DNA of 38,830 bases from Candidatus Vogelbacteria bacterium (lineage in GTDB: Bacteria > Patescibacteriota > Minisyncoccia > Phycocordibacterales > XYD1-FULL-46-19), in assembly GCA_016188295.1 (NCBI GenBank), contig JACPIA010000010.1, positions 1 through 38,830 of the forward strand, given 5' to 3'. Below are positions 1-38,830 of the stretch, piece after piece. Both the position numbers and the translations under genes were made by a program. Position 1 is the stretch's first letter, and each line of letters opens with the position of its first letter. Under the pieces are notes generated by a model. That model worked only from the letters and a program-made list of their open reading frames with translations. It was not told where the DNA came from and searched no databases.

Positions 1-145
1 ACCAAGAAGTACCATTTCTGCCTGACCTTTGGCGGGTATGTCGCTGTTTGATTTTTGTTTGCCATACGGGTGCGATTAAAGATGATTAACCTTTGTCACC
101 CCAATCTAGCAGGAATGTCACCTCATATGGTTAACTGTACAGTGG

Positions 146-174
146 TTGACTTTTTAAGTATACGGGTGTATAAT
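146..174 (+). promoter_or_regulatory. Sigma70-like promoter of cassette 1 (TTGACT-N17-TATAAT)
   Basis: ttgact 146-151, 17-nt spacer, tataat 169-174; ~50 bp around it is nearly identical to 2439-2490. Confidence 0.8.
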
Positions 175-205
175 AATAGTATAGTTCTTTGATAAGACTT
201 GCGAT

Positions 206-255
206 TGGTCATAGCGAAAAGCGGCTTAAACCTAGGCCATTCCTCGCTATGACCA
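206..255 (+). promoter_or_regulatory. 5'UTR hairpin of cassette 1
   Basis: Perfect 12-bp inverted repeat tggtcatagcga (206-217) / tcgctatgacca (244-255) between promoter and start codon. Confidence 0.55.
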
Positions 256-324
256 CACAGGCCATGGTTCCTCCTCGGATGAGAGGAAAACGAAACGGGC
301 AAATTCGCCCAAGGAGATACAATC

Positions 325-993
325 ATGAGCACAGAATTCGCGATTGCGGACGTTCTGCCTGGCAAGCTGAACGCATTGGTCAAAAACCTGATGCGTCAGA
401 CTGGGCAAACCGATCCGAACGAAGCGGTTCGTCTCGTCAACTCGGGTGAATGGGTGGTCTCGCGACCGATCCGTTCGTGGCGTGAACAAGACGGCGTCAT
501 CTACTTCTCGGTCACCAGCGATGGCACGACCGGCGAAGACTGGATCACCCGGCTCAAGAACAAAGGTTTCCGCGTCGGAGACTACGCCAAGCAGGTGCTC
601 CGTTCGCCGGACTTCAAGCCGACCAACGGCGCGACGACCGAAGTCGCCGTTCTCAAGGGCATGCTCTTCGAGGACAACGATCGGATCACGAAGAAGATTC
701 GCGCCGAGGCCGACAAGCGCAAGCTCTCGAAGCCGAACGCCGAACTGGCCTACCTGATCCGTGACACGTTCACGGACGAGCAACTGGAACAGATGGGGTT
801 GTGGTACATCGTCACGATGCACGAACCCATCAACGATTCCGACGACGATCCGAGCTTGCTGGTCGCGAGCTGTTACGATGATGGTCGCTGGTTGGACGCG
901 TGCTGCGACGATCCTGGTTACGGGTGGTTTCGTGGCAGCGGGTTCGCGTTCGTCGTTTCGCATCCGCCAGCTGGCGGAAGTCCTCAACACTAA
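325..993 (+). CDS. Hypothetical protein, CPR-type cassette family with 'LIRDTFTDEQLEQMGLWYIVTMHEPINDSD' core (copy 1)
   Basis: 222-aa ORF with aaggag RBS; C-terminal core nearly identical to ORF 2577-3293; flanked by shared promoter and terminator. Confidence 0.8.
   Translation: MSTEFAIADVLPGKLNALVKNLMRQTGQTDPNEAVRLVNSGEWVVSRPIRSWREQDGVIYFSVTSDGTTGEDWITRLKNKGFRVGDYAKQVLRSPDFKPTNGATTEVAVLKGMLFEDNDRITKKIRAEADKRKLSKPNAELAYLIRDTFTDEQLEQMGLWYIVTMHEPINDSDDDPSLLVASCYDDGRWLDACCDDPGYGWFRGSGFAFVVSHPPAGGSPQH
963..978. repeat. Palindrome TCCGCCAGCTGGCGGA
   Basis: Perfect 16-bp palindrome in the 3' end of the copy-1 ORF; related copies at 8428 and 38747. Confidence 0.75.
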
Positions 994-1028
994 GTCGCTT
1001 TGGACTCCGGTCCTTAGAAACTTAGTCC

Positions 1029-1068
1029 TTAGCCCTGTTCCGATCCGTCGGAGCAGGGCTAAATTTTT
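1029..1068 (+). terminator. Rho-independent terminator of cassette 1
   Basis: ttagccctgttccga-tccg-tcggagcagggctaa stem followed by a T-run; near-identical to 3297-3336. Confidence 0.85.
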
Positions 1069-1079
1069 GCATAATAAAT

Positions 1080-2096
1080 TTAATAATTTACCGTGCGTTG
1101 ATTATAGTTCGGGTCAACACATCTCATTCCTTTTCCAACTTTCTGCGATTCAAGAGGTGCACATTGCGTTGGATAATTATCTTCGCTCACGAGTTTTAAT
1201 GAATCTCCATCGAAATAGTAATATTCTGCTATCTTAATTTGGCTTGAGTTGCCAGTAAGCGCGTACACTTTCCCGTCAGCACTTACATCGGAAATCGCTA
1301 CGTAATCATCGTTGTAGTGATTTTCAACAGATGGCGTAATTTTCAAATTCAGTGCGTTATAAACTTTGTCGTAATCCGAGAGAGCTTTTCCACAGGTTAC
1401 GGTTACCGTACTTCGCCCCGGAGCTTGATATCCCCATTCGGATTTTAAAACAATATCATAAATGCTATCTCCTTTTTTGAAAGCAAATACCTGCAAAATA
1501 TCTTTGTTCGAAAAAGTTTTGAGCGGTAAAGTGTTAAGCGAATCAACCGCAAAACCGAGTTCTTTTGCTTTTTCATTTATTGATTGACTTATCAATTTAG
1601 AATCATTTTCAATGGCCGATGTAATAAAATCGTTTGAACGAAAATTATTCTGGTCTCCATAAACAGCTTGAACGCCATTTATGATTGGATAAGTTATAAA
1701 TGGCTCTGATGTATTCCTTTGCCAACGGAAACTGGTAATTACGTATGGATTCATCTGCATCACGCTCTGATTATCTGGCGATTGAATAGTCTTAGAAATA
1801 TAATCAGAAAGCTCAGAAAAGTTTCCGCAAGTAACAGTTGGGGTTGTTGGATTGTTATTATTGATGGTATTTTCAGGATTCTGTTGAACTTGATTTTGAG
1901 ATTGCGTGTTCGTTGGCGGATTAACTTTGCTATTTTTGTATAAATATATTCCGCCCACAATCAAAGCTATAAGAATTATTGCTCCACCAAAATTAACGGC
2001 AATTCTATTTTTTGGCTCAGGGGTTGGCGGCATTTGAGAATTTTCTGGCATTGGTTGGTTTAAATTTTGATTATCCATATTTTTATTATTTAACAT
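1080..2096 (-). CDS. Hypothetical single-pass membrane protein
   Basis: 338 aa; Pro/Asn-rich N-terminus, TM segment IAVNFGGAIILIALIVGGIYLY, Asn/Gln/Thr-rich linker, extracytoplasmic domain. Confidence 0.7.
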   Translation of the reverse strand: MLNNKNMDNQNLNQPMPENSQMPPTPEPKNRIAVNFGGAIILIALIVGGIYLYKNSKVNPPTNTQSQNQVQQNPENTINNNNPTTPTVTCGNFSELSDYISKTIQSPDNQSVMQMNPYVITSFRWQRNTSEPFITYPIINGVQAVYGDQNNFRSNDFITSAIENDSKLISQSINEKAKELGFAVDSLNTLPLKTFSNKDILQVFAFKKGDSIYDIVLKSEWGYQAPGRSTVTVTCGKALSDYDKVYNALNLKITPSVENHYNDDYVAISDVSADGKVYALTGNSSQIKIAEYYYFDGDSLKLVSEDNYPTQCAPLESQKVGKGMRCVDPNYNQRTVNY

Positions 2097-2166
2097 TTAA
2101 ACTCACTATATTACTTATAGTCTACTCCCCCCAACAATTTTCGCAATACTCCAGTGTTTGAGTAAT

Positions 2167-2193
2167 CATTGTCAAGGCGAGGCCTTGACAATG
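2167..2193. repeat. Perfect inverted repeat cattgtcaaggc-gag-gccttgacaatg
   Basis: 12-bp arms with 3-nt loop in the intergenic region. Confidence 0.7.
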
Positions 2194-2260
2194 GGCCCCA
2201 TGTAGAAATACAAGGGGTTTTACTTTTTGTTGTACAAAACCTTAACCCCCAAAGCGCACG

Positions 2261-2440
2261 CCCCGCCCTTCAGGGCGGGGGGTCTAGCCACATCTCGTTC
2301 TGCTTCCCAGTGCGATATACTCCAGATATGTCACCAAACGCGGTTTGGTGGTATGAATGTTGTCGCAGGTACGTGAATATATCAACAAGCAATGGGAAGC
2401 AGAACGGAACAGTGCAAGCTCCAGCCTTTAGGCCGGTGAG
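2261..2440. mobile_element. Candidate non-autonomous IS200/IS605-like (PATE/MITE-like) element or structured RNA
   Basis: Hairpin ccccgccc-ttca-gggcgggg (2261-2280) on the left and ccagcc-ttta-ggccgg (2421-2436) on the right; nested inverted repeats 2296-2309/2393-2406 (14 bp) and 2332-2339/2343-2350 (8 bp); no credible ORF. Confidence 0.4.
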
Positions 2441-2441
2441 G

Positions 2442-2470
2442 TTGACTTTTTAAGTATACGGGTGTATAAT
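2442..2470 (+). promoter_or_regulatory. Sigma70-like promoter of cassette 2 (TTGACT-N17-TATAAT)
   Basis: ttgact 2442-2447, 17-nt spacer, tataat 2465-2470; near-identical to 146-174 and flanks. Confidence 0.8.
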
Positions 2471-2576
2471 AGTGGTATAGTTCTTTGATAGTCTGCGAGG
2501 CTGTGGCGAAGAGTTCAGCACTAACCCAAGAGCATGCCGATAAGTCGGCGAGCTCACAACCAGAAAGGAACATGCT

Positions 2577-3293
2577 ATGAATAGCGAGTTCACATTGAGT
2601 CAGGGGGCCGGTCAGAAACTGGAGTTTGCCATCCAACGCAACGGAGGTACACCCGAAGATGTCGACTACTTGAGCACCGGCAACAACTTCCGCGCGGTCA
2701 CACTGTTGCGGACAGGAAAAGCCAAGCTCGTCGAAGTCACCGAAACGGGAAGCGAAATGGCCGTCATTCCGACGGCCCCAACCCTTCCCACCTGGATCGT
2801 CGACAACGAAGACAACATCCACTTCACGCTCACCTCGAATGGCTTCACCCGCGAACAGTGGGAACAGCACCTCGAGCGTCGTGGTTGGCGAATCGGCGAC
2901 TATGCACGTCAAATGTTGCGTCGCGCAAGTGAAGCGCCGACCGATGGCGTCACCTACAGCATCGTGGTGTGTCCGGGCAAGAAGATCAGCGACAGCAAAC
3001 GTGTCACGGATAATATTCGTGCGGCCGCCAACAAGAAAGGCTGGCTCAAGCCTCATTGGGAGGTCGCCTGCCTGATCCGCGACACGTTCACGGACGAGCA
3101 ACTGGAACAGATGGGTTTGTGGTACATCGTCACGATGCACGAACCCATCAACGATTCCGACGGCGATCCGAGCTTGCTGAACGCGAACCGTCGCGGCGAT
3201 GGTCGCTGGCTCTACGCGTCCCGCGGCAGGTCTGACTACAAGTGGTATCGTGACGGCGGGTTCGCGTTCGCCGTGTCGCAAGTTGGTCCTTAG
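2577..3293 (+). CDS. Hypothetical protein, same cassette family (copy 2)
   Basis: 238-aa ORF; N-terminus divergent from copy 1, C-terminal core LIRDTFTDEQLEQMGLWYIVTMHEPINDSDGDPSLL nearly identical at nucleotide level. Confidence 0.8.
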   Translation: MNSEFTLSQGAGQKLEFAIQRNGGTPEDVDYLSTGNNFRAVTLLRTGKAKLVEVTETGSEMAVIPTAPTLPTWIVDNEDNIHFTLTSNGFTREQWEQHLERRGWRIGDYARQMLRRASEAPTDGVTYSIVVCPGKKISDSKRVTDNIRAAANKKGWLKPHWEVACLIRDTFTDEQLEQMGLWYIVTMHEPINDSDGDPSLLNANRRGDGRWLYASRGRSDYKWYRDGGFAFAVSQVGP

Positions 3294-3296
3294 CCC

Positions 3297-3336
3297 TTAG
3301 CCCTGTTCCGATCCGTCGGAGCGGGGCTAAATTTTT
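3297..3336 (+). terminator. Rho-independent terminator of cassette 2
   Basis: ttagccctgttccga-tccg-tcggagcggggctaa plus T-run. Confidence 0.85.
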
Positions 3337-3347
3337 TATCAAACTAA

Positions 3348-3376
3348 TTGACATTCTAAGGGGTGCGCGGTATGCT
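3348..3376 (+). promoter_or_regulatory. Promoter of secE-nusG-rplK (TTGACA-N17-TATGCT)
   Basis: ttgaca 3348-3353, 17-nt G-rich spacer, tatgct 3371-3376, upstream of secE. Confidence 0.7.
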
Positions 3377-3422
3377 AACTATATCGCCCTCCGGGGCATT
3401 TTTAATTACTTTTAACTAATCT

Positions 3423-3599
3423 ATGAATATCGTTGCTTATATTAAAGAGACTAAAGCCGAGCTCTCCCACGTTAGTTGGGCTACGCGCGAGCAGGCGATA
3501 CAATATACTGCCTTAGTGATTTTAATCTCTTTGGCGGTTAGTGTTTACTTAGGTTTATTCGATTCGATTTTTAGTTTTATTTTAAAACTAATTATTTAA
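3423..3599 (+). CDS. secE: Preprotein translocase subunit SecE
   Basis: 58 aa MNIVAYIKETKAELSHVSWATREQAIQYTALVILISLAVSVYLGLFDSIFSFILKLII, directly upstream of nusG; below the ORF-track cutoff. Confidence 0.9.
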   Translation: MNIVAYIKETKAELSHVSWATREQAIQYTALVILISLAVSVYLGLFDSIFSFILKLII

Positions 3600-3606
3600 T
3601 AGATTT

Positions 3607-4152
3607 ATGGCGAAACAAGAACTTGATCAGGGTCGCAATTGGTACGCTATCCACACTTATGCTGGGTATGAGAATGCGGTCGCCCGTAACTTAAAACAGC
3701 GTATTGAGTCGCTTGGAATGGAGGATAAGATTTTTAATGTCATTGTCCCGACCGAGAAAAAGGTCAAAATCAAAAGTGGTAAGCGAGTGACCGAGGATGA
3801 GAAAATTTACCCTGGCTACGTTTTAGTAGATATGGTGGTAACCGATGGCTCTTGGTACGTGGTGCGCAATACCCCGCGGGTGACTGGTTTTATTGGCTCG
3901 GGGGTAGTACCCGTGCCACTAGAGACTAAGGAGGTCGAGGAGTTATTTAGCCGGATGGAGGGCTCAATACCTAGACATACTATTGACTTAGAGCTCGGCG
4001 AGGCGATTCAGATCACCGATGGGCCATTTAAGGACTTTGAGGGCAAGGTGAGTGAGATCGACAATGAGCGGGGTAAGGTTAAGGTGTTAGTCTCAATGTT
4101 TGGTCGCGAGACACCGGTGGAGCTTGACTTTCTACAAGTAAAAAGGATTTAA
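3607..4152 (+). CDS. nusG: Transcription termination/antitermination protein NusG
   Basis: [19 protein letters not shown]-terminus, [12 protein letters not shown], KOW motif ([15 protein letters not shown]). Confidence 0.97.
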
Positions 4153-4162
4153 TACTGCATCC

Positions 4163-4585
4163 ATGGCAAAGAAAATCATTAAACAAGTCAAATTACAAAT
4201 CCCAGCTGGCAAAGCTAATCCGGCGCCGCCAGTCGGTCCGGCTTTAGGTCAGGCCGGGGTTAATATTGGTGAGTTTGTCCAACGCTTTAATGCGACTACC
4301 GCCCAATTAGGTAATGATATTATTCCGGTGATTATTTCCGTCTTTGATGATCGCAGTTTTGATTTTGTGTTAAAAACACCACCGGCTTCCAATTTAATTA
4401 CTAAGGCAGCCGGGATTGAGAAAGGTTCTGGTAAAAATAAAATCACTAAGGCTGGCACCATCACTCGCGCCCAAGTCCGCGAGATTGCCGAGAAAAAGTT
4501 GTCCGACCTAAACGCTCACGACGTCGCGCAGGCGATGAAGATTATTGAGGGTACCGCCCGCTCAATGGGGGTGGAGGTGAAGTAA
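4163..4585 (+). CDS. rplK: 50S ribosomal protein L11
   Basis: [29 protein letters not shown] signature; follows nusG. Confidence 0.97.
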
Positions 4586-4689
4586 GTAGTTTTACTATAT
4601 TTTAAAAATATGATAGGAGTGAGGGTGGATTTTGGTGTTTGTAAACTAGTGTAACTACAACCTGAAGATAGAGGAAGGAGACAATAACA

Positions 4690-5295
4690 ATGAATCTTTG
4701 GAATGTAATACTGTCTTTGCAAGTCCCCATTATCCAACCTTGCGATCGGTATGTTAATAGCGAGGAGGAATTAGTAGAAGCAATAAAGGCTTTAAGACAA
4801 AGCCGGCTGAAGATTGTTTTAACGATGGGGACGTTTGATATGGCTCATATCGGACATGGACGCTACTTGCGAGAAGCTCGTTTGGCTGGGGATGTACTCA
4901 TTGTTGGTCTTGATGATGATGAGAAGTCTCGTCAACGCAAAGGTAAAAATAGGCCAGTGGTTCCTGAAAATGAGCGGCGGGAAATGATAGCTCATATGCG
5001 TTATGCTGATTTGATTATCATCAAACGTTACAATGAGCCCAAATGGCATCTCATCAAGCAAGTTCGTCCCGACGTGTTGATTGCTGTCGAAGGGACTTAC
5101 GAACCAGAGGATATCAAGGCTTTGGGAGAATTTTGTAGCGAGGTTAAAGTATTGCCCCGCCAAGCCGAGACTAGTACCAGTGCCAAGACTCGTCGTCTGG
5201 TGATGGGTGGGATTGATGCCTTGATTGCTAAACTGAAGCCGAGGCTTGAGGAGGTGATTGAGACATCTTATCAAGAAGTAATAAAGGAGGCATGA
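4690..5295 (+). CDS. Cytidylyltransferase-like / RfaE2 (HldE-C)-type adenylyltransferase
   Basis: MGTFDMAHIGHGRYLREARLAGDVLIVGLDDD with HxGH nucleotidyltransferase motif. Confidence 0.8.
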   Translation: MNLWNVILSLQVPIIQPCDRYVNSEEELVEAIKALRQSRLKIVLTMGTFDMAHIGHGRYLREARLAGDVLIVGLDDDEKSRQRKGKNRPVVPENERREMIAHMRYADLIIIKRYNEPKWHLIKQVRPDVLIAVEGTYEPEDIKALGEFCSEVKVLPRQAETSTSAKTRRLVMGGIDALIAKLKPRLEEVIETSYQEVIKEA

Positions 5296-5298
5296 GTG

Positions 5299-6132
5299 AT
5301 GGACAAGGTGATCATTGCTTATGTTCCGGTACTTCACGATGGCTATCGGCGTTTCTTTATGGCCCATCTACCAGAAGCTAGGGAATTGTGGTTGATTAAT
5401 CCAACTGATTTAGACCACAAACCTCTGCGCAAAGATGTCAGAGCACTAGAGATTCCTCTTGTTCTACAGGCCTTGAGATCTTGGGGGTTATTTGAACGAG
5501 TTGAGATTTTTAGGCCAGAGTTGCTGGTCGGACGGCAAGTTTCTTTGGCGATTATGTCGGAGGATGATGTCAGCCACCTCTTTGCTGAAAAGTATTTGGC
5601 GGGCATAGCGATAAGTTACGATACCTTTTTCTTGAGATGGGATCGGACAAAAGCCTTGGCAGTTCGACCAGTAAAAGCGGACATCTCCATTCGAGCGGTT
5701 GATATTAATCAGTATTTTGCCCTTCAATCCGTTAAGTTAGGAGAGCAAAGTGCTGATTGGTGGCGACAAGTTGGGGCGGTGGTAGTTAAAGATGGCCAAG
5801 TACTCCTTTCAGCTTGTAGTCAACATCTACCTGATATCCAACAACCGTATTACGATGGTGATCCAAGGGCGGAATTTAGCCAGGGGATTCATTTAGATCT
5901 GACTACCTCTGAGCATGCTGAAGCGGCGGTTGTTGCCGAAGCGGCTAGTGAGGGGATTGCTCTAAAGGGAACAGATATTTTTGTTTCCACCTTCCCTTGT
6001 CCGCCGTGTGCTAAATTGATAGCTCATGCTGGATTTCGCCGGATGTTGTACAGCGATGGTTACGGTGTTTTGGATGGAGAAAAGATTCTCCGTGAGTCCA
6101 GGGTGGAGATCGTTCAAGTGGTGTTTGCTTAA
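5299..6132 (+). CDS. Deoxycytidylate (dCMP) deaminase-like protein with N-terminal extension
   Basis: C-terminal zinc deaminase motifs HAEAAVVAEA and PCPPCAKLI; starts 3 nt after the upstream stop, good RBS (ggagg). Confidence 0.75.
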   Translation: MDKVIIAYVPVLHDGYRRFFMAHLPEARELWLINPTDLDHKPLRKDVRALEIPLVLQALRSWGLFERVEIFRPELLVGRQVSLAIMSEDDVSHLFAEKYLAGIAISYDTFFLRWDRTKALAVRPVKADISIRAVDINQYFALQSVKLGEQSADWWRQVGAVVVKDGQVLLSACSQHLPDIQQPYYDGDPRAEFSQGIHLDLTTSEHAEAAVVAEAASEGIALKGTDIFVSTFPCPPCAKLIAHAGFRRMLYSDGYGVLDGEKILRESRVEIVQVVFA

Positions 6133-6136
6133 TAAG

Positions 6137-6174
6137 GCCCGGCGCAATTTATTTTATTTGCGCCGGGCTATTTT
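6137..6174. terminator. Bidirectional terminator between convergent deaminase and HIT genes
   Basis: gcccggcgcaa (6137-6147) / ttgcgccgggc (6158-6168), 10-nt loop, followed by tatttt. Confidence 0.8.
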
Positions 6175-6630
6175 GTACCCCAATTTGATTTTTATAGATT
6201 TAGTATCCTTATGTCTTTTGCCTCCAGAGACAATATGCCCATGTAAGTGAGTAACGCTAGCCCCAGTGTAGTCGGTATTTCCAAACCGAATCATTAATAC
6301 CCCTCCATTAATTTTAAATTGGGTATTTACCCAGCCGGATAGACTGATCAGTTCTATACTTTCGTTTTTATTGATCTCACTGATTGTTTCAATATGTCTC
6401 TTGCAGATTATTAAAATGTGATGTTTTAGTCCGTTGTAAGGATTTTGGTTGGTGGTGATTAACCAATATTTACCTTCTTTTAAGATTGGTTCGGTATGGT
6501 ATTTTTTAAGATTAAGTTCACAAAAAGGGCAAACATTGTCGGTGTTTATTTTATAGAGGAGTTTTTTATAATCACCTGAGCGACTATGAGCCAGATTGAC
6601 GTGTTTACTACTTTTTCTCATGATTCCCAT
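6154..6630 (-). CDS. HIT family protein
   Basis: CPFC N-terminal motif; THLHGHIVSG (HxHxH) motif; start may be an internal Met. Confidence 0.85.
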   Translation of the reverse strand: MGIMRKSSKHVNLAHSRSGDYKKLLYKINTDNVCPFCELNLKKYHTEPILKEGKYWLITTNQNPYNGLKHHILIICKRHIETISEINKNESIELISLSGWVNTQFKINGGVLMIRFGNTDYTGASVTHLHGHIVSGGKRHKDTKSIKIKLGYKIARRK

Positions 6631-6662
6631 CTTAGCTCATTTATCGGATTAGTAAAATAAAA

Positions 6663-6685
6663 GGGCCGTACTCATGGTACGGCCC
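6663..6685 (-). terminator. Terminator of the thyA-folA operon
   Basis: gggccgtac / gtacggccc stem; on the minus strand followed by ttttattttact. Confidence 0.75.
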
Positions 6686-7187
6686 GGACATAATACAAGA
6701 AGGACATTTCGTATTCATCCTTTGGGTTTTTTATACCCTCATCGTCAAATACGAGTGTCCACTCTGGCCAGTTGATAGGAGGCATTATAACATTACCTTC
6801 CACTCGAGCATGAACTTTAGTTAAAACGATACTGGTGGCGTGTGGTAAAGCAAGTTTATAAACCTCAGCACCACCAGCCACAAACAACTTGCCACTAGGT
6901 GTCGCCACCTGCACCGCCTGGTTAAAGTCATTAACCACTAAGACATAGGGGTCTGGACGATAATCCAGATCTCGAGTAATAATGATATTGTCTCTACCGG
7001 GTAAGGGGCGGGACTCTGGCTGTATTGATTTGTAAGTATTTCGACCCATCAATACCGCGTGACCCATGGTGATGTCTCGGAAGCGGGCCATATCAGTAGG
7101 CAACTTCCAAGGTATAGAATTTTCATTTCCGATGACCGAATTTTCGGCTACCGCGGCAATAATCACAATCTCCATCTCCATCTCCAT
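6672..7187 (-). CDS. folA: Dihydrofolate reductase
   Basis: IIAAVAENSVIGNENSIPWKLPTDMARFRDITMGHAVLMGRNTYKSI; adjacent to thyA. Confidence 0.96.
   Translation of the reverse strand: MEMEMEIVIIAAVAENSVIGNENSIPWKLPTDMARFRDITMGHAVLMGRNTYKSIQPESRPLPGRDNIIITRDLDYRPDPYVLVVNDFNQAVQVATPSGKLFVAGGAEVYKLALPHATSIVLTKVHARVEGNVIMPPINWPEWTLVFDDEGIKNPKDEYEMSFLYYVRAVP
7170..7187 (-). repeat. 3x ATGGAG tandem hexamer at the folA start
   Basis: ctccat x3 on the plus strand; encodes MEMEME and supplies three in-frame ATGs. Confidence 0.8.
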
Positions 7188-7200
7188 CTTCGTCTCCTTC

Positions 7201-8109
7201 CTAAATTGCGGCCGTTAGGTTCTTAATGCCAGGATGGGGATTGTAATCCTCGAGCTCAAAATGTTTAGCTCGGAGGTCGAAAATCGAGCCAATTCCTTTT
7301 CCTTCTTCGGTCAGATTGATATCAGGGAAACAGCGTGGTTCTCGATCGAGCATTAATTCCACCGCGTCGACATGGTCGATATAGATATGAGCGTCAGACA
7401 TGCTGTGGACATAGTGGATGTTTGGATAACCCAACAAATGTCCTACTGCTAATGCTAGAGCACTATACTGCACCATGTTGTTTGGTACTCCCAACACCAA
7501 ATCAGCTGAACGTTGAATCATGTGCACTGTCAACGTTTCTGGGGATGTCAGAAAGTGGATCCAGCCGTGGCATGGTGCCACCACCACTCGTTGTTTTTTC
7601 CCTTTACCACGGATGATGCAATCAGGTTCCCATGGTGTAATAAAGTGGGTACGCAAATGCGGGAATTCTCGTAATTGTTCCAAAATGTGCTGAAATTGAT
7701 TCCAAGTACCACCGTCTTTAGTAGGGAAGTTGGCAAAGACATCGCCATATGACCCATCACCCAAGTCACCAGGTGGCAAGCCTCTCTTGGCACATTTTTC
7801 CGCTGTTACCCATTTACGCCACCACAGACAGCCGAATTTTTCCAACTCTTCTTGAGTTCTGGCGCCGTTAATAAAAGCGCAGATCTCCCCGATGGCCTGC
7901 TTCCATGGCGGTATTTTAGCACTGACTGGATTAAGATTCCGTTCGGTAATCATTGGGAATCCGTTAGCCAAATCAAAGTGCATGTTTACTCCGACCTTTC
8001 GTAGACAATCAATTCCTTGTTGGCTTGGCACCCTTACTCCATTTTCGATGACACTCCGGAGAATATCGCGATATTGAGTGTCAGGTGTTTTTGCACCAAT
8101 AATCTCCAT
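7201..8109 (-). CDS. thyA: Thymidylate synthase
   Basis: APCHGWIHF catalytic motif, QRSADLVLGVPNNMVQYSALA, HIYIDHVDAV. Confidence 0.95.
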   Translation of the reverse strand: MEIIGAKTPDTQYRDILRSVIENGVRVPSQQGIDCLRKVGVNMHFDLANGFPMITERNLNPVSAKIPPWKQAIGEICAFINGARTQEELEKFGCLWWRKWVTAEKCAKRGLPPGDLGDGSYGDVFANFPTKDGGTWNQFQHILEQLREFPHLRTHFITPWEPDCIIRGKGKKQRVVVAPCHGWIHFLTSPETLTVHMIQRSADLVLGVPNNMVQYSALALAVGHLLGYPNIHYVHSMSDAHIYIDHVDAVELMLDREPRCFPDINLTEEGKGIGSIFDLRAKHFELEDYNPHPGIKNLTAAI

Positions 8110-8195
8110 GACACGATCACCCTTTCTTGGTTGTTATTGTTCTGATTCCAACCTAGTTCTGGCATATTTGGGGCGATTGTGCAACTATAGACAAA

Positions 8196-9440
8196 GTGAA
8201 AGACAAACAAATTGGGGAGTTAATTCAAGCGGAAGAGGAACGCCAAGTGGGCATGATCAATTTAATTGCGTCCGAGAATTATGTCTCAGATGATGTGCTT
8301 GAGGCCTTAGGTTCAAAGTTGACTAACAAATATGCCGAAGGGTATCCAGGCGCTCGTTATTATGGTGGCAACAATGTCATCGATCAAGTAGAGCGCGAGT
8401 GTCAAAAGCGCGCTCTGGAGCTTTTTATCCGCCAGCCGGCGGATCGGGTTAACTGGGCGGTTAATGTCCAACCACTTTCAGGCTCGCCAGCTAATGTGGC
8501 GGTGTACTTAGCGTTAGTTCCTTCAAATGGAAAGATTATGGGTATGACTTTGGCCCATGGCGGTCATCTTACTCACGGTCATAAAGTCTCGATCACAGGC
8601 AAAATGTGGCAACAAGTACCGTTTGGGGTAGACCCTAAAACGGAGCTTATTAACTACGAGGAGATTAAACAGTTGGCCCTCAAAGAAAAACCAAATATTA
8701 TTGTGGCGGGATTTACGGCTTATCCTAGGGTGATTGAGTGGCAAAAATTCCGCGACATTGCCGATGCGTGTGGTGCTTATTTAATGGTGGACATATCGCA
8801 TGTCGCTGGTTTGGTGGCCGGGGGAGCCTACCCGTCACCTTTCCCATATGCTGATGTGGTGACGACGACCACGCACAAAACGTTGCGGGGCCCACGCTCG
8901 GCGCTTATCTTCTCTCGTAAAATTAACGCTCGGCCAACCAACCTAAAAACCACAGTCAATGAGGTAAATGGTTTTTCGGCCGGTCAGCCTCGCTTAATTA
9001 GTGAATTAATCGACAAAGCCGTTTTCCCAGGGATGCAAGGTGGGCCGCATTTAAATCAAATCGCCGCGGTAGCTGTGGCGCTAGGTGAGGCGGCAACTCC
9101 AGAGTTTGCGGACTATACTCGACAAGTAGTCCAAAATGCGCAGGCGTTAGCTGGCGAATTGTCTCGACTTGGTTGGCGCTTGGTCTCTGGGGGTACGGAC
9201 TCGCATCTCTTGTTGGTAGATACGTGGCTTAATGGTAAAGGTTTAAGTGGTGGTGAGGCTAGTGATCGATTAGAAAAAGCGGGGATTATTGTTAATAAAA
9301 ACGCGATTCCAGGTGATACTCGTCCACCAATCGATCCATCTGGTATTCGCTTAGGCACCGCTGCGGAAACGACTCGCGGTAAAAAAGAGCGAGACATGGT
9401 GGAGATCGCTGGGCGAATTAATAAAATTTTAAGAGAATAA
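8196..9440 (+). CDS. glyA: Serine hydroxymethyltransferase (GTG start)
   Basis: MINLIASENYVS, NKYAEGYPGARYYGG, VVTTTTHKTLRGPRSALI. Confidence 0.96.
   Translation: MKDKQIGELIQAEEERQVGMINLIASENYVSDDVLEALGSKLTNKYAEGYPGARYYGGNNVIDQVERECQKRALELFIRQPADRVNWAVNVQPLSGSPANVAVYLALVPSNGKIMGMTLAHGGHLTHGHKVSITGKMWQQVPFGVDPKTELINYEEIKQLALKEKPNIIVAGFTAYPRVIEWQKFRDIADACGAYLMVDISHVAGLVAGGAYPSPFPYADVVTTTTHKTLRGPRSALIFSRKINARPTNLKTTVNEVNGFSAGQPRLISELIDKAVFPGMQGGPHLNQIAAVAVALGEAATPEFADYTRQVVQNAQALAGELSRLGWRLVSGGTDSHLLLVDTWLNGKGLSGGEASDRLEKAGIIVNKNAIPGDTRPPIDPSGIRLGTAAETTRGKKERDMVEIAGRINKILRE
8428..8443. repeat. Palindrome TCCGCCAGCCGGCGGA inside glyA
   Basis: Arms perfectly complementary (atccgcc-agcc-ggcggat); same consensus as 963-978 and 38747-38762. 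Confidence 0.6.
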
Positions 9441-9554
9441 TTCTCATTCTCAAGTATAAACGGTCGCGCACGATTGGGATAGTGGTTGGAATGCGGATTA
9501 TGGTAGTATAAGACATATTTATGAGTGAAGTTGAGCTAGGTATTTAACAGCTCT

Positions 9555-11204
9555 ATGATTACGGTAGAATTAAAACAATTAATTACCAAGGCCTGCGAGC
9601 AGGCGGGTTTTAGCGATGTGGAAGTTAAATTAGAACATCCTGATGATTTAGTTAATGGTGATTATGCCAGTAACGTCGCTCTGATGTTGGCAAAACAGGT
9701 TGGTCAAGCCCCTAAAGACGTGGCCGAGAAGATTAAAACTAATTTCGCAAGTAATTCTCTAATTAAAAAAATTGAGGTGGCGGGGCCGGGGTTTTTAAAC
9801 TTTTTTTTGAATGATCGATTTTTTACTGATCGACTGAAAATTATTTTAGCTCAAGGTGATAGTTATGGCCAAAACAAGGATGTTGAGGGTTATAAGGTGA
9901 TGGTGGAGTATACCGACCCTAATCCATTTAAAGCTTTCCATATTGGACATCTGATGTCTAATAGTATTGGTGAGGCGATTAGTCGTATTGCCGAGGCCAG
10001 CGGGGCCGAGGTTAAACGCGCTTGTTATCAAGGTGATGTCGGTATGCACGTGGCTAAAGCGCTGTATGGTCTTAAGGCCGGTCAAAATTTAATGACCGCT
10101 TACGCTTTTGGCTCTAAGGCTTATGACGAGAATGAGACGGCTAAAGCTCAAATTATTGAGTTCAATAAAAAAATCTATAATCGTAATGATGAAGAAATAA
10201 ATAAATTATACGATGGCGGGCGGGCTGAAAGTTTAGAACAATTTGAAACTATTTATCAGAAATTAGGGACTAAATTTGATTTTAATTTTTTTGAGAGCGA
10301 GGTGGCCGGATTTGGTAAAGAATTAGTCGAGCAAAATATTGATACCGTCTTTACTAACAGTGATGGCGCGGTGGTGTACGCGGGAGAGAAAGATGGCTTG
10401 CATACTAGGGTGTTTATTAATTCCGAAGGTTTGCCCACTTATGAGGCCAAGGAACTAGGCTTAGCTAAAATAAAACATGACACTTATCCTTATGATTATT
10501 CGATCGTGGTGACGGCCAATGAGATTACGGAATATTTTAAAGTATTATTGGCGGCGCTCAAACAAATTTACCCGGAGTTGGCTGGTAAGACTCGTCACGT
10601 GCCGCATGGGATGTTGCGTTTGCCCACAGGTAAAATGTCGTCGCGCACTGGTGAGGTGATCACGGCCGAATCTCTAATTGAGGAAGTGAAGCAAAAAATC
10701 GCCACTAAAGTTAAAGAGGCTAAAAAGGAGAGTAATTTAGATGACGCCACTTTAGAGCAGGTAGCGATTGGGGCCATTAAATACTCCATTTTAAAACAAG
10801 ATATTACTAAAGATATTATTTTTGATTTAGAGAAATCGATTTCCTTTGAGGGGAACTCGGGGCCCTATCTCCAATATACTTACGCTCGTACTCAGTCGGT
10901 GTTGGCTAAAGCCACGACAGAAGGCTTGATGATCGATGCGGCTAAAGTTGAGGTGCCTGGATTGGTGGAGAAATTGTTAACTCGTTATCCGGAGATAGTT
11001 TATAAAGCGGGAGAGAATTTGGCACCGCACCATCTGACTACTTACTTAACCGAGCTTGCTAGTGCTTTTAATGCTTATTATGCTAGTCATAAAATTGTCG
11101 GTGGCGAGGCGGGAGGGTATCGCTTGGCTTTGTCTGCGGCCGTCGGTCAGACGCTCAAAAATGGTCTCAAGCTGTTAGGGTTGGCCACACCCGAGCGGAT
11201 GTAG
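9555..11204 (+). CDS. argS: Arginyl-tRNA synthetase
   Basis: VEYTDPNPFKAFHIGHLMSNSIGEAISR; GMLRLPTGKMSSRTGEVITAE. Confidence 0.97.
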   Translation: MITVELKQLITKACEQAGFSDVEVKLEHPDDLVNGDYASNVALMLAKQVGQAPKDVAEKIKTNFASNSLIKKIEVAGPGFLNFFLNDRFFTDRLKIILAQGDSYGQNKDVEGYKVMVEYTDPNPFKAFHIGHLMSNSIGEAISRIAEASGAEVKRACYQGDVGMHVAKALYGLKAGQNLMTAYAFGSKAYDENETAKAQIIEFNKKIYNRNDEEINKLYDGGRAESLEQFETIYQKLGTKFDFNFFESEVAGFGKELVEQNIDTVFTNSDGAVVYAGEKDGLHTRVFINSEGLPTYEAKELGLAKIKHDTYPYDYSIVVTANEITEYFKVLLAALKQIYPELAGKTRHVPHGMLRLPTGKMSSRTGEVITAESLIEEVKQKIATKVKEAKKESNLDDATLEQVAIGAIKYSILKQDITKDIIFDLEKSISFEGNSGPYLQYTYARTQSVLAKATTEGLMIDAAKVEVPGLVEKLLTRYPEIVYKAGENLAPHHLTTYLTELASAFNAYYASHKIVGGEAGGYRLALSAAVGQTLKNGLKLLGLATPERM

Positions 11205-11243
11205 CTCGAGGAGCAGGCGGTGTGATATGCTGGGTTATTATCT

Positions 11244-14200
11244 ATGGCCGAAAATAAGGACAAAAGTGAAGTCGCTAAACGAGAAGAAGAAATTCTAGCT
11301 TTTTGGACTAAGGAGCAAATTTTTAAACAAAGCATTAATAAAGAGGCACCACAGGGTGACTATGTTTTTTACGATGGGCCACCGTTTGCCACTGGTTTGC
11401 CTCACTATGGCCATATTTTAGCGAGTACGATTAAAGATGTTATTCCGCGTTATCAAACGATGAAGGGTCATCGAGTAGAGCGTCGTTGGGGCTGGGATTG
11501 TCATGGTTTGCCGATTGAAAATTTGGTGGAGCAAGACTTAAAAATGGCTGGGAAAAAACAAATAGAGGAACTGGGGATCGATGTTTTTAATGAACATGCT
11601 CGTAGTAAAGTATTGGGTTATGTCCATGAGTGGAAAAGAACTATTGAACGGATTGCCCGCTGGGTTGACTTTGATGATTCTTACAAAACGATGAGCAATA
11701 GTTATATGGAATCCGTTTGGTGGGCATTGGGTGAGGTCCATAAAAAGGGTCTACTGTATGAAAGTGTTAAAGTTTTACCATATTGCCCTCATTGTGAGAC
11801 TCCGATCGCTAATTCAGAAATAGCGATGGATAATAGTTATCAGGATATTGCCGACCTCTCGGTTTATGTAAAGTTTGAATTAGTCGATGAACGGGGTACT
11901 TACTTATTAGCGTGGACTACCACTCCTTGGACTTTACCTGGCAATACCGCTATCGCGGTCAACAAAGATCTTATTTACGTTAAAGCTAAAAAAGATTCTG
12001 ATATATTGATTGTGGCTAAAGAATTAGTACCAAAAATTCTAAAAGATAACTATGAAATAATTGGTGAAATATCGGGCCAGAGTTTGATCGGTAAACGATA
12101 TATTCCGGTATTTGACTATTATAAAAATTTTCCAATCGCCACTAATAAAAATATTTGGAAAGTTTGGTCGGCCGATTTTGTTACCTTGGATAAAGGTACG
12201 GGTATTGCTCACGAAGCTCCAGCTTTTGGTGAAGAAGATGCTGTTTTAGCCTTGGCTAACGATATTCCGTTAATTAAGCATGTCGGTTTGGACGGAAAAT
12301 TTTTACCGGAGATTGTCCATTTAGCTGGTTTATCCGTTAAACCAAAACCTACCACCATTGACCCAACTTTTTATCAGTCAACCGACATCGAAATTATCAA
12401 GCTGTTGGCTAGTAAAGGGGCGTTATTTGCTAAAGAAAAAATTATCCATTCGTATCCTCATTGTTTTCGTTGTGAGACTCCGCTCTTGTACTATGCGGTT
12501 CCCGCTTGGTTTATTAAAATTCAAAATCTTAAACCAGAATTGTTAGCACTCAATGAGGATATTAATTGGATTCCTAGCCACTTGAAAAGTGGTCGATTTA
12601 AAAAGAGTATGGAGGCCGCTCCAGACTGGAATATTTCGCGTAATCGTTTTTGGGCCTCGCCTCTACCTTTTTGGAAATGCGAATCGTGTAATGAGCTCGA
12701 GATCTTATCTTCAGTTAAAGAGCTATTAGCTAAGACTCCTTCTCGCAGTAATCAGTTTATTTTAATGCGTCATGGTGAGACCGAAGAGAATGTCCGGGAT
12801 GTTATCAGTGATGACCCGACGGAAAAAAATGCTTTAAGTCCAAACGGTCGAATTGAAGTCTTAAAGACCGCTCAGAATTTAAAAAATAAAGGAATCACTA
12901 AAATTTTTACCTCACCATTTTTACGGGCCCAAGAAACAGCTGAAATAGTTGCTGATACAATTGGTTTTTCTAATCAGGACATCATCACCAAAGAACAGCT
13001 AAGGGAGATTAAAACCGGGGGTTTTAATGGTAAGACTTGGACGGAATTTAACGCTCAATTCAAAGATAGGAATGAACGTTACTTTAAAGCGTTACCAGGT
13101 GGAGAGACAATATTTGATATTTCAACCAGAATGTTAGAGACAATTATGGAAATTAATAATACTAATGAAAACGAGACGATACTTATCATCTCGCATGGTT
13201 TACCTCTATTCTTGGCTGAACAATATCTTAATTTGCGTACTACCGAAGAACTCTTGCTTAAAGACAAGTGGACTCCACTTTACTTTAAAACAGGTGAGGC
13301 TAGAGAAGTGCTGGTGCGTCCATACCCACATAATAAACATCATGAATTTGATTTACATAGGCCGTACATCGATCAAATAACTTGGTCTTGTCAGTGTGGT
13401 GGGGTTAAAAGACGAATTCCTGAAGTGGTTGATTGTTGGTTTGAATCTGGCTCAATGCCATTTGCCCAACAACATTATCCGATTGAAAATAAAGAATGGT
13501 TTGCCAATAATTTTCCAGCTGATTTTGTGGCGGAATATATTGCTCAAACTCGAACTTGGTTTTACTACATGCACGTCGTATCGACACTGCTTTTTAAGCG
13601 CGCTCCTTTTAAGAATGTGGTTACTACCGGTACGGTTCTCGCAGAAGATGGTCAAAAAATGTCAAAATCAAAAGGTAATTTTTCTGATCCGTGGATTTTA
13701 TTCGATCGATATGGTGTTGATGCCCTCCGCTACTATCTTTTAGCATCGCCATTGATGAAATCGGAGGACCTCAATTTTTCAGAGAAAGAAGTCCAAGAAG
13801 TGTATCGAAAAACCGTCCAAAGATTAAATAATGTCGTTTCTTTCTACGAGATGTATAAAGAGGGGGAAGTTATCGAGGGCGATTCCGATAATATTTTGGA
13901 TATCTGGATAAAATCTCGTTTACAACAGACAATCTCGGAAATAGGTGACTCCATGAATGTCTATGAACTGGAACGAGCAGTCCGGCCGATTGGTGATTTT
14001 ATCGATGATCTTTCTAATTGGTATATACGCCGCTCGCGCGATCGCTTCAAAAGCGATGATGTCGTCGATCGGAGGGCATCAATAAACACGACTCGGAAGG
14101 TGCTTAAGCAATTAGCTAAAGCCATAGCGCCTTTTATGCCCTTTATGGCCGAAGATATTTTTCAAAAATTAAAACTAGATAAAGATCCAATCAGTGTCCA

Positions 14201-14747
14201 TTTAACCGATTGGCCAAAGGCCGAAATTGAGTCCGAGAGTTATAATTTAGAATTATTGGCTGATATGACTAAGGTGCGCCAAGTGGTGGAGCAGGCTTTA
14301 GCCTTGCGCTCTAAAGCAGGGATCAAGGTCCGTCAACCACTAGCGAGTTTGACGATTAATTTTGAGTTAAAGCCAGAATTACGACAAATTATGGCTGAAG
14401 AAATTAATGTTAAAAAAATTACGATTGACGAATCGGTAACCGCTTTAATTTTAGATATTAATTTAACCTCAGAGTTAATAGCCGAGGGTGAAATGCGAGA
14501 ATTTACCCGCCAAATTCAAGAGTGGCGCAAAGTCCAAGGTTACACTCCCAACCAACAAATTAGTTTAATGGTTAAGGTGGACAAGGCGGGGCAAACTTTA
14601 CTTAAACAATTTGAATCGGAGATTAAACGAATTATCAGAGCGAATGAAATTATTTTAACGACTGATCGAAAGAATAGTGAGGGGATAGAAATAAAAACAG
14701 GTATTCATACTTTTACCATTTATGGCCCATTATCGGTACGAGACTAA
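11244..14747 (+). CDS. ileS: Isoleucyl-tRNA synthetase with inserted histidine-phosphatase (PGM-like) domain
   Basis: YDGPPFATGLPHYGHILAS, AWTTTPWTLPGNTA, DWNISRNRFWASPLPFW, KMSKSKGN; internal FILMRHGETEEN...IISHG domain. Confidence 0.96.
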   Translation: MAENKDKSEVAKREEEILAFWTKEQIFKQSINKEAPQGDYVFYDGPPFATGLPHYGHILASTIKDVIPRYQTMKGHRVERRWGWDCHGLPIENLVEQDLKMAGKKQIEELGIDVFNEHARSKVLGYVHEWKRTIERIARWVDFDDSYKTMSNSYMESVWWALGEVHKKGLLYESVKVLPYCPHCETPIANSEIAMDNSYQDIADLSVYVKFELVDERGTYLLAWTTTPWTLPGNTAIAVNKDLIYVKAKKDSDILIVAKELVPKILKDNYEIIGEISGQSLIGKRYIPVFDYYKNFPIATNKNIWKVWSADFVTLDKGTGIAHEAPAFGEEDAVLALANDIPLIKHVGLDGKFLPEIVHLAGLSVKPKPTTIDPTFYQSTDIEIIKLLASKGALFAKEKIIHSYPHCFRCETPLLYYAVPAWFIKIQNLKPELLALNEDINWIPSHLKSGRFKKSMEAAPDWNISRNRFWASPLPFWKCESCNELEILSSVKELLAKTPSRSNQFILMRHGETEENVRDVISDDPTEKNALSPNGRIEVLKTAQNLKNKGITKIFTSPFLRAQETAEIVADTIGFSNQDIITKEQLREIKTGGFNGKTWTEFNAQFKDRNERYFKALPGGETIFDISTRMLETIMEINNTNENETILIISHGLPLFLAEQYLNLRTTEELLLKDKWTPLYFKTGEAREVLVRPYPHNKHHEFDLHRPYIDQITWSCQCGGVKRRIPEVVDCWFESGSMPFAQQHYPIENKEWFANNFPADFVAEYIAQTRTWFYYMHVVSTLLFKRAPFKNVVTTGTVLAEDGQKMSKSKGNFSDPWILFDRYGVDALRYYLLASPLMKSEDLNFSEKEVQEVYRKTVQRLNNVVSFYEMYKEGEVIEGDSDNILDIWIKSRLQQTISEIGDSMNVYELERAVRPIGDFIDDLSNWYIRRSRDRFKSDDVVDRRASINTTRKVLKQLAKAIAPFMPFMAEDIFQKLKLDKDPISVHLTDWPKAEIESESYNLELLADMTKVRQVVEQALALRSKAGIKVRQPLASLTINFELKPELRQIMAEEINVKKITIDESVTALILDINLTSELIAEGEMREFTRQIQEWRKVQGYTPNQQISLMVKVDKAGQTLLKQFESEIKRIIRANEIILTTDRKNSEGIEIKTGIHTFTIYGPLSVRD

Positions 14748-15258
14748 AGGTTTTATTTTGGGTCGTCGTTCTTACGGCGAATCAGCTTTATTACTCTCGG
14801 TGTTGTCGCGCGATTTTGGGATGGTGCCAGTGCTTGCTCAGGGGGTGCGGGAAGAACATTCAAAGCATCGGATGGTTTTGTCAACCGGTCGGCCCTTAGC
14901 CGTATCGCTGGTACGTGGTCATGAATGGTGGCGCTTGGTGGGTGTGAGAGCAGAAGAGGCGACGATTATCACTCCGATTAAACAACAATTATTAGAGCGT
15001 CTGTCTATTATTGTTCGGCACTATGTCCATGGCGAGTGGCCCGAACCGGAATTATTTGCTGTTTTTGCTGATGCTTGGAATTTGCCCGAAAGCATATTAA
15101 CTAATAAAGAAGAAATCTTGAGACAGGAATGCTTGTTAGTCTCTCGTTTATTGTCAGTGCTAGGTTATCTAAATTTACCTAATAATTGGCAGACTGATCT
15201 CAGTACCAAGGTTTTGCTAACCAAGATCAATGCTTGTTTAAGTCGGGGGATTAACTAA
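14722..15258 (+). CDS. recO: DNA repair protein RecO (short form)
   Basis: YETKGFILGRRSYGESALLLSVLSRDFGMVPVLAQGVRE; overlaps ileS by 26 nt; 178 aa, no Cys zinc cluster. Confidence 0.8.
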   Translation: MAHYRYETKGFILGRRSYGESALLLSVLSRDFGMVPVLAQGVREEHSKHRMVLSTGRPLAVSLVRGHEWWRLVGVRAEEATIITPIKQQLLERLSIIVRHYVHGEWPEPELFAVFADAWNLPESILTNKEEILRQECLLVSRLLSVLGYLNLPNNWQTDLSTKVLLTKINACLSRGIN

Positions 15259-15281
15259 AAAATCGTGATATAATTTTGGAT

Positions 15282-17201
15282 ATGGCTCTACCAGAAGCTC
15301 CTGATAGTTTGGAAAATTTAGAGAAAAAATTGTACGAGCGATCGTATATACCCAACGTGGTACCGCGGCATACTTTTACCCCACCATCCGACGGGGTCAG
15401 TAATTGGAATTCGCCACCAATAACGTCCCATCCGCCAGCTAGTGGTGGCGAGACTAATTGGATTTGGCGTCTACTGATTGGAGCGGTGATCTTTTTTATT
15501 TCCACCTTGGTAATTGGCGGTTTTTTATTGTTTCGTGGCGGTAATATCGTTTCTAATAGTAATATCGAGGTGGTGGTGCGCGGACCGACGGCAGTTAAGT
15601 CTGGTGAAGAAACCACATTGCAAATTGCGGTTACTAATCGCAATCGAGTGCCTTTAGAGTCAGCGGCTTTAGTTTTGGATTACCCGGACTCTACCAGATT
15701 ATCTGGTCCGGGCGGGGCTGAACCGGCACCGGCTCGGGTCAAAATTGATTTAGGTCCACTGGATTCTGGTCAGACTGTGACTAAATTGGTTAATCCCGTT
15801 TTTTATGGTGAGCAAAATACTAGTCAGTCAGTGGGAATCACGATTGAATATAAAGTAGATGGCTCCAATGCTTTGTTTGAAAAAGGGCATCAATACACTT
15901 TAGGGATCAATTCCTCACCGGTGGCGGTAGTGGTTGATGTTCCCTCGATGGTCAGTCCCGGTGAAAATTTTGCGGTTAAAGTTGAGATTATTTCCAACTC
16001 CCAATCGATACTTAAAAAGATCAGAGTCTTAGGCGACTTCCCTTCCGATTTTAAAATTGCCAGCAGTAATCCCGACCCTAGTGGTTCGGATCGGTCTTGG
16101 GATTTAGGCGATTTGACACCTGGCGAAAAGCGGACCATTACTTTACAAGGTTCGATTTCTGGCCAAAGTCAAGAGGTTAAGTCATTACTTTTTTCGGTTG
16201 GTACAGCTAAGCTTGGCGACAACAGCGCTTTAGATATTCCGTACGGTGATCACTTTGAAGCGATCACTCTTGAGCCGGCATCATTAGGTTTGAAAATCAG
16301 TATTAATGAATCAGTTGGTGCTGTTTACAATGCTATTGGCGGTGAGTCTCTACGTTATCGTTTAGATTGGATCAATAATACCAATACTCCACTACGTGAT
16401 GTTACTTTAGTGGCGATACTATCGGGAAATGCTTTTGATCAGAGTAGTCTTAATACTAATGGCGGGGTCTATCGTTCGCTCGATAACACGATTACTTGGA
16501 CTAAAGTAACGACTGACAAATTAGCTTTAGTTCGACCGGGAGAGAGTGGTTCTGTTAATTTTAATCTTAAAACGTTAGCCACTGCTTCAGGTCCGGGCGC
16601 TAATTTAAGTGCACCAACTATCAAGGTGAAGGTGGAGTCAACGGGTCTGACTAGTAGTGGCGGCGGGGCTGATATAGTACGGACGGTTTTAGAGCAAACG
16701 GTTAAAGTGGCTACTGCCGTGGAATTCTCGGCTAAAGCGTTGTACTCGGTGGGGGCTTTTAATAATGTTGGCCCGATGCCGCCTAAGGTAAACACCGAGA
16801 CGACGTATACTATCAAGTGGAGTTTGCTTAATACTACTAATGATCTTAAAAACGTGGCGGTGACCGCGGTTTTACCCGGTCAAGCGGTGTGGCGTGGCCA
16901 AGTTTCACCAGGGTCGGAGAAAGTCACTTTTAATGAAGATATGCGGACAATTACCTGGTCAGTGGGCACTTTGGCTCGGGGAACAGGTGTTGGAGGCGCC
17001 AGTCGCGAAGTCTCCTTCCAGATCGGTTTTACGCCGAGTGCTAATCAGGTGGGTGAGCTGGTAACATTACTAGAGCAGAGTGAATTGACGGGTACTGATA
17101 GTTTTACGGCCAAAGCGGTAAATTTGGTGCGTAGGGCCTTAAATACCAAACTATTATTTGATCCGGCCTTTGCTAATGACCCGGGAATTGTGGTTAAGTA
17201 G
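15282..17201 (+). CDS. Single-pass membrane protein with extracytoplasmic Ig/DUF11-like repeats
   Basis: TM WRLLIGAVIFFISTLVIGGFLLF followed by repeated beta-rich segments (VVVRGPTAVKSGEETTLQIAVTNRN...). Confidence 0.65.
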   Translation: MALPEAPDSLENLEKKLYERSYIPNVVPRHTFTPPSDGVSNWNSPPITSHPPASGGETNWIWRLLIGAVIFFISTLVIGGFLLFRGGNIVSNSNIEVVVRGPTAVKSGEETTLQIAVTNRNRVPLESAALVLDYPDSTRLSGPGGAEPAPARVKIDLGPLDSGQTVTKLVNPVFYGEQNTSQSVGITIEYKVDGSNALFEKGHQYTLGINSSPVAVVVDVPSMVSPGENFAVKVEIISNSQSILKKIRVLGDFPSDFKIASSNPDPSGSDRSWDLGDLTPGEKRTITLQGSISGQSQEVKSLLFSVGTAKLGDNSALDIPYGDHFEAITLEPASLGLKISINESVGAVYNAIGGESLRYRLDWINNTNTPLRDVTLVAILSGNAFDQSSLNTNGGVYRSLDNTITWTKVTTDKLALVRPGESGSVNFNLKTLATASGPGANLSAPTIKVKVESTGLTSSGGGADIVRTVLEQTVKVATAVEFSAKALYSVGAFNNVGPMPPKVNTETTYTIKWSLLNTTNDLKNVAVTAVLPGQAVWRGQVSPGSEKVTFNEDMRTITWSVGTLARGTGVGGASREVSFQIGFTPSANQVGELVTLLEQSELTGTDSFTAKAVNLVRRALNTKLLFDPAFANDPGIVVK

Positions 17202-17208
17202 TATAGTT

Positions 17209-18585
17209 ATGGCCGATACTAATCAAATTACGATGGAAAAATTAATTTCACTAGCTAAGCGTCGTGGCTTTATTTACCCCGGATCGGAGATTTATGGCGG
17301 AATGGCTGGGATGTACGATTTTGGACCGTATGGTGTGGAACTGCTTAATAATCTTAAACGAGCCTGGTGGAAAGAGTATATCCAAAAGCGAAATGATTAT
17401 GTCGGGCTTGATTCAGCGATTTTTAAAGATCCACGAGTATGGGAAGCTTCAGGTCATCTCAGTAGTTTTTCTGATCCTTTGTCGGAATGCAAAAAATGTA
17501 ATACTCGTATCCGGGTTGATAAAGAGCTTGGGAAGATTGGCGTAACAGCTGATGAAAAAATGTCAGAAGCAGATTTAAACACTTTGTTTAGCGAGCATAA
17601 AACTAAAATTAAATGTCCTAAATGTAACTCGAGTGATTTTACCCCAGTTCGGGCTTTTAATCTGTTAGTTAAAACCAATATGGGTGACTTTACCGGTAAA
17701 AATGAACAGCCGACTTATTTACCAGGTGAGGCGTGTCAGGGTATTTATCTTAATTTTAAGAATGTGGTGGATACAACTCGAGTAAAAGTGCCATTTGGTA
17801 TCGCCCAAATCGGCAAAGCCTTTCGTAACGAGATTTCCCCACGAAACTTTCTCTTTCGGACGCGGGAGATGGAACAGGCGGATACGCAGTATTTTGTCCG
17901 CCCAAATGAAAATAAAGAAGCTTATCAAAAAATCAAGCAGGAGCGCTGGTCTTGGTATTTAAAAATGGGTATTAAGGAAGAAAATTTGCGCTGGAAACAA
18001 CATGACAATTTGGTGTTTTATGCTTCTGATGCCTGGGATATCGAGTACAACTTCCCTTCCTACGGTTTTGATGAGTTGGAGGGGATTCACGATCGTACGG
18101 ATTATGATTTAACTCAACATATGAAGTACTCGGGGACGGATCTCAATTACACTGATCCGCATACCAGTGGAAAATACATCCCTTGGATTTTGGAAACGTC
18201 GGTTGGCTTAGGACGGATGTTTTTGGCTTTTATCTCCGATGCTTATGTAGAGGATGAGTTGGGTGGTGAGACTAGGACAGTACTAAAATTAGCTAAAGAA
18301 TTGGCGCCAATTAAAGCGGCCGTTTTTCCCTTACTTAAAAACAAACCAGAGTTAGTGGCCAAGGCGCGACAAATTTTTGATTTTCTTAAAGAGGAGATGA
18401 TGTGTGAGTGGGACGATAACGGTAATATTGGCAAGCGCTATCGTCGTCAGGATGAAATTGGTACACCATACTGTGTTACCATTGATTTTGATACTTTAGA
18501 AAATGATACCGTTACTGTCCGCGACCGCGACACCGGCGAGCAAGAGCGTGTGGCCATCAAAGATCTCATTAATTTTTTGAAATGA
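17209..18585 (+). CDS. glyS: Glycyl-tRNA synthetase (dimeric type)
   Basis: KRRGFIYPGSEIYGGMAGMYDFGPYG; RTREMEQADTQYFVRP; start chosen at MADTNQ. Confidence 0.96.
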   Translation: MADTNQITMEKLISLAKRRGFIYPGSEIYGGMAGMYDFGPYGVELLNNLKRAWWKEYIQKRNDYVGLDSAIFKDPRVWEASGHLSSFSDPLSECKKCNTRIRVDKELGKIGVTADEKMSEADLNTLFSEHKTKIKCPKCNSSDFTPVRAFNLLVKTNMGDFTGKNEQPTYLPGEACQGIYLNFKNVVDTTRVKVPFGIAQIGKAFRNEISPRNFLFRTREMEQADTQYFVRPNENKEAYQKIKQERWSWYLKMGIKEENLRWKQHDNLVFYASDAWDIEYNFPSYGFDELEGIHDRTDYDLTQHMKYSGTDLNYTDPHTSGKYIPWILETSVGLGRMFLAFISDAYVEDELGGETRTVLKLAKELAPIKAAVFPLLKNKPELVAKARQIFDFLKEEMMCEWDDNGNIGKRYRRQDEIGTPYCVTIDFDTLENDTVTVRDRDTGEQERVAIKDLINFLK

Positions 18586-18731
18586 TTAACAATAATCATC
18601 ACTAAGAATAATTGCCAATTGTGTCAAATAAATGCCATGACAGAAAAATGGCACCATTGAGTTCTTTAAATAACATATTGTGATTTGTGTCAAATTTGAA
18701 GGGGGGCGAGGGGTATGATAAGGTGAGGCCG

Positions 18732-20000
18732 ATGTCAGTCTCTAAACACACTCTCGCCAATGGTCTCAAGGTCATTTTTGTGCCTAAACCGGATACCCAA
18801 GCCGTGACCACTTTGGTGCTAGTTGAGGCTGGATCAAAGTACGAGGACAAGCGCAATAATGGTATTTCCCATTTCCTCGAACACATGTGTTTTAAAGGTA
18901 CTACTCGTCGACCTAAAGCCAGTGACATTAGTATGGAACTCGACAGTTTGGGAGCTAAATATAATGCCTTTACCGCTCAAGAGTATACCGGCTATTATGC
19001 TAAGGTGCAGTCTAAACATTTTGCTCAAGCTTTTGATTTAATTGCCGATATGTATTTGCATCCGCTGTTTGATGCTAAAGAGATTGATAAAGAGCGTGGG
19101 GTAATTATTGAGGAAATCAATATGTACGAGGATAATCCAGCTCGTGGCGTTCAGGATTACATTATGGAGGTGTTATACGGTAATCAGCCGGCCGGTTGGA
19201 CGATCACCGGCTCCAAAGCGGCGGTAAAGCGGTTTAAGCGGCGCGATTTTATTAAATATCGCGCCGCTCATTATTTACCCCAAACGACTACAGTAGTTAT
19301 TGCTGGGCGCTTTAATCAACGCGAGGCCATCGCTTTAATTAAAAAAACCTTTGGTGGAATGCCGGCGGGCACTGCTTTACCTAAAAAGGCGGTGGTGGAA
19401 AAGCAGTCTAAACCAGTCGTCGCTATTAAATACAAGCAGTCTGATCAGGCTCATTTAGTGATCGCCTTCCGCTCCAGGCCGATGTCGCACAAAGATACTT
19501 ATGCATTGGATGTGCTCTCCTCCGTTTTAGGTGGCGGGATGAGTTCGCGATTGACCCAAAAAATCCGTGACGAATTGGGTGCGGCTTACTACGTTTGGGC
19601 TTGTGATGATAGTTACACTGACCATGGTTTGTTTGAGGTATCTGTTGGTGCCGATACTAAACGAGCACCTGATATCGTTAAAACTATTTTAACTGAGTGT
19701 CGTCGCCTTAAGCGCGAAACGGTGTCGGCCGCTGAGCTCCGCCGGGTTAAAGATCATATCTTAGGTAATCTGTATTTAGACTTAGAATCATCTAATAATG
19801 TGGCCAATTTTTACGGTATGCAACAAGTGCTTAAACATAAGATTGAGCCACCACTCGCTTATGCTAAAAAGATTGAGGCGGTGACCGCCCGGCAATTAAA
19901 ACGCCTGGCTGGCGAAATTTTTGTGGCCAACAATCTAAATTGTGCTTTGATTGGACCTTTTACCAATAAACGGGATTTTGAACGAGTACTTAATATATAG
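18732..20000 (+). CDS. M16 (insulinase-like) zinc peptidase
   Basis: ISHFLEHMCFKGT (HxxEH) and ERGVIIEEINMYEDNP. Confidence 0.93.
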   Translation: MSVSKHTLANGLKVIFVPKPDTQAVTTLVLVEAGSKYEDKRNNGISHFLEHMCFKGTTRRPKASDISMELDSLGAKYNAFTAQEYTGYYAKVQSKHFAQAFDLIADMYLHPLFDAKEIDKERGVIIEEINMYEDNPARGVQDYIMEVLYGNQPAGWTITGSKAAVKRFKRRDFIKYRAAHYLPQTTTVVIAGRFNQREAIALIKKTFGGMPAGTALPKKAVVEKQSKPVVAIKYKQSDQAHLVIAFRSRPMSHKDTYALDVLSSVLGGGMSSRLTQKIRDELGAAYYVWACDDSYTDHGLFEVSVGADTKRAPDIVKTILTECRRLKRETVSAAELRRVKDHILGNLYLDLESSNNVANFYGMQQVLKHKIEPPLAYAKKIEAVTARQLKRLAGEIFVANNLNCALIGPFTNKRDFERVLNI

Positions 20001-20012
20001 TATAATCAACCC

Positions 20013-21080
20013 ATGTCTGATCTACGCGACCACATTTCTATTAGCATCAGTACTGGTACTCTTGTCCGGGTCATTGTTATTTTAGCGATCACCGGTATTC
20101 TCTTTTTGTTACGGGACTTGGTATTGATTATTTTAACTGCGGTGGTTATTGCCACAGCTATTGAACCAATGACCCGTTGGTGTATTAGGTACCACATGCC
20201 GCGAGTGCTAGCGGTGGTGGGTATTTATTTGTTAGCTTTTGCTTTAATTTTTGTCTCGATTTATATTTTTGTCCCACCGCTCTTTAGTGACTTAAATCAA
20301 TTGTCTCAAACTTTGCCGGATCAGATCACTGCTCTAGGTGGCAATCAAAGTGGCTTGGATCCGTTGTCCTCGATTACTGGGGGTTTTGCTACTAGTTTTT
20401 CTCTTAAAGATATTGTTGATTCGGCTCAAGATCGCATTGCTGAGTTCTCAGGCGGCCTCTTCCAAACTGGTATTACTATCTTTGGTAGTGCTATTAGTTT
20501 TATTATTGTCTTGGTGGTCTCGTTTTACTTGGCGGTGCAAGAAAATGGAGTGGAGAACTTTCTTCGCATTGTTACTCCTGCTAAGAGTGAAAAATATATC
20601 ATCAATTTATGGCGCCGTTCCCAATTTAAAATCGGTCGTTGGTTTAAAGGACAATTGGTGCTCGGTTTAATTATTGGTGTGTTGGTCTATCTCGGCTTAA
20701 CTATTTTAGGAGTGCGTTATGCTCTGACTTTGGGTATTTTAGCGGCGGTATTTGAGTTGGTGCCCTTTTTTGGCCCAATTCTTTCGGCAGTACCGGGAAT
20801 ATTATTTGGTTTTGGTGAGGGTGTGCAGATGGGCTTAGTGGTGATCGGTTTTTACATTATTATCCAACAGTTTGAAAATCATTTAATCTACCCGCTGGTA
20901 GTTAAAAAAATCGTTGGTGTACCGCCACTGTTAGTGATCTTGTCTTTAATTGTCGGTGGACAATTAGCCGGCTTTTTAGGTTTTATCTTGGCGGTACCCA
21001 TTGCCACGGTATTGATGGAATTAGCTGGCGATGTCGAGCGGCAAAAATTGGCCGCTAACAATATCACCGCTAATGAGTAA
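20013..21080 (+). CDS. AI-2E family transporter / PerM-like permease
   Basis: Multiple TMs; ELVPFFGPILSAVPGILFG, QQFENHLIYPLVVKKIVGVPPLLVILSLIVGGQLAGFLGFILAVPIATVL. Confidence 0.93.
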   Translation: MSDLRDHISISISTGTLVRVIVILAITGILFLLRDLVLIILTAVVIATAIEPMTRWCIRYHMPRVLAVVGIYLLAFALIFVSIYIFVPPLFSDLNQLSQTLPDQITALGGNQSGLDPLSSITGGFATSFSLKDIVDSAQDRIAEFSGGLFQTGITIFGSAISFIIVLVVSFYLAVQENGVENFLRIVTPAKSEKYIINLWRRSQFKIGRWFKGQLVLGLIIGVLVYLGLTILGVRYALTLGILAAVFELVPFFGPILSAVPGILFGFGEGVQMGLVVIGFYIIIQQFENHLIYPLVVKKIVGVPPLLVILSLIVGGQLAGFLGFILAVPIATVLMELAGDVERQKLAANNITANE

Positions 21081-22494
21081 ATCTTTTTACATTACCACTA
21101 CTTTACCGTACGTTAACGCCGAGCCACATATTGGTTTTGCATTAGAGTTGGTCCAGGCCGATATTATTGCTCGAGTTAAGCGTCTTCACGGAGACGTATT
21201 TTTTAATACCGGTACTGACGAGCATGGTTTAAAAGTGTATCGGGCGGCCGAAGCGGTTAATTTACCACCACAAGAGTATGTGAATGGTTTTGCTGAGCGT
21301 TATTTGGAATTGCAAAAAAGACTTAATGTTACTACCGATGCTTTTCTGCGGACAACTAGTAGTGCTCATATTGTCGCGGCCCAAGAATTATGGCGCCGAT
21401 GTAGCAAAGATATAGAAAAAAGAGGTTTTAAGGGATTGTACTGCGTTGGTTGCGAAGCGTTTGTTAAAGAAAATGATTTAATTGATGGCAAATGCACAGA
21501 TCATAATACTGTACCGGAGATAGTGGAGGAGGAAAACTGGTTTTTTAAAGTATCTAATGAATATAAAAGCAAAATTTTAACTTATTTAAAACAAGCGAGC
21601 GTTATCATACCCGAGTCGCGGCGACTGGAGGCGATTGATTTTGTTAAAAATGGTTTTGGCGATTTTAGTGTCTCGCGGCCTAAAGAGCGCTTACCGTGGG
21701 GGATACCGGTTCCCGGGGACGATAGTCAAGTGATGTATGTTTGGTTTGACGCTTTGACTAATTACATTTCCACCCTTGGTTGGCCGGCAGAGGGTCGTCA
21801 TTTTAACCGGTTTTGGCAAGAAGGGGAGACGGTCCAATTAGCCGGTAAAGATCAAGTACGTTTCCAATCTTTGATGTGGCAGGTGATGCTTCTCTCGGCC
21901 AAAATCAAGTTGACCGACAAGGTGGTGTATCATGGGCACATTACCAGTGAAGGTAGAAAGATGAGTAAAAGTATTGGCAATGTGGTTAATCCGTTTGATC
22001 TGATCGATGAGTATGGTACCGATGCAGTGCGTTACTTTTTGGGACGACACATTAATCCGTTTGCAGATTCTGATTTTACGTTGGAACGTTTTAAGGAGGC
22101 GTACCACTCTGGTCTGGCTAATGGTCTAGGTAATTTAATCAGTCGAGTAATGAAGATGGCTCAGGATAATTTAATCCAAATACCAACTACTCCGGACCAT
22201 ACTATCTCGGCCGAGTTTTGGAACTTACTCGACAATTTTGAGTTTAATAAAGCGACTGATTTAATTTGGCAGGAGATTACGATGTTGGATCAAAAAATCC
22301 AAACCACCGAGCCGTTTAAACTAGTAAAAATTGATCGTGAGCAGGGTGTCAAATTAATCAGCGAATTGGTGGTTGATTTGTATACCATCGCTCGAATGTT
22401 AAGTCCGATCATGCCCGAGACTAGTACAATGATTAAAGATTTAATCAAAACTAATCGAGCGCCAGAGAAGCCTATTTTTCCTCGCAAAGACTGA
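21073..22494 (+). CDS. metG: Methionyl-tRNA synthetase
   Basis: YITTTLPYVNAEPHIGFALELVQADIIAR; GRKMSKSIGNVVNPFDLI; start overlaps the permease stop (ATGAGTAA). Confidence 0.97.
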   Translation: MSKSFYITTTLPYVNAEPHIGFALELVQADIIARVKRLHGDVFFNTGTDEHGLKVYRAAEAVNLPPQEYVNGFAERYLELQKRLNVTTDAFLRTTSSAHIVAAQELWRRCSKDIEKRGFKGLYCVGCEAFVKENDLIDGKCTDHNTVPEIVEEENWFFKVSNEYKSKILTYLKQASVIIPESRRLEAIDFVKNGFGDFSVSRPKERLPWGIPVPGDDSQVMYVWFDALTNYISTLGWPAEGRHFNRFWQEGETVQLAGKDQVRFQSLMWQVMLLSAKIKLTDKVVYHGHITSEGRKMSKSIGNVVNPFDLIDEYGTDAVRYFLGRHINPFADSDFTLERFKEAYHSGLANGLGNLISRVMKMAQDNLIQIPTTPDHTISAEFWNLLDNFEFNKATDLIWQEITMLDQKIQTTEPFKLVKIDREQGVKLISELVVDLYTIARMLSPIMPETSTMIKDLIKTNRAPEKPIFPRKD

Positions 22495-23273
22495 TGAAAT
22501 TGATCGATATCCATTCTCATCTCAACTTTCCGGACTTTGATAGTGATCGGGAGGAGGTGATCCAAAAATTAAAAAAAGAGGGTATTGCGACTATTACTGT
22601 TGGCACTAATCTACAAACTAGTCGTGAGGCGGTCGCATTAGCTGAGCGGTATGAGCACTTGTGGGCCACGGTGGGTATTCATCCACATGAGGCGAGCGAG
22701 ACCTATGATTCAGTCGAGTTGCTTGAGTTGACTAAACATCCTAAAACGGTGGCGATTGGCGAATGTGGTTTGGATTATTTTAAATTAGCCGATGAATCGT
22801 TAAAGCATAAACAAAAAGAATTATTTTTAGCCCAGATTGAGATCGCGAGACAAGTGGGCAAGCCGCTAATGCTCCATATCCGTGAGGCTTATGAAAAGGT
22901 GCTGGCGATCTTAGAACAGAATAAAGACATTAAAGCTCATGCTCACTTTTTTGCCGGTGATTGGGAGGTGGCTAAAAAGTTTTTAGCTTTGGGGCATACC
23001 TTGTCGGTTACGGGGGTAATCACTTTTACCACTGATTATGATGAGGTGATTAAAAATATCCCCTTAGACCGACTTATGATTGAGACCGATGCGCCCTACG
23101 TTGCGCCGGTACCCTATCGCGGTAAACGTTGTGAGCCGGCCTATGTGAAGTATGTCGCCAAAAGAATCGCCGAAATTAAAGGCCTCACCTTTAACGAGGT
23201 GGCACAAGTAACTAGCCAAAATACTAAGAGAGTGTTTAATCTTCAAAACCAAACATTCAATGTTTGGTTTTGA
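22494..23273 (+). CDS. tatD: TatD family hydrolase/DNase
   Basis: IDIHSHLNF, GIHPHEA, AIGECGLDYF, ETDAPYVAPVPYRGKRCEPAYV. Confidence 0.95.
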   Translation: MKLIDIHSHLNFPDFDSDREEVIQKLKKEGIATITVGTNLQTSREAVALAERYEHLWATVGIHPHEASETYDSVELLELTKHPKTVAIGECGLDYFKLADESLKHKQKELFLAQIEIARQVGKPLMLHIREAYEKVLAILEQNKDIKAHAHFFAGDWEVAKKFLALGHTLSVTGVITFTTDYDEVIKNIPLDRLMIETDAPYVAPVPYRGKRCEPAYVKYVAKRIAEIKGLTFNEVAQVTSQNTKRVFNLQNQTFNVWF

Positions 23274-23275
23274 AG
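23241..23275. repeat. 15-bp perfect hairpin covering the tatD 3' end
   Basis: cttcaaaaccaaaca-ttcaa-tgtttggttttgaag; contains the tatD stop codon. Confidence 0.8.
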
Positions 23276-23385
23276 ACGATAAAACCACGATCGTATTTTT
23301 GTTGTCATATAACTTAAAACTCAAATAAAAGCTTAATCTAAAAAATAAATAGTGCTATAATTAGGATAGAAGGAGAACCCTAACT

Positions 23386-23886
23386 ATGGAAACTAAACCA
23401 GGACTAGGGCGAGCGGTGCTGGCCTTTTTTGTAAAAAACGGACAAGTACTTTTGGCGCTTAAAAAGCAAAAAATTGGCGCCGGTCTTTTGAACGGTTATG
23501 GTGGGGAGATTGAAAAGGGTGAGACGCCAACCGCGGCGATTATTAGAGAAGTCAGGCAGGAATGTGGGGTTAAATTAATCCTAAACTCATTGATTGAGCG
23601 AGGAATGATTAGATTCCATAATCCCAAGCCGGGCGGCAAGGTCTTTGTCTGCGAGGTCTGTATGTTTGTAGTCACTGACTGGCAAGGCTCACCTAAGGAG
23701 AGTGATGAGATGGGTAAACCGGAATGGTTTCCCATTGACGACCTGCCTTTCAGTAAGATGATGGTAGCTGATAAATTATGGTTGCCATACGTTTTAGATC
23801 TTAAAAAGGAGGGTCAGTTAGAAGGGGATGTCTGTTACAGTCCAGAGCAGAAAAAGGTTGAGAACCATGTGTTGTTAACTCGCTAA
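23386..23886 (+). CDS. NUDIX hydrolase (MutT/MTH1-like)
   Basis: Nudix box GYGGEIEKGETPTAAIIREVRQECGV. Confidence 0.93.
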   Translation: METKPGLGRAVLAFFVKNGQVLLALKKQKIGAGLLNGYGGEIEKGETPTAAIIREVRQECGVKLILNSLIERGMIRFHNPKPGGKVFVCEVCMFVVTDWQGSPKESDEMGKPEWFPIDDLPFSKMMVADKLWLPYVLDLKKEGQLEGDVCYSPEQKKVENHVLLTR

Positions 23887-23929
23887 GTGTCAACGGGGTA
23901 GTGGTATCAGCCATCACCTCGTTTTATTT

Positions 23930-23958
23930 TTGACTTTTGGAGGGGGGTTTGGTACGAT
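23930..23958 (+). promoter_or_regulatory. Promoter of rpsF-ssb-rpsR (TTGACT-N17-TACGAT)
   Basis: ttgact 23930-23935, G-rich 17-nt spacer, tacgat 23953-23958, 10 nt before ATG. Confidence 0.6.
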
Positions 23959-23968
23959 ACTCGTACTT

Positions 23969-24430
23969 ATGGAGGCAGTCAATAAAGTAGAAAAAGTGGC
24001 CGAAGAGCATCGTCGTTATGAAATCGGCTTCCTCTTGTCGCCCCTCCTCACCGAGGAGTCTTTAGCTGATACGATTAAAACCGTGATTACTAGTACGATA
24101 GAGGCGAGTAAGGGCACGGTGGAATCGGTGACTACTCCTAAACGTCTCGCCCTTGCTTACCCGGTGGCTAAAGTGATTGATCACAAACGTTCCAACTTTA
24201 AAGAGGCTTACTTGGGTGCCGTGGTCTTTACCGCTCCAACCGAGGCGACGGCTAAAATCCTTCAAACAATTACTAATGCCACAGTCGTGATCCGCACTTT
24301 ATTGATTGAAAAACTGTTCCACCCCATTCCCGAAGTCTCGCCTCGGGAATCACGGTCGGTCAGTGTGCCTAAAACTTTAGATAAAGACACCGCCGCGATT
24401 GATAAAGAGATTGAGGAACTTTTAGTCTAA
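23969..24430 (+). CDS. rpsF: 30S ribosomal protein S6
   Basis: RRYEIGFLLSPLLTEESL...TPKRLALAYPV; canonical rpsF-ssb-rpsR order. Confidence 0.88.
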   Translation: MEAVNKVEKVAEEHRRYEIGFLLSPLLTEESLADTIKTVITSTIEASKGTVESVTTPKRLALAYPVAKVIDHKRSNFKEAYLGAVVFTAPTEATAKILQTITNATVVIRTLLIEKLFHPIPEVSPRESRSVSVPKTLDKDTAAIDKEIEELLV

Positions 24431-24432
24431 CT

Positions 24433-24885
24433 ATGTATATCAACAAAGCCATGATCTACGGCAACTTGACTCGCGATCCGGAGCGGCGGGCTTTGCCCTC
24501 CGGCCAAGCGGTGACCAGCTTTGCGGTGGCGACCACTAGTGTCTGGAAGGATCGCTCGGGTGTTAAAAAAGAAGATACCCAGTACCATAATATTGTTACT
24601 TTTGGTCCGCAAGCGGATTTAGTGGCTCAATATTTGCGCAAAGGCTCGGGGGTGTTTGTGGAGGGGCGGATGCAAACTCGGAGTTGGGATGCGCAAGATG
24701 GGACCAAAAAATATCGCACTGAGATTGTCGCTGATCGGATCCAATTTGGTCCCAAGCGCGATGGGGCAGCTAGTACTTATAATCAAACACCGGCTCCCGA
24801 GGCTGAGTCTCAAGCGCCAGCTAAAGAATTGGATACTATCGAGTATCCGCAAGAAGATATTAATCCCGACGACATCCCATTCTAA
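24433..24885 (+). CDS. ssb: Single-stranded DNA-binding protein
   Basis: MYINKAMIYGNLTRDPERRALPSGQAVTSFAVAT; acidic DDIPF tail. Confidence 0.97.
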   Translation: MYINKAMIYGNLTRDPERRALPSGQAVTSFAVATTSVWKDRSGVKKEDTQYHNIVTFGPQADLVAQYLRKGSGVFVEGRMQTRSWDAQDGTKKYRTEIVADRIQFGPKRDGAASTYNQTPAPEAESQAPAKELDTIEYPQEDINPDDIPF

Positions 24886-24910
24886 ATTATCTAATTAAAA
24901 TCAAAACTTT

Positions 24911-25111
24911 ATGAAGCAATGCTATTTTTGTACCAATAATACTAAAACTATCGACTACAAAGATGTCGAGTCGCTTAAAACTTTTACTGACAGTTATGGT
25001 CGGATTATTAAAAGCCGCCGCTCTGGTCTCTGTTCCCTCCATCAACGCCAGCTTGCTAGCGCGATCAAACAAGCTCGTCAACTCGCTCTCCTCCCTTTTA
25101 TCGCTAATTAG
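24911..25111 (+). CDS. rpsR: 30S ribosomal protein S18
   Basis: CYFCTNNTKTIDYKDVESLKTF...SRRSGLCSLHQRQLASAIKQARQLALLPFI. Confidence 0.96.
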   Translation: MKQCYFCTNNTKTIDYKDVESLKTFTDSYGRIIKSRRSGLCSLHQRQLASAIKQARQLALLPFIAN

Positions 25112-25676
25112 TTACGCGTTCGACATAGTCGCCGGTTTCGGTGTTAACCCGGATAATATCACCTTCATTCACAAACATCGGGACGTTAATCGAGCGGCCG
25201 GTTTCCAGTTTTACTTCCTTACTACCACCTTGGACGGTATTGCCTTTGACGGCGGGGGCGGCCTCCGTCACTTTAAGTTCGACTTTGATCGGGATATTCA
25301 AGCCAATCATCCGGCCTTCAAACGAGAGTAAGTCGACAATGCTATTAGTTTTAATCCATTCAATTTTACCTTCAACTGATCCCGGATCTAATTGGAAGCG
25401 CTTACTGGGATCACTGGCTTCACAAAACCAGTGATCACCGCGATTCGTATATAAATATTTAACCTGGCGACTATCGAGCTCCGCTTCGGAAATTTTTTCA
25501 CTTTGATGAAAAGAGTGCTCGACCACTTTACCGGTCAGTAAATTGCGCAACTTGGTGGCATTGACCGGTTTGCGCATTTGTTTGCGAAAGACGTGGGAGG
25601 TCAGCACCTCAAACGGCTCGCCTTCAAACACAATGTATTTACGAGGCTTAAGCTCGTTATATTCCAACATCGCCAT
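25104..25676 (-). CDS. efp: Elongation factor P
   Basis: LEYNELKPRKYIVFEGEPFEVL...TKLRNLLTGKVVEHSF; three-domain EF-P length. Confidence 0.94.
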   Translation of the reverse strand: MAMLEYNELKPRKYIVFEGEPFEVLTSHVFRKQMRKPVNATKLRNLLTGKVVEHSFHQSEKISEAELDSRQVKYLYTNRGDHWFCEASDPSKRFQLDPGSVEGKIEWIKTNSIVDLLSFEGRMIGLNIPIKVELKVTEAAPAVKGNTVQGGSKEVKLETGRSINVPMFVNEGDIIRVNTETGDYVERVTN

Positions 25677-25684
25677 AAAGTGAT

Positions 25685-26701
25685 TTAATTTAACTCGTTA
25701 AGAGATTGACGCACCGTCTTGGTAATCTCATTTTTAATCTTGGTGTTTTCTTTTAAAAATTGACGAGTGGCGTCATAGCCCTTGCCGAGCTTGACTTCGC
25801 CATAGCTGTAGCTTGCTCCGGACTTGGTTATAATACCGTATTTTTCGGCTAAAGCAATAATTTCACCCTCCGGGGAAATACCTTCATTGTAGAGCACATC
25901 AAACTCGGCCTGCTTAAAGGGGGCTGCGACTTTATTTTTAACCACCTTGACTCGTACTCGGCCACCAACAACTTCCTCACCCTTTTTAATTTGGGCAATC
26001 CGGCGCACATCGAGACGGACCGAAGAATAAAACTTAAGTGCTTTACCGCCCGGGGTAGTCTCGGGATTACCAAACATCACGCCAATTTGCATTCGAATTT
26101 GGTTAATAAAAATGACGACGGTTTTACTGCGAGCCACAATCGCCGTCATTTTGCGCAAAGCCTGACTCATTAGGCGAGCCTGTTTACCTACGTGATGGGC
26201 ACCGACATCACCCTCGATCTCATCTTTAGGGGTTAAGGCGGCCACCGAGTCGACCACTACCACATCAATTTTACCGGAGCGAATTAAACTCTCGGCAATT
26301 TCTAAAGCTTGTTCACCGTAGTCTGGTTGGGAGAGTAATAACTGATCAATTTTTACCCCTAATTTTTTGGAGTACTCAGGGTCTAAAGCGTGCTCGGCGT
26401 CAATAAAGGCGCAGACGCCACCGGCTTTTTGGGCTTCGGCAATAATGTGGAGAGCGAGCGTAGTTTTACCCGAGGACTCGGGGCCAAACACCTCAATCAC
26501 GCGCCCGCGGGGTACGCCACCAATCCCTAAAGCATGGTCTAAACTCAGAGAGCCAGTAGAGATGGCGCCGACACCCACCTTAGGGCGATCACCCAATTTC
26601 ATAATCGACTCATCGCCAAATTTACTTTGGATGGAGCGGATGGTGTCTTCAATCCCACTACCATCCGCAATACGTTCGTTTTTTTTCTTTTTAGGATACA
26701 T
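25685..26701 (-). CDS. recA: Recombinase RecA
   Basis: [53 protein letters not shown]. Confidence 0.98.
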
Positions 26702-26714
26702 CGGGTTTTTTAAA

Positions 26715-27044
26715 TTAGTTTAAGACTAAGCGTAAGGTCTGGGTAGTGATCCGCCCAAAATTATCTTGAGCTTTAAGCTCAAGTATATTATAGCCATAGG
26801 CGAGCAGCAACTCTTCCTTGAAATGACCGGCCTCGTTGGTAAAGATTTGCCGGCCGTTTAGAGTAATAAGTGCAATGCGCTTAGCTGTGCCGGTTAGAGT
26901 AACTATGGTTTCAGTAACAGTCTCACCATCTTTGGGAGTAGTTACAATGATTTCTGGCCCGGCTATTAATGCTTGGACTCGAGTATAAGCAAATAAGGCG
27001 ATACTGAGACCAAGGAGGAAAATGACTAAATGTTTAGGGGTCAT
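26715..27044 (-). CDS. Hypothetical membrane-anchored Ig-like (glucodextranase-B-like) protein
   Basis: N-terminal TM then [25 protein letters not shown]...[38 protein letters not shown]; abuts ftsK. Confidence 0.65.
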
Positions 27045-29249
27045 TTAAATCAATTCTTCTTCCGGCACAGTGGCGGTAGGGGTGGCACCATAAACATCAC
27101 GAGCTTTAGCCCCTTCACCAGGGCCAATGACACCGCGCTCCTCGAGCATATCCAGTAAGCGGGCGGCGCGGGCATAGCCGATTTTTAATTTGCGTTGGAG
27201 ATAGGACGCACTAGCTTTACCGGCCGTTATAACCGCCTCGCGAGCATCTTCATATAAATCGTCGCTGTCATTATCGTCATCTAAAGCGGTACTAAAGAGA
27301 GCGTTGCTCCCACCACCTTCCGGTTCTAAATTAATGACGCTTGGTAAATCATTTTGATGTCGCTCGGCCAAAAATTGAACTACTTTTTTAACTTCTGTTT
27401 CAGAAATAAAAGCCGATTGGATGCGCCGTGGCTTACCCATATCACTGGAGAGAAAGAGCATATCGCCCGCTCCCAACAATTTTTCGGCTCCGGCCATATC
27501 AATAATAGTACGGGAGTCAATTTGCGAGGCCACTTGTAAAGCGATCCGTGATGGAATATTGGCTTTAATCAAACCAGTAATTACTTCCACTGATGGTCGT
27601 TGAGTGGATAGAATCAGGTGGATGCCCACCGCTCGAGACATTTGGGCTAAACGGACAATCGCCGCTTCAAGTTCGCGGGGGTAAGCCGACATAATATCTG
27701 CCAACTCATCGATCACGATCACAATGTAGGGCATCAACTCAATTTCATCCGCTGTTTCTTCATTAGTGACTTTACTACTAGTTAGAGCCGGCTCGACCAT
27801 ATTTTTATGATAGGACTGAATATCGCGCACTGCTGCTCCCTCTAGTAAGTCGTATCGCCGATCCATTTCTTTAGCGGCCCAACGGAGCGAGGCAATCGCT
27901 TTTTTAGCATCGGTAATGACTGGGGTTAGTAAGTGCGGGATTTTGTTATACATTGTCAATTCCACCCGCTTTGGGTCAATCATAATAAAGCGTAATCGTT
28001 CCGGCGGATTACGATACAGGAGCGAGGTAATGATCGTATGCACCGCCACTGATTTACCCGAACCGGTAGTACCGGCAATCATCAGGTGGGGCGCTTTAGC
28101 TAAATTAGCAAATTGAGGCAGACCGTCGATACTCTTACCAAGCGAAAAAAGAAGAGGATGTGCTGAACCAGTAAAGTCAGACATACCAAGTAAGGTGCCC
28201 AGGCCGACTGTCGTTTTAACATTATTAGGGATTTCAATCCCTACTAACGATTTACCTGGGATCGGCGCTTCGATACGGATAGGGTGGGCGGCCAAAGCAA
28301 GCGCCAAATCATTTTGTAAACTTAAAATGCGAGCCACCTTAGTGCCTTCCGCTGGTTTTAAAGCAAAACGAGTGACGGAAGGGCCGATCGAGATCTCATC
28401 CATTTCCACCGTAATGCCAAAGTTGGCGAGAGTCCGTTTAATAATCGTGCTTTGTGCTTTAATGTCGCCGACCACCGGTTTACCGCTATCTTTTTCTAAT
28501 AGTGACAGTGGGGGTGGGGTAAATATTTTGCCACCACGCTTACTGGCGGTCATTAAGGAGCTTAACGAGAAAGCTTTACTGTCATTAAGATTAGGACCAG
28601 TGGAGATCGGCGTCTCTCTGGGCGTTTCTTGAATTGGAGACATTGGTGGCACTAAGACCGGCGTTTCGTCTTCGGTCTCCTCTAACTCTCCTTTGTCTTC
28701 CACCTCTTTATCGATACGGCCAGATAAATTCCAACCAAAAAGTTTACGGTCTAAAGTCAAATGAGTATCAAATAAAAACATACTCGCTACCACCATCATG
28801 GCCCCTAAAAAGACAATAGTACCGGCCAAGCCAAATAATTCAATTAGTGGAGTACTAATAGTATTACCTAAAGCCCCACCCATTTGACTACTAATAGAGG
28901 CCAACGAGAGTGAGGCTAAAAAAAGTAATATCCCGCCCAAAATCTGCAGTCTCAATAGGTTGCGTCGTTCAGTTCGGAGTAGTGATAAGCCAAATAAAAT
29001 CAAAATAATTGGTAGTAAAAAAAAGCCAGTACCTAGTAGCCAAGAAGTCCAATTACTCACTATTCCGCCAATACTGCCACCTTTATTAAAATGAGCTAAC
29101 AATAAAAAAATTGCTAAGGCTAAGGCTGAAATAGCCAGTACACCGCGCTTGGTTTCGCCTTTGATGGCGCTTAAAAGGCCCGGTTTTGTCTCGATGTTAT
29201 TACTATGATTTTTAGGTGGCCGGCCACGTTTAGCTTTAAGTTTAAACAT
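27045..29249 (-). CDS. ftsK: DNA translocase FtsK/SpoIIIE
   Basis: 4 N-terminal TMs; HLMIAGTTGSGKSVAVHTII; VIVIDELADIMS; C-terminal gamma wHTH (SYLQRKLKIGYARAARLLDMLEERGVIGP). Confidence 0.97.
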   Translation of the reverse strand: MFKLKAKRGRPPKNHSNNIETKPGLLSAIKGETKRGVLAISALALAIFLLLAHFNKGGSIGGIVSNWTSWLLGTGFFLLPIILILFGLSLLRTERRNLLRLQILGGILLFLASLSLASISSQMGGALGNTISTPLIELFGLAGTIVFLGAMMVVASMFLFDTHLTLDRKLFGWNLSGRIDKEVEDKGELEETEDETPVLVPPMSPIQETPRETPISTGPNLNDSKAFSLSSLMTASKRGGKIFTPPPLSLLEKDSGKPVVGDIKAQSTIIKRTLANFGITVEMDEISIGPSVTRFALKPAEGTKVARILSLQNDLALALAAHPIRIEAPIPGKSLVGIEIPNNVKTTVGLGTLLGMSDFTGSAHPLLFSLGKSIDGLPQFANLAKAPHLMIAGTTGSGKSVAVHTIITSLLYRNPPERLRFIMIDPKRVELTMYNKIPHLLTPVITDAKKAIASLRWAAKEMDRRYDLLEGAAVRDIQSYHKNMVEPALTSSKVTNEETADEIELMPYIVIVIDELADIMSAYPRELEAAIVRLAQMSRAVGIHLILSTQRPSVEVITGLIKANIPSRIALQVASQIDSRTIIDMAGAEKLLGAGDMLFLSSDMGKPRRIQSAFISETEVKKVVQFLAERHQNDLPSVINLEPEGGGSNALFSTALDDDNDSDDLYEDAREAVITAGKASASYLQRKLKIGYARAARLLDMLEERGVIGPGEGAKARDVYGATPTATVPEEELI

Positions 29250-29274
29250 AAGTAAATTATATCATGAGGGGGTA

Positions 29275-29304
29275 TTGGACAAAACATTTCTGTTAAAGTA
29301 TAAT
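29275..29304 (+). promoter_or_regulatory. Promoter TTGGAC-N18-TATAAT
   Basis: ttggac 29275-29280, tataat 29299-29304, upstream of ORF 29324. Confidence 0.6.
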
Positions 29305-29323
29305 AAAGGACATTAAAGACAAT

Positions 29324-29980
29324 ATGATGGAACAAAAGGACAATACGATAAAAGACAAGATAAATCTATTTGTACTAAAGAACCAAAAATTGGCTCAAGC
29401 GCTTTTTGCTATTACTGTTTTTTGCCCTGATAGTGAGCCATTAAAGGCTAAATTACGGGACCAAGCGATTAACCTAACTACTACCATAAATGCTATTAAA
29501 ACTGATGAATCAACCGTTTTTCACTTGTCTTTTTTAAATCAAATTTTAGGGGAAATTGAGCTTGTTTTAGAGTTATTAGACTTGGCTCAAGCGGGCAATG
29601 TCCTTTCTAAAATGAATGTTTCAATCATTAAACAAGAGTATGAAATGTTGCTTAAGGACGCTAAAGAGCAAGTTTTGGCTGATAACTTATTTGACTCAAA
29701 TACCTTAATTTTGCCCACCTCCAGCCCTAAAATTATAAAGGACAAAAAAGTGGTTGGGATGGCTGGGCCATCGTCTGACCGCCAAAAAAAGATCATTGAG
29801 GTCTTAAGGGGCCAAGATTGGCTGGGGATTAAGGACATTGCCGAGGCGGTGCCTAATTACAGTACTAAAACGGTCCAACGGGAGCTCTTGGCTTTAGTCG
29901 AGCAGGGTGTCCTTAAAAAGCAAGGTGAACGACGTTGGAGTCGATATGTTTTAGCTAAGGCTGAACCCATTGCCAAATAA
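29324..29980 (+). CDS. Hypothetical protein with C-terminal winged HTH (DeoR-like)
   Basis: RQKKIIEVLRGQDWLGIKDIAEAVPNYSTKTVQRELLALVEQGVLKKQGERRWSRYVL. Confidence 0.75.
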   Translation: MMEQKDNTIKDKINLFVLKNQKLAQALFAITVFCPDSEPLKAKLRDQAINLTTTINAIKTDESTVFHLSFLNQILGEIELVLELLDLAQAGNVLSKMNVSIIKQEYEMLLKDAKEQVLADNLFDSNTLILPTSSPKIIKDKKVVGMAGPSSDRQKKIIEVLRGQDWLGIKDIAEAVPNYSTKTVQRELLALVEQGVLKKQGERRWSRYVLAKAEPIAK

Positions 29981-30028
29981 GTCCTTTCTTGCTATATTGC
30001 ACCTGTTTACTGGTTATCCACAAGGCAT

Positions 30029-30058
30029 TTGCTAGATGGCTTAATTGCTTGTTATAAT
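30029..30058 (+). promoter_or_regulatory. Candidate promoter of S-layer-like gene (TTGCTA-N18-TATAAT)
   Basis: ttgcta 30029-30034, tataat 30053-30058; leader of about 270 nt before the ATG. Confidence 0.55.
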
Positions 30059-30063
30059 AAGCC

Positions 30064-30334
30064 CTAGTTGAGGACTGACGGTTTTGATTGTCTGAACGGA
30101 CCTTGAAAATTAAATATTCCGCTTTCAGTTAAGTCTGAAATCTCCTTTCCTACTTGTTTATTAACCTTTGTTTTGAGCGACTCACCTTGCTTGAAGTAAA
30201 GGGTTAATAAAGTTTTGTTGAGGCCGTTAAAGATTATCGTTAATTGTCGAATGAGCGATAATTTGGCCAGTTTCCCCTATAGGTGAATTATCAATTAGTT
30301 TATTAGTAAATTATAAATTGTGTTACAAAACTTT
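30064..30334 (+). promoter_or_regulatory. Long structured 5' leader of the S-layer-like gene
   Basis: Inverted repeats ttattaacc (30158-30166)/ggttaataa (30202-30210), tttcag..ctgaaa and attatcg..cgataat; no ORF. Confidence 0.45.
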
Positions 30335-32377
30335 ATGAGTTCAAAAATAAAATTTGCTTCATTGTTTGTAGCGCTTGCAATCGTCTTGGCTTTAGTTGGT
30401 GGTGTTTCTACCGCTTCAGCCCAAACCGTAGCAGCTACTTCTGCTACTGACATTTCAGCTCTACAGGCTTTGATCGCTTCCTTGCAGGCCCAGATTGCTG
30501 CCTTAACTGGTGGCGCTACTGCTCCTGCAGCGGCTACTTCATTTACTCGCGACTTGACCATCGGGTCACGCGGTGATGATGTGTCCGCATTACAAACTTT
30601 GCTTGAGTCTAAAGGCGTTCTGATGATGCCCGCTGGCGTTGCTAAGGGTTACTTCGGTGCTTTGACTAAGTCCGCTTTGGCTAAGTACCAAGCTTCAGTT
30701 GGTCTTCCAGCTACTGGTTACTTTGGTCCTTTGACCCGCGGCCAAATCGCGTCGTCAATGGCGACGGTACCAACCGTACCAACTGTTCCTGGCACTACTC
30801 CAACAACCCCAACCACTTCTGGTACTCTCCAAGGTGGCGCAGGTTCGATTGAGGACACTGCTCTTGTCTCAGGTCTCAACAACGAGGAAGTTGGTGAGGA
30901 TGAGGAGGATGTAGAGGTAGCTGGCCTTGAAGTTGAAGTTGATGATGGTTCCGATATCGAGATTACAGCTGTAAGAATTGTATTCGATGAGGGAACTGGC
31001 GCTACTAGCGACTTCGATGACTATGCTTCTGAGGTATCTATCTTAGTTGATGGCAAGGAATTTGCTCGTCTTGATGCCGATGAATTTAATGACGACAACG
31101 ACTGGTCTAAGACTATCTCATTAAATAACGGAGCTATTATCCGTGCTGGTGGAACTGGAGAAATCGTAGTGGCTGTTTCTGGTATTTCTAACATGGACAG
31201 TGACGATCAGGGTGATGAGTGGGATGTAGATTTCACTACAGTTCGCTTTCGTGATGCATCAGGGGCTTCAATCTCTGAGACCATCACTGAGGACGTAAGG
31301 GCTTTCTCATTTGAGGCCTTTGCTACTGCTGCTGATACGGAGTTTAAGATTACTAATGGTGATGATGCTATAAATGATGCTCACACTATTGCTGTCGATT
31401 CTTCAGATGACACCGACGATGAACCAATCCTTTCTTATGAGGTTGAGATCGAAGGTAGCGCTGATGTTACTGTCGACTCTCTCCCTGTAGGAGTCGTCGT
31501 TACTGGTGCTTCTAATGTTGATGACTTAATCAGTGGCCTTACTCTCTTAATGGATGGTAAGAAAGTTGGTTCTGCAAACTTAACCGATGCATTAGTTGAT
31601 ACCGATGGTGTAGATGTAGGGGCTTATGAGGCTTTCCTCTTTGATGATCTTGATCTTACCCTTGAAGCTGGTGAGACTTATGAGTTTACTGTTACAGCTG
31701 ACTTATACCCAACCAGTGGCAGCGGTGACTTAGACGAGGGTGATACCATCGCCGCTAGTACCACCGATGCTCTTCTTGAGGTTTCAGGTTATTCTGACAT
31801 CGAGGATGAGACTGGTGAGGACTTAGCTGCTGCTGATATTACTGGTTCTGCTTCTAGTGATGCAAGCGCTGTGTACGAAAATGCTATTCAAGTTGCGCTA
31901 GTTACTGGAACTCATGCAGACTTTGAGGTTGATGGCGATGATAATGACTACACACAGTTGACACTTAAATTTGACATCACAGCTTTTGGTGAGGATATTT
32001 ATATCCCTAACGTAGCTACTGATGTTTCCTCAAGTACTAGTGCAACTGGTGGAGTACCTACAACTGCTCAAGGTGTTGGTTATCACATTCAACTTACTTC
32101 GGGTGGTATTGCCTCTACTTCCGTAGCAGAGACTCTTACCTCTACCGCTGAAGAAGAGACTAACTCCTTCTTAATTGAAGAGGGTGATACCGAGACCTTT
32201 ACTCTTGTAGTAACCATCAGTAATGCAGCAGCTCCTGCAAATGCTGATGCTGATCAGTTCCGAGCCGTTCTCACGGGTATTGGATTTGGGGACTCTGATT
32301 CTGCTACTGCAGACAGTGTCTTTACTTCAGACCTAACGAATGTCTTCAAGACTACCTACGGTAGAATTGCTAACTAA
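30335..32377 (+). CDS. Secreted acidic S-layer-like protein with N-terminal peptidoglycan-binding domain
   Basis: Signal peptide (FASLFVALAIVLALVGGVSTASAQ), PGB1-like repeat DLTIGSRGDDVSALQTLLESKGVL...GYFGALTKSALAKYQASVGLPATGYFGPLTRGQI, long Asp/Glu-rich beta-type region. Confidence 0.85.
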   Translation: MSSKIKFASLFVALAIVLALVGGVSTASAQTVAATSATDISALQALIASLQAQIAALTGGATAPAAATSFTRDLTIGSRGDDVSALQTLLESKGVLMMPAGVAKGYFGALTKSALAKYQASVGLPATGYFGPLTRGQIASSMATVPTVPTVPGTTPTTPTTSGTLQGGAGSIEDTALVSGLNNEEVGEDEEDVEVAGLEVEVDDGSDIEITAVRIVFDEGTGATSDFDDYASEVSILVDGKEFARLDADEFNDDNDWSKTISLNNGAIIRAGGTGEIVVAVSGISNMDSDDQGDEWDVDFTTVRFRDASGASISETITEDVRAFSFEAFATAADTEFKITNGDDAINDAHTIAVDSSDDTDDEPILSYEVEIEGSADVTVDSLPVGVVVTGASNVDDLISGLTLLMDGKKVGSANLTDALVDTDGVDVGAYEAFLFDDLDLTLEAGETYEFTVTADLYPTSGSGDLDEGDTIAASTTDALLEVSGYSDIEDETGEDLAAADITGSASSDASAVYENAIQVALVTGTHADFEVDGDDNDYTQLTLKFDITAFGEDIYIPNVATDVSSSTSATGGVPTTAQGVGYHIQLTSGGIASTSVAETLTSTAEEETNSFLIEEGDTETFTLVVTISNAAAPANADADQFRAVLTGIGFGDSDSATADSVFTSDLTNVFKTTYGRIAN

Positions 32378-32426
32378 CCCTTCTAATTTCTCAACTGACT
32401 TCGGTTAGTTAAGGAGTCAAAAGAAA

Positions 32427-32466
32427 GACAACAAAAAACCACCCCGAAGGGTGGTTTTTTGTTGTC
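32427..32466 (+). terminator. Strong terminator after the S-layer-like gene
   Basis: 18-bp perfect stem gacaacaaaaaaccaccc-cgaa-gggtggttttttgttgtc with T-run. Confidence 0.92.
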
Positions 32467-32497
32467 CACCAATTACTTATCCTTAGGTTTCTTTTTA

Positions 32498-32512
32498 TGA
32501 GGAGTTTCCTCA
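32498..32512. repeat. REP-like hairpin copy 1 (TGAGGA-GTT-TCCTCA)
   Basis: Perfect 6-bp stem; identical to 32541-32555. Confidence 0.75.
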
Positions 32513-32540
32513 AAATAAAATTTATCCACCATTACTGTTA

Positions 32541-32555
32541 TGAGGAGTTTCCTCA
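32541..32555. repeat. REP-like hairpin copy 2 (TGAGGA-GTT-TCCTCA)
   Basis: Identical to copy 1, both within shared ttatgaggagtttcctca. Confidence 0.75.
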
Positions 32556-32574
32556 TATGTTATATTTAAATAAA

Positions 32575-33252
32575 ATGGAAAGAAAAACTATTTTTACCGA
32601 AGGGGAATGGTATCACCTTTATAATCGGGGTACTGATAAAAGAAAAATATTTACTGACAATAACGATTATCAAAGATTTTTAAAATTATTGTATTTAGCC
32701 AATTCAACCAAACCAACTATTCTTTATACCCTAAAAAAAGACACTATTTTTGATTTTCCTCGCGAAGAAAATTTAGTAGATATTGGGGCGTACTGTCTAA
32801 TGCCTAACCATTTTCATCTTCTGGTTAAAGAAAAGGTTGAGGGTGGTATCAGTTTATTTATGAGGAAACTCCTCACAGGTTATTCGATGTATTTTAATAT
32901 TAAGAATAAGAGGACTGGTAAGTTGTTTGAGGGGCCGTTTAAGTCGATACATGTTGATACTGATAATTATTTCAGATATGTATTATCTTATATCCATTTA
33001 AATCCGGTTAAATTGGTGGAACCCGAGTGGAAGGAGAAAGGAGTGCAGAATAAAGATAGGGTGAAAAATTTCTTACAATCTTATTCTCCATCAAGCCATT
33101 TGGATTATCTAAAGTTATCCGAGAAGAGTCCTCGGATAGAGCGCTGGATTTTAGCGACCGATGATTTGCCGATAGAGATCAAATCCAGAGATTTTGTAGA
33201 CGAACTTAATGATTGGTTAGAGTATCAGACAATGCTAAAATTAGATAAGTAA
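32575..33252 (+). CDS. REP-associated tyrosine transposase (RAYT; Y1_Tnp, IS200-like)
   Basis: YHLYNRGTDKRKIFTDNNDYQRFLKLL, AYCLMPNHFHLLVKE (HUH), LTGYSMYFNIKNKRTGKLFEGPFKSIHV, YVLSYIHLNPVK; start at MERK preferred over the 32497 ORF start. Confidence 0.92.
   Translation: MERKTIFTEGEWYHLYNRGTDKRKIFTDNNDYQRFLKLLYLANSTKPTILYTLKKDTIFDFPREENLVDIGAYCLMPNHFHLLVKEKVEGGISLFMRKLLTGYSMYFNIKNKRTGKLFEGPFKSIHVDTDNYFRYVLSYIHLNPVKLVEPEWKEKGVQNKDRVKNFLQSYSPSSHLDYLKLSEKSPRIERWILATDDLPIEIKSRDFVDELNDWLEYQTMLKLDK
32861..32875. repeat. REP-like hairpin copy 3, inside the RAYT ORF (TGAGGA-AAC-TCCTCA)
   Basis: Exact reverse complement of copies 1 and 2; also shares the ttat 5' flank. Confidence 0.7.
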
Positions 33253-33261
33253 ATAAAATTA

Positions 33262-34263
33262 ATGAAAAAAATCGTTAATCGCGGAGTGTCGGATCTGGGA
33301 TTTTTGGGTTTGGTGTTGGTGGTGCTATTTTTTGCGTGGGTGGCTACCGGTGGGCCGGAGCGAGATACTGGCGGGCCTTTTTTAAAGACACAACGAGCCA
33401 CTTCAACTACTGCTACTAAAAATTCTAATTCTTTTTTAAGTTCGTGGCGGAATCGCGACCGGGCGGATAATTCCACTACTTATGATCCAGTAACTGGCGC
33501 TTCTTATTCGCCGTGGCGTGGAGTCATTGAGTTGGAGCGGGGTACCGCCGCCTCCACGGATTACTCTAATGAGGAATATATAGTTATTAAAAATATCGCT
33601 CGTGAGGGAACCGCGGTGACGATTACCGGTTGGCGCTTAAAAAATGCCGGTGATGCTAGACGCTATCCCACTGACTACGGTTACCGCCAAGGACAGTCGG
33701 CGATTATCCCGATCCAAACTGGCGCGCTACTGTTATTGCCGAGTGGTCTGGGGGTACAACAATCGATTACTTTAGCCCCTAAAGAGCGAGCCGTAGTCTT
33801 AAGTGGTGGTATTTTAAGATCACGACCAATTAAAATCCAAACTAATTTTAAGGTCAATAAATGCTCCGGTTATTTAGAGGCGTTACCCGAGTACAAATTT
33901 TACCCGTCGATTAAATTACAGTGTCCTGATCCGGAGAGTGAACCGGAAGTCGCTAACTTCGAGGATAAGTGCTACGACTTTATCCGTCGGATGTCACGTT
34001 GTCATACGCCGGAATTTAATGAGTCACAAAATGATAAGCCGGCCAATGTTGATGGAGTCGAGGGCTTGTCACGGACTTGCCGCAACTTTCTAAAAGAGCG
34101 CTATAATTACACTAGTTGTGTGGCGCGCCATGGTCAGGATGAGGATTTTTACACTGATGAGTGGCGGGTCTTTTTAAATGTTGGTGCCTTGTGGTTTAAC
34201 AGTCGCGAGACCATTAGTTTGTATGACGAGCTAGGGCGCTTAGTCGATCGGATCAGTTATTAA
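33262..34263 (+). CDS. Membrane-anchored protein with lamin-tail-like domain(s)
   Basis: [46 protein letters not shown] and C-terminal [20 protein letters not shown]; 6 Cys in the intervening region. Confidence 0.6.
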
Positions 34264-34268
34264 ACATC

Positions 34269-35579
34269 ATGACTAACAGTTCTAAAATCAAAGAGTCAAA
34301 ACCAGTCAAAACTAAAATTGTCATTGTTGGTGGTGGCTTTGGTGGAGTGTACACTTTTCGTAAATTAACTAAATTATTTGCCAGTGACGGGACAGTGGAA
34401 CTGACTTTAATCAGCGAGCGCAATTATTTTACTTTTACGCCATTATTGCCGGAGGTAGCGACCGGCAATGTCTCACCGGAGAATGCAGTGGTCTCACTTA
34501 GACCGATGATCCGCCCTGGCCATGATCGTTTATTGGTGGCGGCGGTGAAATCAGTTAATTTAAATAAACAGGAGCTAAAAACTACCGTTGGGACTGTCAC
34601 TTATGATTATTTAGTTTTGGCCTCTGGCGCCGAGGCGGACTTTTTTAATATCCCTGGCGCCGAGACTTACAGTTATACGCTCAAGAGTTTGCATGATGCT
34701 CTCTTGTTTAAAAATCATTGTCTAGAGTGTTTTGAAAAAGCGTTATTAACTAAAAAATTAGACGAACAAAAAGCCTTACTCCACTTTGTGGTCGTGGGTG
34801 GTGGTCCCACTGGGGTTGAGTTGGTAACGGAAATGACAGATTTCTTGCGTGATACCTTTCGCCATTATTATCCGCCGGAGATTGTGGACTTAGTGACTTT
34901 TACTTTAATTGAGCGTGGGGCAGAGGTTTTGTCTAAATTGCCGCCGTCACTGCGAGTGGCTGGACTCCGAGCCCTTAAACATAAAGAGGTGTCGGTCCGG
35001 TTTAACACTGTCGTGGCCGAAGTGACCAAAGATTTTATTAAAACTACTAAAGGGGAAATTTTGCCAACCCATACTGTAGCTTGGACGGCCGGAATTAAGC
35101 CACATTTACCACTTTTTGAATCAATGGTGCCACCTAAGACGGCCGAGGATGGTCGGCTGATGGTTAATAGTTGGTTACAATTAGAGGGTTATGAAAAGGT
35201 TTTCGTGGTTGGTGATATTGCTTTGGTGGTTGATCTCGCTTCACCGCACGATCATTTACCCGCTTTAGCTCAAGTGGCTACTAAGGAGGCTGTAGCAGTA
35301 GCCAAAAATATTAAACGTTTATATGATCATCGGCCATTAAAACTTTTTCGTTACTACCAGACTGGCACATTGGTCTCGGCCGGAGAGTGGTGGGCCTTGG
35401 GTGAGATCGGAGGTGTCTTTTTTGAGGGACGCTTAGCTTGGTTGCTGTGGCGGGCAGTTTATTGGTGGAAGTTGCCTAGTGCGGTTAAAAAGTTACAAGT
35501 CTTGCTTGATTGGATTATTGACTTAGGTTTACCGCGGGATCTCTCTAATTTTGGCGATTATAGTCACAAGCTTAAATAA
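34269..35579 (+). CDS. ndh: Type II NADH dehydrogenase (NDH-2-like FAD/NAD oxidoreductase)
   Basis: [62 protein letters not shown]. Confidence 0.85.
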
Positions 35580-35581
35580 TT

Positions 35582-35698
35582 ATGTCCGATTTTAATTACT
35601 CGTTTTTTAGAATGGCCCTCGGTTTTGTGGTCTTGATTATTATTGGTATTGTTCTACTGACCTTGACTAAAAATACGGATTTGCTACAGTTACTTTAG
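35582..35698 (+). CDS. 38-aa single-TM small protein
   Basis: MSDFNYSFFRMALGFVVLIIIGIVLLTLTKNTDLLQLL; starts 2 nt after the ndh stop. Confidence 0.5.
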   Translation: MSDFNYSFFRMALGFVVLIIIGIVLLTLTKNTDLLQLL

Positions 35699-35700
35699 CT

Positions 35701-35804
35701 CGCAAAGACTATAGGTCCACCCCGTAAAGCGATTACGCCACGGGGCACGTAAACCCTATATAGCCGGTCGACTTTTTAACTTTGCGCGGCGTTAGCCGTT
35801 TTTT
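35701..35804 (+). ncRNA. rplJL mRNA leader (L10-leader-like) ending in an attenuator hairpin
   Basis: Helices 35701-35707/35780-35786 (cgcaaag/ctttgcg), 35710-35715/35755-35760 (tatagg/cctata), 35720-35725/35740-35745 (ccccgt/acgggg), then terminator cggc-gtta-gccg-TTTTTT (35787-35804) just upstream of rplJ. Confidence 0.7.
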
Positions 35805-35816
35805 ATTTGCCTAGTT

Positions 35817-36308
35817 ATGGCTATTACCAGACAACAAAAAGAAACCATTAGTGCTAAGTTAGAGCAAGTGATCCGGGAAATGCCGGCGATTGTTTTTGTT
35901 AACTTCCACGGTTTGTCGATGGCGGCGACGACGGAATTACGAAAAGCATTGCGGATGGCCGGGATTGGTTATTTGGTCGCTAAAAAAACTTTGCTTAAGC
36001 GCGTTTTAGAGCAAGCTAAATTAGAGGGCACGATGCCTGCGCTAGAAGGTGAAATTGCTCTGGCTTATGGGGCCGATTCTCTTGCTGGTGCGCAGGGAGT
36101 GTATGCGTTTGAAAAAAAGTATAAGGAGATGTTATCGATTGTGGGCGGGATTTTTGAAGGGGCGTTTGCGGATCGCTCGTTGATGACTAGCTTAGCGACC
36201 ATCCCTTCACGTCAAACCCTGTACGCGCAAGTAGCCAATGTGATCAATTCACCTCTCCAAGGTTTAGTGATCGCACTTAATCAAATTGCCGAATCGAAGA
36301 ATAATTAA
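35817..36308 (+). CDS. rplJ: 50S ribosomal protein L10
   Basis: VFVNFHGLSMAATTELRKALRMAGIGYLVAKKTLLKRVL; upstream of rplL. Confidence 0.93.
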   Translation: MAITRQQKETISAKLEQVIREMPAIVFVNFHGLSMAATTELRKALRMAGIGYLVAKKTLLKRVLEQAKLEGTMPALEGEIALAYGADSLAGAQGVYAFEKKYKEMLSIVGGIFEGAFADRSLMTSLATIPSRQTLYAQVANVINSPLQGLVIALNQIAESKNN

Positions 36309-36328
36309 ATAATTAAATTAATAATATT

Positions 36329-36724
36329 ATGGAAGAGACAACTGAAGTAAAAGCCGTGCCGGAGAAGTTCCAAAAACTAATCGAGCAAATTGAGGCGATG
36401 ACTGTTTTGGAATTGCATGAATTAGTTAAAGTGTTGGAAGTTAAGTTTGGTGTCTCGGCTCAAGCGGTGATGGCTGGCCCGGTGGCCGCTGGCGGAGCCG
36501 AGGCCGAGGAGAAAGACTCATTTAACGTTGAGTTAACGGCCGCAGGTGAGCAAAAGATCCAAGTGATTAAAGCGGTTAAAGAGGCTTTAGGTCTTGGCTT
36601 AAAGGAGGCTAAAGACTTAGTGGATGCTGCTCCCTCAATGTTGAAAGAGGGTATGAAGAAGGATGAAGCTACTAAACTTAAGGAGGCGGTCGAAGCCGCT
36701 GGCGGTCAAGTTACTCTCAAGTAA
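36329..36724 (+). CDS. rplL: 50S ribosomal protein L7/L12
   Basis: [42 protein letters not shown]...[14 protein letters not shown]. Confidence 0.97.
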
Positions 36725-36733
36725 ATTTAATTT

Positions 36734-37303
36734 ATGGACACACTAGCCATTTTGTTTGGCAGTGAGGCTCGCGTCAAATTATTGCGACTATTGTTGTGGC
36801 ATCCAGATGCGAGCTTTTATGCCGAACAATTGGCGGATCGATTTAAATTGAAGTCCGAGATAGTTCGCAAAGAATTGGCGGTTTTGGTTGAAGCTGGAGT
36901 GATTCGAATTAAATCAAAACGCGGTAAACGAGCTTGGACGCTCGTGCCGCGTTTTGTGTTGCTGTCCGAATTGACCGTATTACTAGCCGCCGAGGCTGGT
37001 AGTCGGCGACGGGAAATTATCCGCCGAGCCAAAGCGGCCGGTAAGGTGCGCTACTTATTAGTGGCGGGTATTTTTGTTAACGAGCAGAGCCGAGTCGATT
37101 TGTTGGTGGTAGGAGAAAAACTTAAAAAAGCGGTGATTGAGAAGTTGGTGGCGGATTTGGAATTAAGTCTAGGGCGGGAGCTTAACTACGCAGTATTGGA
37201 GACCGAGGACTACCTCTTCCGTCTCCATTCAAGTGACCGCTTTGTTAGGGATATTTTTGATTATCCACACTTAATCCTCATCGATAAACTACCCGGGGCT
37301 TAA
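36734..37303 (+). CDS. Winged-HTH protein with degenerate nucleotidyltransferase-like C-terminal domain
   Basis: LAILFGSEARVKLLRLLLWHPDASFYAEQLADRFKLKSEIVRKELAVLVEAGVI; RYLLVAGIFVNEQSRVDLLVVGE. Confidence 0.7.
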   Translation: MDTLAILFGSEARVKLLRLLLWHPDASFYAEQLADRFKLKSEIVRKELAVLVEAGVIRIKSKRGKRAWTLVPRFVLLSELTVLLAAEAGSRRREIIRRAKAAGKVRYLLVAGIFVNEQSRVDLLVVGEKLKKAVIEKLVADLELSLGRELNYAVLETEDYLFRLHSSDRFVRDIFDYPHLILIDKLPGA

Positions 37304-37381
37304 CTATGCTATTATTAAAGCTGGACATTACCAGAAAGTTAAGGTCGAGTGTTTTAGTAATTTAAGTAAAAATAAGCATAT

Positions 37382-38065
37382 ATGTTATTGCAGACTTGGA
37401 GCCAAGTATTAACCGCTTCTTTCCAAAATTTATGGACCGGAGTGGTGATGTACATACCGCTCATTGTGGTATCAATAGTGATTTTAATTGTCGGTTGGGC
37501 TTTTGGGACTATTGTCGGTAAATGGGTATCGCAAGTGGTTCGTGCACTTAAACTGGATCGCGCTCTTGAGAGTTTGGGTGTAAATGATTTAATGACTCGC
37601 GCCGGTTGGCGCCTGGACTCTGGTCGCTTTATTGGTGAATTAGTTAAGTGGTTTATTATTGTTACTTTCTTGGTGGCCGCTATTGATGTCTTGGGCCTTT
37701 CCCAAGTCAACATTTTTCTCCAACAGGTAGTTTTAGGCTACATTCCTAATGTGATTGTGGCGGCATTGATCCTTTTGGTGGCTGCGGTTTTAGCCGAGTT
37801 TTTACAAAAATTAGTGACTGGTTCAGCTCGTGCTGGAGAAATCTCTCAAGCTGAGCTCTTTGGTGGCGTAACTAAGTGGGCGGTCTGGATCTTTGCCTTG
37901 ATTGCGGCAATGAGCCAACTGGGCATTGCCGGGCAACTCTTCTACACGCTCTTTACCGGTATCGTGGCGATGTTGGCTTTGGCTGGCGGTTTAGCTTTTG
38001 GTTTAGGTGGCCGCGACGCCGCGGCACGTTACCTCGACAAACTCCACAAAGACATTTCTCGCTAA
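37382..38065 (+). CDS. Mechanosensitive-channel-like conserved TM-helix protein
   Basis: Repeated TM segments: IVVSIVILIVGWAFGTIVGKWVSQVVRAL; LAGGLAFGLGGRDAAARYLDKL. Confidence 0.8.
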   Translation: MLLQTWSQVLTASFQNLWTGVVMYIPLIVVSIVILIVGWAFGTIVGKWVSQVVRALKLDRALESLGVNDLMTRAGWRLDSGRFIGELVKWFIIVTFLVAAIDVLGLSQVNIFLQQVVLGYIPNVIVAALILLVAAVLAEFLQKLVTGSARAGEISQAELFGGVTKWAVWIFALIAAMSQLGIAGQLFYTLFTGIVAMLALAGGLAFGLGGRDAAARYLDKLHKDISR

Positions 38066-38089
38066 CTCAATTTGATCTAACTAGATCGC

Positions 38090-38119
38090 AAAAAACTCTA
38101 GCTTTAGCTAGGGTTTTTT
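38090..38119 (+). terminator. Rho-independent terminator
   Basis: aaaaaactctagct-tt-agctagggtttttt. Confidence 0.8.
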
Positions 38120-38136
38120 GGTATAGTAAAAACAAT

Positions 38137-38313
38137 ATGAATATTCTTTCCCTATTTAAATCAAAAGGCGATTCCCGAGTCTTGAAGGAAAAGGTAACCA
38201 AGACTTTTATTAAAGATGCACACAAAAACCGGACAACGGAAATAGAATCACTTAAGCAATATGACCGAGGAGAAAAAGAAATCACTCCACGCGATCTCAA
38301 CTCTGCTTTGTGA
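38137..38313 (+). CDS. Putative antitoxin-like small protein upstream of Fic/Doc toxin
   Basis: 58 aa MNILSLFKSKGDSRVLKEKVTKTFIKDAHKNRTTEIESLKQYDRGEKEITPRDLNSAL; overlaps the toxin ORF. Confidence 0.5.
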   Translation: MNILSLFKSKGDSRVLKEKVTKTFIKDAHKNRTTEIESLKQYDRGEKEITPRDLNSAL

Positions 38314-38666
38314 GGCGTATTTAGACTTGCAAGAAACAGGCCAAGTCTCTTTTTTTGTTGTCTGATGAAAATATAGACAAAATTGATTCAATTGTAAAAA
38401 CAGTTAATGCTACTCATTTTGGGATCCAAAGGTTTTCCTCTCATCAAGATCGAGCAGCAGCTTATTTTTGTTACATCATTAAAGATCATCCAGTAACTGA
38501 CGGTAATAAGCGCTTAGCAACCTTGTGGCTGGAAGTGTATACCCAAGTCTATGAGTTAAAGATAAAAGACCGGATGTCGCTTGATGAGTTAGCGGTTTCT
38601 ATCGAAGCCGACAAGAATACTGATCTTTACGACCTAATTGAATTAACTAAAAAAATCTTGTTTTAG
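38261..38666 (+). pseudogene. Fic/Doc family toxin split by a +1 frameshift at a T7 run (38350-38356)
   Basis: Frame A: MTEEKKKSLHAISTLLCEAYLDLQETGQVSFFVV*; frame B continues LSDENIDKIDSIVKTVNATHFG...IIKDHPVTDGNKRLATLW; removing one T joins them as ...GQVSFLLSDENIDKI... Confidence 0.7.
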
Positions 38667-38746
38667 AGCCTAAAATAAGCTATTTTTACGCCTTCCGAAT
38701 CACCAAGAGGAGCACCAGCCACTCTTTGAATTTTATTCCGAGTCTT

Positions 38747-38762
38747 TCCGCCAACTGGCGGA
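38747..38762. repeat. Palindrome TCCGCCAACTGGCGGA
   Basis: Same consensus as 963-978 and 8428-8443, flanked by gagt/actc. Confidence 0.65.
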
Positions 38763-38830
38763 CTCGCTAACACATCGCACCGACTTATTTGATTTTTTCA
38801 TGAAAGGTAGCACTCATCCGCAAGGCGTAC

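Follow-up and report, generated by a model that had tools for sequence, protein, structure and literature searches.

In the diversity-generating retroelement (DGR) of Bordetella phage BPP-1, the target gene has its variable repeat (VR) at the 3' end, VR and TR differ at their 3' boundary and a hairpin stands downstream of the VR; across DGRs, the usual fold of the targets is the C-type lectin. DGR targets are already known in Patescibacteria, where the Patescibacteria/CPR DGR clade 2 comprises a reverse transcriptase (RT), Avd, a template repeat and a target carrying a C-terminal VR that undergoes adenine mutagenesis (Roux et al. 2021, PMC8144416). That study reports that clade 2 targets lack any recognisable conserved domain, transmembrane or other, and states that remote targets went undetected; the words 'promoter' and 'leader' are absent from its text. 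For most patescibacterial DGR targets no function is known, and the expression of DGR target genes and the origin of new targets have been little explored.

The window analysed here, a stretch of 38,830 nucleotides that constitutes an entire contig (C5) of a Candidatus Vogelbacteria genome, contains two cassettes, A (144-1068) and B (2440-3337), both on the forward strand and at the places given by an initial annotation of this DNA. We hold with high confidence that A and B are target genes, encoding variable proteins, of a patescibacterial DGR, that their cassettes are exchanged as blocks, and that the A-type leader is specific to DGR targets. Compared feature by feature with clade 2 (PMC8144416), the system is alike in RT, Avd, template repeat, target with C-terminal VR, adenine mutagenesis and absence of target domains, but differs in that (i) the window targets are orphan to the only RT and template of the genome, (ii) one of them is a recombinant of two lineages, and (iii) the target transcript begins with a dedicated structured leader. 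The BPP-1 element resembles it in the 3'-end VR, the VR/TR difference at the 3' boundary and the post-VR hairpin, whereas the patescibacterial Avd gene is antisense between template and RT, and the patescibacterial targets are cellular and include several orphan classes with a common leader.

Both cassettes open with a promoter stretch in which 49 of 51 bases are identical (144-194 in A, 2440-2490 in B), including the -35 element TTGACT, the -10 element TATAAT and AGTTCTTTGATA. The sigma70-type promoter of A (144-182) comprises the -35 at 146-151, a 17-nt spacer and the -10 at 169-174, and is followed by the boxA-like motif GTTCTTTGATA (184-194), which lies at the 5' end of the predicted transcript; in B, the promoter plus its boxA-like motif take up 2440-2490. 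The structured leader of A (183-324) precedes the gene for variable protein A (325-993, 222 aa), and a leader of different type (2491-2576) precedes that for variable protein B (2577-3293, 238 aa). At the DNA level the two genes share 47% identity in the N-terminal part, 61% in the middle and 98% over the 90 nt of the core block (754-843 in A, LIRDTFTDEQLEQMGLWYIVTMHEPINDSD; 3072-3161 in B), with a sharp switch at about 754. Downstream of the core lie the VRs (838-962 in A, 3156-3281 in B) and the intrinsic terminators (1029-1068 in A, 3297-3337 in B), which have the hairpin TAGCCCTGTTCCGATCCGTCGGAGCRGGGCTA in common. Sequence comparison shows that A alone carries, at the 3' edge of its VR, an inserted 16-bp palindrome, TCCGCCAGCTGGCGGA (963-978), and an additional hairpin (CTAAG..GGACTCCGGTCC..CTTAG, 990-1025) stands between gene A and its terminator; similar hairpin sequences are found 3' of the VRs of relatives, and B has lost it.

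Near-identity of promoter and core blocks, as recorded in the initial annotation, is therefore borne out, and so is the higher G+C content of the cassettes relative to their neighbours, with 58% in both genes (GC3 0.71-0.74) against 43% in the remaining window. Its description of near-identical terminators holds for the shared hairpin, and A has in addition the hairpin between gene and terminator. The 3' end is constant only in part: the annotation went no further than the core block and missed the key element, the ~42 codons 3' of it being the variable repeat. The proposed dispersed multicopy family finds no counterpart within the genome (573,798 bases in 11 contigs, 95% complete), which contains two cassette copies, A and B only; the family is nonetheless widespread across Patescibacteria, and the annotation's statement that CPR genomes carry such proteins was correct, as relatives were found in patescibacterial contigs and genomes.

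Within these ~42 codons, A and B differ mostly at residues that an adenine-rich template would encode. The relatives of A comprise 41 in patescibacterial contigs and two from whole genomes, and in 20 of these loci a template repeat rich in AAC codons lies a few hundred bases downstream of the VR; beyond the template, most of the 20 display an antisense Avd-like gene and then a reverse transcriptase on the strand of the target. Comparison of VR and template in the 20 relatives, two of which (L012 and L041) are apparently one contig, reveals that 338 of 627 template adenines are mismatched, as against 15 of the 1898 other bases (Fisher p about 1e-219), under an alignment trimming that penalised non-adenine mismatches and so pushed slightly toward adenine bias; most pairs nonetheless have zero non-adenine mismatches across ~128 bases. 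Such adenine-specific mismatches are the signature of a diversity-generating retroelement. Measured against the foreign template of L035/L043, the VR of A mismatches at 17 of 29 adenines and 10 of 96 other positions (Fisher p 3e-7), and that of B at 13 of 30 adenines and 2 of 96 elsewhere (p 5e-8). At the 3' boundary (IMH against IMH*), VRs of relatives mostly read TCGCAAGT and templates TCGCAACT; in the window, B carries TCGCAAGT and in A the site is interrupted. By gene identity, VR and mutation pattern, A and B are DGR targets. In a DGR, the RT with Avd copies the template-repeat RNA, miscopying adenines, and the cDNA takes the place of the target's 3'-terminal VR, with the last ~42 residues rewritten and the remainder fixed; A and B are orphan (remote) targets, with no template of their own in the assembly.

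The identity profile along A is that of a mosaic. Between ~195 and 754 A shows high identity to the A-type genes of other genomes, except in the N-terminal stretch at ~330-480, and low identity to B. At 754 the profile flips to 97% identity with B and 68-78% with most A types; the core block alone is 98% identical to B and 70-82% identical to the A-type genes compared in other genomes. For the N-terminal part, L034 is the closest among the genes compared. The core of A is of B type, because the core of B and that of its relative, a B-like gene in the Vogelbacterium L071, are 92% identical; in L071 itself the cores of the A-like and B-like genes are 69% identical and unshared. The promoter of A is likewise B-like as far as the boxA-like motif, and the leader of B, which gives no match to the leader model described below, resembles that of the B-like gene in L071. 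A is a chimera, with promoter and core of the resident B type and with leader, N-terminus and middle of the A lineage, so that the non-uniform identity agrees with the initial annotation in favouring recombination over plain duplication. One swap of the boxA-to-core segment in a resident B-type frame explains A, and two separate conversion tracts are equally sufficient. In the order of events that we infer, an A-lineage block (leader, N-terminus and middle; about 195-754) from another Patescibacterium would have recombined into the resident B-type frame, with one crossover at the boxA-like motif and the other where the core begins. Leader and middle of A are ~90% identical to those of distant Patescibacteria. 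For the middle segment, DNA identity is 89-91% to the genes of G157, a genome of the same class, and G271, one of the same phylum, against 65% for the conserved ribosomal gene rplK between the same genomes, and the close A-type genes mostly have 57-62% G+C in flanks of about 35 to 56%; both observations argue for horizontal movement of the cassettes. A clearly exemplifies the exchange of target-gene cassettes across patescibacterial lineages, a finding that is new as far as the literature searched shows.

Upstream of A and of most relatives, the elements follow a conserved order of promoter, boxA-like motif, three hairpins (P1, P2 and P3) and ribosome binding site. Fold and covariation place the hairpins of leader A at 206-255 (P1, TGGTCATAGCGA / TCGCTATGACCA), 268-288 (P2, TTCCTCCTCGGATGAGAGGAA) and 297-310 (P3, GGGCAAATTCGCCC, then the ribosome binding site AAGGAG, read from the sequence). 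In the consensus fold of 27 leaders, 19 of 26 pairs are changed on both sides with pairing kept and 96% of cells pair, values that none of 500 shuffles reaches; shifting the partner columns by 1-3 destroys the covariation signal. A covariance model, R1, was built from the leaders for genome searches, and leader A, as a training member, scores 158.7 bits (E 1.7e-43). The initial annotation, which had the leaders vary between the cassettes, was right that B has a leader of another type, and yet A has a leader that is a structured RNA conserved in its own right. Of the three hairpins, P2 and P3 vary more than P1. In a second set of 52 R1 matches, P1 is 98.1% paired and 9 of its 12 pairs change on both sides, which is weaker evidence than the test on 27 leaders since this alignment results from fitting to the model and also contains some matches of the palindromic P1 on the reverse strand.

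Matches to R1 occur in 15 of 389 genomes of the phylum and 59 of 392 genomes of the class. Among 40 R1 loci outside the training set, the first ORF carries a VR with a downstream template in 17, and in one further locus (L168) the VR/template pair lies just past a short first ORF, apparently frameshifted; an RT is located within 5 kb in 18 of the 40, and the remaining first ORFs mostly have variable-protein-like ends with no nearby template, as judged by eye. The same VR/template scan detects no pair in the window. Several C-terminal classes are represented among the proteins encoded behind the leader, so that it goes with the status of DGR target and not with one protein family. Two matches, a weak one in L092 and the second in L038, precede genes without the look of variable proteins and may be false or P1-only. 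A search of Rfam 15 leaves the leader unmatched, at E up to 1 in the window and up to 0.1 in the loci of five relatives, and no description of a leader RNA of DGR targets was found in the literature searched, which was mostly without subscription papers; as far as that literature and Rfam show, a dedicated structured leader RNA for DGR targets appears to be new. Being searchable by sequence, such an RNA marks targets even far from RT and template, the cases that metagenome surveys say they miss, and it offers a direct handle on orphan targets, with a structure open to biochemical test.

Of 30 leaders, 17 contain the boxA-like motif YTCTTTRA, where shuffling predicts 0.11, and the other 13 lack it as a strict pattern; the genome's own 16S leader carries the same boxA-like motif, AGCTCTTTGACAATT. 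In ribosomal RNA leaders and phage nut sites, boxA serves NusB-S10 antitermination (PMC4807359), and the leader resembles these sites in that a boxA-like element (GTTCTTTGATA / GCTCTTTGAAAA) opens the transcript and a hairpin comes next, but differs in preceding a protein-coding gene and in having the motif at the very 5' terminus. The A leader is most likely to control transcription or translation of the target gene. It possibly acts via boxA and Nus factors, that is, the rRNA antitermination machinery, a reasonable guess drawn from the motif itself in those 17 leaders; alternatively, the leader could serve translational control or be recognised by the RT/Avd complex. A broader proposal, which we advance tentatively and consider possible though doubtful, is that the leader would be a dedicated RNA part of patescibacterial DGRs, common to targets of several C-terminal classes and read by a trans-acting factor (the Nus antitermination complex, RT/Avd or a translational regulator), by which hypermutable targets would be co-expressed or coupled to retrohoming, while their cassettes would pass from one lineage to another and recombine at boxA and core.

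The assembly contains a single reverse transcriptase match (RVT_1), on contig C4. The accompanying Avd gene scores 49.3 bits against PF22296 bAvd (cut-off 40) and 53.6 bits against the NCBIfam Avd model, under the cut-off of 80. The template-like repeat adjoining this RT is asparagine-rich and of a different class from the A/B template, and no variable copy of it is found elsewhere in the assembly. With the VRs and the foreign template as queries, no template for A or B is found in the 95%-complete, 11-contig assembly, and base-by-base comparison of the end of the RT contig likewise yields none; A and B are accordingly orphan (remote) targets in this assembly. These observations speak for a reading in which both genes are relics: once DGR targets, they would have been gained or passed down without a template and would no longer be diversified, being retained for a fixed binding function or decaying. 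The 16-bp insertion at the VR edge of A, its 10 non-adenine changes relative to foreign templates and the missing post-VR hairpin of B point the same way. Against it, the assembly is incomplete, with C4 ending <200 bp upstream of its template and C5 starting 144 bp before A, and the missing DGR partners may lie between these two ends, on the guess that the contigs are adjacent; of 96 non-adenine sites in the VR of B only 2 depart from foreign templates, neither reading frame is interrupted and each promoter matches the consensus strongly. We regard the relic reading as quite plausible, if somewhat short of an even chance, and either copy, A or B, may be frozen, whereas under the preferred reading of orphan targets the two genes may still undergo diversification in this genome.

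Two further explanations dispense with a retroelement or relocate the variable module. Ordinary paralogues homogenised by gene conversion would account for the core tract of A, which is clearly of B origin, yet not for the adenine-specific mismatches in 20 relatives that have a template and mostly also Avd and RT, nor for the same bias in the VRs of the window; this explanation is refuted for the family and hardly conceivable for the two genes. Scarcely better placed, and very improbable, is the suggestion that an interbacterial conflict or toxin system uses the two proteins as modular effectors, in which a variable N-terminal effector would sit on a fixed C-terminal module, as the initial annotation had hypothesised. 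The exchange of N-terminal parts between cassettes speaks for it, but it is the DGR variable repeat at the C-terminus that varies biologically, neither A nor B matches any toxin or defence family of Pfam, NCBIfam or PADLOC, and no catalytic domain is seen.

Searches of Pfam, NCBIfam, PHROGs and PADLOC with both proteins return sub-threshold noise only, including one 14-bit PADLOC match for B (E 0.007), and sequence searches of the PDB return nothing significant; by eye, neither protein shows an apparent signal peptide or membrane segment, which agrees with the description of CPR targets by Roux et al. (PMC8144416). AlphaFold predicts A and B with mean pLDDT of 86 and 83, confident over the middle and C-terminal parts. 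Structure searches of the PDB and viral structure libraries give no significant match (best E about 0.06 for A and 0.09 for B). The best 50 PDB structure matches of A are mostly C-type lectin domains (best E 0.058, low TM-scores), and the predicted structure of B shows no trend toward C-type lectins in the PDB. The variable proteins may bind a ligand through a putative C-type-lectin-like tail. No relative was found in phage records, and one relative lies on an IMG/VR contig.

The 16-bp palindrome TCCGCCAGNNGGCGGA occurs three times in the window (963-978, 8428-8443 and 38747-38762), where its chance expectation is 0, and further copies are found in other loci (L010 7709-7724, on contig C4 of the same genome; L079 237-252; L039 8872-8887). 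One copy lies within the glyA reading frame, another in the loop of P1, the first hairpin of the structured leader RNA, in one relative, and a further one in the 16S leader of the genome to which the window belongs. The palindrome also lies close to the template of the diversity-generating retroelement (DGR) of this genome, and the copy at 963-978 occupies the edge of the variable repeat (VR) of cassette A, a DGR target gene. This dispersed palindrome is similar to palindromic elements that have inserted into Rickettsia genes. The gene at L052 10001-10630 likewise carries a palindromic insertion of ~35 nt directly 3' of its VR, distinct from that of cassette A but located at the same VR 3' boundary; such palindromic insertions may be drawn to the retrohoming start site.

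The own-genome DGR comprises a reverse transcriptase, an antisense Avd and a template-like repeat (L010 6131-7792, contig C4), the variable partner of this repeat being absent from the own-genome assembly. Between cassettes A and B, the second target gene, two 18-nt inverted repeats (94%) flank 75 nt (2296-2406), a structure that looks similar to a small non-autonomous element.

Among the relatives, L017, L023, L024, L025 and L027 display long open frames (626-651 aa as counted, some ending at the locus edge) whose C-terminal part matches protein A, other N-terminal architectures being joined to this A-like tail. L119, an IMG/VR contig classed as viral, carries a relative of A with 54% identity. 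The Vogelbacterium B-like gene at L071 9740-10462 contains an apparent frameshift near 10000, which may mark a pseudogene or be a sequencing error.

Elsewhere in the window, a REP-associated tyrosine transposase-like gene (Y1_Tnp, PF01797) is located at 32497-33252, and the isoleucyl-tRNA synthetase frame (11244-14747) includes a stretch that, judged by eye, resembles a histidine phosphatase domain (FILMRHGETEENVRD...).
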